Shown: positions 1 through 54,529 of the stretch, one piece after another | Layout of the letters: the number at the start of each line of letters is the position of its first letter | How positions within the stretch are numbered: the first letter of the stretch is position 1 | Source: an uncultured Monoglobus sp. | GTDB taxonomy: Bacteria > Bacillota > Clostridia > Monoglobales > Monoglobaceae | Reading direction: 5' to 3' | Assembly: GCA_947585115.1 (NCBI GenBank) | Contig: CANPWW010000006.1 | Location: forward strand, 1-54,529 | Length of the DNA: 54,529 bases | Notes under the pieces: model-generated | Database searches by the model: none | The model's input: the letters and a program-made list of their open reading frames with translations, nothing else | Told to the model about the DNA's origin: nothing | Translations under genes and position numbers: made by a program

Positions 1-1
1 T

Positions 2-1006
2 TTCTCAAACGGCGACAAGATCTCGGGAACGGACGGCAGAGAGCTGACCGTGAACTTCGGCACCGGCGCCAAAGCGCCTTCGGCAGCGGAAAGAGCCGCG
101 GGCGACAACTATCTTGCCATAGATGATCAGGGCACCGGAAGCGACGGCTGGGCCTACGCGCCCGAAAGCCCCATTGATTCCGATGTTGTAGCGGCGGAGG
201 AAGAATTCAAAATGGGCGACGATAATAAAGACGCGGTCCTGATGAGATTTTATGACGCGAACAATGTGAGCGCCGATAACGCGTATATTACATCGTCGGA
301 CGGCAGAGCTTTTGAGGTCAAGACGGCCGACAACGGAGGGCTCAAAATAACCGACTACTTGTCAAAAGGCGACTTTACCGACGCGTCAAAGCCCAAGGGC
401 TTTGACACGGCTGTTTCCGGATTCACGTTTAAGGCGAACGAGTGGTACGGCCTGAAGGTTGAGTTTAACAGAGCCGACAATATAGTGACAGTCTACACCA
501 AATCCGCGGGCGGCGAGTATACCAAGAGAAGCTCGGTCAAGCTCGGCTCGAAAGAGCCCAAGGGAACCGTTCCCAAGCTTGCGCTCACAAGCATAGGCTG
601 CGTGACGCGCGGCAGCGCGGCCAACGTTTTGGGCATAGACAACGTATATGTGGGCTGGCAGGCGGATGCTCCCGCTGAGACCGCGGCGCCGAATCCCACC
701 GAGCAGCCCGGCGGTCAGCCGATCATCGAATTCACTCAGGGCGGCGAGAAGATCGACGGCTTTGCCGACGGCGAGGTGGCGTTTGCCGTATCCGGTTTGG
801 ATGATTCATGCAGCATAATTATCGCGGGATATGACGCGGGAGGCGCTTTGATCGGCGCGAATATCGCGGAGTATGACCCGTCTGCGGGCAACGCTTCCGC
901 GGCGCTGACGCCCACGGCCGAGACGACAAAGATCCGCGGCTTTATCTGGGACGGCACCGAGAATATCAAGCCGATGTCGGGTGTTTATGTGATAAACAGG
1001 AAGTGA
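2..1006 (+). CDS. Secreted LamG-like protein, C-terminal part (5' end outside window)
   Basis: The reading frame is open from the first bases of the window, so this is the 3' part of a longer gene; the GTG at 50 lies inside the frame and is not a convincing start. The visible ~334 residues hold a concanavalin/LamG-like beta-sandwich (roughly 50-1..660 of the DNA; features such as NEWYGLKVEFNRADNIVTVY and IDNVYVGW are typical of that fold), a short Pro-rich linker, and a C-terminal ~90-residue module ending in IWDGTENIKPM. The same module closes both pectate lyases and the giant surface protein of this window. It is therefore probably a secreted polysaccharide-binding or -degrading protein; the catalytic part, if any, is off the left edge. 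No terminator with a T-run follows, only two palindromic repeats. Confidence 0.7.
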   Translation, partial: FSNGDKISGTDGRELTVNFGTGAKAPSAAERAAGDNYLAIDDQGTGSDGWAYAPESPIDSDVVAAEEEFKMGDDNKDAVLMRFYDANNVSADNAYITSSDGRAFEVKTADNGGLKITDYLSKGDFTDASKPKGFDTAVSGFTFKANEWYGLKVEFNRADNIVTVYTKSAGGEYTKRSSVKLGSKEPKGTVPKLALTSIGCVTRGSAANVLGIDNVYVGWQADAPAETAAPNPTEQPGGQPIIEFTQGGEKIDGFADGEVAFAVSGLDDSCSIIIAGYDAGGALIGANIAEYDPSAGNASAALTPTAETTKIRGFIWDGTENIKPMSGVYVINRK

Positions 1007-1016
1007 GACAAATAAA

Positions 1017-1044
1017 AGCGGGCGGATAATATCCGCCCCTACGG
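1017..1044. repeat. Short dispersed palindrome, GGGCGG...CCGCCC type (copy 1)
   Basis: The intergenic sequence holds a near-perfect palindrome, GGGCGGATAATATCCGCCC, followed by CTAC. The same sequence, in both orientations, recurs at 46370-46393 and 46446-46470. It lacks a T-run here, so it is not an ordinary intrinsic terminator. It looks like a REP-like dispersed element. Confidence 0.65.
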
Positions 1045-1067
1045 CAATAGTGATTAGACTTTACAGG

Positions 1068-1100
1068 CACCTCCCTCTCCTTAAAAGGAAGGGGAGGCTT
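1068..1100. repeat. Purine/pyrimidine hairpin element (CCTCCC...GGGGAGG)
   Basis: CCTCCCTCTCCTT is followed almost at once by AAGGAAGGGGAGG, forming a hairpin just upstream of the oxidoreductase ribosome binding site. It resembles the C-rich/G-rich palindromes inside the larger elements at 17965 and 26254, and is probably a related dispersed repeat rather than a gene-specific regulator. Confidence 0.45.
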
Positions 1101-1120
1101 GAGGGTTACAGGAGGCGTTT

Positions 1121-2086
1121 ATGAAGATTTCAATAATCGGGACGGGGCATATCGCTCATTCGATGGCGAGGGCGGTGAGGCTCACGGAAGAGGCGGAGTT
1201 TTACGCCGCGGCGTCAAGGACGCTTGAGTCGGCGGAGAAGTTCGCTAAGGAATTTGATATTCCCAAGGCCTACGGCAGCTATGACGAGTTGATCGAGGAT
1301 CCGAATATCGAGCTGGTGTATATCGCCACGATCCATCCTCTCCACTACGAGCTTTCCAAAAAGCTGTTGGAGCGGGGCAAAAGCGTGCTGTGCGAAAAGC
1401 CGATTTGCTTAAACCGCGCGCAGGCGGAGGACCTGTTCAAAACGGCGAGAGAGCATAACGCCTTTATATGCGAGGCGGTTTGGACCAGATTTTTCCCATG
1501 GGTTAGCGAGATAAAAGAGGTCATCTCGGGTGGAGAGATAGGAAAGCCCGTGATGCTGCAGTCGAATTTCGGCTCCAAAAAGACGGGTTCTGTGTGGATA
1601 CACGATCCGAAGCTGGGCGGCGGCGCGCTGCTTGACCTGGGGATATACAACGTGACCGCGGCGTCGATGCTGCTGGGCGATGATTTTGAGGTCGAGTACA
1701 GCACGGGCGCTTTGTCCGGCAAGGGCGTTGACGACCACAGCCTGACCGTGATAAAATACAAAAACGGCGTGACGGGCGCTTTGATGTGCTGCACCGACAT
1801 GTGCACCGACTCAAAGATCACATTGATGTGCGAGAACGGAATTATCGAGATCGCGGGACCGTCGAACTGGAAAAGCGCCAAGGTCTATAACGAGAAAAAA
1901 GAGCTTATCCGCGAGATAGCGCCCAAGTTTGAATCGGGCTATGTATATGAGCTGGGCGCCTGTATCAAGGCTATAAATGAAGGAAAGATCGAGTGCGCGG
2001 AAATGCCGCACAAAGAGAGCTTGTTCGTTATGGGTATTATGGACGAGATGCGCGCCCGCTGGGGAATGAAGTATCCCGGAGAATAA
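1121..2086 (+). CDS. Gfo/Idh/MocA family oxidoreductase
   Basis: A 321-residue cytoplasmic NAD(P)-dependent sugar or polyol dehydrogenase. The N-terminal Rossmann fold has the GxGxxA-type nucleotide loop (IGTGHIAHSMARA, residues 4-16) and the family's CEKPICLN signature (about residues 91-98), where the EKP lysine is the usual catalytic residue. The C-terminal alpha/beta domain includes GGGALLDLGIYN. The length is normal for the family. ATG at 1121 is preceded by AGGAGG. The substrate cannot be read from the sequence; the neighbouring isomerase, glycosidase and pectate lyases suggest a sugar from plant polysaccharide. It stands alone, followed by a terminator shared with the convergent membrane gene. 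Confidence 0.88.
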   Translation: MKISIIGTGHIAHSMARAVRLTEEAEFYAAASRTLESAEKFAKEFDIPKAYGSYDELIEDPNIELVYIATIHPLHYELSKKLLERGKSVLCEKPICLNRAQAEDLFKTAREHNAFICEAVWTRFFPWVSEIKEVISGGEIGKPVMLQSNFGSKKTGSVWIHDPKLGGGALLDLGIYNVTAASMLLGDDFEVEYSTGALSGKGVDDHSLTVIKYKNGVTGALMCCTDMCTDSKITLMCENGIIEIAGPSNWKSAKVYNEKKELIREIAPKFESGYVYELGACIKAINEGKIECAEMPHKESLFVMGIMDEMRARWGMKYPGE

Positions 2087-2096
2087 AACAATAAAA

Positions 2097-2137
2097 CAAG
2101 GCGGATCCAAAGCGAAGTGATCCGCCTTGTTTTTTGT
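2097..2137. terminator. Bidirectional intrinsic terminator
   Basis: AAGGCGGATC and GATCCGCCTT form a 10-bp stem around an 11-nt loop, followed by GTTTTTTG on the plus strand and TTGTTTTATTG on the minus strand. It sits between the convergent oxidoreductase and DUF5684 genes and can end both. Confidence 0.85.
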
Positions 2138-2144
2138 TTGCTTG

Positions 2145-2636
2145 TTATGATTTTGCTATGCCTTCGGGGCCTATGTACCTTGACTTGCCGTAGCCCAGAA
2201 TAAGCACGAATATGGGCCACAGGAACAGCATGCCCACGGTGTATCCCGCGCCGTGTCCGTATGACTTAGAGATCTTGTGGTACGAGATTATTGTGAGTAC
2301 CAGAATGATGATCGCGAATACGAGCAGCAGAACCGCATAGAGCATAACATCGGGGAAGTTTTGGTTCAAAGACGTGAATACGCCGTATACAACAGCGACT
2401 ATCAGCGAGATCCAGAACCACGATGTTTTCCATGTCAGCTTATACATGACATATTGGTTGTAGAACGGGATAATGCTCTTCCAGCCGGGCTCGCCCGCCT
2501 TGGTGAACATTTTCCAGTATGCGATAATTTGGAATATCCAAAACACAAGAGCGCATGCGGCGATAAATCCCAATATGCTTCCGACCGCCAGTCCGCCGAC
2601 GAGATCCTCGGGCAAAGGTGTTGAAACAGGATCCAT
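2145..2636 (-). CDS. DUF5684-type small integral membrane protein
   Basis: A 163-residue hydrophobic protein with about four membrane segments (roughly residues 17-40, 70-90, 95-117, 130-150). The loop YWKMFTKAGEPGWKSIIPFYN is characteristic of the DUF5684 family, whose function is unknown. The C-terminal ILGYGKSRY also fits. The ATG is preceded by AAGGAGG. It has its own promoter (2685-2713) and is not in an operon. Family membership is recognised by motif; role unknown. Confidence 0.8.
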   Translation of the reverse strand: MDPVSTPLPEDLVGGLAVGSILGFIAACALVFWIFQIIAYWKMFTKAGEPGWKSIIPFYNQYVMYKLTWKTSWFWISLIVAVVYGVFTSLNQNFPDVMLYAVLLLVFAIIILVLTIISYHKISKSYGHGAGYTVGMLFLWPIFVLILGYGKSRYIGPEGIAKS

Positions 2637-2684
2637 AATTTTAACCTCCTTAAAATGTTGTTAATTAATTTTTTATTTAATTTA

Positions 2685-2713
2685 AGTATATCATAGATTA
2701 TATTAAAAAACAA
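2685..2713 (-). promoter_or_regulatory. Promoter for the DUF5684 gene
   Basis: On the minus strand TTGTTT is followed after exactly 17 bp by TATACT, about 50 bp upstream of the gene start. Confidence 0.6.
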
Positions 2714-2725
2714 CATCATTCACGT

Positions 2726-2747
2726 TAAAAAACACGCATTTCGTGTC
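2726..2747 (-). terminator. Terminator of the RyR-domain gene
   Basis: On the minus strand, ACACG and CGTGT form a short stem around a 5-nt loop, followed by a run of T. It lies directly after the stop codon of the 472-residue gene. Confidence 0.55.
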
Positions 2748-2753
2748 ATAAGC

Positions 2754-4172
2754 TTATAAATTCGGCTTTGATTTCAGTTTCAGCAAAAGGTTTATGGCAT
2801 CTTTGTCTTTGCCCATATTATCGGCCGACAGGTCGCTGAACGGAACCAGACACGGGTGAAGTTTTTTCGCGGCGTCTTTTTTGCCGTCCGCGGTCTCGGC
2901 ATACTTCCAGTGATTAAGGTAATGGTACCTGCACCATCTGATATGCTCGATCTCCGCCATCTCGTCGGTAACCTTGGTTGCGCCGCGATTTTTCATTATT
3001 ATCAGTCTTATGTCGTGATAGTTCGCCGAGGCGATATTTGAGCCCTTTGTAAAGCTGTTGAGCTTGTTCCACTCAGCCTCGATCGCCGCGTCCTCGTTTG
3101 CGGTATCTGCCCGCGTTCCGCCGTACATAACGGCGTATTGGTAATTGAGCCGCTTCGCGAGGTAATACAGATTGTCTGTTTTTATGTTCTCCTCCGTAAG
3201 GATGTCCTCATATCGGCCGAAGGTGTATACGCGGCTGTCGTTATAAACAATGTCGATCCGTCCGTACGGGTCAAAGCAGTCGGTTTTGTCGTCGGCTCCC
3301 AGTTCCGTGAGCGCCGAGATCATATCAATATTGTTGTCGGTGATGATAATGCGGTCCATGCCGGCGATGGTGTTGACTGCATTTTCCGCGTTGTCCTCGT
3401 GCCAGACAATAACGTCGCCGTTCATAAGCTCAAGATCGTCGTGAAGATTTTTATAAAGTCCGAAGTCTCCCCACACATGGTATTCGATACGCTGGTTTAA
3501 AGAATAAAGATTGTTAAGTACCGCGCCACTCAGGAGCTTTTGGCCGAGCCTTTCGAAACCCAGAACTGCGATTTTGATATTAATGCCGCTGTCCGTCATA
3601 AATTCCGTGAGATTACGGTCCCTCCAGTAGTTCGCCGCAATGATCTCGTTTATGTTAAAAAATTTCACTCCGTCGACGTTAAGTTTGAAGGCGTCCGCTG
3701 TGTTGGATTTTATATAAACGGCTTGATTGGCGAGGCGGTCTTTGTTGGCCGCGTAGAAATTAAAGCTCTTTTCATCCTCGTCAAACATGATTATATGGTA
3801 TTTGACGTCCTTCACGGTCTCGTTTTTTATGAGCACTCCGTGGCTCAGGTTGTTTTTCAGGATCTCGCCAAAGTCGTTGTCACAGTATATGGCCGAAGCG
3901 TCGCCCCTGAAGCCGAGGAAAAAGGTCTTGATTTCGTAAAGTATGTCTTTAAGCGCCAGCAGCAGTCCGCTGGCGAGAACCGCCGGCGCGGTCCATCTGG
4001 CTATTTCGATCCATGCGTTCGTATTGTCGTAAACAGGCCCTAAGGCGTAGAGAACAAAAGATCCGTACATTGAATTAAGCAGCGTTTGGCCTTCAAGAAA
4101 ATATCCTATAGTGCCGAGGCAGAACGGCACCAACAGTATTATAAGAAAAATTATTTTTTTTGGATACCTCAT
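2754..4172 (-). CDS. Membrane protein with Rossmann (TrkA-N-like) and C-terminal RyR domain
   Basis: A 472-residue protein. Two N-terminal membrane segments (about residues 7-27 and 57-76) are followed by a cytoplasmic part with one or two Rossmann-like folds; IKIAVLGFERLGQKLL (near 200) resembles the nucleotide loop of TrkA-N domains. The C-terminal ~75 residues (EHIRWCRYHYLNHW ... HPCLVPFSDLS ... KDKDAI) match the RyR domain, first named from ryanodine receptors and also found in bacteria. The plan suggests a membrane sensor or a ligand-gated K+-transport-like regulator; the ligand is unknown. It has a nearly perfect consensus promoter (4216-4244) and its own terminator, so it is expressed alone. 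The start ATG has only a weak ribosome binding site. Confidence 0.72.
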   Translation of the reverse strand: MRYPKKIIFLIILLVPFCLGTIGYFLEGQTLLNSMYGSFVLYALGPVYDNTNAWIEIARWTAPAVLASGLLLALKDILYEIKTFFLGFRGDASAIYCDNDFGEILKNNLSHGVLIKNETVKDVKYHIIMFDEDEKSFNFYAANKDRLANQAVYIKSNTADAFKLNVDGVKFFNINEIIAANYWRDRNLTEFMTDSGINIKIAVLGFERLGQKLLSGAVLNNLYSLNQRIEYHVWGDFGLYKNLHDDLELMNGDVIVWHEDNAENAVNTIAGMDRIIITDNNIDMISALTELGADDKTDCFDPYGRIDIVYNDSRVYTFGRYEDILTEENIKTDNLYYLAKRLNYQYAVMYGGTRADTANEDAAIEAEWNKLNSFTKGSNIASANYHDIRLIIMKNRGATKVTDEMAEIEHIRWCRYHYLNHWKYAETADGKKDAAKKLHPCLVPFSDLSADNMGKDKDAINLLLKLKSKPNL

Positions 4173-4215
4173 TTTGTAATCACCGCTATTCCTGATATTT
4201 TTTGACTATATTCGC

Positions 4216-4244
4216 ATTATAATACAAAATAGGCTAAATGTCAA
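4216..4244 (-). promoter_or_regulatory. Consensus sigma-A promoter for the RyR-domain gene
   Basis: On the minus strand TTGACA is followed after 17 bp by TATAAT: a perfect match to the vegetative consensus. It lies about 45 bp upstream of the start codon. Confidence 0.85.
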
Positions 4245-4257
4245 CAATGCGCGGCGC

Positions 4258-4295
4258 GCAAAAGCGGAGCGGATCTTTCCGCTCCGCTTTTTTGA
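4258..4295. terminator. Terminator after the RpiB-family gene
   Basis: AAAAGCGGAGCGGA pairs with TCCGCTCCGCTTTT. The plus strand has six T after the stem, the minus strand four. It lies just past the stop codon of the minus-strand isomerase gene. Confidence 0.7.
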
Positions 4296-4302
4296 ACTTG
4301 CT

Positions 4303-4941
4303 TTAGCCTATCACGCTCTTTAAGTAGTCGGCAATTTCGGGAACCTTGCAGCTTTCGAAGAACAGCTCCGAGAATTTTTCGCCGCTGATCGTCTTTTTCA
4401 GGAAGTCTTGGTCGATGTTTTTGAGCACGTACATAATGTCGTGGTGGGTGATCTTCTTTACCTCGTCCAGTATCTTCTTGTTGGCCTGCTCGGGAACCGC
4501 TCTCTCTTTGGGATAGCCGCCGCCCATCTCGTCGCACAGCAGCTTTTCAAATGTGTAGTCGAGATTCAGCTCGGCGCCCCAGCCGAAGCCCTGCGCGAAC
4601 GGCATTGCTATCGCGTTGCCGTTGTTCACCTGACCGAACAGATACGCGTCAAGAGGGTTTGTGACGTGTCCGCAGAGCACGCCGGGGAACGAGTTGAGCG
4701 CCAGCATCGCGCCCTCGCCCGTGCCGCAGCCGGTAACCACAAAGTCGGCCGCGCCGGAGTTGAGCAGGATAGCCGCCAGCAGTCCGTTCATAACATATGT
4801 GAGCTGCGTCTCGTCGTCCGTGCTGTACATGCCGTAGTTAACGACCTCGTGTCCCAAAGGCTCCGCGACCTTTTTAAGCGACGCGTAGATCATGCTGTTC
4901 TTTGCCGCCTGTGAGTTTTCGTTGATCAAAGCTATTTTCAT
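4303..4941 (-). CDS. RpiB/LacA/LacB-family isomerase, probably DhuI-like (4-deoxy-uronate)
   Basis: A 212-residue cytoplasmic isomerase. The GCGTGEG loop (near residues 71-77) is the RpiB/LacAB family's anion-binding signature, and the protein is longer than plain RpiB (about 150 residues) because of a C-terminal extension. That ~212-residue version is the form of streptococcal DhuI, known to isomerise the 4-deoxy-5-hexosulose-uronate released from unsaturated uronates. With two pectate lyases and a GH106-like gene nearby, such a role in pectin breakdown is plausible; it is inference from length and context, and a ribose- or galactose-6-phosphate isomerase is the alternative. The ATG is preceded by AAGGAG. 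It is transcribed divergently from the glycosidase gene, sharing a control region with it. Confidence 0.78.
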   Translation of the reverse strand: MKIALINENSQAAKNSMIYASLKKVAEPLGHEVVNYGMYSTDDETQLTYVMNGLLAAILLNSGAADFVVTGCGTGEGAMLALNSFPGVLCGHVTNPLDAYLFGQVNNGNAIAMPFAQGFGWGAELNLDYTFEKLLCDEMGGGYPKERAVPEQANKKILDEVKKITHHDIMYVLKNIDQDFLKKTISGEKFSELFFESCKVPEIADYLKSVIG

Positions 4942-4970
4942 TTTGTTCGCTCCTTTATAAAAATTTTAAA

Positions 4971-5027
4971 AAAACAGTTTATTTTTTTATTTAGTTATAG
5001 TATAATAATAATTAACTGTTTTGTCAA
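4971..5027. promoter_or_regulatory. Divergent promoter region with flanking inverted repeat
   Basis: On the minus strand TTGACA (5022-5027) and TATACT (4999-5004) are 17 bp apart and drive the isomerase. On the plus strand TATAAT (5001-5006) overlaps it and may serve the GH106-like gene, with a weaker TTTATT at -35. The pair AAAACAGTT (4971-4979) and AACTGTTTT (5014-5022) is a perfect inverted repeat framing both -10 boxes, placed like an operator. The regulator is unknown; the AraC gene at 7482 is one candidate. Confidence 0.6.
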
Positions 5028-5063
5028 CTTCGAAAATGCGATCGCCGCGTAAGGAGAAATATA

Positions 5064-7340
5064 ATGAACGGGTTGAACTTTTTATTGTCCTTGATCATTG
5101 ACGGTGTTGTTGACATCACCGACGAGGACGATATGAACATCATCAAAAAGAGGCTTGGTCAAATCAAGGAACACGGATTTGACGGAGTTGTGCTGACCTT
5201 CGGAAACCTTGAGGACGGCTTTCTTTCCGCGCTCGGAGACCTGATCGCGTGCTGCGCCGAGAGGGATCTTTCCGTGTGGCTCGGTCTCAGCGGCGCGCGG
5301 AGCGGAGAAGCCTCGGCGCCCGCCGTGGGCTCGTGCCGTCTGGCTCTCGGCAACGACGGCGAGGTCATGAAGATAAGCGACCTTAGCCGCCCCTCGCCGT
5401 TTTACGAGGTGTGCGCCTATGAGACGATAGGCGGCGTGTACGAGCGCGTGAAGGCGGGGCTTTCCGGCGGGGCTTTTGATTATATAACCGGCTTTTGCGC
5501 CGAGTTCCCTGGATTTTCGGATCTGAGCGGCTCGACCGTGCCTTGGTACGACGAGATAGGGGAGGAATTCAAAAACGACTACGGAATGGAAGCCGAGCCG
5601 TTTTTAAAGGAACTGTTTTCGGAGGGCGAGCCCTCGAAATTCAAGGACCGCTATTGGCGCAGGATAACCGCCCGATTCAGGGACGCCAGCCTGATGCCCG
5701 TGGCGCAATGGTGCTCGTCTCACGGAAAGAAGCTTTTTATGACGTCCGGCACCGCATTATCGCCGATAAACATGATCGAGGAGCGCGGCTCGTATCTGGA
5801 GTCCGAGGGCTGCGGAGGCGCCCTCATGCCGTCGATCACGGTCAAGACGCCCGACGAGGTCAGCGTTTTTTCGGCCTCGATGGCGTCGGGTCTGGCGCGG
5901 CAGCAGGGCGGCGGCGAGGCGGCGGCCTCGGTGTTCGGCGGCACGGGCTGGGGCCTGTCTCCCGAGGATTTTGAGGAATGTCTGCGAAAACTGATGGAGT
6001 GCGGCATTTCCACGTTTGTGATAAACTCGTGCTATCCGCGCCTTAACTACGGGGCCATCAGCGCCCGCCGCATATCGTTTCCGACCCATGTGCCGTGGTC
6101 CGCGGTGATCCCCGATATATTCAAAAAACTGAGGCATCTGGCCGAGATCGAGCAAAAGCGCGCCCACAGAATACTGCTCGTGTGCCCGACCCGCGCCATA
6201 CAGCGCTGCTACACGCCCGGCGGCGAGAACGGCGAGGCGATGCGCCTCAGCGAGGCGGTGACCGGCATATGCGACCGTCTGTTCGAGATGAGCCGCCGCT
6301 TTGACGTGACCGACGAGAATTTGTTCGAGCGCTGCGCGGCCTTCGACGGCTCGGGAGTGAGCATGGGAGAAAAGTCCTACGGCACGCTGCTCGTCACTCC
6401 CGGCTGCGCCTTTAACAAAAAAGGCAGGCTCAACGCCGAGAAAGCCAAGGCGGGCGGAACGCGCATCCTCCACGATATACCCAAATCAGACACCGAAATA
6501 ATCCCGCTTGAGCTTATACGCAACACCCTCAGGGAGATAGTTCCCGTTGTGGTGAACCAGGACAAGTGGACGATAACGCTGCCCGAGGATAACGTGCTTC
6601 CTCTTATGCCGGCCGAGAGCGGCGGCAAAGCGGAGTTTGTGTTCACAGCCTCGGAGGACTATGCCGAAAAAACGACGCTGCTCGTCACCGACCCCTGCGG
6701 CATGGTGAGCATAAACGACATACTCGTGAGCCGCGGCGCGGCCGACGAGCGCGGCGCTTACTACGATATAACGAACAACATATTGCCCGGAGAGAATAAA
6801 ATAGCGGTCGATGACTGCCGAAACACCTTCGCGTTTCTTTTGGGGGATTTCAAGGTCATGCCGTCCTTCGGCTGGCGCAGCTTCGACTCAAGGCAGGTGC
6901 AGACCCGCGACAGCTTTTTCATACGCCCGTCGGGAATAGAGAGCGAGACGAATCTGGTGCGGTGCGGGTACCCGTTCGCGGATAAGCGCGCCTCGGCGAA
7001 AAAGATAATATATATAGAAGAAAACATAAACAAACCGATACTCAAAATAGACTGCGGCGGCTCGTCGCTGATCGCCGTGTATTTCGACAACGAGTTTTTG
7101 GGTTATGTCTACGGCGAAAACAACACTCTGCCGGCCCCGCCGATGGCGGCGGACGAGCGGCACCTGGTCGAGATCAAATGCTGCCCGCCCGGATTTAACC
7201 TGTACGGCGACAGGAAGTATATTTTCGGCGACACGGGCCGCGCCGAAAACCCGTCCGCGCCCGATTACCGCGCCGACGAGAACGTCAAGGCGGCCATATG
7301 GAAAATTCCGAGAGAGATTGAACTAATACGCGAGTTTTGA
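5064..7340 (+). CDS. GH106-like glycoside hydrolase (probable, intracellular)
   Basis: A 758-residue protein without signal peptide. Residues about 150-400 follow the layout of the GH106-related (alpha-L-rhamnosidase-like) barrel: an acidic DEIGEEFKNDYG segment, YWRRITARFRDASLMPVAQWC, a GG-containing FGGTGWGLSPEDFEECL strand, and FPTHVPWSAVIPDIF. The C-terminal third is beta-rich, as in the sugar-binding domains of that group. At the place where relatives usually read S-E-T-F-G this protein reads AASVFG, and the usual F-T-D-E-P segment reads GFCAEFPGF, so catalysis may differ or be lost. ATG follows AAGGAG. It lies upstream of an AraC regulator in the same direction. Family assignment is by eye, moderate at best. 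Confidence 0.5.
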   Translation: MNGLNFLLSLIIDGVVDITDEDDMNIIKKRLGQIKEHGFDGVVLTFGNLEDGFLSALGDLIACCAERDLSVWLGLSGARSGEASAPAVGSCRLALGNDGEVMKISDLSRPSPFYEVCAYETIGGVYERVKAGLSGGAFDYITGFCAEFPGFSDLSGSTVPWYDEIGEEFKNDYGMEAEPFLKELFSEGEPSKFKDRYWRRITARFRDASLMPVAQWCSSHGKKLFMTSGTALSPINMIEERGSYLESEGCGGALMPSITVKTPDEVSVFSASMASGLARQQGGGEAAASVFGGTGWGLSPEDFEECLRKLMECGISTFVINSCYPRLNYGAISARRISFPTHVPWSAVIPDIFKKLRHLAEIEQKRAHRILLVCPTRAIQRCYTPGGENGEAMRLSEAVTGICDRLFEMSRRFDVTDENLFERCAAFDGSGVSMGEKSYGTLLVTPGCAFNKKGRLNAEKAKAGGTRILHDIPKSDTEIIPLELIRNTLREIVPVVVNQDKWTITLPEDNVLPLMPAESGGKAEFVFTASEDYAEKTTLLVTDPCGMVSINDILVSRGAADERGAYYDITNNILPGENKIAVDDCRNTFAFLLGDFKVMPSFGWRSFDSRQVQTRDSFFIRPSGIESETNLVRCGYPFADKRASAKKIIYIEENINKPILKIDCGGSSLIAVYFDNEFLGYVYGENNTLPAPPMAADERHLVEIKCCPPGFNLYGDRKYIFGDTGRAENPSAPDYRADENVKAAIWKIPREIELIREF

Positions 7341-7367
7341 CGCTCTGTTTTTCGTCAAATTTACATG

Positions 7368-7396
7368 TTTACAAAGCGGCGCTTATGTGTTATATT
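7368..7396 (+). promoter_or_regulatory. Promoter of the AraC-type regulator
   Basis: TTTACA is followed after 17 bp by TATATT, about 85 bp upstream of the regulator's start. It suggests that the regulator is transcribed separately from the upstream glycosidase. Confidence 0.65.
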
Positions 7397-7481
7397 ATTT
7401 ACACGATAAACATGAATGACTGTGATTTGTAAAAAATCAAATACATATTATCGAATTTAATTGTGCAAAGGCGGCTTTGGT

Positions 7482-8714
7482 ATGGAACCTAACGAATTTA
7501 GCAGCATGACGCGTCAAAGCGCGCATATAACAACTCTTGAGCACAGAAACGAGCTCAGCAAAAGAGAAAAATTTATAAGAAGGCTCCTGCTCGGAAGCAG
7601 GGATTTCAATCCCAAGATCTCGGCGGAGCTGGGAATAAGAATGACGTCGCGGTACTTTACCGTGATCCTTGTCAGAATAAACCGCGGAGATGATGTGGCG
7701 CTGTCCGACATTCCGAACATTATCTACGCCATACGCAATATAGGCGAGGAGCTTTACGGCGCGTTTTCGGAGTGCTACGGCGCGGAGTTCGAGGCGATGA
7801 CGGTGGGATTTTTGCTCAACCACGGCTCGGATCTTTCGTTTATCCGCGAGCAGTCGCAGGATTTCAAGCGGCACATTGTCGAGCTTTTCGGGCTCAACAC
7901 AACGCTGTCGTTCTGCACGTCGGGCAGCTGCGTCCCCGACGAGTGCTCAAAGCTTTACAAAAACGCCCGCACGGCCATGCTCTACAGGCTCTCGTTCAAG
8001 CCCTACTCGATCATAAATTACGACGACACGCTTTCGATGTCCAGGCTCAGCTGCGAGTATCCGTCGCTGCTTGAGCGGGAGATATTCGAGTGCGTTCAGT
8101 CACGCGACGAGATCGCGCTCAGCAGAGCGGTCTCGGCCTTTATCGGAACGATCGACAATATGTCATACGACACGATCGTGCTGCATACCGCGCGGCTGCT
8201 GCTGGCGGTCGACGGCATGATAGTTTCCGAAAAAGACGACGGCGAGTTCTCCGACGGCAGCATAATAGAGGCGCTCACCGCGCTTGAGTCGATCGACGAT
8301 CTGATCGCGTTTGTGGAAAAACGCTGCAAAAGGGTCATGAAGATCATTCAGATGTCGAAGTCCGACACAAAAAAGGATTTTATAGTGCTGGCTATCCTTA
8401 AATATATAAACGAGAATTATACAGACTCGTCTCTGTCGGTCGAGGTCATCGCGGCCAACGTCAACCGCAGCTCTAATTATATCAGAAGCATATTCAAAAA
8501 GAGCCAGGGCATATCCATATCGGAATACCTGACCCGCAAGAGGTTCGACCAGGTTTGCAAAATGCTGATCGAAACCAATCTGACCGCCCGCGATATAGGC
8601 AAAGAGGTGGGCCTCAATTCGGGAAGCTATTTTTACACATCGTTTAAAAAGTACACCGGCCTCACTCCCGACGCCTATCGAAAGGCTCACAGGGCGCAGA
8701 ATTTCGAGCTGTAG
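7482..8714 (+). CDS. AraC-family transcriptional regulator with GGDEF-like N-terminal region
   Basis: A 410-residue regulator. The last ~110 residues are an AraC double helix-turn-helix: VEVIAANVNRSSNYIRSIFKKSQGISISEYLTRKRF for the first helix pair, then the typical ARDIGKEVGLNSGSYFYTSFKKYTGLTPDAYR. Residues about 30-190 look like the degenerate GGDEF-type domain seen in YesN-like regulators of carbohydrate loci (FTVILVRI, an AMLYR helix, IINYDD). There is no receiver domain or cupin. The ATG at 7482 is preferred over an upstream TTG (7461) because AAAGGCGG lies 7 bp before it. It probably controls the adjacent glycosidase/isomerase genes; that is inference from position. Confidence 0.85.
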   Translation: MEPNEFSSMTRQSAHITTLEHRNELSKREKFIRRLLLGSRDFNPKISAELGIRMTSRYFTVILVRINRGDDVALSDIPNIIYAIRNIGEELYGAFSECYGAEFEAMTVGFLLNHGSDLSFIREQSQDFKRHIVELFGLNTTLSFCTSGSCVPDECSKLYKNARTAMLYRLSFKPYSIINYDDTLSMSRLSCEYPSLLEREIFECVQSRDEIALSRAVSAFIGTIDNMSYDTIVLHTARLLLAVDGMIVSEKDDGEFSDGSIIEALTALESIDDLIAFVEKRCKRVMKIIQMSKSDTKKDFIVLAILKYINENYTDSSLSVEVIAANVNRSSNYIRSIFKKSQGISISEYLTRKRFDQVCKMLIETNLTARDIGKEVGLNSGSYFYTSFKKYTGLTPDAYRKAHRAQNFEL

Positions 8715-8764
8715 CGGGCATGAGCGGATTTTTTAAAAAAATTTGCAATATTTGAAAAAAACTC

Positions 8765-8793
8765 TTGCATTTTGTGTTTGAGTGTGCTATAAT
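8765..8793 (+). promoter_or_regulatory. secG promoter
   Basis: TTGCAT and a perfect TATAAT are 17 bp apart, about 70 bp upstream of secG. Confidence 0.75.
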
Positions 8794-8863
8794 CTAGAAT
8801 ACTGATGTTTAGCAAACACTGTAATATATTACTATACGCGCGGCGTATAAGGAGGAAGTTTAA

Positions 8864-9421
8864 ATGATAACAGCTTTGGTTATTGTACATGTAATTATCG
8901 CTCTGGTGCTCACGGTCATCGTGCTCATGCAGCACGGCAGGCAGCAGGGCTTGTCCGGCGCTATCGCCGGCGGCGCCGAAACATTTTTCGGCAAGAATAA
9001 AGGCAGAACGATTGACGCCATGCTCCGTAAATTCACGGCGGTGTTCGCCATACTGTTCATTCTGTCGTCCATCGTTTTGACATACGTCTCGATCCGTCAG
9101 GCCAATCTTGAGGACGAAGCGGCCGAGGAGAGCAATCCCGACGCGAGCCAGTCGATGAACGTGACTGTTGACGAAAACGGAAACTTGGTCGACGAGAGCG
9201 GCAATATTGTTATGAGCGCCGAGGATATGGCGGCTCAGCAGGCGGAAGCCGAAACCGAGGACGCAGCGGCGGGCGAGGCTGAAGGCGCTGCGGATGCGGC
9301 CGAGGGCGCGGCTGATGAGGCTGCGGGCGCGGTTGACGAAGCAGCGGACGCGGCAGCGGGAGCGGCCGATCAGGCAGCCGACGCGGCTCAGCAGGCGGCA
9401 GGCGAGGCTGCTGCCGAGTAA
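8864..9421 (+). CDS. secG: SecG preprotein translocase subunit with long Ala/acidic tail
   Basis: SecG supports protein export through SecYE. Residues 1-80 are a normal SecG: membrane segment 1 (about 2-20, ending in IVLMQHGRQQG), the conserved GLSGAIAGGAETFFGK loop, and membrane segment 2 (about 55-77). Usual SecG proteins stop near residue 80. Here a further ~105 residues follow, first an Asn/Asp/Glu-rich part and then an almost pure Ala/Glu/Asp/Gly stretch (repeated AADAAEGAAD-like units) to the end. No frameshift is evident. Start ATG lies 8 bp after GGAGG. It is a single-gene unit with its own promoter and terminator. Confidence 0.93.
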   Translation: MITALVIVHVIIALVLTVIVLMQHGRQQGLSGAIAGGAETFFGKNKGRTIDAMLRKFTAVFAILFILSSIVLTYVSIRQANLEDEAAEESNPDASQSMNVTVDENGNLVDESGNIVMSAEDMAAQQAEAETEDAAAGEAEGAADAAEGAADEAAGAVDEAADAAAGAADQAADAAQQAAGEAAAE

Positions 9422-9446
9422 AAGAGTATAAAATACAGAACTTAAA

Positions 9447-9475
9447 GGGTAGGCTTTCCGCCTACCCGTTTTGTT
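9447..9475 (+). terminator. secG terminator
   Basis: GGGTAGGC and GCCTACCC form an 8-bp stem around a 5-nt loop, followed by GTTTTG. Confidence 0.85.
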
Positions 9476-9510
9476 CAAAGAATAATAATTTATTTTAGGA
9501 AGTGATACCA

Positions 9511-10461
9511 ATGAAAGACACAAAGCTTTTTGTGGTTATGCCTTGCTACAACGAGGAGGAAGTGCTTGGTGAAACGTCGTCGCGCATGCGCGGGCTTTTC
9601 GCCAAAATGGAGGGCGAGGGCCTTATTTCTCCCGAAAGCAAGATCGTTATGGTGGACGACGGCAGCCGAGACAAGACCTGGAGCATAATAAGCGGTCTTT
9701 GCGACAGCGACAGCATATTCCGCGGAATTAAGCTGGCGCACAATTCGGGACACCAGCGCGCTCTGCTGGCGGGTCTTATGACCGTCAAGGACGAGTGCGA
9801 CTGCGCGGTTTCGATCGACGCGGACTTGCAGGACGATATAAACGCGATCCCCGAGATGGTGAAAAAATTCGACGGCGGCTGCGACGTGGTTTACGGCGTG
9901 CGCAGCAAACGCAAGACCGACACCTTCTTCAAGCGTTTCACCGCCGAGGGCTACTATAAGTTTTTGGCGTCCATGGACACCGAGGTCGTTTTCAACCATG
10001 CCGACTACCGTTTGATGAGCCGAAGGGCGCTGAACGCTCTCAGTGAGTACAAAGAGGCGAATCTGTTTCTGCGCGGCATAGTGCCCGCTATCGGCTTTAA
10101 GAGCGACAGCGTTTACTATGAGCGCGCCGAGAGATTCGCGGGCGAGAGCAAATACCCGCTCAAAAAGATGCTGGCGCTCGCGTTTGACGGAATAACCTCC
10201 TTCAGCATCAAGCCGATCAGGATCGTCGGCTGGGCCGGAATGCTCGTGTGCGCCGCGGCCATAATCGCGGCGATATACACTCTTGTCAGCAAATTCTTCG
10301 GAAATTCCTCGGTCGGCTGGGCCTCGCTGATGTGCTCGATCTGGTTCCTGGGCGGAGTTCAGCTGGTGTCGATCGGCGTTATAGGCGAGTATATCGGCAA
10401 GACCTACAGAGAGACAAAGGCCCGTCCCAGATTCATAGTTGAGGAATATAAAAAGAAGTAA
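9511..10461 (+). CDS. Family 2 glycosyltransferase, polyprenyl-phosphate (GtrB/DPM1-like) type
   Basis: A 316-residue membrane-bound GT2 enzyme. The N-terminal GT-A fold shows the entry motif VVMPCYNEEEVL, the nucleotide-binding VDDGSRDKTW, and the DxD-type SIDADLQDD near residue 100. Two C-terminal membrane segments (about 228-252 and 264-288) are the hallmark of enzymes that load a sugar onto undecaprenyl or dolichyl phosphate. The lipid-linked sugar would feed wall polymer or protein glycosylation. ATG 9511 is chosen over GTG 9502 because TAGGA is correctly spaced for the former. Substrate unknown. Confidence 0.88.
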   Translation: MKDTKLFVVMPCYNEEEVLGETSSRMRGLFAKMEGEGLISPESKIVMVDDGSRDKTWSIISGLCDSDSIFRGIKLAHNSGHQRALLAGLMTVKDECDCAVSIDADLQDDINAIPEMVKKFDGGCDVVYGVRSKRKTDTFFKRFTAEGYYKFLASMDTEVVFNHADYRLMSRRALNALSEYKEANLFLRGIVPAIGFKSDSVYYERAERFAGESKYPLKKMLALAFDGITSFSIKPIRIVGWAGMLVCAAAIIAAIYTLVSKFFGNSSVGWASLMCSIWFLGGVQLVSIGVIGEYIGKTYRETKARPRFIVEEYKKK

Positions 10462-10519
10462 AATATTTCCATTATTATGAATTTTATATTAAATTTCTAT
10501 TAATAATAATGCCTCTTTG

Positions 10520-10548
10520 TTGAGAAAACAAGAAAAATGTGTTATAAT
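10520..10548 (+). promoter_or_regulatory. Promoter of the SLH/M15-like gene
   Basis: TTGAGA and TATAAT are 17 bp apart, about 55 bp upstream of the GTG start. Confidence 0.75.
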
Positions 10549-10601
10549 TAGATTTATGTTTTACACGGAAATTTATTATTGATTATTAGAGAGGTGTTTT
10601 T

Positions 10602-12032
10602 GTGAAAAAGACAATTACCGCGGTTTTGCTGACGCTTTGTCTGCTGGCATCAAGCCTCGGCGCCTATGCCTATGACCCCAACTGGTGGGCGACTGACACG
10701 GTAAAGGGCGCGATGGACTACAGCCTTATTTCCACGGAATACGGCAAAAAGCCTTATACCGACGCCATAAACAGGCTTGATTTTATAAACGTGGCGGTCA
10801 ATATCTACGCCACGATAACAGCCGAGAACGTGTCGTCAAACGCGTATAACCCGTTTATTGATACCGACAACGCCTTCCCCAATATGGCGTACTACGCGGG
10901 TATCATCAGCGGCGACGGCGAGGGGCACTTCTTCCCCGCGAACTTCATAACGCGCGAGGAAATGTGCAAGGTCATAACCAGCACGCTGTCTGCGGCGGGC
11001 GTTTTGGGCCCGTATTTTCCGTCGAGCGGAGTGTTTGACGATATCCAGGACGCGTGGCAGATCGACTCGTGGGCCAGGGACTATGTGGCGTTCATGCTCG
11101 ACAACGACTTGATGGCGGGATATGAGGGCCTGTTCAAGCCCCTTGATTATGTCTCCCGCGAGGAAGCGGCGATCATAGCCTATCGCTGCTTCGTAAAATA
11201 CGGCAGAGACGTCGACGGACAGATACAGTCGGCGCTCAAAGAGGGAACCGACTCGAACGGCAGACGCATCTATACGCTCGAGAAAACCGTAATGCAGAGC
11301 AACGGCACGGTCATAGCGCTGCGCAACGCGCCCGACAAGACCCTCGTCACACCCGGCGGAGAGATCGTGGGCGGAGGCAGTGAGCCGGTGGTCGAGACCG
11401 ATCCCCTGCCCGCTCCCGACGGAACCGGAGGCTTCGCGGCAAGCGGCACGCCGCTTCAGGTGCCCGACGCGAACGGACTTTATCAGCTCAAGACCTATTC
11501 CGAGACGCTCGCGACCGGCGAGGCTATGGACAAAGAGATGAGAATATTCGGCGATCTGGGAATCAGATACACCACAATGGAGGAAGCCGACGCTCACATG
11601 ACGGAAGTCACGGTGCCCGTTTGGGAGCTGCCCGACGGAGCGACCGAGCTGCAGACCGGCTGGCGGACGTTTAAGATCAACACGGTATTAAAAGACGACG
11701 TTGTGGCGATATTCAACGAGATATACAACTCGCCCACAAAGCCGCCGATCAAGGATGTGGCCGGATACGCGTGGAGAAGCGCGCTTTCGGGCGGCAGTCT
11801 GCCCGAGAACAACTACGGCACGGTCCTTGACATAAACTACAACGAGAACTACTGCGTCTACAAGAGCGGACAGCAGATAGGAACCTTCTATGACCCCGAC
11901 AACTCGATATTCTCGTTTGCTCCGACCGGCGCGGTCGTGCAGACCTTCGCCAAGTACGGATGGCTCTGGGGCGGCAACGCCTGGGTGAGCGGAACTGTCA
12001 ATTACATGCACTTTACATATTTGGGCAAATAA
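10602..12032 (+). CDS. S-layer homology protein with C-terminal M15-like (D,D-carboxypeptidase) domain
   Basis: A 476-residue exported protein: signal peptide (1-23, ending in GAYA), about three SLH repeats (24-88, 89-131, 146-203) that bind secondary wall polymer, a Gly/Pro-rich linker, and a C-terminal domain (about 300-476) like peptidase M15, which trims cell-wall stem peptides. The domain keeps GTVLDINYNENY, the aromatic WLWGG, and YMHF near the end. At the spot where M15 relatives carry the first zinc ligand (His in S-x-H-x-x-G) this protein has Asn403; Asp410 and His470 remain. It may be a non-catalytic wall-binding version. The start is GTG 10602 behind AGAGAGG. Confidence 0.82.
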   Translation: MKKTITAVLLTLCLLASSLGAYAYDPNWWATDTVKGAMDYSLISTEYGKKPYTDAINRLDFINVAVNIYATITAENVSSNAYNPFIDTDNAFPNMAYYAGIISGDGEGHFFPANFITREEMCKVITSTLSAAGVLGPYFPSSGVFDDIQDAWQIDSWARDYVAFMLDNDLMAGYEGLFKPLDYVSREEAAIIAYRCFVKYGRDVDGQIQSALKEGTDSNGRRIYTLEKTVMQSNGTVIALRNAPDKTLVTPGGEIVGGGSEPVVETDPLPAPDGTGGFAASGTPLQVPDANGLYQLKTYSETLATGEAMDKEMRIFGDLGIRYTTMEEADAHMTEVTVPVWELPDGATELQTGWRTFKINTVLKDDVVAIFNEIYNSPTKPPIKDVAGYAWRSALSGGSLPENNYGTVLDINYNENYCVYKSGQQIGTFYDPDNSIFSFAPTGAVVQTFAKYGWLWGGNAWVSGTVNYMHFTYLGK

Positions 12033-12119
12033 ATCCCGATACGGCTCAGCCTTTGGGGAAGCTTGCCCCAAACGGACAATAAAGCCGAAGTATATGTCAA
12101 AAAAACCTGTTATTTTCGC

Positions 12120-12148
12120 TTGAAAAACAGAGGAAAGCATGGTATAAT
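12120..12148 (+). promoter_or_regulatory. Promoter of the pectate lyase operon
   Basis: TTGAAA and TATAAT are 17 bp apart. Transcription would start near 12155, giving a ~175-nt leader before the first lyase start codon. Confidence 0.8.
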
Positions 12149-12150
12149 TA

Positions 12151-12265
12151 TGAGGAATTTGGGGAGTAGCATGCGGCGCGTGCCGTCGCGGACCTCGTCA
12201 TCACGGAATTTTGATGATTCCCGGGGCCGCGGTTCATAACGAATTTGCGAGACTGTAATTCAAGG
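12151..12265 (+). ncRNA. yybP-ykoY (Mn2+) riboswitch aptamer in pectate lyase leader
   Basis: The leader carries the signature parts of the yybP-ykoY aptamer in order: GGGGAGTAGC (12161-12170); a first hairpin (CGGC/GCCG, 12173-12184); a helix GCGGaCC/GGCCGC (12188-12194 with 12225-12230) enclosing the internal-loop motifs CGTCA (12196-12200) and CCGG (12221-12224) and a GGAA/TTCC-capped hairpin; and a closing GCGAGAC (12247-12253), the equivalent of the usual GCAAGACC. GAATT (12155-12159) pairs with AATTC (12257-12261) as P1. The 3' strand of P1 is also the 5' arm of the following terminator, so ligand binding should switch expression on. This RNA class is known to sense Mn2+ and normally controls Mn exporters. 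Assignment is by eye. Confidence 0.8.
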
Positions 12266-12306
12266 GTTTATTTGCGTGCCCTTGGATTATGGTCTCTTTT
12301 GTTTTT
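12249..12306 (+). terminator. Conditional terminator (riboswitch expression platform)
   Basis: 12249-12266 pairs with 12279-12296 over 18 bp (three G-U pairs, no mismatch) around a 12-nt loop, followed by TTTTGTTTTTG. It ends only ~13 nt before the ribosome binding site of the first pectate lyase. Because its 5' arm overlaps the aptamer's closing helix, it can form only when the aptamer is open. Confidence 0.88.
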
Positions 12307-12331
12307 GAAATTTTTTGCAGGAGGAATATAT

Positions 12332-14974
12332 ATGAAAAAGTTGATCGCTCTGTTTTTGTGTATGGCGCTGTGTCTTTCGCCGACGGTTCTCGCGGCGCCG
12401 CAGGATGCTGCCGCGGAAGCCGACAAGCTCATCGCCTTCCCCGGCGCGGAGGGCGGCGGAATGTACACCACAGGCGCCAGAGCCGCGTCAAAGCCCGAGG
12501 TCTATCACGTTAATAATTTTGGGGACAGCGGTACGGGCACGTTCCGAGACGCGGTCTCAAAAGAGAATAGGATAATCGTGTTTGACAAAGGCGGAAAGAT
12601 CGAGCTTAGATCGCCGATCAATATCTCAAAAAAGAATCTGACTATTCTGGGCCAGACCGCGCCGGGCGGCGGCGTCTGCATTTCGGGCGCTCCGGTCAAG
12701 GTCAGCGCCGACAACATAATCATGCGCTATCTCAGGTTCCGTATGGGCGTATACAGCGAGGTCGACAAAAAGTATGACGACGACGCGCTGGGCGGCACAA
12801 GCAGCACATCGAATCTGATCGTCGACCATTGCAGCATGAGCTGGTCCACCGACGAGTGCTGCTCGTTCTACGCGATAAAGGATTCCACGATCCAGTGGTG
12901 CATCATGACCGAGCCCCTCAACCGCTCGATACACGACGAGGGCAGCGGCATAGAGGCCCACGGATACGGCGGCATCTGGGGCGGCGTCAACGTCTCGTAC
13001 CACCACAACATGGTGTCAAGCGCCAACAGCCGCTTTCCCCGAGTGGGCACAAGCGAGACGGTCAGCTCCTACAAGGGCGGCAAGGACACCGAGAGCCTGC
13101 TCGATATCCGAAACAACGTGTTCTACAACTGGAACGGCAACAGCTCCTACGGCGGCGAGAACGGCGTGCGCGTGAACTTGGTTTCGAATTACTATAAAGA
13201 GGGCCCCGCCAGCAGCTCGATCAACAGATTTTATGAGATGTACGGCGGCAGCAAGGGCGGTAAGTCAAAATGGGGCACCGATATAGCCGTTGACGGAAAT
13301 TATTATGCCTCTAAAAACAGTCAGTCGTCCGCGGTCAGAGCGATAAACGAGGACAACACAAAGGGCGTTGACACAAGAGACTGCAAAACCTACAATATAG
13401 AGAGATACGACGAGACAATAGCCGGAACAACGACAAACCACACGCAGTATATCCGCGAATATCCTATCGGCACTCACTCCGCCGAGCAAGCCTTTAATCT
13501 TGTGCTCGAGCACGCGGGCGACAGCCTAAAGCGCGACGCGGTCGATGAGCGTGCGGTAAACGACGCGAGAGCAGGGACAGCCGAAATGGGCAATAACGGA
13601 ATAATTGACCTGGCGCATCTCAAGAAGATGCCGGCCATAACATACAGCTCCGGACCCGCGCCCGAGGACACCGACGGCGACGGAATGTCCGACGAGTATG
13701 AGAAGGACCATGGGCTCGATAAAAACAAGGACGACGCGCTCGGTAAGACGAGCGAGGGCTACTTCAATATAGAGGCGTACGCCAACTGGCTGGCCGAGGG
13801 CAACGAGCTGGAGATCCCTCCGATGTCAACCCTTGACCCCAATCAGCCCACTCCCACACCTTCGCCAACGCCTACGCCGACGCCGATACCGAGACACAAT
13901 ATAACGGTCGATGAGAACATGCAAAACGGATCGATCGAGATAAACGGAGTTTCGAGCCGAACGGTAACATGGGACGCCGCCGAGCACGCGGGCGAGATCG
14001 GCGGCAAAAAAACCTACAGCCTGAACGGCTCCGAGGGCAGCGACGGCACTCTGACAATATACGATGAGGCGACGACCCTTGAGGAGTACGACGGAGTGAA
14101 GGTGGCGAGGGCCGACAGCGGATCAAACGCGAATACCGAGGGCAAACCGTTTACGGGCGGCGAGGAGCCGAGCGGCTCAATATTTATGGCGAGCCCGGGC
14201 GTGGACGGCACTATGCGAATGGATGTGTTTGTATACGGCGGCAGCAGCGCTAAAACGGTACACATTTATGACAACTCGGCGAACAAAGACCTGTACACAG
14301 AGGGGATTGCCCAAAGGGGCGTGTATTCGTTTGAGTTTGAGTGCAAGGCGGGAAATAAATACTACGCGTGGATCGACGGCTCAAAACTGGGCCTCAAGAG
14401 CGTGACCGTGACAGGAGGCGGCGGAGCCTCCGCCAGAGTCGGCGAGACCGTGAATATCACGACCGTGCCGAACAGCGGCTATAAGGCCCACGGGATATAC
14501 ACGAGACCGGAGACCGAAACGCGCATGCTCGCGGAAAACAGCTTTTCGTTCATAATGCCCGACAGCGACGTGGTCGTCGGCGCGGAATTCAAGGACGAGT
14601 CGCTGCCTCTGCCAACACCCGATCCCACGGCCGCGCCTACCGCCGCGCCCGAGCCGACGGAAACTCCGGCCGCGACCGAAAAACCCGACGCGAAACCCGA
14701 TCATCTCTATGAGATCGCGGACTGCGGATTCGGCGGCGACGGAAAGATCAATATTGACCTGAAATATTACGGAGACGGCTCCGACAGAGCCAAGCTGATA
14801 ATCGCGTCATACGGCGGCAGCGGAGCCCTCGCGGACACAAAAATGTACGACATAACAGGCGGCGATATTTCGGCGGTCGATTATAAAAAGCCCGAAAGCG
14901 GAAGCATAAAAATCTATATTTGGAATTTTGAGACGCTGAGCCCGATGGCGGAAGCGTATGAAAAACAGCTTTAG
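12332..14974 (+). CDS. Secreted PL1-type pectate lyase, multidomain (first copy)
   Basis: An 880-residue exported pectate lyase. In order: signal peptide (1-22); a right-handed parallel beta-helix of PL1 type (about 30-420) opening with FPGAEGGGMYTTGARA and carrying LTILGQTAPGGG, VDHCSMSWSTDE and the SRFPRV segment with the likely catalytic arginine; a TSP3-like Ca-binding strip DTDGDGMSDEYEK (near 446); a Thr/Pro linker (504-522); a CBM-like beta-sandwich (523-690); an InlB-like repeat (about 695-755); a second linker; and the C-terminal ~90-residue module ending in IYIWNFETLSPM. It cleaves de-esterified pectin outside the cell by beta-elimination. ATG 12332 follows AGGAGG; an in-frame upstream start at 12245 lies inside the riboswitch and is rejected. 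Confidence 0.9.
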   Translation: MKKLIALFLCMALCLSPTVLAAPQDAAAEADKLIAFPGAEGGGMYTTGARAASKPEVYHVNNFGDSGTGTFRDAVSKENRIIVFDKGGKIELRSPINISKKNLTILGQTAPGGGVCISGAPVKVSADNIIMRYLRFRMGVYSEVDKKYDDDALGGTSSTSNLIVDHCSMSWSTDECCSFYAIKDSTIQWCIMTEPLNRSIHDEGSGIEAHGYGGIWGGVNVSYHHNMVSSANSRFPRVGTSETVSSYKGGKDTESLLDIRNNVFYNWNGNSSYGGENGVRVNLVSNYYKEGPASSSINRFYEMYGGSKGGKSKWGTDIAVDGNYYASKNSQSSAVRAINEDNTKGVDTRDCKTYNIERYDETIAGTTTNHTQYIREYPIGTHSAEQAFNLVLEHAGDSLKRDAVDERAVNDARAGTAEMGNNGIIDLAHLKKMPAITYSSGPAPEDTDGDGMSDEYEKDHGLDKNKDDALGKTSEGYFNIEAYANWLAEGNELEIPPMSTLDPNQPTPTPSPTPTPTPIPRHNITVDENMQNGSIEINGVSSRTVTWDAAEHAGEIGGKKTYSLNGSEGSDGTLTIYDEATTLEEYDGVKVARADSGSNANTEGKPFTGGEEPSGSIFMASPGVDGTMRMDVFVYGGSSAKTVHIYDNSANKDLYTEGIAQRGVYSFEFECKAGNKYYAWIDGSKLGLKSVTVTGGGGASARVGETVNITTVPNSGYKAHGIYTRPETETRMLAENSFSFIMPDSDVVVGAEFKDESLPLPTPDPTAAPTAAPEPTETPAATEKPDAKPDHLYEIADCGFGGDGKINIDLKYYGDGSDRAKLIIASYGGSGALADTKMYDITGGDISAVDYKKPESGSIKIYIWNFETLSPMAEAYEKQL
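14704..14971 (+). other. Shared C-terminal module (pectate lyase 1)
   Basis: About 90 residues with the pattern hydrophobic-IA-x-Y-x(3)-GALxxxKMYDIT ... IKIYIWN-x(5)-SPM. It is homologous by eye to the ends of pectate lyase 2 (17671-17935), the left-edge protein (724-1003) and the giant protein (46477-46800, minus). Confidence 0.7.
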
Positions 14975-14992
14975 CATTACGGAGGAGAAAAG

Positions 14993-17938
14993 ATGAGAAG
15001 AGCAATTTCACTTATACTGTGCGCGGCGCTGTGCCTGACGCTCTGCGCCTATAATATCCACGGAGAAAACGCCGTTTCGGCGGCGACAGACGGAAATTTT
15101 CCCGCTTTTCCCGGAGCGGAAGGCGGCGGAATGTACACCACCGGCGCCAGAGCCGCGACAAAGCCCGAGATTTTTCATGTGAAAAATCTGGATGACAGCG
15201 GCGACGGTTCGCTGCGCGACGCGGTTTCGCAAAGCAACAGAATAATTGTGTTTGACGTGGCGGGAATAATTAAGCTTGAAACGCCAATCGAATTAAAAAG
15301 CGGTAATCTGACAATTTTGGGTCAAACCGCGCCGGGCGACGGCATTTGTATCTCCGGTGCGCCCACCTATGTGAAGGCGAGCAATATAATCGTGCGCTAT
15401 CTGAGATTCAGAATGGGCGTTCATGATTACGCCGCCAAGCAATACGACGAGGACACTTTCACCGACGGAAAGAATCAGGATCACGTTATAGTCGACCATT
15501 GCAGCATGAGTTGGTCGAATGATGAGTGCTGCTCGCTGTATGCCATAAAGGATTCAACCGTTCAGTGGTGCCTGCTTACCGAGCCTCTGAATAAATCCAT
15601 TCATGATGAGGGAAAAGGAGTTGAGGAGCACGGTTACGGCGGACTTTGGGGCGGTGTGAACATGACATATCACCACAATTTTATATCAAACGCCAAGAGT
15701 CGTTTCCCCAGAGTCGCGACGAGCGCTACAACATCGTCTTATAAAAATCAAGATGACAAATTAAGTCTGCTCGATGTGCGAAATAACGTTTTCTATAATT
15801 GGCGCGACAATGCGTCATATGGCGGCGAGAATATGGTCAGGGTAAATCTTGTCAATAATTATTACAAGGAAGGCCCTGCCAGCAACAGTATACAAAGATT
15901 TTATCAGTTTACGCCGTCTAAAAAGGGGATCACTATGGGTTGGTCAACCGATCTTGCCATAGACGGAAATTTTTATGACGCAAAAACTCCGAATTCAAAA
16001 GTTGATAAAATTAACGCCGATAATACAGTAGAGACAGCGTATAAGCTCGAAGACGGCGTTACAAAATACAGCGTTAAAAAGTACGACAAAGACGAGCCGG
16101 GAACCGAGACCAATCACACTCAGTATATTCATGATTATCCCATAAATACTCAGTCCGCCAAAGAGGCGTATGAGTTGGTGCTAGACAATGTCGGAGCAAG
16201 TCTGAAACGTGACTATGTGGATGAACTCGCAATTAAAGACGCGCGTGCTGGAACTGCCAGCAGAGGCAATGATGGAATAATTAATTATGAAGATTGGGTT
16301 AAATTTGATGAAATTGTTTACGAGGGAACCAAAGCGAAAGATTCGGACAACGACGGTATGCCCGATGCTTATGAAGAGCAGGTCGGTCTTGATAAAAACG
16401 ACGCTTCCGATGCGCTTGAGAAGGATTCGGAAGATAAATATTTTAATATTGAGGCGTATGCCAACTGGCTGGTTGAGGGCAATGTGATACCGACGCCCAC
16501 GCCGGATCCGAACGCCACTCCCACACCGACGCCAACGGCCACGCCTGTTCCCACCGCAACTCCGGCGCCCGTCCACAATATCTCGATAGCCGATAATATA
16601 GAAAACGGCTCGATCGAGATAAACGGAACTTCGAGCCGAGAGCTTACATGGTCGGCTAAGGATCATCAAAGTGAGATCGGCGGCGCGAAAACTTTTAATT
16701 TAAACGGAGTTGACGCAAGCGGCGGCACGCTCGATATATACGATTCCAAAACCACGACCGAAACCTATGAGGGCTCGGTAATTGCCAGAGCCGATCAAGG
16801 CGAAAACCCGAATGTGAGCGGAAAGCCGTTTGCGGACAATGAAAAGCCCTCCGGCTCGGTGTTTATGGTTTGTCCCGCAAGCGACGGCAAACTTGTTATG
16901 GAATACTATGTCTACGGCGGCAGCGCCAGAACGGTGCATATTTACGATAACTCCGCAAATAAAGATCTCGAGACTGTGAGCCGCAGTGAAAGAGGCATAT
17001 ACACATTTGAGGGAGAATGCAAGGCCGGCAATAAGTATTATTTGTGGATCGAAGGCTCAAAGCTGGGGCTCAAGAGCGTGACGGTGACGGGCGGCGGGAT
17101 CGCCGCGAGAACGGGTGAGACGGTGAATGTCAGGACCCTGCCCGACGAGGGATTCAGGGCCGAAGCCGTGAATGTCACGCCGGAAACGCTGGTTACAAAT
17201 ATCAGCGAAAACAACTACAGCTTTGTTATGCCGAACAGCGATGTCACGGTCGGGGCAAGCTTTGTAAGCGCGGACACGCCCACCGAGGCGCCTTCGCCCA
17301 CGCCCACGCCGACAGCGTCACCGACGGCAACACCGACAGCGACGCCGACCGCGACGCCTACTGCAACGGCGGATCAGACGCCGTCTCCGACCCCGACGGG
17401 AACGCCGATTGTGACCGACGGGCCCGAGCCGACATTTACGCCCGCGCCTACGGCAACACCCGCAGCGTCGCCTACGGCAGCTCCGATCCCGACCACGTCA
17501 CCCACGGCAATACCGGTTGTGACCGAAAGTCCGGACGCCACTCTGCCGCCCGCGCTTATGCCGACCGTATCGCCCGCGGCGGATCCTACCGAAACGCCGA
17601 CCGAAACTGCTGAGCCGACAGCGGCTCCGACAATGACTGCGGAGCCGACCGAAAAACCGACGCCCGAATATCTCTATGAGATCAACGGTTATGATTTTGT
17701 TGGCGGAAAAATCAATATAGATCTGAAATATAACGGCGGCGGAGCGGACAAGGCGAAGCTGATAATCGCGTCATATTCCGAAAGCGGGTTTGTGACGGGC
17801 GTTAAAATGTTTGACATAACGGGCGATGATTTATCGGCGGTCGACTATAATGATCCCTCAAGCGGAAGGATAACGATCTTCATCTGGGATCCGAACACCA
17901 TGGAGCCTCTTGCCAAGGCATTTGGGCGCAGGTACTAG
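14993..17938 (+). CDS. Secreted PL1-type pectate lyase, multidomain (second copy)
   Basis: A 981-residue paralogue of the preceding gene, 18 bp downstream and surely co-transcribed. Same order: signal peptide, PL1 beta-helix (FPGAEGGGMYTTGARA, VDHCSMSWSNDE, SRFPRV), TSP3-like strip DSDNDGMPDAYEE, linker (498-525), CBM-like domain (527-700), InlB-like repeat, second linker, shared C-terminal module ending in IFIWDPNTMEPL. The second linker is about 130 residues of Pro/Thr/Ala-rich repeats against ~30 in copy 1. The catalytic part between about 15700 and 16450 is visibly richer in A+T than copy 1, so the pair is not a recent duplication. ATG follows GGAGGAG. The two enzymes may differ in preferred pectin region. 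Confidence 0.9.
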   Translation: MRRAISLILCAALCLTLCAYNIHGENAVSAATDGNFPAFPGAEGGGMYTTGARAATKPEIFHVKNLDDSGDGSLRDAVSQSNRIIVFDVAGIIKLETPIELKSGNLTILGQTAPGDGICISGAPTYVKASNIIVRYLRFRMGVHDYAAKQYDEDTFTDGKNQDHVIVDHCSMSWSNDECCSLYAIKDSTVQWCLLTEPLNKSIHDEGKGVEEHGYGGLWGGVNMTYHHNFISNAKSRFPRVATSATTSSYKNQDDKLSLLDVRNNVFYNWRDNASYGGENMVRVNLVNNYYKEGPASNSIQRFYQFTPSKKGITMGWSTDLAIDGNFYDAKTPNSKVDKINADNTVETAYKLEDGVTKYSVKKYDKDEPGTETNHTQYIHDYPINTQSAKEAYELVLDNVGASLKRDYVDELAIKDARAGTASRGNDGIINYEDWVKFDEIVYEGTKAKDSDNDGMPDAYEEQVGLDKNDASDALEKDSEDKYFNIEAYANWLVEGNVIPTPTPDPNATPTPTPTATPVPTATPAPVHNISIADNIENGSIEINGTSSRELTWSAKDHQSEIGGAKTFNLNGVDASGGTLDIYDSKTTTETYEGSVIARADQGENPNVSGKPFADNEKPSGSVFMVCPASDGKLVMEYYVYGGSARTVHIYDNSANKDLETVSRSERGIYTFEGECKAGNKYYLWIEGSKLGLKSVTVTGGGIAARTGETVNVRTLPDEGFRAEAVNVTPETLVTNISENNYSFVMPNSDVTVGASFVSADTPTEAPSPTPTPTASPTATPTATPTATPTATADQTPSPTPTGTPIVTDGPEPTFTPAPTATPAASPTAAPIPTTSPTAIPVVTESPDATLPPALMPTVSPAADPTETPTETAEPTAAPTMTAEPTEKPTPEYLYEINGYDFVGGKINIDLKYNGGGADKAKLIIASYSESGFVTGVKMFDITGDDLSAVDYNDPSSGRITIFIWDPNTMEPLAKAFGRRY

Positions 17939-17963
17939 GGAGTAGGAATTAGGAACTAGGGAA
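17939..17963. repeat. Short ACTAGGGA-like direct repeats flanking palindromic element A
   Basis: Variants of TAGGRAYTAGG are strung together here and again at 18075-18107, directly before and after element A. A similar string flanks element B at 26361-26395 on the other strand. They look like part of the element's margins. Confidence 0.5.
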
Positions 17964-17964
17964 T

Positions 17965-18070
17965 CCCCCCTCAGCCGCCGTTGGCGGCAGCTCCCCCGAG
18001 GGGGCGCCTATTTTAAGCCTCCTCCCGGGAGGAGGTGGATTTTCGCCAAGGGCGAAAAGACGGAGGTGGG
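17965..18070 (+). repeat. Dispersed palindromic element, copy A
   Basis: A ~106-bp block made of nested palindromes: GCCGCCGTTGGCGGC, CTCCCCCGAGGGGGCG, CCTCCTCCCGGGAGGAGG and TTTTCGCCAAGGGCGAAAA, ending CGGAGGTGGG. The reverse complement of 26254-26361 matches it nearly base for base, in the same order of modules. It does not code for protein. It sits between the pectate lyase operon and the OPT promoter. Confidence 0.8.
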
Positions 18071-18335
18071 AACATAGGTACTAGGGATTAGGTACTAGGG
18101 ACTAGGAACCCCTCTCAGTCGCCTTCGGCGCATGTCCGCTCACGTTAATGATTTGTGGCCTCGTTTATATGCGCTGTCGAAATACAATTGTGCCACGAAC
18201 CCGCTTCGCGGCTCCGGCCGCAGCCAGCATTAAGGAAGCTCTTGGTCAAAATTGCAAGCAATTTTGAAAGATAGCTTTGAACCCGCAAGCAAGCTTGCTG
18301 ATTATCCCCAAGGGGCGAGCCTGATTTTTTAAAAT
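18071..18335. other. Non-coding stretch with further palindromes
   Basis: No gene is seen. The stretch holds a partial echo of the element (CCCCTCTCAGTCGCCTTCGGCG), small hairpins (CCGCTTCGCGG; GGCTCCGGCCGCAGCC), the perfect palindrome CAAAATTG-CAAG-CAATTTTG (18247-18266) and GCAAGCAAGCTTGC. It looks like decayed dispersed repeats. Confidence 0.45.
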
Positions 18336-18363
18336 AACCCCCAAATTTTTGGGGGTTTTGTTA
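18336..18363 (+). terminator. Intrinsic terminator upstream of the OPT promoter
   Basis: AACCCCCAAA and TTTGGGGGTT form a 10-bp stem with a 2-base gap at the apex, then TTG-TTATTG. It isolates the OPT operon from upstream transcription. Confidence 0.65.
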
Positions 18364-18372
18364 TTGTAGACG

Positions 18373-18401
18373 TTGACTTTTGACAAATTTTGTGTTAAAA
18401 T
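18373..18401 (+). promoter_or_regulatory. Promoter of the OPT transporter operon
   Basis: TTGACT and TAAAAT are 17 bp apart; an overlapping TTGACA with a 15-bp spacer to TATAAA is an alternative. The gene starts ~45 bp downstream. Confidence 0.65.
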
Positions 18402-18451
18402 ATAAAAGACAATTGTATACTTTACTAAAAAATAGAAAGGAGTAGTTAAAA

Positions 18452-20332
18452 GTGGAGGACAAAAAGTCAACATTCAAACCCTATATTCCCGCCGATAAAA
18501 TCGTGCCGGAATTTACGGTCACATCTATTGTGCTGGGCATTATCCTCGCGGTAGTGTTCGGCGCGGCTAACGCTTATCTCGGCCTTCGCGTGGGTATGAC
18601 GGTTTCGGCTTCGATCCCCGCGGCGGTTATCTCGATGGGTATTATCAGACTTATTCTCAGAAAGAATTCCATTCTTGAGAACAATATGGTACAGACCATC
18701 GGTTCCGCCGGCGAATCACTGGCCGCGGGCGCGATATTCACCCTGCCCGCTCTGTTCATGTGGGCCGCGGAGGACAGCTCGGTAGCGACGCCCTCGTTCC
18801 TGATGATCACGTTCATCGCGATCTGCGGCGGCGTTCTGGGCGTTCTGTTCATGATCCCCCTGCGCACCGCGCTGATCGTTGAGGAGCACGGAGTTCTGCC
18901 CTTCCCCGAGGGCACGGCCTGCTCCGAGGTTCTGCTCGCCGGCGAGGAAGGCGGCGACAAATCCAAGCTGGTATTCTCGGGTCTGGGAATCGCGGCGGTC
19001 TACAAGTTTATCGCCGACGGTCTCTGCCTGTTCCCCAGCGAGGTTGATTGGTCGATCAAGGCGTATCCCGGTTCTGGCATAGGAATGGACGTTCTGCCCG
19101 CTCTGGTCGGCGTCGGCTACATATGCGGAGCGAGAGTTTCGTCATACATGCTCGGCGGCGCCGTTTTGGGCTGGTTCGTTATCATGCCGATGCTGGTGCT
19201 TGTGGGAGGCGACGCGGTCATGTATCCCGCCGAGGCTCCGTTCAATCAGCTTGACACCTGGGACCTTTGGGGCAGCTTTGTGCGGTACATAGGCGCCGGA
19301 GCCGTGGCCGCCGGAGGCATACTGAGCCTAATCAAGTCGCTGCCTCTGATAGTATCGACATTCGCAAAGGCCATGAAGGGCTTCGGCCACAGCGGCGGCG
19401 TGTCGCGTACCGAGCGCACCATATCTCTTCCGGTCGCCATGATAGGCGCGCTGGTTATCGCGATCCTGCTCTGGCTCATCCCAAGCGTTCCGATCAGCCT
19501 GCTGGCAGCCGTTATAGTTGTTGTGTTCGGTTTCTTCTTCGCCACCGTTTCATCTCGTATGGTTGGTCTGGTAGGCTCGTCAAACAACCCGGTTTCGGGT
19601 ATGGCGATCGCCACGCTGCTGATCTCAACGGTGCTGCTTAAAGCCACGGGCAACACGGGCATAGGCGGCATGACGACCGCGATATGCATAGGTACTGTAA
19701 TCTGTATCGTAGCCGCTATGGCGGGCGACACTTCTCAGGACCTCAAGACCGGTTACATAGTCGGCGCGACGCCGTTCTATCAGCAGATAGGCGAGCTCAT
19801 CGGCGCCGTTGCGGCGGGTCTTGCCATCGCGGGCGTTCTGTATCTGCTCAACGCCGCATGGAGCTACGGTTCGTCTCAGATCCCCGCGCCTCAGGCGACT
19901 TTGATGAAGATGGTCGTTGAGGGAGTTATGGGCGGCAACCTGCCCTGGGGCCTGGTATTCACGGGCGTGTTTATCGCTATCGCCGTTGAGATCGTGGGTA
20001 TTCCCGTTCTTCCGTTCGCGATCGGCCTCTATCTGCCGATACATCTGTCCACGCCTATCATGGTGGGCGGTCTTATCCGTCTCTGGGCCGAGAAGCGCAA
20101 GTGCAAGAGCGAGGAGCGCCGCAACGAGATCATCAACGACGGTGTTCTGTTCTCGTCCGGTATGATCGCCGGCGAGGGCCTTGTCGGAATACTGCTCGCG
20201 GTATTCGCGGTCGTAGGTCTTGACCTCGACATGGGCGGTATCCTCGGCAATTGGGGAGGCCTCGCGTTCTTTATCGTGCTCTGCGCGATCATGATAAAGT
20301 TCATGTTCGGATTCAAGAAGAAAGCTAAATAA
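18452..20332 (+). CDS. OPT-family oligopeptide transporter
   Basis: A 626-residue polytopic membrane protein (about 14-16 membrane segments). Family motifs are clear: LGLRVGMTVSASIPAAVISMG near the N-terminus, NNMVQTIGSAGESLAAG, LPFPEGTACSEVL and MAGDTSQDLKTGYIVGATPFYQQ. OPT transporters take up small peptides (or metal chelates in the YSL branch) by ion coupling. The dipeptidase three genes downstream points to peptides. The start is GTG 18452, 9 bp after AAAGGAG. It leads a four-gene operon with 2-bp spacing to the next gene. Confidence 0.93.
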   Translation: MEDKKSTFKPYIPADKIVPEFTVTSIVLGIILAVVFGAANAYLGLRVGMTVSASIPAAVISMGIIRLILRKNSILENNMVQTIGSAGESLAAGAIFTLPALFMWAAEDSSVATPSFLMITFIAICGGVLGVLFMIPLRTALIVEEHGVLPFPEGTACSEVLLAGEEGGDKSKLVFSGLGIAAVYKFIADGLCLFPSEVDWSIKAYPGSGIGMDVLPALVGVGYICGARVSSYMLGGAVLGWFVIMPMLVLVGGDAVMYPAEAPFNQLDTWDLWGSFVRYIGAGAVAAGGILSLIKSLPLIVSTFAKAMKGFGHSGGVSRTERTISLPVAMIGALVIAILLWLIPSVPISLLAAVIVVVFGFFFATVSSRMVGLVGSSNNPVSGMAIATLLISTVLLKATGNTGIGGMTTAICIGTVICIVAAMAGDTSQDLKTGYIVGATPFYQQIGELIGAVAAGLAIAGVLYLLNAAWSYGSSQIPAPQATLMKMVVEGVMGGNLPWGLVFTGVFIAIAVEIVGIPVLPFAIGLYLPIHLSTPIMVGGLIRLWAEKRKCKSEERRNEIINDGVLFSSGMIAGEGLVGILLAVFAVVGLDLDMGGILGNWGGLAFFIVLCAIMIKFMFGFKKKAK

Positions 20333-20334
20333 TT

Positions 20335-20709
20335 ATGGCAAAAAAGAAAAAGGTATCAGCTAATTATTTTGACAGTGTGCCGGTCCGCAGCGCGGACCGG
20401 CCCTGGCGCGTGAAGGACGACGGTATGGTCGAAGTGGATATGGAGAACAAGGGCTTTTATCACAGCATAGCCCAAAAGCTTTTCAAAAAGCCCAGAATCA
20501 GCCATATCGCGCTGGATAAGCACGGCAGCGCCGTCTGGAAAAGCATCGACGGCGCAAACACCGTTATGGACATAATCCGGGTGATGGAGCGCGAGTTCCC
20601 GAAAGAGAAAGACCGTATGCTCGATAGAGTGGTGACGTATCTCGCGACTCTTCAGACAAACGGCTTTATAACCATGCGCGGCGCCAAAAAGAAAGGGAAA
20701 AAATCATGA
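20335..20709 (+). CDS. PqqD-like (RiPP recognition element) protein
   Basis: A 124-residue soluble protein. The central ISHIALDKHGSAVWKSIDGANTVMDIIRVMEREFP is the PqqD pattern (hydrophobic-N/D-x-x-G-x-x-x-W, then a helix with T-V-x-x-I). PqqD domains bind leader peptides of ribosomally made peptides. Here no radical-SAM or precursor gene is adjacent; it is squeezed between a peptide transporter and a small membrane protein and overlaps the latter by 4 bp. Its job may be to bind imported or cytosolic peptides; that is inference. The ends are Lys-rich. Confidence 0.78.
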   Translation: MAKKKKVSANYFDSVPVRSADRPWRVKDDGMVEVDMENKGFYHSIAQKLFKKPRISHIALDKHGSAVWKSIDGANTVMDIIRVMEREFPKEKDRMLDRVVTYLATLQTNGFITMRGAKKKGKKS

Positions 20710-21059
20710 GGTTTTTGATCGCGGGATTCGGAATTCTTTTGTTCGCGGCGGCCACGGCGATACTTGTGGTCTGGGGCATGCGCAAATCGTATTTTCAGCG
20801 CGAGAACCTTTCGAGGATGTTGTTTTCCAAAGCCGCCGACAAGGTGATGCGGTACCTTAAAACTCACGACACGATCTCCGCGTCTCAGATGCGGAAGGTG
20901 GTCGACGGCACCGAGGTCTCGGAGGCGTTCAGCCGGAACCGCGCGGTCGTTCAGGGCGACAAGGAATTCACGGCGCGGCTTATCGAATTGATGCAAAACG
21001 ACGGCAAGATCGAGCCTGTGGAGCCCGGAAAGTCCGTCTACCGCAAAAAACAAAAATAA
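20706..21059 (+). CDS. Small single-pass membrane protein, winged-helix-like tail, unknown
   Basis: 117 residues: one N-terminal membrane helix (about 3-24), then a basic soluble part whose helices (KAADKVMRYLKTHDTISASQMRKVVDG ... ARLIELMQNDGKIEPV) look like a small winged-helix fold. The ATG overlaps the preceding stop by 4 bp (ATGA), so translation is coupled. Not recognised as a named family; its operon ties it to the OPT transporter and the PqqD-like protein. Confidence 0.7.
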   Translation: MRFLIAGFGILLFAAATAILVVWGMRKSYFQRENLSRMLFSKAADKVMRYLKTHDTISASQMRKVVDGTEVSEAFSRNRAVVQGDKEFTARLIELMQNDGKIEPVEPGKSVYRKKQK

Positions 21060-21076
21060 ATTAAGAGGTGAATAAA

Positions 21077-22525
21077 ATGCCGGTATTATCGGGAATCGAG
21101 CCGACAAAAGTGTTTAAGTATTTCGAGGAGATCTGCGCCATTCCCCACGGCTCGGGAAACACAAAGCAAATCAGCGACTACTGCGCGGGTTTCGCCAAGG
21201 AGCGCGGCCTCGGATACATTCAGGACGCAACGAATAACGTTGTGATCTTCAAAGACGGCACCGAGGGATACGAGAGCTCGGCGCCCGTCATGATACAGGG
21301 ACACCTTGACATGGTGTGCGAAAAAGAGGCGGACTGCGATATAGATTTTGAAAAAGACGGACTGCGGCTGAAGCTGGAGGATGGTGTTATATCTGCCGAG
21401 GGAACCACTTTGGGCGGCGACGACGGAATAGCCGTGGCGTTCGCGCTGGCTATATTAGACTCGAGCGACATTCCGCACCCTCCGCTTGAGGTCGTGCTCA
21501 CAGTCGATGAGGAGATAGGAATGTTCGGCGCGGCCGACCTTGACTGCTCTCCCCTCAAATCCCGTATCATGCTCAATCTTGATTCCGAGGATGAGGGCGT
21601 TCTGTTGGTGAGCTGCGCGGGCGGAGTCAGCGCGGATTGCAGACTGCCGCTGACCAGAACGATGGCAAGCGGCGCCGAGGCGGCGCTCAGGATCGACGGC
21701 CTCACGGGCGGACATTCGGGCGTTGAGATAAACAAGGAGCGCGCCAACGCCAACCGCCTTATGGGCAGGGCTCTCAATGAGCTTTGCGGCGTTTTGGAAT
21801 ACGATATAATCTCGGTGGACGGCGGCCTTAAAGACAACGCCATACCGAGAGCGTCCGAGGCAAAGCTGATCGTGGGGGCCGACGGCGTTTCCGAGCTGAA
21901 GGCTTTCGCAGAGAAATGGGACAAGATATTTAAGAGCGAGTACCACCTGTCCGATCCCGAGCTTTCGTTAACCGTTGAGATCGGCGGCGAGGGCTCCCGC
22001 AAGGCGCTCAGCAAGGATTCAAAATGCAGGCTGATCTCGGCGCTGGTCAACATGCCGGGCGGTATTCAGCGCATGAGCCTTGACATTCCGGGTCTGGTGC
22101 AGACCTCGCTCAACATGGGCGTGCTTGAGACCACCGACGGCGAGGCGATAATGCGCTTCGCGGTACGCAGCAGTCTGGGCAGCGAGAAAGAAGAGCTGGT
22201 TGGACGGCTCAAGAACCTGACCGATCTGCTGGGCGGCACGGTCGAGCTTATAGGCGACTATCCGGCCTGGGAATACAAGCAGGATTCAAAGCTGCGCGTT
22301 CTTATGGTTGATATTTTCAAAGAGCAGTACGGCAGAGAGCCGAAGGTCGAGGCGCTCCACGCGGGCGTTGAGTGCGGTTTGTTTGCCGGAAAGCTGCCGG
22401 GTCTGGACTGCGTTTCGATGGGCCCCGACATGAAGGATATCCACACTCCCAACGAGAGAATGGACGTCGATTCGGTGCAGAGAACGTGGAAATATGTCTT
22501 AGAGATATTAAAACGGCTTAAATAA
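21077..22525 (+). CDS. pepD: Aminoacyl-histidine dipeptidase (PepD, M20 family)
   Basis: A 482-residue cytoplasmic metallopeptidase that splits dipeptides. Di-zinc site motifs are present: IQGHLDMVCEK (His), TTLGGDDGIAVA (Asp bridge) and VDEEIGMFGA (catalytic Glu-Glu), with LHAGVECGLF and a C-terminal HTPNERM segment providing later ligands. IPHGSGNTKQI is a PepD hallmark. ATG 21077 is preferred to GTG 21068, which lies within the AGAGGTG ribosome binding site. As the last gene of the operon it would hydrolyse peptides brought in by the OPT transporter. Confidence 0.93.
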   Translation: MPVLSGIEPTKVFKYFEEICAIPHGSGNTKQISDYCAGFAKERGLGYIQDATNNVVIFKDGTEGYESSAPVMIQGHLDMVCEKEADCDIDFEKDGLRLKLEDGVISAEGTTLGGDDGIAVAFALAILDSSDIPHPPLEVVLTVDEEIGMFGAADLDCSPLKSRIMLNLDSEDEGVLLVSCAGGVSADCRLPLTRTMASGAEAALRIDGLTGGHSGVEINKERANANRLMGRALNELCGVLEYDIISVDGGLKDNAIPRASEAKLIVGADGVSELKAFAEKWDKIFKSEYHLSDPELSLTVEIGGEGSRKALSKDSKCRLISALVNMPGGIQRMSLDIPGLVQTSLNMGVLETTDGEAIMRFAVRSSLGSEKEELVGRLKNLTDLLGGTVELIGDYPAWEYKQDSKLRVLMVDIFKEQYGREPKVEALHAGVECGLFAGKLPGLDCVSMGPDMKDIHTPNERMDVDSVQRTWKYVLEILKRLK

Positions 22526-22536
22526 GAATTATATAT

Positions 22537-22574
22537 AAAAACGGTTGGGCGGTTAAAAGCTCAGCCGTTTTTAT
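22537..22574. terminator. Bidirectional terminator between convergent operons
   Basis: AAAAACGGTTGGGC pairs with GCTCAGCCGTTTTT (14 bp, two G-U pairs) around an 8-nt loop; T-runs are present on both strands. Confidence 0.85.
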
Positions 22575-22596
22575 AAAATTTTATATTATAGAGGGT

Positions 22597-24609
22597 TTAA
22601 TGTATATTTATCTGTTTGGTCTGCTCGTCCCAGTCAACGGTCATTCCCAGGTTTTCCGAGATGAACCGCACGGGTATCAGCGTGCTGTCGCTCACCAGCT
22701 CGGGCGCGGCGAGCATTTCGACCGCCCGGCCGTTTACCGTCGCTGTGGTTGAGCCGATCGTCATGGTGATGATCGTGCCGTCCTTTTCGGCGGTCGCAGT
22801 TTGGGCCGCGTCGTCCCAGGTGACGTTGGCGCCCAGCGCTTCAAGTATGGCGCGGAAGCCGACAAGAGTGGTGTCGTTCCGCGTCACCGGAGCCACGGGG
22901 AAGTTTACCCGGCCGCCGTTTACAAAAACGGTGATCTCCTGATTTTGCCCGTGTCTCATGCCGCCTCTGCCGCCGAACATTCCGAATGAGGTCGTTCCGA
23001 TTTGGTTAACGCCGCTTTGCGCGGTGAAGGTCTCGGCCTGCTCGCCGCCGACATATACCGCGTATTCGGCGCCGGCCTTGAGCTTGTCGGATGAGTAGGT
23101 GATCGTCTGATACGCCTTTGAGGGCGCGTATTTCATGATCTCATTGCCCGAGGCCGTCTCGCGGATTGAGACCTCGGTGCCCGCTGCCTGAGACGCGCTG
23201 AGATTTATCGCGGCGTAGGGCTGATTTTCGCAGGCCGACGGGTTCTGATTCATGCCCGCCGCCGACGCGGCGATGATCGTGCCGCCGTTTACGGCGAAGG
23301 TGCCCTCGGCGTCCAGCGCGCCGTTGCCCGCGTTTGTCGGGCCGTCAACGGTCAGCTCGCCGCCGTTTATCGTCAGGTTCCCGTTGGAGTCGATGCCGTC
23401 TCCGCCCGCGTTCACGTAAATCTTTCCGCCGTTTATCGTGATGGCATGGGCCGCCGCGGTCTCCTCGTCGATCATGCCGGGGCCGCCGCCTCCGCGCATG
23501 CCGCCGTGCCGCTGTCCGGGATCAAAGCTCGGCATTGCGCCGCCCATATCCGGCTGCTGTCCGTCGGGCATTTGCGGGGGCTGCTGCCCGTCGAACTGAG
23601 GCTGCTGACCGTCTTGCATCTGCGGGGGCTGCTGCCCGTCAAATTGCGGCTGTTGTCCGCCTTGCATCTGCGGGGGCTGCTGCCCGTCGAGCTGAGGCTG
23701 CTGTCCGTCGGGCATTTGCGGGGGCTGTTGTTCGTCAAATTGGGGCCGTTGTCCGCTCGCGTTGTTCGGGTCAAAGCTGCCCTGCGGCATCATATCGGGG
23801 CGCGCGCCGCCGAACTGTCCGCCGTTTGCCGCGTCGGTGCCGGTGGTGTTTTCGTTTCCGGTGTTTATGCCGTCGTCAGCCGCGGTGACGCTTATGTCGC
23901 CGCCGTTTATTGTCAGAGTGCCTTTGCTCTCCATTCCCTCGCTCTGCGCCGAGGTGAGGTCCAGCGTTCCGCCGTCAACAACCAGCTCGGCTCCGGCCTT
24001 CATCGGCTTGCCCGTCTCGGCTTTCGCGGTGATATTGCCGCCCGATACCCAAAGCTTGTCGTTGGCTTTTATGCCGTGCTCATAGGATGTGATGTTTATA
24101 TTGCCGTTTTCGATAACCACGTCGTCGTCGCCAGCTATGCCGTGCTTACAGTTTCCTGTTATTGTGAGAGTTCCGTCTCCCTTGATCTCCAGATCGTCGT
24201 TTGAAAACAGAGTTCCGTCGGCGTTCTCGTCCGAGTATGTCTTGCCGTCGGTCAAATAATTTTCGGTGCCCTCGGTTATTGTTATAAGCGCTTTTTCGGC
24301 GTTGTCAAAATATATAGCCGGGCCGCCGCTGTTGGTGATCGACGCGCCCGAGAGGCGCAGTTTTACTTTTTCCTCGGAGTTTACGTATATCATGCCGTCG
24401 CTCAGGGTGCCGCTCACCTCAAAATCTCCGCCTTTGGTGATGATGATGTCGCCGTCCGTGACGCTCGTGCCCGAGCCGCTGACGCTCATTTTGTCAAGGT
24501 CGATTTTTCCGGTGTTGTTTTTCCAAGCCTCGTCGGCGTTCACTGCGCTGCACGCGGTGCAGCCGACGCTCATCATTACGCAGAGCAATAAAGAAATTAT
24601 TTTTTTCAT
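22597..24609 (-). CDS. Secreted carbohydrate-binding (DUF4353-type) protein with C-terminal stalk domain
   Basis: A 670-residue exported protein. A lipoprotein-like leader (SVGCTACS, near 15-22) is followed by a beta-helical DUF4353-type region with repeated xITINGGxI / GDGTLTITG units (about 50-260 and 390-480). Between them lies a Gln/Pro-rich stretch of four 16-residue repeats (unit QQPPQMPDGQQPQLDG). The C-terminal ~110 residues are a copper-amine-oxidase-N-like stalk domain (VFVNGGRVNFPVAP ... LIPVRFISENLGMTVDWD). It ends the VTC-DUF4956 operon, in the slot where CotH is often found. ATG follows AAGGAG. Confidence 0.82.
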   Translation of the reverse strand: MKKIISLLLCVMMSVGCTACSAVNADEAWKNNTGKIDLDKMSVSGSGTSVTDGDIIITKGGDFEVSGTLSDGMIYVNSEEKVKLRLSGASITNSGGPAIYFDNAEKALITITEGTENYLTDGKTYSDENADGTLFSNDDLEIKGDGTLTITGNCKHGIAGDDDVVIENGNINITSYEHGIKANDKLWVSGGNITAKAETGKPMKAGAELVVDGGTLDLTSAQSEGMESKGTLTINGGDISVTAADDGINTGNENTTGTDAANGGQFGGARPDMMPQGSFDPNNASGQRPQFDEQQPPQMPDGQQPQLDGQQPPQMQGGQQPQFDGQQPPQMQDGQQPQFDGQQPPQMPDGQQPDMGGAMPSFDPGQRHGGMRGGGGPGMIDEETAAAHAITINGGKIYVNAGGDGIDSNGNLTINGGELTVDGPTNAGNGALDAEGTFAVNGGTIIAASAAGMNQNPSACENQPYAAINLSASQAAGTEVSIRETASGNEIMKYAPSKAYQTITYSSDKLKAGAEYAVYVGGEQAETFTAQSGVNQIGTTSFGMFGGRGGMRHGQNQEITVFVNGGRVNFPVAPVTRNDTTLVGFRAILEALGANVTWDDAAQTATAEKDGTIITMTIGSTTATVNGRAVEMLAAPELVSDSTLIPVRFISENLGMTVDWDEQTKQINIH
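23550..23741 (-). repeat. In-frame 48-bp tandem repeats (Gln/Pro-rich)
   Basis: Four 48-bp units encode QQPPQMPDGQQPQLDG and close variants inside the carbohydrate-binding protein. Units are near-identical, so copy number is likely to vary between strains. Confidence 0.75.
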
Positions 24610-24633
24610 AGAAATTCTCCTTTTTAAATCAAA

Positions 24634-25323
24634 TCAGTATTGGTGGGCGCTTGCCGCGGAGGATAAGATTATGCTCAGATTCCCGTTGCGGCAGCGCAGC
24701 TCGTCCAAAAATTCACGCTCGTCCTGACCGCTGTCCATTGTCACTGTGTAGCACAGCTCAAACAGCGAGCCCAGATCGGTGGTGTGGATCTTGTCGAGGG
24801 TATAGTTTTTGGTGTGCTTTTCAAGTATCTCGTCAAAGGCGCGCTCGTAGTTAAGGTCCTCGGGGATCGTGATCTTGAGGTGCTTGCGCACGGTCTTTTT
24901 CTCAAACAGTCCCCACTTTTCCGAGGCGATTATAACCAGACACAGGACGATGACAAATATCGCTCCGTAGGCGTAAAGCCCCACGCCGCACGCCAGACCC
25001 GCGGCGATGTCGAAAAATATGAATCCGATGTCCTTGGGGTCGCCGGGCGCGCTTCTGAACCTGATTATCGACAGGGTTCCGGCTAAGCTGAACGCGCGCG
25101 CTATGTTGCTGCCGATAAACAGAATTATCACCGAAAGGATAACGGGCAGCATCAGCAGCGTTATCGCCAGGCTGCGCTGGTAGTAATCGTCGTGCTGGGT
25201 CTTGTAGTAGGTGAACGCGATAACCGCGCCGAAGGCGACAGCCACCGCCATTGTGATTATTGCCGACATAACCGACAAATTATCCGAAACATTCGCGAGT
25301 ATGTTGTTAAAAATATTGTCCAT
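24634..25323 (-). CDS. DUF4956 membrane protein
   Basis: A 229-residue protein with four membrane segments (about 18-38, 53-75, 100-120, 123-142) and a cytoplasmic C-terminal domain. The stretch FSLAGTLSIIRFRSAPGDPKDIGFIFFDIAAGLACG is the core signature of DUF4956. The family commonly sits beside VTC-type polyphosphate polymerase domains, as here; the role is unknown, perhaps a channel or membrane platform. 28 bp after the VTC gene and 24 bp before the next, so all three are one operon. Confidence 0.88.
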   Translation of the reverse strand: MDNIFNNILANVSDNLSVMSAIITMAVAVAFGAVIAFTYYKTQHDDYYQRSLAITLLMLPVILSVIILFIGSNIARAFSLAGTLSIIRFRSAPGDPKDIGFIFFDIAAGLACGVGLYAYGAIFVIVLCLVIIASEKWGLFEKKTVRKHLKITIPEDLNYERAFDEILEKHTKNYTLDKIHTTDLGSLFELCYTVTMDSGQDEREFLDELRCRNGNLSIILSSAASAHQY

Positions 25324-25351
25324 TTAAAAATTCCTCTCTGTTATGTTATAG

Positions 25352-26092
25352 TTAAAGCATCGCGGCCGACGCGCGCTTCGCGCGTTTTTTGAGCATGTTT
25401 TTAAACTCGGTGCCGTATTTTGAGAACTTGACCCGCTTGATGTCAAATTCGGTCAGCATGTGGGTGAGCCACAGGGGCTTCGCTCTCGCCGTTTTTATCT
25501 CCATAAGGTACATATCGTCGTCAAGCAGCTTTTTGCCGTAGTCCCCGTCCTCAAGGTGCACGTCGTACCGCCTCGAGCGGATGTTTTTGTCAAACGATAT
25601 GCGCAGGTCGGGATTGTCTTTCTCAAAATAGGCGATGCGGTCGTAAGCCAGATACACCTTCGGCTTCAGGTCATACACGTGCAAAAAATAGTTTATCTCG
25701 TCCATGACCTGCTTGTTCATGTATTCGCGCGCCTCGGGCTCCTCTCCGGTCTTAACGAAGTCGTACGCCTCGTCAAGCTCTATCATGGTGCGCCGCTTGT
25801 TCACAAGGCCTTTGTATTTCTTTTTTATCTCCAGAAACACCTTTGAGGTCATTCCGGGCACGCCGTAGGAGCGCAGGCGCAGCTTTTCTTTGTAGACGGG
25901 GCTTTCCAAAGAATGACGTATCAGATAATCGTCGCCCGTGTCGTAGTATATATTTGCGATGGTGTACGGCTTGTGTCCCTTGTTGTAGGCGTCAAGCTCC
26001 ATGTGGCTCTCGATTATCGGGATAACCTTTTCGTAGGTCTGCTTGTCGAGCAGATATTTGTGCTCGTATCGGTTGAAAATTTCTATTGCCAT
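25352..26092 (-). CDS. VTC-domain (polyphosphate polymerase-like) protein
   Basis: A 246-residue cytoplasmic protein of the VTC/CYTH-like tunnel fold. The basic and acidic tunnel strands are visible: NRYEHKYLLD at the start, YYDTGDDYLIR, YKEKLRLRSYG, FLEIKKKYKG, YLMEIKT and the closing FSKYGTEFKN. In yeast the VTC4 domain makes polyphosphate from ATP; bacterial relatives sit with DUF4956 and often CotH kinases. ATG follows GGAGG. First gene of the three-gene operon; no clear consensus promoter was found between it and 26190. Confidence 0.88.
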   Translation of the reverse strand: MAIEIFNRYEHKYLLDKQTYEKVIPIIESHMELDAYNKGHKPYTIANIYYDTGDDYLIRHSLESPVYKEKLRLRSYGVPGMTSKVFLEIKKKYKGLVNKRRTMIELDEAYDFVKTGEEPEAREYMNKQVMDEINYFLHVYDLKPKVYLAYDRIAYFEKDNPDLRISFDKNIRSRRYDVHLEDGDYGKKLLDDDMYLMEIKTARAKPLWLTHMLTEFDIKRVKFSKYGTEFKNMLKKRAKRASAAML

Positions 26093-26190
26093 GTTTTTTG
26101 TCCTCCTGATGATACCATTCTAAACGGGTTTCCTTAAAAAAACATTAAAAATTTGAGGGAAATTTTAATGTTTACAATTAGTTAATATTT

Positions 26191-26219
26191 TTGACAGGGG
26201 GAATATTTTGTGGTATTAT
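26191..26219 (+). promoter_or_regulatory. Promoter upstream of the IMPACT/YigZ gene
   Basis: TTGACA and TATTAT are 17 bp apart. The start codon is over 200 bp away, so the palindromic element B would be part of the 5' untranslated RNA. Confidence 0.72.
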
Positions 26220-26253
26220 AGCAAATAGGAATATTGGTGCCTCCTCGGGGGAA

Positions 26254-26361
26254 CCCACCTCCGTCTTTTCGCCTTTGGCGAAAATCCACCTCCTCCCGGG
26301 AGGAGGCAGAAAGCAGGCGCCCCCTCGGGGGAGCTGTCGGGCAATGCCCGACTGAGGGGGG
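26254..26361 (-). repeat. Dispersed palindromic element, copy B (inverted relative to A)
   Basis: The reverse complement reproduces element A (17965-18070): the CAGTCGG.../CCGAC palindrome, CTCCCCCGAGGGGGCG, CCTCCTCCCGGGAGGAGG, TTTTCGCCAAAGGCGAAAA and CGGAGGTGGG in the same order, followed on the plus strand by ACTAGTCCCTAG-type short repeats up to ~26395. Confidence 0.8.
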
Positions 26362-26431
26362 ACTAGTCCCTAGTCACTAATACCTAGTCTCTATGTTGAG
26401 GCAAAACGGGCGGGAAAAAGGAGAAATAATT

Positions 26432-27061
26432 ATGAATGAATCATACAGGACGATCGCGAGGGAGGCTCGGGCGGAGTTTGTCGAGAAACGCTCGCGGTTC
26501 ATAGCGACCGCAAGACCCGTCTCGTCCGAGGCCGAGGCCACGGCTCTGATAGAAGAGCTGCGCAAAAAATACTGGGACGCGACCCACAATGTCTACGCCT
26601 ATATTATAGAAAACAACAACATCATGCGCTACAGCGACGACGGAGAGCCCTCGGGGACCGCCGGCATGCCCGTTTTGGATATTCTCAAAAAAGAGGGGCT
26701 CACAAACTTAGTCGTGGTCGTCACCCGATATTTCGGCGGCATACTGCTGGGAACCGGCGGACTGGTCCACGCCTATTCAAAGAGCGCCAAGCTGGGCGTC
26801 GAGGCGGCGGAGCCGATCACTATGGCGCTGTGCCGCGAGACGCGCATGCGCTGCGAATACACCATGCTCGGAAAAGTCCAAAGCGAGCTCAAAGCCCGCG
26901 GCCTGGTCTGCGGCGAGCCGGTTTACACCGACTCGGTGGAGATCCCGGTGCATATTCCGATATCCGAATTCGAAAAAACCAAGGCCGATTTTGTCGATCT
27001 GACAAACGCGGGGGTGAGCTTTATCGACGGTAATTCCGCTTTTATGAGGGTCAGCGATTAA
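26432..27061 (+). CDS. yigZ: YigZ/IMPACT family protein
   Basis: A 209-residue cytosolic protein. The N-terminal IMPACT domain has the family motifs KRSRFIATARPV, ATHNVYAY, YSDDGEPSGTAGMPVLDIL and VTRYFGGILLGTGGLVHAYSKSA; the C-terminal half is the EF-G-domain-V-like fold of YigZ. Its role in bacteria is unsettled; links to translation have been proposed. ATG 26432 follows AAAAAGGAG; an in-frame ATG at 26393 overlaps the repeat margin and has no ribosome binding site. Single gene with terminator. Confidence 0.92.
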   Translation: MNESYRTIAREARAEFVEKRSRFIATARPVSSEAEATALIEELRKKYWDATHNVYAYIIENNNIMRYSDDGEPSGTAGMPVLDILKKEGLTNLVVVVTRYFGGILLGTGGLVHAYSKSAKLGVEAAEPITMALCRETRMRCEYTMLGKVQSELKARGLVCGEPVYTDSVEIPVHIPISEFEKTKADFVDLTNAGVSFIDGNSAFMRVSD

Positions 27062-27078
27062 TTTATATGATATTTCAA

Positions 27079-27108
27079 AAACGCCGCATGATTCGCGGTG
27101 TTTTTTTG
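27079..27108 (+). terminator. Terminator after yigZ
   Basis: AACGCCGC pairs with GCGGTGTT (one G-U pair), followed by a run of T. Confidence 0.8.
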
Positions 27109-27256
27109 ATTATCAAATAAATTTGGATAAATTTTTCGCTTTTTAGAAGGGTTTTTGAAATTTTTGCCTAATATATTAACGGACGGATAAAACCGCTTTT
27201 TGATTTAAGAGCCTGTTTTTTGGCTCTGAGATACATAGACAAGGAGAGATAATTTT

Positions 27257-29758
<2,502 letters not shown>

Positions 29759-29770
29759 AAGGTGGCGCCT

Positions 29771-30469
29771 ATGAAAAAAGAATTATTATTTAAACTCGCG
29801 GCTGTCTTAACGGCGCTGATGCTTAGCTGCTCGGCGCTGAGCGGCTGCGGCAAAGACAAGGAAACGGCCCCGGCCGAAACATCGGACGAGGGGGATACCA
29901 CAGTCTCAAAATTCGACGCCGGAGAGAAGGACAAAAAGCCCGCGACAGCGGCTCCAAAAACCACAGCCGCGGTACCGGCGAAGGCGGGAGACGCCGCCTC
30001 GAAAAGCGGCTCGGGTTCGGGAAGCGGAAACTCGGGCGGATCGGGAGCGAATGTCTCGTCCGCCGAGGCGGTGAGCCGATCGGCGCTCAGCGACGCGCGC
30101 TCGTTTTTCGAGGCGGGCATGTATGACGACGCGGAGGAAATGCTCCGTTCCGTCAACCCCGACTATTTGACCGATGAGCAGCTCGACACATACTATCTGA
30201 TCTCGGACAGCCTGAGCAACAGAGCGGGCGCTCAAAACGAATCGAAAAAGGAGTTTACCGCCGAGGAAGCGATAAGCGCCGCCGAACAGAAATACGGCGT
30301 GAGCATTGACGGCGATCCGTCGGGCCTGACGCCTCAGACCGACTCAAATGGCAGACAGTATTACACCATGCAGGTGGCGATACAGAGCGAGAACCGCAGA
30401 GTCACGATCAACGTCTACAGCGACGGAGAGATCGAGGAAACCTCCGAGGAGCCTTTGGCGTACGGATAA
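29771..30469 (+). CDS. Lipoprotein with TPR-like segment
   Basis: A 232-residue exported lipoprotein. The signal sequence ends in a lipobox (ALSGC, Cys near residue 26). A charged, Ser/Gly-rich linker follows, then a helical pair (ARSFFEAGMYDDAEEMLRSVNPDYLTDEQLDTYYLI) resembling a TPR hairpin, and a C-terminal beta-rich part. ATG 29771 follows AAAGGTGG and lies 12 bp after gyrA, so it is probably co-transcribed. Not recognised as a named family. Confidence 0.78.
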   Translation: MKKELLFKLAAVLTALMLSCSALSGCGKDKETAPAETSDEGDTTVSKFDAGEKDKKPATAAPKTTAAVPAKAGDAASKSGSGSGSGNSGGSGANVSSAEAVSRSALSDARSFFEAGMYDDAEEMLRSVNPDYLTDEQLDTYYLISDSLSNRAGAQNESKKEFTAEEAISAAEQKYGVSIDGDPSGLTPQTDSNGRQYYTMQVAIQSENRRVTINVYSDGEIEETSEEPLAYG

Positions 30470-30479
30470 GAAAGATAAT

Positions 30480-30521
30480 AAAAAACCCCGAACCGACTAA
30501 AGCGGTTCGGGGGATTTTTTT
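30480..30521. terminator. Bidirectional terminator
   Basis: CCCCGAACCG and CGGTTCGGGG form a 10-bp stem around a 7-nt loop with T-runs on both sides, ending both the gyrA-lipoprotein unit and the glycogen operon. Confidence 0.9.
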
Positions 30522-30524
30522 AGC

Positions 30525-31958
30525 TTAGCCGAGAAGCTGATCGTACATATCCTGGTACTTTTTCGCGGATTCCTTCCACGAGAAGTCCTGCTTCATGGCG
30601 TTTTTAACCAGCTTGTTCCATATGTCTTTCTTGCTGAAAATCTCTATGGCGTAGCGGATAGTGTGCATCATGTCATGAGCGGTGTAGGGATAGAAGCTGA
30701 ATCCGTTGCCCTCGCCGGTGTACTCGTTGTAGGGCTGGATCGAGTCTTTGAGGCCGCCCGTCTCGCGCACGATCGGGATCGTGCCGTATGCCAGAGAGAT
30801 CATTTGGCTCAGGCCGCAGGGCTCAAACATGGACGGCATCAGGAACAGGTCGCAGGCCGCGTATACCTTGTGGGCCAGCTCGTTGCTGAACATGATGTTC
30901 GCCGACATTTTCTGGGAATTGCACCAGGCGTTGTGGCGGAACAAGTTCTCATATTTCGCTTCGCCCGTGCCGACAACTACCAGCTGAATGTCCATATTCA
31001 TCAGCTCGCCCATAGCTTCGGAGATTATATCGAATCCCTTCTGGTCGACCAGACGCGAGATTATGCCTATCATAACCTTCTCGCCGTCAACCGCGAGACC
31101 CAACTGCTCCTGCAGCTTCATCTTGTTCTCTTTTTTGCGCTTGAGAACCGAGCGAACGTCAAAGTTCTCAAAGATCATCGGGTCGGTCTTGGGATTGTAT
31201 ACCTCGTAGTCGATACCGTTTAAGATTCCGAACAGCGACTGACTGCGGGCCGACAGCAGACCGTCGAGCTTTTCGCCGCCCGTGGGCGTCTGGATCTCGG
31301 ACGCGTATGTGGGGCTTACTGTCGTCACATAGTCGGAATACACGATTCCGCCCTTGAGCAGGTTGGCGCAGCCGTGGAACTCCAGCTTGTCGGAGGTGAA
31401 GAAATCCCTTCCGAGGGAGAAGAAATCGGCCACTATGTCGATCGAATAGATTCCCTGATATCTGAGATTGTGGATCGTGAACACGGTCTTTATTCCCGAA
31501 TAGAACTCGTCGCGCACATAGTAGGCGTTGAGCAGCACGGGAACCATGCCAGTCTGCCAGTCGTGGCAGTGGATAACGTCCGGCTTCCACTCAAGGTGCT
31601 TGAGTATCTCAAGCGCCGCCTTGTCGAAGAACGCGAAACGCTCCAGATCGTTCCACTTATAGAGATAAGGGTCTCCGAAATAATACTCGTTGTCGATAAA
31701 ATAATATGTTACGCCCTCTTTTTGGAGCTCGAAAACGCCGCAGTATTTCCTTCTCCAGCCGAGGGGAATGTAGATGAAGAATTTAAACTCCATCTGCTCC
31801 AGATATTCCTGGGGGATGCAGCCGTATTTGGGCATCGCGACTCTCACGTCGTCGCCCAGAGCCGCCAGAGCCGTGGGCAGCGAGCCCACAACATCGCCCA
31901 GACCGCCTGTTTTGGCGAAAGGAGCAACCTCAGATGACGCCATAAATATCTTACTCAA
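30525..31958 (-). CDS. glgA: Glycogen synthase
   Basis: A 477-residue GT5 enzyme that transfers glucose from ADP-glucose to growing alpha-1,4-glucan. The N-terminal ADP-glucose loop KTGGLGDV (near 17-24), the HCHDWQTG segment, the C-terminal GIISRLVDQKGFD and MPSMFEPCGLSQMISL (catalytic Glu motif) are all present. The length is standard. Last gene of the glgB-glgC-glgD-glgA operon, 95 bp after glgD. Confidence 0.96.
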   Translation of the reverse strand: MSKIFMASSEVAPFAKTGGLGDVVGSLPTALAALGDDVRVAMPKYGCIPQEYLEQMEFKFFIYIPLGWRRKYCGVFELQKEGVTYYFIDNEYYFGDPYLYKWNDLERFAFFDKAALEILKHLEWKPDVIHCHDWQTGMVPVLLNAYYVRDEFYSGIKTVFTIHNLRYQGIYSIDIVADFFSLGRDFFTSDKLEFHGCANLLKGGIVYSDYVTTVSPTYASEIQTPTGGEKLDGLLSARSQSLFGILNGIDYEVYNPKTDPMIFENFDVRSVLKRKKENKMKLQEQLGLAVDGEKVMIGIISRLVDQKGFDIISEAMGELMNMDIQLVVVGTGEAKYENLFRHNAWCNSQKMSANIMFSNELAHKVYAACDLFLMPSMFEPCGLSQMISLAYGTIPIVRETGGLKDSIQPYNEYTGEGNGFSFYPYTAHDMMHTIRYAIEIFSKKDIWNKLVKNAMKQDFSWKESAKKYQDMYDQLLG

Positions 31959-32053
31959 TTATTACACTTCCTTTCGAGTGTTCTTTCAAGTGTTTTGTGT
32001 TTGTTTATTTTCTGTCCGCCCGCGCGGCGCGCGGGCGGATATGCGCAAAAGTC

Positions 32054-33190
32054 TTATACGACGATCTCCTTGCCGATAACCATCGGATAGGTGTCCTGAC
32101 CGACCAGCTTTTTGCCGCTGCGCAGGATAACGCCCTTGTCGAACACAACGTTCTCAACCAGGCAGTTCTCCATGACTTCGGAGTCCTGCATGAGTATGCA
32201 GTTCTCAACGGTCGCGCCCTTGCCGACGTGAACGCCGCGGAACAGGATACTGTTCTTAACGGTGCCCTCGATCTTGCAGCCGTCCGCTATAAACGCGTTT
32301 TCAACCTCGGCGGTTTTAGCGTATTTGGTGGGAACCGAGTCCTTGATCTTTGTGAAGATCGGATTGTCGACCGAGAGGCCGAACAGCTCGTCTCTCACTT
32401 CTTTGTTCAGCATGTCGATGTTGGCCTTGTAGAACGACTGAATGCTGTCGATCTTCTTGCGGTAGCCCGTGAAGTTGTAGGCGCAGACCTTGACCTGATC
32501 GTTTGTAACCGCGGGGAGCAGTATGTCCTTGGAGATCTGGTGCTTGCCGTGGGTGGAAGCGTATTCAACCAGCTCCATAAGGGTCTCTCTGCGGGTGATG
32601 AACATGTGCATGTATGAAAGGTCGGTCACCTGACGGCCGGGATAAATGTGCATGTCGGTCACGTTGTTCTCATCATCCACATTGAGCAGGATGTGCTTTC
32701 TCACATCCTTGGAGCTCAGGTCCTTGACCGGAGTGCATACCAGCGTGAAGTCCGCCTCGTTTTCAAGGTGCGACTCCAGAACCTTGTCAAAGTCGATATT
32801 GCAGATCGTGTTGCAGTCCGTTACCAGCACGTATTCCTGCTGGCTCTTGTTCAGGAACGACGAGATGCCGGTCAGACGCTCGATGCCGCCGATAGCCTCA
32901 ACATCCGACTCGCCGGTGTCCTTGGGCGGCAGTATGTAAAGGCCGTCGTCCTTTCTGTCCATATCCCAGTCCTTGCCGGTTCCCAGATGGTCTGTCAAAG
33001 ACTGGTAGTTAACGGGTGTCGTGATTCCGACCTTGAGTATGCCGGAATTAACCATGTTGGACAGCATAAAATCTATTATTCTGTATCTTCCGCCGAGAGG
33101 TACAGCGGCAAGGGAGCGCAGACTGGTGAGCTCGCCCATGCTCGCCTCCGGGTTCTCGGAAAATATTACGCCAAGCATATCATTCTTCAT
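32054..33190 (-). CDS. glgD: GlgD, regulatory subunit of glucose-1-phosphate adenylyltransferase
   Basis: A 378-residue paralogue of GlgC. It keeps the nucleotidyltransferase fold (GGRYRIIDFMLSNMVNSGI) and the left-handed beta-helix (VKNSILFRGVHVGKGATVENCILM) but lacks the GGxGxRL catalytic loop at the N-terminus, as is normal for GlgD. In Firmicutes GlgC and GlgD form a heterotetramer with higher activity. 46 bp downstream of glgC. Confidence 0.95.
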   Translation of the reverse strand: MKNDMLGVIFSENPEASMGELTSLRSLAAVPLGGRYRIIDFMLSNMVNSGILKVGITTPVNYQSLTDHLGTGKDWDMDRKDDGLYILPPKDTGESDVEAIGGIERLTGISSFLNKSQQEYVLVTDCNTICNIDFDKVLESHLENEADFTLVCTPVKDLSSKDVRKHILLNVDDENNVTDMHIYPGRQVTDLSYMHMFITRRETLMELVEYASTHGKHQISKDILLPAVTNDQVKVCAYNFTGYRKKIDSIQSFYKANIDMLNKEVRDELFGLSVDNPIFTKIKDSVPTKYAKTAEVENAFIADGCKIEGTVKNSILFRGVHVGKGATVENCILMQDSEVMENCLVENVVFDKGVILRSGKKLVGQDTYPMVIGKEIVV

Positions 33191-33236
33191 TTATATCACC
33201 TCAAATTAAATTCTTTTTAAAATTTGTCAGCTGTTT

Positions 33237-34457
33237 TCAGCATATGTCGTCGGTTACCATCGAAAGGACCGCGACCTTCTTTTCATTTCCGATTTTTATT
33301 CCCGGACCGATAAGCGTGATGTCAGCGCTGCATATCTTTGTGTTGTTGTAGTCGCTGTTGGCGTCGTCCGCCGTGCTTCCTATCTCGGCGCCGTCGCCGA
33401 TTATCGCGTCTGAGCCGATGATCGCCTTGTTGACCGAAGCGCCGCTGTTTACCACGGCTCCGGGCAGCACGATCGAATCCTTAACGGTGGCGCCCTCGCA
33501 TATTGTCACTCCCTCAAACAATATGGAGTGCTCTACCTTGCCGTATATCTCGCAGCCCTCCGTGGTGTAGCTGTTTTTCAGCGAGCCTGTGGCTCCCACA
33601 TACTGGGGCGGCTTTATCGGGTTCCTGCTGAAGATCTTCCAGGTGTCGTCGTCAAGGTCGCAGCCCGGCTTGTCGTCCAGCAGCTCCATGTTGGCCTCCC
33701 AGAGGCTCTGGATCGTTCCGACGTCCTTCCAGTAACCGTCGAATCTGTGTGCCATCAGCTTGAGGCCGTCGCCCAGCATCGCCGGTATGATGTTCTTTCC
33801 GAAGTCGTTTTCGGATTCGGGATCGGCCTCGTCGGCCATCAGGTACTTCTTGAGCACATCCCACGAGAAGCAGTAAACGCCCATAGACGCCAGATTGCTC
33901 TTGGGGTTCTCGGGCTTTTCCTCAAACTCCACTATCTGCATATTTTCGTCGGTGTTCATGATTCCGAATCTGGGAGCCTCGTCCCAGGGAACCTCGATAA
34001 CCGCGATGGTGGCGTCGGCGTTGGCCTTTTTATGAGCCGTCAGCATCTTGTTGTAATCCATCTTGTAGATATGGTCGCCCGAGAGGATAACCACATACTT
34101 GGGATTAAACTGCTCCATGAATCCGATGTTCTGATAGATCGCGTTTGCCGTGCCCTTGTACCACTCGCCTTTCTCGGCCGAGGTGTATGGCGGGAGCACG
34201 AACACGCCGCCGTTGGTTCTGTCCAAGTCCCAGGGCTGTCCGTTCGCGATATAGGTGTTAAGCTCCAGGGGTTGATACTGTGTCAGAACACCGACAGTAT
34301 CAATTCCCGAGTGAGCGCAGTTGCTCAGCGGGAAGTCAATAATTCTGTACTTTCCGCCGAAGGGCACCGCGGGCTTTGCCACGTTCTGTGTAAGTATTCC
34401 CAGGCGGCTGCCCTGGCCGCCGGCGAGAATCATAGCCACACATTCTTTTGACCTCAT
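33237..34457 (-). CDS. glgC: Glucose-1-phosphate adenylyltransferase, catalytic subunit
   Basis: A 406-residue enzyme that makes ADP-glucose from glucose-1-phosphate and ATP, the committed step of glycogen synthesis. Catalytic loop [11 protein letters not shown] (11-21), [21 protein letters not shown] and [10 protein letters not shown] motifs are intact, followed by the beta-helix domain. ATG follows GGAGG. Second gene of the operon, 61 bp after glgB. Confidence 0.96.
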
Positions 34458-34518
34458 TTTATCTCCTCCTGTTTCGCAATTCCATCTATATATGAAGTAA
34501 ATCGCTTATATATTTTAA

Positions 34519-36534
34519 TTATTTTTCAGATTTGGTTGTTTTTGCCGCGGGCTTTTTGCCCACAACGTTGTCCGTCTTTTTCCTGCGGCGGGCGGGCGCG
34601 CTGCGCTTTAGATACAAAGCCGTGAGCGGCGGAAGCTCCACGTCGATCGAGTAGTCGTAATCTCCGCAGGGAATCTTTTTGGCGCGGTAGGACTTTTTCT
34701 TTCCGCTGCCGTCTCCGCCGAATTTCTCATCGTTTGAGTTTAAGACCACGGTGTAGGTGCCGCTCGTCGGAACGCCCACGGTGTAGACCGGATGCGCCAC
34801 CGGCGTGAAGTTCAGAACGACCGCGATCGCGTCCTTCTCATCCTTTGAGAATCTCATATAGGACAGAACGCTGTTCGCGCTGTCCTGCGCGTTGAGCCAC
34901 TTGAAGCCCTTCCAGTCGCCCGATTCTCTCTCGATCTCATAGAAGGCGGGATGCTCCTGATAGAAGTGTCCCAGAGCCGCCGAGTAATCCCACATCTTTC
35001 TGTGGGTCTCGTATTCCTCAAGGTTCCAGTCAAGCTGCTCAGCGAAGCGCCACTCGACAAACTGGCCGAACTCGCCGCCCATGAACAGCAGCTTTTTGCC
35101 CGGGTGGGAATACATAAAGGCGAACAGCAGCCGAAGCTCGGCGAACTTCTCCTCATAGGTGCCCCACATCTTGTCGATCAGGCTGCGCTTTCCGTGAACC
35201 ACCTCGTCGTGCGACAGCGCGAGAATGTAGTTCTCGGCAAAGGCGTACATCATCGGGAATGTCAGCTTGTTGTGGTTGCCCGGTCTGAAATACGGGTCGC
35301 ATTGCATATAGTCCAGCACGTCGTGCATCCAGCCCATGTTCCACTTGAAGTTAAAGCCCAGGCCGCCTTCGTGAGCGGGAGCGGTAACGCCGCCCCAGGC
35401 GGTGGATTCCTCGGCTATCATCATAACGTTGGGCAGCCGCTCGAACACCGCCATGTTGAGCTTCTGCAAAAACTCGATCGCCTCAAGATTCTCCTTGCCG
35501 CCGTACTTGTTGGGCAGCCACTCGCCGTCGTTGCGGTTGTAGTCAAGATAGAGCATGCTCGATACCGCGTCAACGCGCAGGCCGTCAAAGTGGTACTCGG
35601 TCAGCCAGAACAGCGCGTTTGAGATCAGGAACGACCATATCTCGGTCTTTGTCCAGTCAAACACCAGCGTGCCCCATTCCTTGTGCTCGCCCCGTCTGCT
35701 GTCGGGATGCTCGAACAGGCAGTCGCCGTCAAACTTCGCGAGAGCGTAGTCGTCTCTCGGGAAGTGGGCTGGAACCCAGTCCATGATAACGCCAATGCCG
35801 TTTTGGTGGCACTGATCTATAAAGTACCTGAGATCCTCGGGCCTGCCGAAGCGGCTGTTGGCGCTGTAGTAGCCCGTCACCTGATATCCCCACGAGCCGT
35901 CAAACGGGAACTCGGTCAGAGGCATTACCTCGATGTGGGTGTATCCCATTTTTTTGATATACGGGATCAGCTCGTCGGCCATTTCCCTGTACGAGAGGAA
36001 AGTCCCGTCGTCGTGAGTCTTCCATGACGCGAAGTGCATCTCATAGATGTTTATCGGCGCGTCGTAGGGCGGCGTTTTTGCGCGCTTGTCGAGCCAGGCG
36101 GCGTCGTTCCAGTCATACTCGATATCCACCGTTACCGAGGCGTTGGCCGGGCGCACCTCGCTGTAGAACGCGAAGGGATCAGCCTTTAAGATTATGTCGC
36201 CCCTGAAGGTCTCGATACTGTACTTGTAGCACTGTCCGGGCTCTATGCCCTCCAAAAATACCTCCCAGATGCCGAAGTTCATGTGCTTGTACATTCTGCC
36301 CTTGTTGCGGTCCCAGCCGTTGCCGTCGCAAACGACCGAAACGCTCTTGGCGTGGGGAGCCCACACGGCGAACAGATAGCCGTCCTTGCCGTCGAAGGAC
36401 TTGCCCCGATGAGCGCCGAGCATGCGGTACGACTCGTAGTTCACTCCCTGATTGAACAGGTACATGGGCGCGTCGTCGATATATGTGCCGGCGTCTCTGC
36501 TTTTTCCGTTTTTGTAAATATCAATAATATCCAT
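34519..36534 (-). CDS. glgB: 1,4-alpha-glucan branching enzyme (GH13)
   Basis: A 671-residue enzyme that adds alpha-1,6 branches to glycogen. N-terminal CBM48 (about 30-125), then the GH13 barrel with region I DWVPAHFPRD, nucleophile Asp in GLRVDAVSSML, acid/base Glu in MMIAEESTAWGG and the HDEVVHGK loop; all-beta C-terminal domain. An added ~29-residue Lys/Arg-rich tail (ARRRKKTDN ... KKPAAKTTK) ends the protein. ATG follows GGGAG. First gene of the operon, with a promoter ~120 bp upstream. Confidence 0.96.
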   Translation of the reverse strand: MDIIDIYKNGKSRDAGTYIDDAPMYLFNQGVNYESYRMLGAHRGKSFDGKDGYLFAVWAPHAKSVSVVCDGNGWDRNKGRMYKHMNFGIWEVFLEGIEPGQCYKYSIETFRGDIILKADPFAFYSEVRPANASVTVDIEYDWNDAAWLDKRAKTPPYDAPINIYEMHFASWKTHDDGTFLSYREMADELIPYIKKMGYTHIEVMPLTEFPFDGSWGYQVTGYYSANSRFGRPEDLRYFIDQCHQNGIGVIMDWVPAHFPRDDYALAKFDGDCLFEHPDSRRGEHKEWGTLVFDWTKTEIWSFLISNALFWLTEYHFDGLRVDAVSSMLYLDYNRNDGEWLPNKYGGKENLEAIEFLQKLNMAVFERLPNVMMIAEESTAWGGVTAPAHEGGLGFNFKWNMGWMHDVLDYMQCDPYFRPGNHNKLTFPMMYAFAENYILALSHDEVVHGKRSLIDKMWGTYEEKFAELRLLFAFMYSHPGKKLLFMGGEFGQFVEWRFAEQLDWNLEEYETHRKMWDYSAALGHFYQEHPAFYEIERESGDWKGFKWLNAQDSANSVLSYMRFSKDEKDAIAVVLNFTPVAHPVYTVGVPTSGTYTVVLNSNDEKFGGDGSGKKKSYRAKKIPCGDYDYSIDVELPPLTALYLKRSAPARRRKKTDNVVGKKPAAKTTKSEK

Positions 36535-36656
36535 ATCCTGTCTCCCTTGTCTTTTTGTAAATTGACTTTTTGTTTTGGTTTTAGAAATAATTTTGGCGAC
36601 AATATAAATATCTCATCGCCGGGTTTCATATTTTATTATATAAATTAACCAATTCC

Positions 36657-36685
36657 ATTTTATCATATATGGATTTTTTTGTCTA
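36657..36685 (-). promoter_or_regulatory. Promoter of the glycogen operon
   Basis: On the minus strand TAGACA and TAAAAT are 17 bp apart. The ~115-nt AT-rich leader shows no convincing riboswitch fold. Confidence 0.55.
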
Positions 36686-36736
36686 TTTTAATTGCAAAGA
36701 AAATTGCACAAAATATACTTTTGGTTTTTGTAGGTA

Positions 36737-37669
36737 TTAACAAGATATGATTCTGTTTTTAAGTTCCCCAATACTTCCGCGTTCTATTCCGGTAAGAATA
36801 TGCCTGCGGCGCTCAATGTCATAAGCCATAAGAAGCGGCCTGTCGGCGGTTATCCGCAGTTCCTTATCTCTTGACGTCAGGGAATTTTTATGAAATCTGT
36901 AAAGATAAAGCGGCTCTTTGAAATCTGTGTGAATTATGTAAAAAATTTCATTCATGCGCATCCAGTAGTCATAGTCCTCGATGCCGAAACGCCTCTCGTC
37001 ATAGCCGCCTATGAACCGCGCCGCCTTCGCGCGGTACAAAAACGCCGCCCCCACGGTGTTGTTGGGGACGTCGTTGAGCTCATCCGTTCCGCTCGGCAGC
37101 ATGACGTTTCCGCTCATGGGCGGAAACTCGTACCAGCCGTGGCCGCGGCGGATATTTCCGTTTTCGTCAATTATTCTCATATTGGCGTAGACCATGGCAG
37201 CGCCGGGATTTTTTTGAAGCTCCGAGACCATGACTTCAAGGCAGTTCGGAAGCATTATGTTGTCGTGGCTTATCCATGTAAAAAACTCGCCGCATGCCGC
37301 CCCGAATCCCGCGTTGAGCGCGGCCGGCAGCTTTTTGTTTGTTTTCAGATCAATATATTTTATGTTTAGGTATTTTTCGGAATACTCAAGGGCGATTTTG
37401 CCGCTCTCGTCGGTCGAGCCGTCGTTTATGATTATCAGCTCGAATTTCTCGTAGGTCTGGGAAAGGACGGAGGCTATCGCGTCCCGGAGATACTCAGCGC
37501 CGTTGAACACGGGCAGCGCGACCGAGACAAGCCCGGACTCTCCGACGTTTTCGAGCTTCGGCAGAACGTCGCCGTAAATTTCGCGGAACCTTTTTTTATA
37601 CTGCCCGAAATTTTTGTCGTTATCCGTTTTTTTGTTTTTCAAGGCTCTGAGCCAGCTTGGCAAAACCAT
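36737..37669 (-). CDS. Family 2 glycosyltransferase
   Basis: A 310-residue (as called) GT-A enzyme: VALPVFNGAEYLRDAI entry strand, QTYEKFELIIINDGSTDES, then FTWISHDN at the metal-binding position and a C-terminal GGYDERRFGIEDYDYWMRM. No membrane segment. It likely adds a sugar to a surface polysaccharide. The frame opens to an ATG at 37711, which would overlap the preceding gene by 92 bp and lacks a ribosome binding site; ATG 37669 with AAGGA upstream and a 50-bp overlap is preferred but not certain. Last gene of a three-gene unit with another GT2 and a Wzt-like ATPase. Confidence 0.82.
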   Translation of the reverse strand: MVLPSWLRALKNKKTDNDKNFGQYKKRFREIYGDVLPKLENVGESGLVSVALPVFNGAEYLRDAIASVLSQTYEKFELIIINDGSTDESGKIALEYSEKYLNIKYIDLKTNKKLPAALNAGFGAACGEFFTWISHDNIMLPNCLEVMVSELQKNPGAAMVYANMRIIDENGNIRRGHGWYEFPPMSGNVMLPSGTDELNDVPNNTVGAAFLYRAKAARFIGGYDERRFGIEDYDYWMRMNEIFYIIHTDFKEPLYLYRFHKNSLTSRDKELRITADRPLLMAYDIERRRHILTGIERGSIGELKNRIISC

Positions 37670-38675
37670 CTCTTTCACATTCCTTGTAAAAAATTTCCAA
37701 TTCGTCCGCATTTTTGCGTCTGAGGCGCCGAAGCTCTTTTTCGGCTATTTTTATCCGCTCGCGGGCGTAGTTCAGGTCCCAAGCCGAGCGGCTCAGGCCG
37801 TCTTGGTAAAGCCTCGCGGTGGTCATTATGCCCGCCTCTGTGGTGCGTCGGATATGCTCGCGTGTGAAGCGGCTCCCGTCCACGTCATGGAGCACCGAGC
37901 AGCGCGGCTCAAGGCCGATCTTGTATCCCATGTTCTGCGCCTTAAAGCACAGGGCGGTCTCCTCGCCTCCGGCGTAATCGTCCCCCACTCTGCCGTAGCG
38001 CTCGTCAAAGCCGCCAGCCTTTTTGAGAAAATCATGCCGCACGGAAAAGTTCGCCCCGAACGGGAACTCGTACTGGAATTTGGCCTCGCGGTATTTGCCG
38101 CCCGGAATGTCAAACTCGCTCCACAGAGCCTCGTGTCCGCTCAGCACAATGTCGGGCAGGGGCCGCCGAAGCAGCACCCGACCGCCGATGATCGCCGCGT
38201 TTTTGTGCGGCAAAAACGTGGCGAGAACATTTTCTAAAAGATCCGGGGCGGCGACCGCGTCATCGTCTATATAGGTCAGAAACGCGCCTCCGACAGCCGC
38301 GCCCGCGTTCCGCGCCTTGCTCAGCCCCGGCTCGGGCACGCTTATTATTTTCGCGCCGCCCAGTTCTTTGAGCGTTTCGCTTTTAAGCTCCGCGCCGCTG
38401 CACACGACTATTATATCATACTCATCCCGCGGCAGAGTTTGGCTCTCGAGGGAGCGCGCGGCGTTTATAAGCTTATCGCTTTTGCCCATAGTGCACACTA
38501 TCGCGGAAATCGTTTTGTCATACGTTTCCGCCGTTTCGGCCTTCGGCTCCGCTTCGGCTTTCGGCTTGGGTTTCAGGGCTTTAAGCTCGCAGAAAGCGCG
38601 GCGCATCGCCGTGTCGGCGCCGTTTGCGCCAATGGCGCTCATCGCGGCCGCTATTCCGTTTTTTATTTGAAACAA
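37620..38675 (-). CDS. Family 2 glycosyltransferase (second)
   Basis: A 351-residue protein. A Lys/Pro/Glu-rich N-terminal part (30-50) precedes the GT-A fold: ISAIVCTMGKSDKL, DIIVVCSG, LSKARNAG and the acidic YIDDDAVAAPD metal site, then GGFDERYGRVGDDYAGGEET. The last ~70 residues are a charged helix, possibly coiled-coil. It starts with TTG 38675 behind AAGGCGG, 12 bp after the ABC gene's stop. Confidence 0.82.
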   Translation of the reverse strand: MFQIKNGIAAAMSAIGANGADTAMRRAFCELKALKPKPKAEAEPKAETAETYDKTISAIVCTMGKSDKLINAARSLESQTLPRDEYDIIVVCSGAELKSETLKELGGAKIISVPEPGLSKARNAGAAVGGAFLTYIDDDAVAAPDLLENVLATFLPHKNAAIIGGRVLLRRPLPDIVLSGHEALWSEFDIPGGKYREAKFQYEFPFGANFSVRHDFLKKAGGFDERYGRVGDDYAGGEETALCFKAQNMGYKIGLEPRCSVLHDVDGSRFTREHIRRTTEAGIMTTARLYQDGLSRSAWDLNYARERIKIAEKELRRLRRKNADELEIFYKECERDGFAKLAQSLEKQKNG

Positions 38676-38687
38676 ACGATCACCGCC

Positions 38688-39857
38688 TTAATTTATCGTT
38701 ATGTCGGAGGGCAGGCTCACCAGTCCGAATATCTCGGTCCCGGGCGGGGCGGTCGACTTAAACTCCGCCGCGCCCTCGATGTACTCGTAGTATGAGATCG
38801 GGTTTGTGCCGCGGTTCTCAAAGCCGACGGCTATCGCGTATTCCCCGGGAGCCAGCCTGTTTTCAAATTTGAACGCGACTTTGTTTTCGCCGCGCTTTAA
38901 GGGCTTTTCGGTGCGGAAAACGCACAGGTCGAGGCCGTATCTGTCTTTTATCGAAACCGCGACGCCAGCGCTGCCTAAGTCGGCGTTTTCGGGTGTCTTG
39001 ACCGAAATTTCTATTTCGCAGCGGCCGCCGACCTCGGCCGCCGCGTCCGCTTTGACGTCGGTGATCGAGCCCGGCGCTGTGCCGTACCTGTTTACGCTCC
39101 GCGGCCCGCGCGCGTCGACGCCCTCGCTCGGCTGGACGCAGAATTCCATATATTCCGAGGTGACGCGCGCCACGTCTCCGTCGTCTCGTACCCTGCCGCG
39201 GTCAAGCCAAACCGCGCGGGTGCAGAATCGGCGCACCGCGTCGGGGTCGTGGGTCACAAAAATTATGGTTTTGCCGCGATCTTTGAGGCTTTCAAATTTT
39301 TTATAGCATTTGGCGCGGAAGCGTATGTCGCCCACTCCCAGCGCCTCGTCCGCGAGGATTATGTCCGAATCCTGCCACAGCATTACCGAAAAGCCCAGAC
39401 GCATCAGCATACCGGATGAGTAGGTCTTTATCGGCATGTTTTGAAATTCTTCGGGGATCTCCGCAAATTCCATGATCTTCGGCGCGCCGCGCTTTATCTC
39501 GCTTCTGTCAAAGCCGCTCAGAGCGCCGCTTAAATATATGTTTTTCATGCCCGAATATTCGGGGTTGAACCCGATCCCCGGCTCCAGCATGGCGGACACC
39601 GTACCGTTTATTTTGACCGAGCCCGAGTCGGCCGCCGATATTCCCGCCAAAATCCGCAGCAGGGTGGATTTTCCCGAGCCGTTCTGCCCGATTATACCCA
39701 CGCACTCTCCGGGCTCCGCCGAAAAACATATATCGCTCAGCGCGCGGAAGCGGTCGGCCGATCTTTCGGGGCCGAAAACCGCCGCGCCCAGCTTTTTTAC
39801 AGGGTTTTGAGATCTTGTGTAGAACTTGTTCACGTTGTTTAATTCAATGATATTCAT
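38688..39857 (-). CDS. Wzt-like polysaccharide ABC transporter ATPase
   Basis: A 389-residue ATPase. Walker A GQNGSGKST, signature YSSGMLMRLGFS, Walker B IILADE and H-loop FVTHDPDAV are intact. The ~130-residue C-terminal beta-sandwich (IEISVKTPENAD ... YAIAVGFENRGTNP) resembles the Wzt carbohydrate-binding domain that selects the exported polymer. The membrane partner (Wzm-type) is not in the window. ATG 39857 is preferred (GGAG 6 bp upstream) over an upstream TTG that overlaps that site. It leads two GT2 genes, so a surface-glycan export/assembly unit is likely. Confidence 0.88.
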   Translation of the reverse strand: MNIIELNNVNKFYTRSQNPVKKLGAAVFGPERSADRFRALSDICFSAEPGECVGIIGQNGSGKSTLLRILAGISAADSGSVKINGTVSAMLEPGIGFNPEYSGMKNIYLSGALSGFDRSEIKRGAPKIMEFAEIPEEFQNMPIKTYSSGMLMRLGFSVMLWQDSDIILADEALGVGDIRFRAKCYKKFESLKDRGKTIIFVTHDPDAVRRFCTRAVWLDRGRVRDDGDVARVTSEYMEFCVQPSEGVDARGPRSVNRYGTAPGSITDVKADAAAEVGGRCEIEISVKTPENADLGSAGVAVSIKDRYGLDLCVFRTEKPLKRGENKVAFKFENRLAPGEYAIAVGFENRGTNPISYYEYIEGAAEFKSTAPPGTEIFGLVSLPSDITIN

Positions 39858-39960
39858 GGCGCGCTCCAAAAATGTCGGTTTTGTTTTTTTTGTTTATTAT
39901 ACTACATAAAAAACGGCGCCGCAATCCTTAATTTTCTGTTCACATTTTTTTAAAAAACTG

Positions 39961-39989
39961 TTGACAAATGTCTTAAAATATGCTATTAT
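39961..39989 (+). promoter_or_regulatory. Promoter of tRNA-Thr
   Basis: TTGACA and TATTAT are 17 bp apart, ~35 bp upstream of the mature tRNA. Confidence 0.8.
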
Positions 39990-40024
39990 AGCTAATGTTC
40001 CGCTCGGTCGGAACGCGGAAAATC

Positions 40025-40100
40025 GCTGGTGTAGCTCAATTGGTAGAGCAGCTGATTTGTAATCAGCAGGTCGCGGGTTCGAGTCCCATCACCAGCTCCA
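40025..40100 (+). tRNA. tRNA-Thr (anticodon UGU)
   Basis: A 76-nt cloverleaf. The acceptor stem GCTGGTG pairs with CACCAGC, the anticodon stem CTGAT/ATCAG holds TGT, the T-loop is GGTTCGAGTC, and the 3' CCA is encoded. It is a single tRNA with its own promoter and terminator. Confidence 0.97.
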
Positions 40101-40120
40101 AGAGCCTCGGCTCCGATTAA

Positions 40121-40155
40121 TCACTACCTTTTCATGGGTAGTGGTTTTTTGTTTT
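40121..40155 (+). terminator. Terminator after tRNA-Thr
   Basis: CACTACC pairs with GGTAGTG around an 8-nt loop, followed by GTTTTTTG. The minus strand has no T-run. Confidence 0.8.
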
Positions 40156-42424
40156 AAAATATATTTTTAATCGTGAAAACGAATCTTTTATATATCGGCA
40201 TTGATTTGCGTATCATAGAGACCGCGCCGCGGCACGTTTTTATCGCGAAGGCATTGTCGTCACCGCTCGGCGGATTTTTTCCGTACGCCGCGGTCATGAC
40301 CGCGGCGACAGCGCGGCGCAGCGCCGACGGGTCGGCCTCGGGCAGAGCCTCGCTCAGTTTTTCGCAAAATTCGGGCTCGGTCCCGTCATATCCCCGCATG
40401 ACGCCCGCGGCGTTCAGCGCGTCGAGCAGATATGCGAATTCGGCGCGGCAGCCCGCGCGCTTTTTGCGGCGTATTTTTCTTGTTATAAGCAGCGCCGCCG
40501 CGATCAGAAGCGCGAGCGGAAGTATTATTTTCGCCGCTGTCCTGATCGGTTTTTCTGTTCGCTCGTATGCGGCGTAATCCCTGATCTGCTCCTCGGACTC
40601 CGCGGTCTCGGTGTTTTCGATATTCTCCTGTATGTCGGTTCCCGACTCGCCGCGGTTTTTGGGTATCAGGTTAATGTTCAGGTTTATGCCGCCGTTTGGC
40701 TCGTCTTTTTCCGGCTCGGAGTATCCCGGATAGATCTCGCCCTCGGTCTCTCCGTTTTCGGGCGGCGTCATATCAACGGGCGTCCAGCCATAGTCCTGCA
40801 AAAATATCTCAACCCACGCGTGGGCGTTTTTGTCTTTCAGCGCGGCGTTGTATGTGCCGTATTTCTGGCGCTCGAAGTCCGAGGGCTCGATCATATATCC
40901 GGTCACGTACCGCGCAGGAACGCCGAACATGCGGTACATCAGCGCCGCCGCTGAGGCGTAATGCACGCAGTAGCCCCGTCCTCGGTCAAACAAAAATTCC
41001 TCGACGGGATCGCCGCCGGGCGTCGACCAGCCCGGCGTTTGGGTGTATTCGGTCCGCTCGTTGAGCGTGTTTTTTATAAAGTCGGTGATCTCGGCGAGGC
41101 TCTCAAATTCCTTGCCCTCGCACAGCGCGCGGAGCCGCGGCAGACGGTTTTCGGGCACGCGGGTGTATATGTCTTTGGCCTCGGCATAGTATGCCGCACG
41201 CAGGTTCAGGCATTGGTCGCGCTTGGGCTCATACATTCGGGGCACATTGTTCCAGTTGATGCGCATGTCGTCTTTTTCGTAGTACTGAAAGCGGTAGCCG
41301 CCGTACACGTATATGGTGTCAACCCTGCTGTAGTAGGGCACATAGTAGTTCTTGCCCTCGCTGCTGATATAGCGCACGGACATAGAGGCCGGATAGGGTA
41401 TCGTGTCGTCTATGGTGTTGAGGTTCATTGAGAAAAACAGCGACGAGTAGGTGTTGGTTATTCCAAGGATCCCCCAGTTGTTTTGATATTTGTTTTGTAT
41501 ATCGTTTAAGATCGAGGTGTCGTCGGCCGCCTCCCATTCGCCTTTGTTGTAATCTCCGCCCACAAAGCCTTTGAGGTATATCGGCTCCTTCGGATAGCGG
41601 GTGATCTGCACGATCAGCTGTTCCCTGTCGGTCAGATAGTTGTTGAAGCGGCTTACCTTTCCGCCCTGCACCATGTCGGCGCTGCGGCCCGTCTTTTCGG
41701 CGATAAATCTGAATATCTTGCCCTCTGCCGCGTTTGTCAGCTCGCCCAGCCTGTCGACGCTCGGGCACACAAACGCGGCCGAAACCGCGATAAGAACAAG
41801 CAGGAGCGCGCAGGACAGCGCGGCGGCTTTTTCGCGGCCGCCGCTTTCTTTTGAGCCGAGCGCGAGCGATCCGACGGCCGAAACCGCGATGAGCAGCAGA
41901 GCGGGCGCGCTTTTTTCGGCGCCCAGCATCGGAGCGGCGATGATAAGCGGTGACGCGGCGATCGGCGCGATGCTGCCGAAAGCGGCCGTAATAGGCGGCA
42001 GCACGGCCGAGATAACAGGCAGCGCCGCCAAAACAAGCAGCGTTACCGAAGGGGGCTCCGCCGCGGGCGCGCCCGTCAGAGCGTCGCTCAGATAGTCAAT
42101 CTGCGCCGCCAGCAGCCCGCGGCAGAAAACGGCGGTGAGCAGAACAAGCGCCGCGGCGCAGACGGACGCGATATAAAAATATTTTCGGCCGCGGTAAAAC
42201 AAAAAAGCGAAGGCCGCGCACCAGACCGCCGCGGCAGCATAAACCGGAGCTTTTTCGAAATACACTCCGGGGATAGAGGCAAAATACAGAAGCAGGCCGA
42301 AAATTCCGCACAGCAAAACAAGAAACGCGAAGAGCGGATTGTTGTTCCGCGCGTTCCGTTCCGGGCGGCTCGTTATTATTTTTTCGGTCTTTTTTTCATG
42401 TTTATTGTGTTTTATAAATATCAC
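40154..42424 (-). CDS. Transglutaminase-like membrane protein (TgpA type)
   Basis: A 756-residue protein: about six N-terminal membrane segments (30-225), an extracellular transglutaminase-like domain (about 410-560) with the cysteine in RGRGYCVHYASA, histidine in DKNAHAWVEIF and aspartate in WTPVDMTPP, one more membrane helix (about 640-660) and a cytoplasmic DUF4129-like tail. Such proteins follow MoxR and DUF58 genes in many bacteria; substrate unknown. It starts with GTG 42424, 12 bp after the DUF58 stop, with a weak ribosome binding site, so it may rely on coupling. Confidence 0.88.
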   Translation of the reverse strand: MIFIKHNKHEKKTEKIITSRPERNARNNNPLFAFLVLLCGIFGLLLYFASIPGVYFEKAPVYAAAAVWCAAFAFLFYRGRKYFYIASVCAAALVLLTAVFCRGLLAAQIDYLSDALTGAPAAEPPSVTLLVLAALPVISAVLPPITAAFGSIAPIAASPLIIAAPMLGAEKSAPALLLIAVSAVGSLALGSKESGGREKAAALSCALLLVLIAVSAAFVCPSVDRLGELTNAAEGKIFRFIAEKTGRSADMVQGGKVSRFNNYLTDREQLIVQITRYPKEPIYLKGFVGGDYNKGEWEAADDTSILNDIQNKYQNNWGILGITNTYSSLFFSMNLNTIDDTIPYPASMSVRYISSEGKNYYVPYYSRVDTIYVYGGYRFQYYEKDDMRINWNNVPRMYEPKRDQCLNLRAAYYAEAKDIYTRVPENRLPRLRALCEGKEFESLAEITDFIKNTLNERTEYTQTPGWSTPGGDPVEEFLFDRGRGYCVHYASAAALMYRMFGVPARYVTGYMIEPSDFERQKYGTYNAALKDKNAHAWVEIFLQDYGWTPVDMTPPENGETEGEIYPGYSEPEKDEPNGGINLNINLIPKNRGESGTDIQENIENTETAESEEQIRDYAAYERTEKPIRTAAKIILPLALLIAAALLITRKIRRKKRAGCRAEFAYLLDALNAAGVMRGYDGTEPEFCEKLSEALPEADPSALRRAVAAVMTAAYGKNPPSGDDNAFAIKTCRGAVSMIRKSMPIYKRFVFTIKNIF

Positions 42425-42436
42425 TTCCGGCGGAGC

Positions 42437-43471
42437 TTAAATTTCCAAAACGCCGTTTTCGGCGTCAAAGTCCTTCGATCTGAATTTTTTGATGGGTTTC
42501 CCGTCCCGGCTTAAAATGCAGTCAAGGCCGAGCGTAATCCCTCCGCTCGGCGCCTCTGCCGCGCCAAAGGATTTAGGATCGGTTTTGTAGAGCTCAAGCA
42601 GCGCGGCGCGGATATCTCCGCGGCTCCGCGCGGTGAGGCGGCGCTCTTCGCCGCTTTTGTAAAACAGGCGGACAGCGGCCGCGTTTTTGAGAAGGCCCGC
42701 CGTGAGAGCCGATAAAACTTCGTAGAAAAGGCTGATTTTCTGCGGCTCCGCATTGTCCGCGCCGCTCATGTCAAGATACAGCTCGGCGATAAAGTCCGCC
42801 TGCTTTTCAAGCTCTTTGACCCAGAGCTCGCCTGTTCTGGCGCTCAGGTTCCGATGAATCAGCCGCGCCGAGTCGCCGTGCTCGTATTCTCTGAGGCTTT
42901 TTATCTCGGTGTCGCTGCCGCCGCGGAGCCCCGGGCGCTCGGCGAAACCGCTCATCCCCTGTGAGGGAGCAAGGCTCAAGTCAAATTCCTGCTCCTTGGG
43001 ATAAACAGCCGCGTGGCAGACCGCGCCGCATTTTTTGGGGGCGGCAAAAATATTCAGCCAGTCGCAGACATTTAGCTTTTCGATCTTGAGCTCGATAAGA
43101 CCGCAGCAGGGCGCTTTGATCTCTATCTCTTTTGTCTGCTCCGAGTTTGCGTCCGCGCCGATTTGAAATTTTATTTTGCTCGGCTTTGAGTTCGGGTACG
43201 CCGCGGAAATATCCGCTCGGCACCGGGTAACCGGGAGTTTTCCGCCGTTTTCGCATATGACGGAAACGACTGCCTCGGAGCCCTTTTCGGCGGAATATTC
43301 GGGGCGCGCGAACCTAACGTCGGTCTTTTTTCTCAGCACCCGCGACAGGATGAACATTACCGGCAGCAGCAGTACTACCGCCGCCGCGAAAACGAGCAGC
43401 GGAGTAAAGCGGTACGCGCCGCCGAGATAAAAGGCCGCCGCGGCGAACAGGACCAAAAGTATCTTTTTCAT
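42437..43471 (-). CDS. DUF58 domain protein
   Basis: A 344-residue protein with two N-terminal membrane segments (3-20, 25-45), a beta-rich extracytoplasmic or linker part, and the DUF58 core SLREYEHGDSARLIHRNLSARTGELWVKE (about 205-233) followed by a vWA-like strand ELYLDMSG. DUF58 proteins are the usual partners of MoxR ATPases. The ATG begins right where the MoxR stop codon lies (TAAATG), so the two are translationally coupled. Confidence 0.9.
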   Translation of the reverse strand: MKKILLVLFAAAAFYLGGAYRFTPLLVFAAAVVLLLPVMFILSRVLRKKTDVRFARPEYSAEKGSEAVVSVICENGGKLPVTRCRADISAAYPNSKPSKIKFQIGADANSEQTKEIEIKAPCCGLIELKIEKLNVCDWLNIFAAPKKCGAVCHAAVYPKEQEFDLSLAPSQGMSGFAERPGLRGGSDTEIKSLREYEHGDSARLIHRNLSARTGELWVKELEKQADFIAELYLDMSGADNAEPQKISLFYEVLSALTAGLLKNAAAVRLFYKSGEERRLTARSRGDIRAALLELYKTDPKSFGAAEAPSGGITLGLDCILSRDGKPIKKFRSKDFDAENGVLEI

Positions 43472-44425
43472 TTATACGCGCTCTCCCATCGGGGGCTTTT
43501 TGACCGACGCGGCGATCTCGGCGATCACGTCGTCCTTTTGAGCGCCGTTTTCAGCCGAGCTTAAACGTATCCTGTGGCGGACCACATACGGGAACTGCGC
43601 GAGGGTGTCGGCGGGCGTCACGAAATCGCGCCCGTCGAGACACGCCGCGGCTCTCGACATTTTCACAAGCGCCAGGGTCGCTCTCGGCCCGGCTCCGTGA
43701 TTTACCGCGCGGCGGTCACGCGTGGCGGTCACCAGATTCAGGATATATTCATACATTTTGTCGCTGATATAAACTTTTCGCACCTCTTTTTGGATATCGA
43801 GCAGCTCATCGCGGCTGAGGCACGGGCCTAAGTTTTTGAGCTTGTCCGCGCTTCCGTCCTCCATCGCCATTTTAAGCTCGCTCTTATAGTCGGGATATCC
43901 GATCGTCATCGAGATCATAAAGCGGTCGATCTGCGAGTCGGGCAGATATTGGGTGCCCGCGCTGCCGAATGGGTTCTGGGTCGCTATTACCAGAAACGGC
44001 TCTGGCACCTCCCGCGTCACGCCCTCGGCGGTCACGCGGCGCTCCTCCATGACCTCCAGCAGCGCTGACTGGGTTTTGGGCGAGGTGCGGTTGATCTCGT
44101 CGGCAAGCAGCAGGTTGCAGAACACGCTGCCCGGGTGATATACAAAATCCCGGTCCTTGGGGTTAAAGACCGAGAATCCGGTCAGGTCTGACGGCATAAC
44201 GTCGGGCGTGAACTGCACCCTGCGGCACTCAAGGCCGAGAGCCTTTGAAAAGGCCACCGCCAGCGTGGTCTTGCCAACGCCGGGAATATCCTCAAGCATT
44301 ATGTGGCCGTCCGCCAGAAACGCCAGCAGGATCTCCCGGGTCTTGTCCTCTTTGCCGATTATTATTCTGTTCACCGCGTCAAGCGCGGCGAGGCAGCCGC
44401 TTTTTAAGTCTTTTTGTTCGCTCAA
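43472..44425 (-). CDS. MoxR-family AAA+ ATPase
   Basis: A ~317-residue AAA+ ATPase. Walker A EDIPGVGKTT, Walker B LLLADEINR, sensor 1 VIATQNP and FMISMTIGYPD are intact; sensor 2 is GAGPRATLALV. MoxR ATPases act as chaperones for von Willebrand-type partners, here the adjacent DUF58 protein. The longer frame opens with an ATG at 44491, but that base lies in the -35 box of the promoter. TTG 44425, 7 bp after GGAGG, is the better start. Confidence 0.92.
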   Translation of the reverse strand: MSEQKDLKSGCLAALDAVNRIIIGKEDKTREILLAFLADGHIMLEDIPGVGKTTLAVAFSKALGLECRRVQFTPDVMPSDLTGFSVFNPKDRDFVYHPGSVFCNLLLADEINRTSPKTQSALLEVMEERRVTAEGVTREVPEPFLVIATQNPFGSAGTQYLPDSQIDRFMISMTIGYPDYKSELKMAMEDGSADKLKNLGPCLSRDELLDIQKEVRKVYISDKMYEYILNLVTATRDRRAVNHGAGPRATLALVKMSRAAACLDGRDFVTPADTLAQFPYVVRHRIRLSSAENGAQKDDVIAEIAASVKKPPMGERV

Positions 44426-44462
44426 GGCAATACCTCCATATGTTCGTTCATGTGTTAAATCT

Positions 44463-44491
44463 ATTATATAATACCGAGGTGTTTCAATCAA
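44463..44491 (-). promoter_or_regulatory. Promoter of the MoxR-DUF58-transglutaminase operon
   Basis: On the minus strand TTGATT and a perfect TATAAT are 17 bp apart. Its position rules out the ATG at 44491 as start of the MoxR gene. Confidence 0.75.
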
Positions 44492-44546
44492 GCTGTATTT
44501 GTAAACAATTTAATAATTTTATCTTATACCAAAGCGCACGTCCTGA

Positions 44547-44575
44547 TTGACAGAGACGCGCATTTGTGATATATT
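44547..44575 (+). promoter_or_regulatory. Promoter of the stalk/SH3 surface protein
   Basis: TTGACA and TATATT are 17 bp apart, ~35 bp upstream of the start; it is divergent from the MoxR promoter with 55 bp between the two -35 boxes. Confidence 0.78.
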
Positions 44576-44608
44576 ATCAATATATTTAAATTAAAAGGAG
44601 TGGAAAAA

Positions 44609-46282
44609 ATGAAAAAGGTTTTATCTGTGGTTCTGGCGTTCGCGCTTATGATCGCGTGTCTGCCCGTGTGGGGCCAAAGCATCGAGAGCGTGAATATTTA
44701 TGTTAACAACAATCCCATGCCCGACGGCACGGGAATGATCATCGACGACTGCACCATGTGCGGCGTGCGCACCGTTTCGGAAAGCTTCGGCTGCCGCGTG
44801 GACTGGGACGAAGCCATGCAGAAGGCGACGATATACAGTCCCGACGGAACGGACGCCTGCGGCATGGTTATCGGCAGCCGCACGGCGTATTATCTAAACG
44901 GCGCGACCTCCGAGATGACAGGCGCTCCGGTGCTGCTGAACGACACAACGATGGTGCCGATAAGGGCGATATCGGAGTTCTTGGGCAAGACCCTGATCTG
45001 GGACTCGGTGACCTCGACCGCGTTTATCGACTCGCCCGAGGCTTACGCCGCTGTGACAAGCGCGGACTGGTATATCTCCGAAGCGGCTGTGAAGCCCGTT
45101 TTCGCTCGGGCGGACGCGTATTTGGCCGCGGGGCAGCTCTATGAGGCGCAGGCCGAGCTTGACACGATAGACGTGACGGCCCTGACGCCCGATGCCGCGG
45201 CCGAGGTTGCGGCGAAAAAATCCGAGGTGGCGGATCGGATACAGAATTACGATATGCAGACCGTCAAAAAGGTCGTTTACGCCCGAGAGGGAAAATTCAG
45301 CTATGTTGACGTCCACAGCGAGCCCGACTGGTCGTCGCCCGTGATCTTCACGGTGCCTTTCGACAACGCGGTGGGATTTGTGTCGGACGTCGGAAACGGA
45401 TTCGCCAGGATCGAGTATAACGGCTCGTACGGCTATCTGGAAAAAGCGTATTTGAAGGATAACCCGCCCTCGACATTTGTCACGAAGGTGCTGTATGTCG
45501 CCAATGTGAACGAGGCGGCTTATATCCGCTCCGCACCCGCCGAGGGAGCCTCGATCGTGGCGACCGTCCCGTTAGACAACGCGGTGGGCTATATCGAGGA
45601 TCTGGGCGATTTCTACCGCGTGGAGTGCCAAGGAAAATACGGCTATATGTACTCCCGCTATCTGACCGACAAGGAGCCGTCGCGCAATGTGACAAAAGTC
45701 CTTTATGTCACGGGCGTGGCCGAGGCCGCGTCGCTGCGCAGAGCTCCCAGCACCGACAGCTCGGTCATAGTTAACGTGCCCTTAAACGGCGCGGTGGGCT
45801 ATATCGGAGATTACGGCGATTTTTACCGCGTTGAGTACCAAGGCAGCTACGGCTATATTCTTGTAAGGTACCTGACCGACAAAAAGCCCGCCACCAACGT
45901 CAGCAAGGTCCTGTATGTGACGAACGTGAAAGAGTCGGCCTCATTGCGCACGGCTCCCAGCGACAGCGCTTCGGTCATAACCAATGTGCCCTTAAACGGC
46001 GCGGTGGGTTATATCGAGGATTACGGCGATTATTACCGCGTTGAGTATCAGGGAAAATACGGATATATGAAAGTAATGTATCTGACCGACGCGGCGCCTC
46101 CGCCGCCGGGATCGGGAAGTTCGGGCGGCGTTGTGTATTACACGCCCAGCGGAAGCAGGTACCACAAGTCGACCAGCTGCCCGACCCTTGACAACAGCCC
46201 GGTGATTTACTTTACCGATGTTTCGCACGCTCAGGCGATGGGTCTCGGACAGTGCCAGGTGTGCAAAAATTATTTAAATTAA
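44609..46282 (+). CDS. Exported stalk-domain protein with four SH3-like repeats
   Basis: A 557-residue exported protein: signal peptide (1-22), a copper-amine-oxidase-N-like stalk domain (about 27-140; MVPIRAISEFLGKTLIWD), a short helical spacer, then four ~76-residue SH3-like repeats (about 225-520), the last three nearly alike (KVLYVTxVxEAASLRxAPS ... VPLNGAVGYI), and a C-terminal piece with two Cys pairs and His (YHKSTSCPTL ... CQVCKN) that could hold a metal. Likely cell-wall binding. ATG 44609 lies 8 bp after AAGGAG. Single-gene unit. Confidence 0.85.
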   Translation: MKKVLSVVLAFALMIACLPVWGQSIESVNIYVNNNPMPDGTGMIIDDCTMCGVRTVSESFGCRVDWDEAMQKATIYSPDGTDACGMVIGSRTAYYLNGATSEMTGAPVLLNDTTMVPIRAISEFLGKTLIWDSVTSTAFIDSPEAYAAVTSADWYISEAAVKPVFARADAYLAAGQLYEAQAELDTIDVTALTPDAAAEVAAKKSEVADRIQNYDMQTVKKVVYAREGKFSYVDVHSEPDWSSPVIFTVPFDNAVGFVSDVGNGFARIEYNGSYGYLEKAYLKDNPPSTFVTKVLYVANVNEAAYIRSAPAEGASIVATVPLDNAVGYIEDLGDFYRVECQGKYGYMYSRYLTDKEPSRNVTKVLYVTGVAEAASLRRAPSTDSSVIVNVPLNGAVGYIGDYGDFYRVEYQGSYGYILVRYLTDKKPATNVSKVLYVTNVKESASLRTAPSDSASVITNVPLNGAVGYIEDYGDYYRVEYQGKYGYMKVMYLTDAAPPPPGSGSSGGVVYYTPSGSRYHKSTSCPTLDNSPVIYFTDVSHAQAMGLGQCQVCKNYLN

Positions 46283-46293
46283 GTTGATATGAT

Positions 46294-46335
46294 AAAACGG
46301 CTCTCTCCAAAATGGGGAGAGCCGTTTTGTATGTT
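46294..46335 (+). terminator. Terminator after the stalk/SH3 gene
   Basis: AAAACGGCTCTCTCC pairs with GGGGAGAGCCGTTTT (15 bp, one G-U) around 5 nt, then GTATGTTTTG. Confidence 0.82.
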
Positions 46336-46348
46336 TTGCACATTTTTG

Positions 46349-46473
46349 CCTCGCCCCCGAGGGGGAGCCACGGGCGGCAGATTGCCGCCCCTACAGGTTT
46401 GCAAAATTCATTGGGATTGCGGTAATTTGATATATCATCGGCACCCGTAGGGGCGGATATTATCCGCCCGTTT
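46349..46473. repeat. Paired inverted palindromes (GGGCGG...CCGCCC type, copies 2 and 3)
   Basis: After a CGCCCCCGAGGGGGAG palindrome come GGGCGGCAGATTGCCGCCCCTAC (46371-46393) and, inverted, GTAGGGGCGG-ATATTATCCGCCC (46447-46469), ~53 bp apart. The pair is arranged head to head like REP doublets. The second is followed by GTTTTT on the plus strand and may also act as a terminator. Confidence 0.7.
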
Positions 46474-49400
46474 TTAGAATACCGAAACGGGGTCGGCCAG
46501 GGGGGTCATGGTGTCGGCGCCGTCCCATACCATCAGCTTGACGCTTTCGATCTCGGCGCCTTGCGGTATGCTTATTTCTTTTGTGATCGCCTCGTCGTCG
46601 TTCACAAGTTCCACAATGTCCGCGTCGGTTATGTCCGCTTTGACAAGCGCGCCTTCCGCGTCGTAGAACGCCAGAATGAACGACGCGTCCATTCCTGAAC
46701 CGTCCGCGGGCGTGTCATACACTTCGTCTATGAAGATGTATGCCGTTATGTCTCCGCTTATACCGCTCGGGTCGTAAAGCACGTTTTGCTCCGGGTCACA
46801 CAGCAGCGCGTCGGCGATCACCTTTGTGTCGGCCGAGCTCAGATTTATATATCCGTCCCATACCATGATCTCATCGATCTGCGAGTTTTCGGTCTTTATC
46901 GCCGCGTCGCTCACCGTTATTCCGTATTCGCCGCCGGACGCCTGCGCTTTCGCTCTGAGTTTGATTTGGCACAGCTCGTCGCTCATAGGATCTTCGCCCG
47001 AATATCTTATCGTCACTTTGCCGTCTGACGCCGATACCGACACAGCCGACGCCGCGATCCCCTCGGGAGGTATTACCGATTCGTATTCGAATGTCTCGCT
47101 GTTATAGTCGACCGTCACGCGGTAACCCGTCACCGTGTTTTCGCTGTATATGTATATCGGCATGTCGACCGTGTCGCCCGCTCTGCCCGTCACGATTCCC
47201 GGAGACAGCACCGCTCTTTCGGGCGTTGTTTCCGCCGCGGGCGGCAGTGTTGCCGGCGCTTCCGTGGTTCCGGGCTCGGGCGTTACAACGGGTATTTCCG
47301 TAGGCGCGGCTGTCGGAGCGGGCGTCGCCTTTTTGACGGTGTATTCCGCCTCGAATACGGCGCTGTTCGCATAGCCTTTCTTTACGGCTATCGCCCTTAT
47401 ATTCATGTCTCCGCTTATCATTATTCCGCCGCTGTATTTTTTGCAGTTCTCGCTTGTCAGCGTGCCGTCGGTCGAGTAGTATATCTCGGCTCCCGACGTT
47501 GAGGTGCTAAGTGTCAAAAGTGTTCCCGCGTCGACTTCTCCGGGGTTGACGCTCGCCTCGATCGCTCCGACTTCGGTCACGACTACGCCTTCGGCGCTTA
47601 CCTCGCTGTCGTTCATGCCCTGCTTTACCGCTATCGCTTTGATCTGCGCCGAGCTCGTCAGATTTATCGGCTCTCTGTAGCGCTCCGACGATACCGACGG
47701 TTCCGTGCCGTCCGTGGTGTAATATATTTCCGCGTCGCTGTCGGCGCAGGTGATATACACCGTTTTTCCTCCGTAGTAGGACGCCGCCTGTATGAGCGGT
47801 TTTTCCACCGTTCCCGCGGGAGCTTCGGGCTCTATCACAATCGCTTTAAACTGCGCGGTCTGTCCGTTGTATGAAACGGTTATGATCTGCTGGCCCGCGC
47901 TGTTTGTGTCATAGCCGTATACTTCATAGTCCGTTACGGGCTCGCGTGTGTAGTTGTTGTATTTCGCCGTGATCTCCATGCCGCTTGTGTCAAGGCTCTC
48001 GCCCATGTAGTACAGCGTTTTGTCGGGCAGCGTTGTTATCTCTATTCCGATAAGCGACTTTTCAATAACGGTTATATCGAACTCGGCCTTAAACTCACCC
48101 TGCGTGACTTCTATGGTCTGCTCGCCGAGCTTTGACGCGTCGTAGCCCGATACTTCATAGTCGTTCGTCCCAGCGGCTGTGCCGTCGGGGTACACATTCT
48201 CGACCGCGAGTCCCGATATGTCAAGAGGCATTCCCTCGACGATTTCGGTGTTTGTCGGCGGCGTCTTTATCCGTATTCCCGAAGGCGTAAGTCTCGGTAT
48301 TGATTGCGTAACCGTTCCGTATTCCGAAACGTATGTCAAAGAGCCGTCGCTGCCTGATGTGGGTTCCGTGCGGTTTTCCTCGGTCCAAACGCTCGTGTCC
48401 GAAAGGTTCGGCACCTCGCGCGCGTCGGTCATGTCGCCGCCTATGCAGTATCTTTCTGCCGAGCCGCTCTCTGTCATGGTTGGTTCCTTTGTCATGTTCC
48501 ATTCGCCGTAGCTGTGGCTTACCGTGAAGTCGTCATACGCGGTGTCCTCGGAGTAGTTCGCGGTCGCCGCGAATACCGCCCTTATCGTATACTCGCCCGC
48601 CGTGTTCGGCCTGTAGGGGGTATATGTCGAATCGTCGGCGTCCTTTGCCTTGTACGAATATGTCACGTTATCGGTTCCGTTTGTGACCGACATCGCTATC
48701 GGTTCCGCCGCGTCCGCTCCGCCGCACAGATAGTCGGGCATTGTCACGCTTGTCTCTCCGCTCGCGGGAATAATATGAGCCGTGGCCGAAAGCGGCGCGT
48801 TTTCCTTTGGCGTTTCCGCCGCGTAATATTCCGCGTCGGCGCCGCCTATCGTGATCTCCGAGAGGTTGACCGAGCTGTAGTCTCCCGCCTCGGCCGAGGC
48901 GAAAGCGCCTTTGGCCGCCATCGTCACATCGTCGCCGCCTATGTTGCTCGGGGTGAGCGTCACCTTTGTGTCGGGTGTTCCGTCGAATATCTTGCTTGCC
49001 GCGAATACCGCGTATTCAAGCGGCTTTTGGGTCATTGTGACCGTCACGGTGTTGCTGCCGCTTCCGGCCAGGTTTATGCTGCCGCCGTAGTTTGCGGTTA
49101 CTTGGTTTTCTCCTATTTTGAGCCTCTTGTCGGCCTTTGTCTCAAGGATCGCGTATCCGCTGTCTTTGAGGCCGCTGTCATATTTAACCTCAGCCGTGCC
49201 CAGCAGAGTGTTTCCGACGTAGAAGTCGACCGTATCCTGCTCCGCGGCAAGGCTCACACCGGAGCTCGCTCTTGAAACTTGAGCCGCGAGATAGAGCGTG
49301 CCGCCGTATACCGCGGTTTTTGCCGCTCCCGCCGCCACGCTTGACGCGCGCGGCGCTATCGTGATCCTCACGTTCAGCGTCACGGCTTGCGTTCCGTAAT

Positions 49401-52400
49401 CCTCAACGCTCATAAGAGAGAAGTTCGGCGTCTTTTCAACCGCGTTTATCGTCAGCGCGTAGTTTCCGTTGGCTGTGTCCGCGGGCACTATGAGCATATC
49501 TCCGTTGATCTCGGCGCCTATGCTGTTGCCGCTCGATATCGTGTATATGAACTTATCCTTTGCGCTGTCTCTGTTTTTGTATGACATGTGCTTTGACAGG
49601 TCCTCGGTTATTCCGTCGCCGTACACGGCGTTTAAGGTTATCTCTTTGCCCTCGCCGCCGTAGGGTGCGCGGCCTACCGCGTATACCGTCATGTCGTCTG
49701 TTATCGGCGTGTCCGCCGTGAATTTATATTGATCGCCGTTTACCGCCCACATATTGAATATATATCCGTCGTTTGTCGGTGCGGTCGGAGGCGTTACGGT
49801 TCCGCCGTAGTTCACATAGTTTACGGCGTACTCTTTGTTGTCGTCGGTCACGAATGTCACTTTCAGAACCTTTTTGGTTATCATATCCGACAAAATCGGA
49901 TGATCGTCCTCGCCTATGGCCTGGCCCCATATCGGAACGGCGCCGCCGTCCTGGAGCATATGCGCCACCGCGCCGCTCTTGAGCTCGTCGGTGGTTTTCG
50001 CTTCGGGCGTTCCCGTGCCTCCGAAGCCGACGCCGCTCGGCGCCGTTCCCTCGAGGTAGAAGCAATTGATTATCCTGCTGTCGTCGGTTCCGCTGCCGCC
50101 CGCCACGGCGCCCAAGCCGCTCGACATATCATTTGCGCTCACGCTGCCCATATTCAGGCAGCTCTTTATTACCGATGAGGCGAGCGTGTCCGGATTGGTT
50201 TCAAACGATCCGACTATACCGCCGGTCTTGATGCCCGCGCTGCCCGAGACGGTGCAGTAGTTCAGGCAGTTTTCGACGGTTCCGCCCTCCAGAGAGGCAA
50301 CGATTCCGCCGGTGGCGGAGCTGCCGCTGACTGAGCCCGATACGGCCAGGTCTTTGACCATTCCGCCTTGAACGTCTCCGAACAGGCCGGTATACTCGCC
50401 GCCGCTTGCGTAAAGTTCGCTTATCATGTGTCCGCCGCCGTTAAATATGCCTTTGAACGAGTGGCTCCTGTCGTTTCCGATAGGCGTCCACGCCTGCTTG
50501 CCCTCGCCGTATTTTTCCGACAGGTCTATGTCGTTTGTAAGCGTGAAATACGCGCCTCTGCCGCCGCCCTCGTTCACGTAATCCCTTACGGATTCAAGGG
50601 TCTCAAGGTCGGGTATATCAAACGGAACCTCGGGCGTTCCCTCGCCGCTCAGCGCGGTCTCGGGATTGTTGATAAGCGTCGGCCTTCCGAGTATGTGATT
50701 GGTTTTCCACGGGCCGCCGATCCGATTTGCCAGGGTGCTCGCGAAATCGTCCGCGCTCGCCGGGAATATAAGGAACTGAGTTATGATCGGGCTGCCGCTG
50801 CCTTTGTTGTTGGCGGAGCTGCCCTCGAGATAATACAGGTCCGAGTACGATGCCGACTCCAGTCCGTACGAACTGCAGCGTATCAATCCGATAGTCGCGC
50901 CGAACATGTTGCCCGAGGCGCTGACATTGCCGTAGTTATACGCGTGGCTGATGTTCGCGGTCTTTTTTATGGTGGAGGATACCGATGAATTATCGTCCCT
51001 CAGTTCGCCGATAATTCCGCCGACATAATTCGAGCCGCCCACGTTTCCGGCGTTATACAAATTGTTGGTCCGTCCCGTGGCAAGTCCGATAACGCCGCCG
51101 ACGTCTTTGAGACCCATGACCGCGCCGGTGTTATAAGACTCCGATACAACGTTCTCAAACAATCCCATGTATTTGTGATAGCCCGAAATTCCGCCCGTAT
51201 AATCGTTTCCGTTTATATTGCCGCTGTTTGAGCATAACGATATGAGCGTCGCCGAGTTGCAGCCGGTGATGCCGCCCACATAAGTGTCGCCGCTTATATC
51301 GCCGCTGTTGCGGCAGCCGGTCACGGATAGAGTGGCTTCGTCCTGCGTGATTCCCGCAATGCCGCCCGTGTAATTCTTGCCTATAACGTCGTTGTTGTTG
51401 GTGCAGTTCTCTATTGTCGACAGATAATTTTTCAAGGTGCCCGCGATGCCGCCGGTGTTGTCGCCCTTGGCCGAGCTTATCGTGCCTCCGCCCGCGGTGT
51501 AGCAGTTTGATATATGTACCTCTCTCCTTATGCTGAGCGGTCTGTCGGCCGCGTTTCCGACGATACCGCCGACGTTTGCGTCGCCGCTGACATTCACGCC
51601 TGTGGATAAATAGCTGTTGGATATCGTTCCGCCCATGCTCAGTCCCGCGATGCCGCCGACGTTGGTGCCGCCGCTCACGTCTGCCGAAACGCCGCAGTTT
51701 GCTATCGCGGAGATTTCAGAGTCGCCGATAATGCCGCCGACATAGGTCACTCCGCTTACCGGCACGGAAACCTCGCAGTTTGTTACAGCCGCGTCCGTGG
51801 TGCCCGCGATGCCGCCGATATGGTCGCCGCTCGCCGCGATGCCGTCCAGAGGATTGCCGTCCTTAGAGAAAACGCTGCAGCCTGACAGCGGCTTGCTGCC
51901 GTATTTTCCGACGATACCGCCGACATATGATCCGGCCGCGGTGATGTTCACGCCGCTGCGGCAGTTGGTTATCGAGCCCAGACATTCGCCCGCGATGCCG
52001 CCGATATAATCGCCGCGGCAGTTTATCGAGCCTGTGAGCGTCAGATTTTTGACCGCTCCGCTCTCGCTTATATGGCTGAACAGACCCTTGTAAGGATCGG
52101 TCGTTATTTGGTCGTTTATATAAAATCCGCTTATCGTGTGTCCGCCGCCGTCGAGGGTGCCGTCAAACGCGGTGCTTATGGGAATCCAAGACAGCTTTCC
52201 CTCGCCGTATGCTGACGACAGGTCTATATCGGCGGTTATCTTAAAGTGCTCGCCCATGCCTCCGCCGATTTCCTCTATATGCTCGCGGAAACGCTCAAAC
52301 AACGCGGCGCTGCTGATAATATACGGATCATCCTCGGTGCCTGTTCCAAGGAACACAGTCTCGGTATTCTCGCGCAGCTGGGGTCTGCCCAAGGCTGAGT

Positions 52401-54384
52401 CGGACCACACGCTGCTGTTCAGAGACTCCGCCAGATTTATGAAATCATCTTTTTTAAGCGACTGTATACCGCTTTCGTCGCCCTGTATAACGCCGTGGCC
52501 TGGTATTCTGTAGTGGGTCGAGTCCTCCAGCCAATAGCAGTTGTTTATCACAGCCGAGGCGGCTCTGATATAGGCGATGCGGCCGAAGTAGATGCCCGTG
52601 CCTATGACTGTGTTGTAGAAGTACGAATCCGACAGCTCGGAGCCGCCCTCCATTTCACCGACCAAGCCGCCCGAGCCGTTGACCATTTGAGGCTTGCCGA
52701 CGCTGTAGCAGTTCGTTATAACGCCGCCGCTTTTGAGAATGCCCGCGATGCCGCCGCTTTCGCGGGAGGAATCGCTCGAAAAGAACACGTTGGTATAGCA
52801 GTTCGTTATCTTTCCCGAGCACTTCGCCGCTATTCCGCCGTTGATCGTTCCGTTGCACCAAGTGGTTCCGTTTACGCTCAGGCCTTCTATCACGGCGTTG
52901 CTGCCGACGGTTCCGAACAGGCCCTGGTCGGAGGTGCTTGATTTGTAAATATTGCTGATCGTGTATCCGTTGCCGTCGAAGTGTCCGTTAAACGGAGTAT
53001 TATCCGAGCCTATGGGAGTCCATAAAACCTCCTTCGGAGAGCTGCTGTTTCCGTCGTACACCCTTTCGCCGCACAGCAGCGATATATCTATATTTGCGTC
53101 AAGACGCGCGTATGTGCCGGAGCAGTCGTTGCCGCTGTTGACATAGTCGCGAAAGGCCGCGAGGGAGCGCGCGTTTTTGATAATATACGGGTCGTCCTCT
53201 GTTCCGCTGCCGTAAAACGTTTCCGGATTGTTTACAAGCAGCGGCGTATCGAGGAGCGGGCTCTTGCCCCACTCGGAATTAACGTTGTTTTGGTTCAGCG
53301 CATTCAATGTTTCCGGCTTCAGGAAGTCCGCGAGCTGCAGCTGTGTGGCAAATTTGTCACGCGGATATTTGTTGAGATAGAAACAGTTAATTACCGTTTC
53401 CTGACTTATGTAGGGGCCGTTGGCAACGTTTTTGCTTTCGCCGTATCCGACTAAGTAGTCCTGTAGCACAATAGTGCCGGTATTATAACAGGTTTCAACT
53501 CTGCTGTTCTCGTCGAAGTATGATGTTATTCCGGCGGGTTGGCCGTCGTCCGGACGGCAGGATCCGGCAACACTTCCGGTATTGTAACAGTTTTTTATTA
53601 TTCCGTTATACTTATACCCCGCAATTCCCGCTATCTTGTGGAAGTAATCCCTGACAATCATCTTAAACCCGCTTCTGACCATGGCGGTATTGTAGCAATT
53701 CAATATATTTCCGCCATTGCTTTGTCCTGCGATACCGCCAAAATAGCCATCAGAAGAGTCATTGTTACCTTCGACAGTGCCGAAATTGGCGCAGTTGATT
53801 ATGTCCGATGTGCTATAGCCGGTAATTCCGCCCACATATCCGCCGGGACGCTTAGAGAGGTAAGGAGTGTAGCTGTAAAGAGAGCAATAGTTTGTACAGT
53901 TTTCAATCGTTCCGTAGCTCGATCCCGCTATGCCGCCGAGATATTTATCCGCCTGGATATATCCTCTTACGGTCAGGTTTTTGACCGAGCCGCCCTCGCC
54001 GATACATCCGAACAGTCCCTTGTCGTTCGCCGCTTTTTGCGATATGTATATTCCGAGCACGCCGTGGTTCGCGCCGTCGAAATGACCCTTAAACGGTACG
54101 TCGGGACTGCCGATAGGTGTATGCTGATTTTTGTCGCTGCCTTCAAGATCGACGGAGTTCGTCATCTTGAAATACATGTTTTCGCAGGTGTTGCCGCTGT
54201 TAACATAGTCGCGGAACACGATAAACTCATCCCTGTTCGAGATGGTATACGGGCTCACCCGCGTGCCCTCGCCCGAAAGTCCGGGCCCATCCGCCGAAGC
54301 CGTCAGCACAAACCCCGGCACAAGCGACACCGCCATAGCGACCGTGAGTAAGATCCCGATCGCCTTCCTTAAAGTTTTTTTCAT
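46474..54384 (-). CDS. Giant secreted GLUG/Ig-like/cohesin-like surface protein
   Basis: A 2636-residue exported protein. A signal peptide (1-32) is followed by four large units, each opening with a G-x-G-T-x(3)-PY-x-I ... FRDYVN ... DIDLS header (near 54285, 53215, 52350 and 50660) and continuing with GLUG repeats (GGIAG ... ITNC). Then come an InlB-like repeat (49670-49870), Ig-like and YDG-type domains (48780-49330), two bacterial Ig-like Big_3-type domains (47820-48290), two chitobiase-C-type repeats with IYYTTDGT/IYYSTDGT (47340-47815), a Pro/Thr linker, a cohesin-like domain (46840-47215) and the C-terminal module ending in VWDGADTMTPL. It is probably an adhesin or surface scaffold. ATG follows AGGAGG. 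No sortase motif is visible. Confidence 0.85.
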   Translation of the reverse strand: MKKTLRKAIGILLTVAMAVSLVPGFVLTASADGPGLSGEGTRVSPYTISNRDEFIVFRDYVNSGNTCENMYFKMTNSVDLEGSDKNQHTPIGSPDVPFKGHFDGANHGVLGIYISQKAANDKGLFGCIGEGGSVKNLTVRGYIQADKYLGGIAGSSYGTIENCTNYCSLYSYTPYLSKRPGGYVGGITGYSTSDIINCANFGTVEGNNDSSDGYFGGIAGQSNGGNILNCYNTAMVRSGFKMIVRDYFHKIAGIAGYKYNGIIKNCYNTGSVAGSCRPDDGQPAGITSYFDENSRVETCYNTGTIVLQDYLVGYGESKNVANGPYISQETVINCFYLNKYPRDKFATQLQLADFLKPETLNALNQNNVNSEWGKSPLLDTPLLVNNPETFYGSGTEDDPYIIKNARSLAAFRDYVNSGNDCSGTYARLDANIDISLLCGERVYDGNSSSPKEVLWTPIGSDNTPFNGHFDGNGYTISNIYKSSTSDQGLFGTVGSNAVIEGLSVNGTTWCNGTINGGIAAKCSGKITNCYTNVFFSSDSSRESGGIAGILKSGGVITNCYSVGKPQMVNGSGGLVGEMEGGSELSDSYFYNTVIGTGIYFGRIAYIRAASAVINNCYWLEDSTHYRIPGHGVIQGDESGIQSLKKDDFINLAESLNSSVWSDSALGRPQLRENTETVFLGTGTEDDPYIISSAALFERFREHIEEIGGGMGEHFKITADIDLSSAYGEGKLSWIPISTAFDGTLDGGGHTISGFYINDQITTDPYKGLFSHISESGAVKNLTLTGSINCRGDYIGGIAGECLGSITNCRSGVNITAAGSYVGGIVGKYGSKPLSGCSVFSKDGNPLDGIAASGDHIGGIAGTTDAAVTNCEVSVPVSGVTYVGGIIGDSEISAIANCGVSADVSGGTNVGGIAGLSMGGTISNSYLSTGVNVSGDANVGGIVGNAADRPLSIRREVHISNCYTAGGGTISSAKGDNTGGIAGTLKNYLSTIENCTNNNDVIGKNYTGGIAGITQDEATLSVTGCRNSGDISGDTYVGGITGCNSATLISLCSNSGNINGNDYTGGISGYHKYMGLFENVVSESYNTGAVMGLKDVGGVIGLATGRTNNLYNAGNVGGSNYVGGIIGELRDDNSSVSSTIKKTANISHAYNYGNVSASGNMFGATIGLIRCSSYGLESASYSDLYYLEGSSANNKGSGSPIITQFLIFPASADDFASTLANRIGGPWKTNHILGRPTLINNPETALSGEGTPEVPFDIPDLETLESVRDYVNEGGGRGAYFTLTNDIDLSEKYGEGKQAWTPIGNDRSHSFKGIFNGGGHMISELYASGGEYTGLFGDVQGGMVKDLAVSGSVSGSSATGGIVASLEGGTVENCLNYCTVSGSAGIKTGGIVGSFETNPDTLASSVIKSCLNMGSVSANDMSSGLGAVAGGSGTDDSRIINCFYLEGTAPSGVGFGGTGTPEAKTTDELKSGAVAHMLQDGGAVPIWGQAIGEDDHPILSDMITKKVLKVTFVTDDNKEYAVNYVNYGGTVTPPTAPTNDGYIFNMWAVNGDQYKFTADTPITDDMTVYAVGRAPYGGEGKEITLNAVYGDGITEDLSKHMSYKNRDSAKDKFIYTISSGNSIGAEINGDMLIVPADTANGNYALTINAVEKTPNFSLMSVEDYGTQAVTLNVRITIAPRASSVAAGAAKTAVYGGTLYLAAQVSRASSGVSLAAEQDTVDFYVGNTLLGTAEVKYDSGLKDSGYAILETKADKRLKIGENQVTANYGGSINLAGSGSNTVTVTMTQKPLEYAVFAASKIFDGTPDTKVTLTPSNIGGDDVTMAAKGAFASAEAGDYSSVNLSEITIGGADAEYYAAETPKENAPLSATAHIIPASGETSVTMPDYLCGGADAAEPIAMSVTNGTDNVTYSYKAKDADDSTYTPYRPNTAGEYTIRAVFAATANYSEDTAYDDFTVSHSYGEWNMTKEPTMTESGSAERYCIGGDMTDAREVPNLSDTSVWTEENRTEPTSGSDGSLTYVSEYGTVTQSIPRLTPSGIRIKTPPTNTEIVEGMPLDISGLAVENVYPDGTAAGTNDYEVSGYDASKLGEQTIEVTQGEFKAEFDITVIEKSLIGIEITTLPDKTLYYMGESLDTSGMEITAKYNNYTREPVTDYEVYGYDTNSAGQQIITVSYNGQTAQFKAIVIEPEAPAGTVEKPLIQAASYYGGKTVYITCADSDAEIYYTTDGTEPSVSSERYREPINLTSSAQIKAIAVKQGMNDSEVSAEGVVVTEVGAIEASVNPGEVDAGTLLTLSTSTSGAEIYYSTDGTLTSENCKKYSGGIMISGDMNIRAIAVKKGYANSAVFEAEYTVKKATPAPTAAPTEIPVVTPEPGTTEAPATLPPAAETTPERAVLSPGIVTGRAGDTVDMPIYIYSENTVTGYRVTVDYNSETFEYESVIPPEGIAASAVSVSASDGKVTIRYSGEDPMSDELCQIKLRAKAQASGGEYGITVSDAAIKTENSQIDEIMVWDGYINLSSADTKVIADALLCDPEQNVLYDPSGISGDITAYIFIDEVYDTPADGSGMDASFILAFYDAEGALVKADITDADIVELVNDDEAITKEISIPQGAEIESVKLMVWDGADTMTPLADPVSVF

Positions 54385-54413
54385 GTTAAAAACCTCCTAC
54401 TATAATAGATTTA

Positions 54414-54450
54414 TGGATAAGACACACGGCAGCCAGCCGCGTCCGTATCC
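54414..54450 (-). promoter_or_regulatory. Hairpin in the leader of the giant surface gene
   Basis: GGATA-C-GGACGCGGC and GCCGTGTGTC-TTATCC form an imperfect stem around TGGCT in the minus-strand leader. It matches no riboswitch class known to me. There is no T-run. Confidence 0.3.
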
Positions 54451-54470
54451 AGCTTATTGCTAAAACTGCT

Positions 54471-54499
54471 ATAATGAGAGTGCAAAGGTCTGACGTAAA
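54471..54499 (-). promoter_or_regulatory. Possible promoter of the giant surface gene
   Basis: On the minus strand TTTACG and CATTAT are 17 bp apart, ~85 bp upstream of the start. Both boxes match the consensus in only four of six positions. TATAAT is also present here on the plus strand (54470-54475), so a divergent gene beyond the window edge may start here. Confidence 0.35.
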
Positions 54500-54529
54500 C
54501 CTCCTGGGACTTTCGTCCGCACGTAAGTC

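Follow-up and report, generated by a model that had tools for sequence, protein, structure and literature searches.

Why should an RNA of a metal-sensing class stand in front of genes for pectin degradation? Switches of this kind normally activate manganese pumps. A review of the riboswitch field places the yybP-ykoY class in front of putative cation transporters (PMC7266159). The window, i.e., the whole 54,529-nucleotide stretch of DNA from an uncultured Monoglobus sp. that was analysed, presents a different arrangement, with a leader of this type preceding two genes for pectate-lyase-like proteins. All of the elements named in an earlier note on this DNA (promoter, motifs, terminator and lyases) were found where it had placed them. 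Based on the comparisons described below, it is highly probable that the leader at positions 12152–12306 belongs to the yybP-ykoY riboswitches and that it turns on, at the level of transcription, the genes of secreted pectate lyases.

Organization of the leader and the lyase genes

All of the features described here lie on the forward strand. The leader is preceded by a sigma-70-type promoter with an extended -10 element (12120–12148; TTGAAA-17-TATAAT with an upstream TG), which matches 11 of 12 consensus positions; a TATAAT-like box was also seen by eye a few bases 5' of the aptamer in the relatives. The full-length aptamer (12152–12262) is supported by covariation and scores 129.6 bits with R1, a covariance model built on seven lyase leaders only, this one among them. 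The switch helix P1.1 is formed by a 5' strand at 12155–12162 and its partner at 12253–12261, with compensatory changes at 12155/12261 and 12157/12259, and within it GAATT (12155–12159) pairs with AATTC (12257–12261). The L1 motif GGGGAGTAGC (GGGGAGUAGC) is located at 12161–12170, and its residues G12162–A12168 are identical throughout the 8 lyase leaders and the 53 transporter leaders. No double-sided changes occur in the P2 hairpin (12174–12185) among the seven close leaders, while three of its four pairs have them across 18 leaders. The P3.1 helix with L3 and P3.2 extends over 12188–12230. P3.2 (12205–12209/12217–12221) has three double-sided pair changes among the seven close leaders, and both P3.1 and P3.2 vary on both sides in the 18-leader alignment. 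The CGUCA of L3 (CGTCA in the DNA) is found at 12196–12200, and CCGG at 12221–12224. Changes in the P4 hairpin (12231–12245) are one-sided only in the seven leaders and double-sided in the 18. The 3' side of L1, GCGAGAC (12247–12253), is shared with the terminator, and its residues A12250–C12253 are identical in all of the 61 aligned leaders.

The intrinsic terminator (12249–12306) consists of a stem at 12249–12296 followed by a T-rich run at 12297–12306. The earlier note had given the stem 18 bp; the terminator itself was confirmed by folding, with 19 pairs including G-U, and in the alignment 133 of 133 cells are paired, with three double-sided pairs. A simple terminator scan listed none in this leader, because the 10-base loop exceeds the loop limit of 8. 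The 5' strand of the terminator includes the 3' strand of P1.1, so that the closing strand 12257–12261 is common to aptamer and terminator, as had been proposed earlier; sequence, fold and covariation all bear this out. The common strand covaries with both the 5' strand of P1.1 and the 3' strand of the terminator (12157-12259-12286 and 12155-12261-12284). Judged by sequence and fold, P1.1 and the terminator are thus competing structures within the expression platform of the leader. The fold of the whole leader lies 4.2 sd under that of dinucleotide shuffles (0 of 200 as good), which is due to the terminator, whereas the fold energy of the aptamer part alone is unexceptional (z -0.23; 78 of 200 shuffles equally good).

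A ribosome binding site (GGAGGA, 12320–12325) precedes lyase 1 (12332–14974), a pectate-lyase-like protein of 880 aa whose N-terminus resembles a signal peptide by eye. Its sequence relation to characterised pectate lyases is supported by the match to PDB 9buj_A, 'Pectate lyase' (E 9.3e-56); no Pfam lyase, PF00544 included, matched it at E ≤ 0.001. Lyase 2 (14993–17938; 981 aa), which follows after a gap of 18 bp, is a paralogue with 60% identity to lyase 1 and scores 23.2 bits with PF00544, just below the cut-off of 24. Both lyases fall far below the cut-off of NF041900 PelZ. Pectate lyases commonly need Ca2+. A Mn2+-dependent oligogalacturonate lyase (PL22) as the reason for the control of the lyases was considered and found unsupported, as PF14583 had no match in the genome G000.

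Assignment to the yybP-ykoY class

The Rfam model RF00080, by which the earlier note had proposed to check the class, gave no match over the gathering score in the window (12.8 bits versus 45; E 0.22–0.24). This says little, because none of 38 family genomes reaches the cut-off, several of them with aptamers 5' of metal transporters. In one comparison, none of 12 aptamer-bearing sources reached E ≤ 0.001. In the per-genome search, two of these sources, L003 and L004, did obtain E-values of 1.6e-4 and 2.6e-4 (22 bits), and an aptamer 5' of MntP (L002) scored 26.5 bits, also under the cut-off of 45. The miss was read as a limit of sensitivity in this clade, not as a structural defect, and Rfam was dropped as sole arbiter. 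Other weak Rfam matches of the region (STnc420, STnc410, CC3664, sroD and sR32) and those of miRNA families on L009 were put down to chance, and the RF00080 matches L005, L007, L010, L012, L014 and L015, in which the motif set is absent by eye, were left unused. Screening by the Rfam cut-off overlooks yybP-ykoY members in this clade.

The lyase leader of the congener G005, which had been kept out of training, was recovered by R1 with 73.1 bits (E 2.1e-14). Among 391 genomes of the taxonomic class, R1 matched 10 leaders outside the genus, and all 10 precede cation-transport genes: two for P-type ATPases, five for Na/Ca exchangers and three for OAD-beta. Since the non-genus matches all precede such genes, the lyase leader is, on comparative sequence evidence, homologous to yybP-ykoY. 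With a model specific to the lineage, 26 of the 38 family genomes give a match at E ≤ 0.5, and so do 150 of the 391 class genomes at E ≤ 0.01. A second model, R2, has 18 of the 61 aligned leaders in its training set. Run without filters, R2 scored the aptamers of L003 and L004 at 28.5 and 32.7 bits, respectively, while its genome search listed no match in the genomes that carry them (G029 and G023); absence from the genome search is therefore no proof of absence.

Comparison of the lyase leaders of relatives, also suggested in the earlier note, revealed that seven other genomes of the genus also have the leader, altered by compensatory changes, which makes it more than a chance occurrence. In an unfitted MAFFT alignment of the seven close leaders, 99.6% of 231 cells are paired. 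Two of five covariation measures fail against shuffles in this set (double-change pairs, 257/500; further pair types, 500/500), and its covariation amounts to few events, because the double changes divide two clades. Across 18 leaders, in an alignment fitted to the structure, 27 of 33 pairs have double-sided changes, a result matched by none of 500 shuffles. P1.1, P2, P3.1, P3.2 and P4 are thus arranged round a four-way junction with covariation support.

For the metal site, 53 transporter and 8 lyase leaders, picked by the authors from the available matches, were aligned to R2. All of the residues that never vary among the 53 transporter leaders are also found in each of the 8 lyase leaders, and the L1 and L3 consensus is present with its invariant adenosine, A12200, which is A in 61 of 61. 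This residue corresponds to the Mn2+-contacting, Mn2+-discriminating adenosine A41 of L. lactis and A48 of X. oryzae. The discriminating role of that adenosine is described in PMC6754395. Two P1.1 pairs adjoining L1 are U-G and G-U in seven of the eight lyase leaders, in contrast to mostly A-U in the transporter leaders.

Taken together, R1 matches, covariation and metal-site residues support the class named in the earlier note. The window leader, compared with the L. lactis leader of yoaB (P-type ATPase) by description of the latter, resembles it in L1 (GGGAGUA/AGAC), in L3 (CGUCA...CCG), in the invariant adenosine and in the P1.1 3' strand common to an intrinsic terminator, and the same P1.1/terminator competition is described in PMC11087558 for the L. 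lactis Mn2+ switch. Unlike the yoaB leader, it precedes secreted pectate lyases and no metal transporter. The same motifs occur in Rfam RF02617 (SSRC10, Streptococcus sRNA 10), with which the window scores 18.9 bits, above RF00080 and under the cut-off of 56; from its consensus, RF02617 seems to represent the yybP-ykoY class in streptococci.

Distribution of the switch and alternative readings

Eight of the 12 Monoglobus genomes carry the switch in front of lyases, and this comparison across the genus supports the lyases as its target. Its position in front of the tandem lyases, as claimed earlier, holds in the window; in three relatives, the unit of promoter, aptamer and terminator sits between both lyases, so that only the second gene lies downstream. 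The coupling appears dispensable in some lineages, as the promoter and the 5' half of the aptamer are lost in G010, and no aptamer was seen at the closest lyases of G004 and G014.

Clostridia leaders of the yybP-ykoY type (before genes for P-type ATPase, CaCA exchanger, OAD-beta, MntP and others) are matched by the same R1 and R2 models. They differ in that, among the matches listed, none of the 122 non-genus aptamer places that were read has a lyase as its assigned downstream gene. The census took in 78 of the listed R2 places (E ≤ 2.1e-6), all of them new to the analysis, to the exclusion of weaker or unlisted ones. The largest open frame starting within about 900 bases was taken as the downstream gene and compared by BLAST with 16 reference proteins, and 11 unclassed genes were submitted to a Pfam scan. 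At L110, this rule picks the second gene, an exchanger, though MntP comes first; L112 repeats L083 and was counted once, and L216 and L224 are one place.

The leader might be a captured passenger, i.e., a promoter, aptamer and terminator from a Mn2+-ATPase gene that moved to the lyases and serve as a promoter or attenuator, with the Mn2+ response unselected. The proximity of the two gene types would fit such a capture, as in G004 only a few genes separate the lyase from an upstream ATPase with its own switch, and the ATPase and lyase switches of G005 are about 18 kb apart; so would the decay of the aptamer in G010. Yet the metal-site residues are all kept even though the lyases of the window and G005 share only 45–53% identity, and the whole unit is kept at two different operon positions. 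Moreover, a quick tree groups the lyase leaders in a single clade that excludes the ATPase leaders of the genus, although this tree (midpoint-rooted FastTree, no support values) is weak evidence. The passenger explanation is thus considered unlikely. The separate clade does not indicate a recent copy; the idea that the lyase aptamer was recently copied from that of the ATPase was rejected, as R1 does not find the ATPase leaders at E ≤ 0.1 and the tree keeps the two apart.

It is quite improbable that the fold has acquired an altered ligand or modulator, either as a Ca2+-responsive variant or as an alkaline-pH readout of the kind discussed for E. coli alx/mntP. The target gene is no Mn2+ exporter, and the review cited above deems ligand-shifted yybP variants likely and raises other divalent ions as the true ligand of a variant (PMC7266159); according to PMC9603457, the mntP switch of E. 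coli binds Mn2+ 17- to 22-fold more tightly at alkaline pH. Against this stand the residues shared by all of the lyase and transporter leaders, A12200 included, and the L3 stretch CGUCAUCACGG, which the window leader has in common with the exchanger leaders L085 and L088. Finally, a chance motif match in a terminator-attenuator of another type is hardly credible: despite the 12.8 bits (E 0.22) with RF00080 and the unexceptional aptamer fold energy, the recovery of the G005 leader, the transporter leaders found by a model of lyase leaders alone and the covariation across 18 leaders speak strongly against it.

Proposed mechanism and biological meaning

The yybP-ykoY reading leads to the following model. 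RNA polymerase would start at about 12155, as judged from the promoter. At low Mn2+, the 3' strand of P1.1 (GAGACUGUAAUUC) would pair downstream, and the resulting 19-bp terminator would stop transcription near 12300. At high Mn2+, the ion would be bound between L1 and L3, in contact with A12200, the four-way junction would dock and P1.1 would be held; the terminator would then be blocked, and lyase 1 and lyase 2 would be transcribed. Mn2+ is the probable ligand by analogy with the class, and the ON direction is suggested by the geometry of the platform. Such an ON-type design with a common-strand terminator, as envisaged in the earlier note, is supported by the covariation of P1.1 and terminator, and a strand common to both is also a feature of known Mn2+ ON switches.

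Most likely, a switch that once served metal efflux was rewired to the degradation of pectin. In the eight genomes with the lyase switch, mntP had no aptamer that the searches could find, and seven of these eight are without the close PMR1-type ATPase that carries the switch in two congeners. Tentatively, the riboswitch in most carriers of the genus may have left metal detoxification and may read cytosolic Mn2+ as a nutrient cue: Mn2+ arriving from or with plant cell walls would turn on pectin degradation in a feed-forward manner, with digestion freeing more bound metal. The purpose may be that Mn2+ sufficiency, or the Mn2+ of plant matter, licenses pectin breakdown.

In line with the earlier note, whose author knew of none, searches of the open-licence PMC literature, judged mostly by their listings, brought up no published example of a polysaccharide lyase under a yybP-ykoY switch. 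As far as its sequence indicates, the RNA itself is a typical representative of an established riboswitch class, and it is the wiring to lyases that is new. Monoglobus, the genus of the human-gut pectin specialist M. pectinilyticus, retains the aptamer on secreted polysaccharide lyases with none of the metal-site residues lost. This arrangement suggests that manganese may serve these bacteria as a cue for plant cell wall digestion. If Mn2+ does control these enzymes, a CAZyme would be under a metal riboswitch, and the breakdown of dietary fibre in the gut would have a trace metal among its regulatory inputs.

Locus and lyase genes

The window corresponds to contig C6 in a draft genome of 2.34 Mb (G000) from the Monoglobus lineage (Clostridia, Monoglobales, Monoglobaceae). 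The close relatives of lyase 1 are found in records of uncultured Monoglobus sp. (in one case, of an uncultured Clostridia bacterium) with the isolate name 'Lapin', from which the label "rabbit-type" genomes was taken. The candidate switch (12152–12306) has a gene with SLH and peptidase-M15 matches in Pfam as its upstream neighbour (10602–12032), and a promoter (12120–12148) lies between that gene and lyase 1. The candidate aptamer is followed by a terminator (19-bp helix and T-rich run, 12249–12306), a ribosome binding site, and two paralogous lyase genes separated by 18 bp (lyase 1, 12332–14974, and lyase 2, 14993–17938, both on the forward strand). Lyase 1 matches pectate lyase in the PDB (E-value, 9.3e-56) and has no match to a Pfam lyase model at E ≤ 0.001, while lyase 2 has a sub-threshold match to PF00544. 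By eye, the N-terminus of both is signal-peptide-like. Both lyases (12332–17938) also share a C-terminal domain (LYEI...IWN/IWD) behind Pro/Thr-rich linkers, which is accompanied by a divergent InlB B-repeat domain (PF18998). A 2636-codon open frame is found on the reverse strand at 46474–54384.

Assignment of the leader to the yybP-ykoY class

The significant Rfam RF00080 hit whose lack would, by the first criterion of the earlier note, refute its reading was not obtained: the leader gave none at the gathering score, and, when forced, reached 12.8 bits (E-value, 0.22–0.24). Since the cut-off was passed in none of the 38 family genomes, including G034, whose aptamer before an MntP gene scored 26.5 bits, RF00080 does not settle the class. 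At E ≤ 1, this model listed the lyase leader in six further genus genomes, yet missed that of G005, where the full leader is present. In a further RF00080 search, none of 12 aptamer-bearing sources reached E ≤ 0.001; in the smaller search space of the family-genome search, two of these sources, L003 and L004, gave E-values of 1.6e-4 and 2.6e-4. The current RF00080 model has 177 positions and the lineage model 107; the latter matches 26 of the 38 family genomes at E ≤ 0.5, and its genome search lost two genomes found by RF00080.

The covariance model R1 was trained on the seven leaders of rabbit-type genomes (G000, G006, G008, G009, G011, G012, G013), with the structure set by hand. Its matches fell in eight of the 38 family genomes, every one a lyase leader; that of G005, outside the training set, scored 73.1 bits (E-value, 2.1e-14). 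In 391 class genomes, R1 matched 17, seven of the genus and ten others (E-values of the latter, 2.5e-8 to 0.005). According to Pfam, two of the ten stand before P-type ATPase, five before Na_Ca_ex and three before OAD_beta genes. R1, built from lyase leaders alone, thus picks out leaders of cation-transport genes, the kind of gene associated with yybP-ykoY, and homology is argued chiefly from this result.

In the unfitted alignment of the seven leaders, 99.6% of 231 cells are paired and 15 cells are double-sided changes, values that none of 500 shuffles attained; five pairs carry a double change, but 257 of 500 shuffles have at least as many, and for further pair types all 500 do. Because the seven form two close groups, this covariation represents few events. 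With 18 sequences aligned to R1, and hence biased towards the structure, double-sided changes occur in 27 of 33 pairs (slid controls, 8–14 pairs), 94.5% of 565 cells are paired, and all five measures are better than in 500 of 500 shuffles.

Sixty-one leaders chosen by hand (8 lyase, 53 transporter-type) were aligned to R2, the lineage model whose training set contains 18 of them. Identical in all 61 are G12162–A12168, C12196, C12199, A12200, G12223 and A12250–C12253. The N7 of an invariant adenosine contacts Mn2+ in the switches of L. lactis (A41) and X. oryzae (A48), and mutation of A48 abolished the static docked state (PMC6754395); the counterpart of this adenosine here is A12200. Judged from its sequence, the leader RNA is a standard yybP-ykoY riboswitch.

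Expression platform and distribution in the genus

The strand 12249–12261 is common to L1/P1.1 (metal-site loop and switch helix) and the terminator. Two of its positions have changed together with both of their partners (12157–12259–12286 and 12155–12261–12284) in three genomes of one clade. Across seven genomes, 133 of 133 terminator cells are paired, which no shuffle of 500 reached, with three double-changed pairs, reached by 145 of 500. In G005, the terminator folds at the same place with a different sequence. In the L. lactis ON switch, the P1.1 3' segment goes into the terminator unless Mn2+ holds P1.1 (PMC11087558), and the window leader shares this geometry. One review labels Mn2+ switches 'OFF' (PMC11477304); against this label, the direction was taken as ON, in line with the mechanism described for L. 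lactis and with the shared geometry.

The aptamer is conserved beside lyase genes in relatives: by R1 and R2, the lyase-linked switch is present in 8 of 12 genus genomes, and in 8 of the 9 with at least 90% completeness. Its placement ahead of the tandem pair holds for G000, G008, G011 and G013, whereas in G006, G009 and G012 it lies between the lyases; the second lyase is downstream of the switch in all seven, the evidence for G013 coming from the lyase similarity search only. G010 retains a single, lyase-1-type gene at the locus and a relic (L033, 1338–1480) that has lost the promoter and 5' half of the aptamer and kept the terminator helix (R1, 15.8 bits, E-value 0.12; no R2 match at E ≤ 1), which is a natural decay of the aptamer. 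G007 is uninformative, as its contig appears to end inside lyase 1, and in G004 and G014 (74% and 79% complete) the most similar lyases show no aptamer. A similarity search with lyase 1 gave 16 matches in G000 (E ≤ 1e-20); R2 found one aptamer there.

Besides the eight lyase leaders, R2 found two others in the genus, in G004 and G005, each before a P-type ATPase. The G004 fragment best matches the PMR1-type Ca2+ ATPase of NCBIfam (337.6 bits over 470 residues; full-length cut-off, 798). The two ATPases are 71% identical; elsewhere in the genus, matches to them reach only 28–36%, and G000 has none at E ≤ 1e-20. In G004, the ATPase with its switch is just upstream of the gene row leading to the lyase, while G005 has two switches ~18 kb apart with gyrA in between. 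Because of this proximity, the lyase switch may plausibly have arisen locally, although in a quick tree without support values its leaders group in a separate clade. Aptamers are also present in G023 and G029, neither of which the R2 genome search listed; genome searches can miss aptamers, so the genus may have further switches.

MntP (PF02659) is encoded in 10 of 12 genus genomes, including all nine good ones. By eye, the MntP loci of the eight switch genomes have no GGGAGTA motif and a TATAAT-like box near the start codon. With filters off, neither R1 nor R2 gave anything at E ≤ 1 in loci L069–L080; the same run of R2 found the aptamers of L003 and L004.

Targets outside the genus and possible role

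Of the 391 class genomes, 150 carry an R2 match (E ≤ 0.01). The 78 census places precede genes for P-type ATPase (30), CaCA (25), OAD-beta (12) and others (11), the latter being, by Pfam, GDT1 divalent cation antiporter (L203, L210, L222), CitMHS (L157, L202, L208), K_trans (L158), HlyD (L163), Band_7 (L166), ABC_tran (L199) and one without a match (L219). A further 37 loci were classed, two genus ATPase leaders among them. Together with the ten R1 matches, and with L083/L112 counted once, these make 122 distinct places outside the genus, and at none is a lyase the assigned downstream gene. The places outside the genus listed by R2 in 51 order genomes, under stricter filters, are included. At L125, an M48 peptidase (Pfam) was assigned downstream of the aptamer. 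In Clostridia, such aptamers often stand before OAD_beta (PF03977) genes (L082, L083, L089, L095–L099, L103, L106, L113–L115, L117, L120, L121, L123 and the 12 census loci). These genes encode a subunit of a Na+ pump rather than a classical Mn2+ exporter. The one open-licence PMC paper found to name both yybP-ykoY and oxaloacetate decarboxylase deals with Na+ riboswitches.

Taken together, the analysis suggests that the leader very probably switches the lyases on in response to Mn2+. In searches of open-licence PMC papers, no title or opening of an abstract described a yybP-ykoY or Mn2+ riboswitch on a pectate or polysaccharide lyase. A Mn2+-dependent oligogalacturonate lyase (PL22) as the reason for such control found no support in G000, where PF14583 had no match. 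Coupling via pH may be such a reason; in the E. coli mntP switch, Mn2+ binding becomes sharper at alkaline pH (PMC9603457). Alternatively, plant matter may act as a source of Mn2+, or Mn2+ sufficiency may serve as a licence for uronate catabolism.
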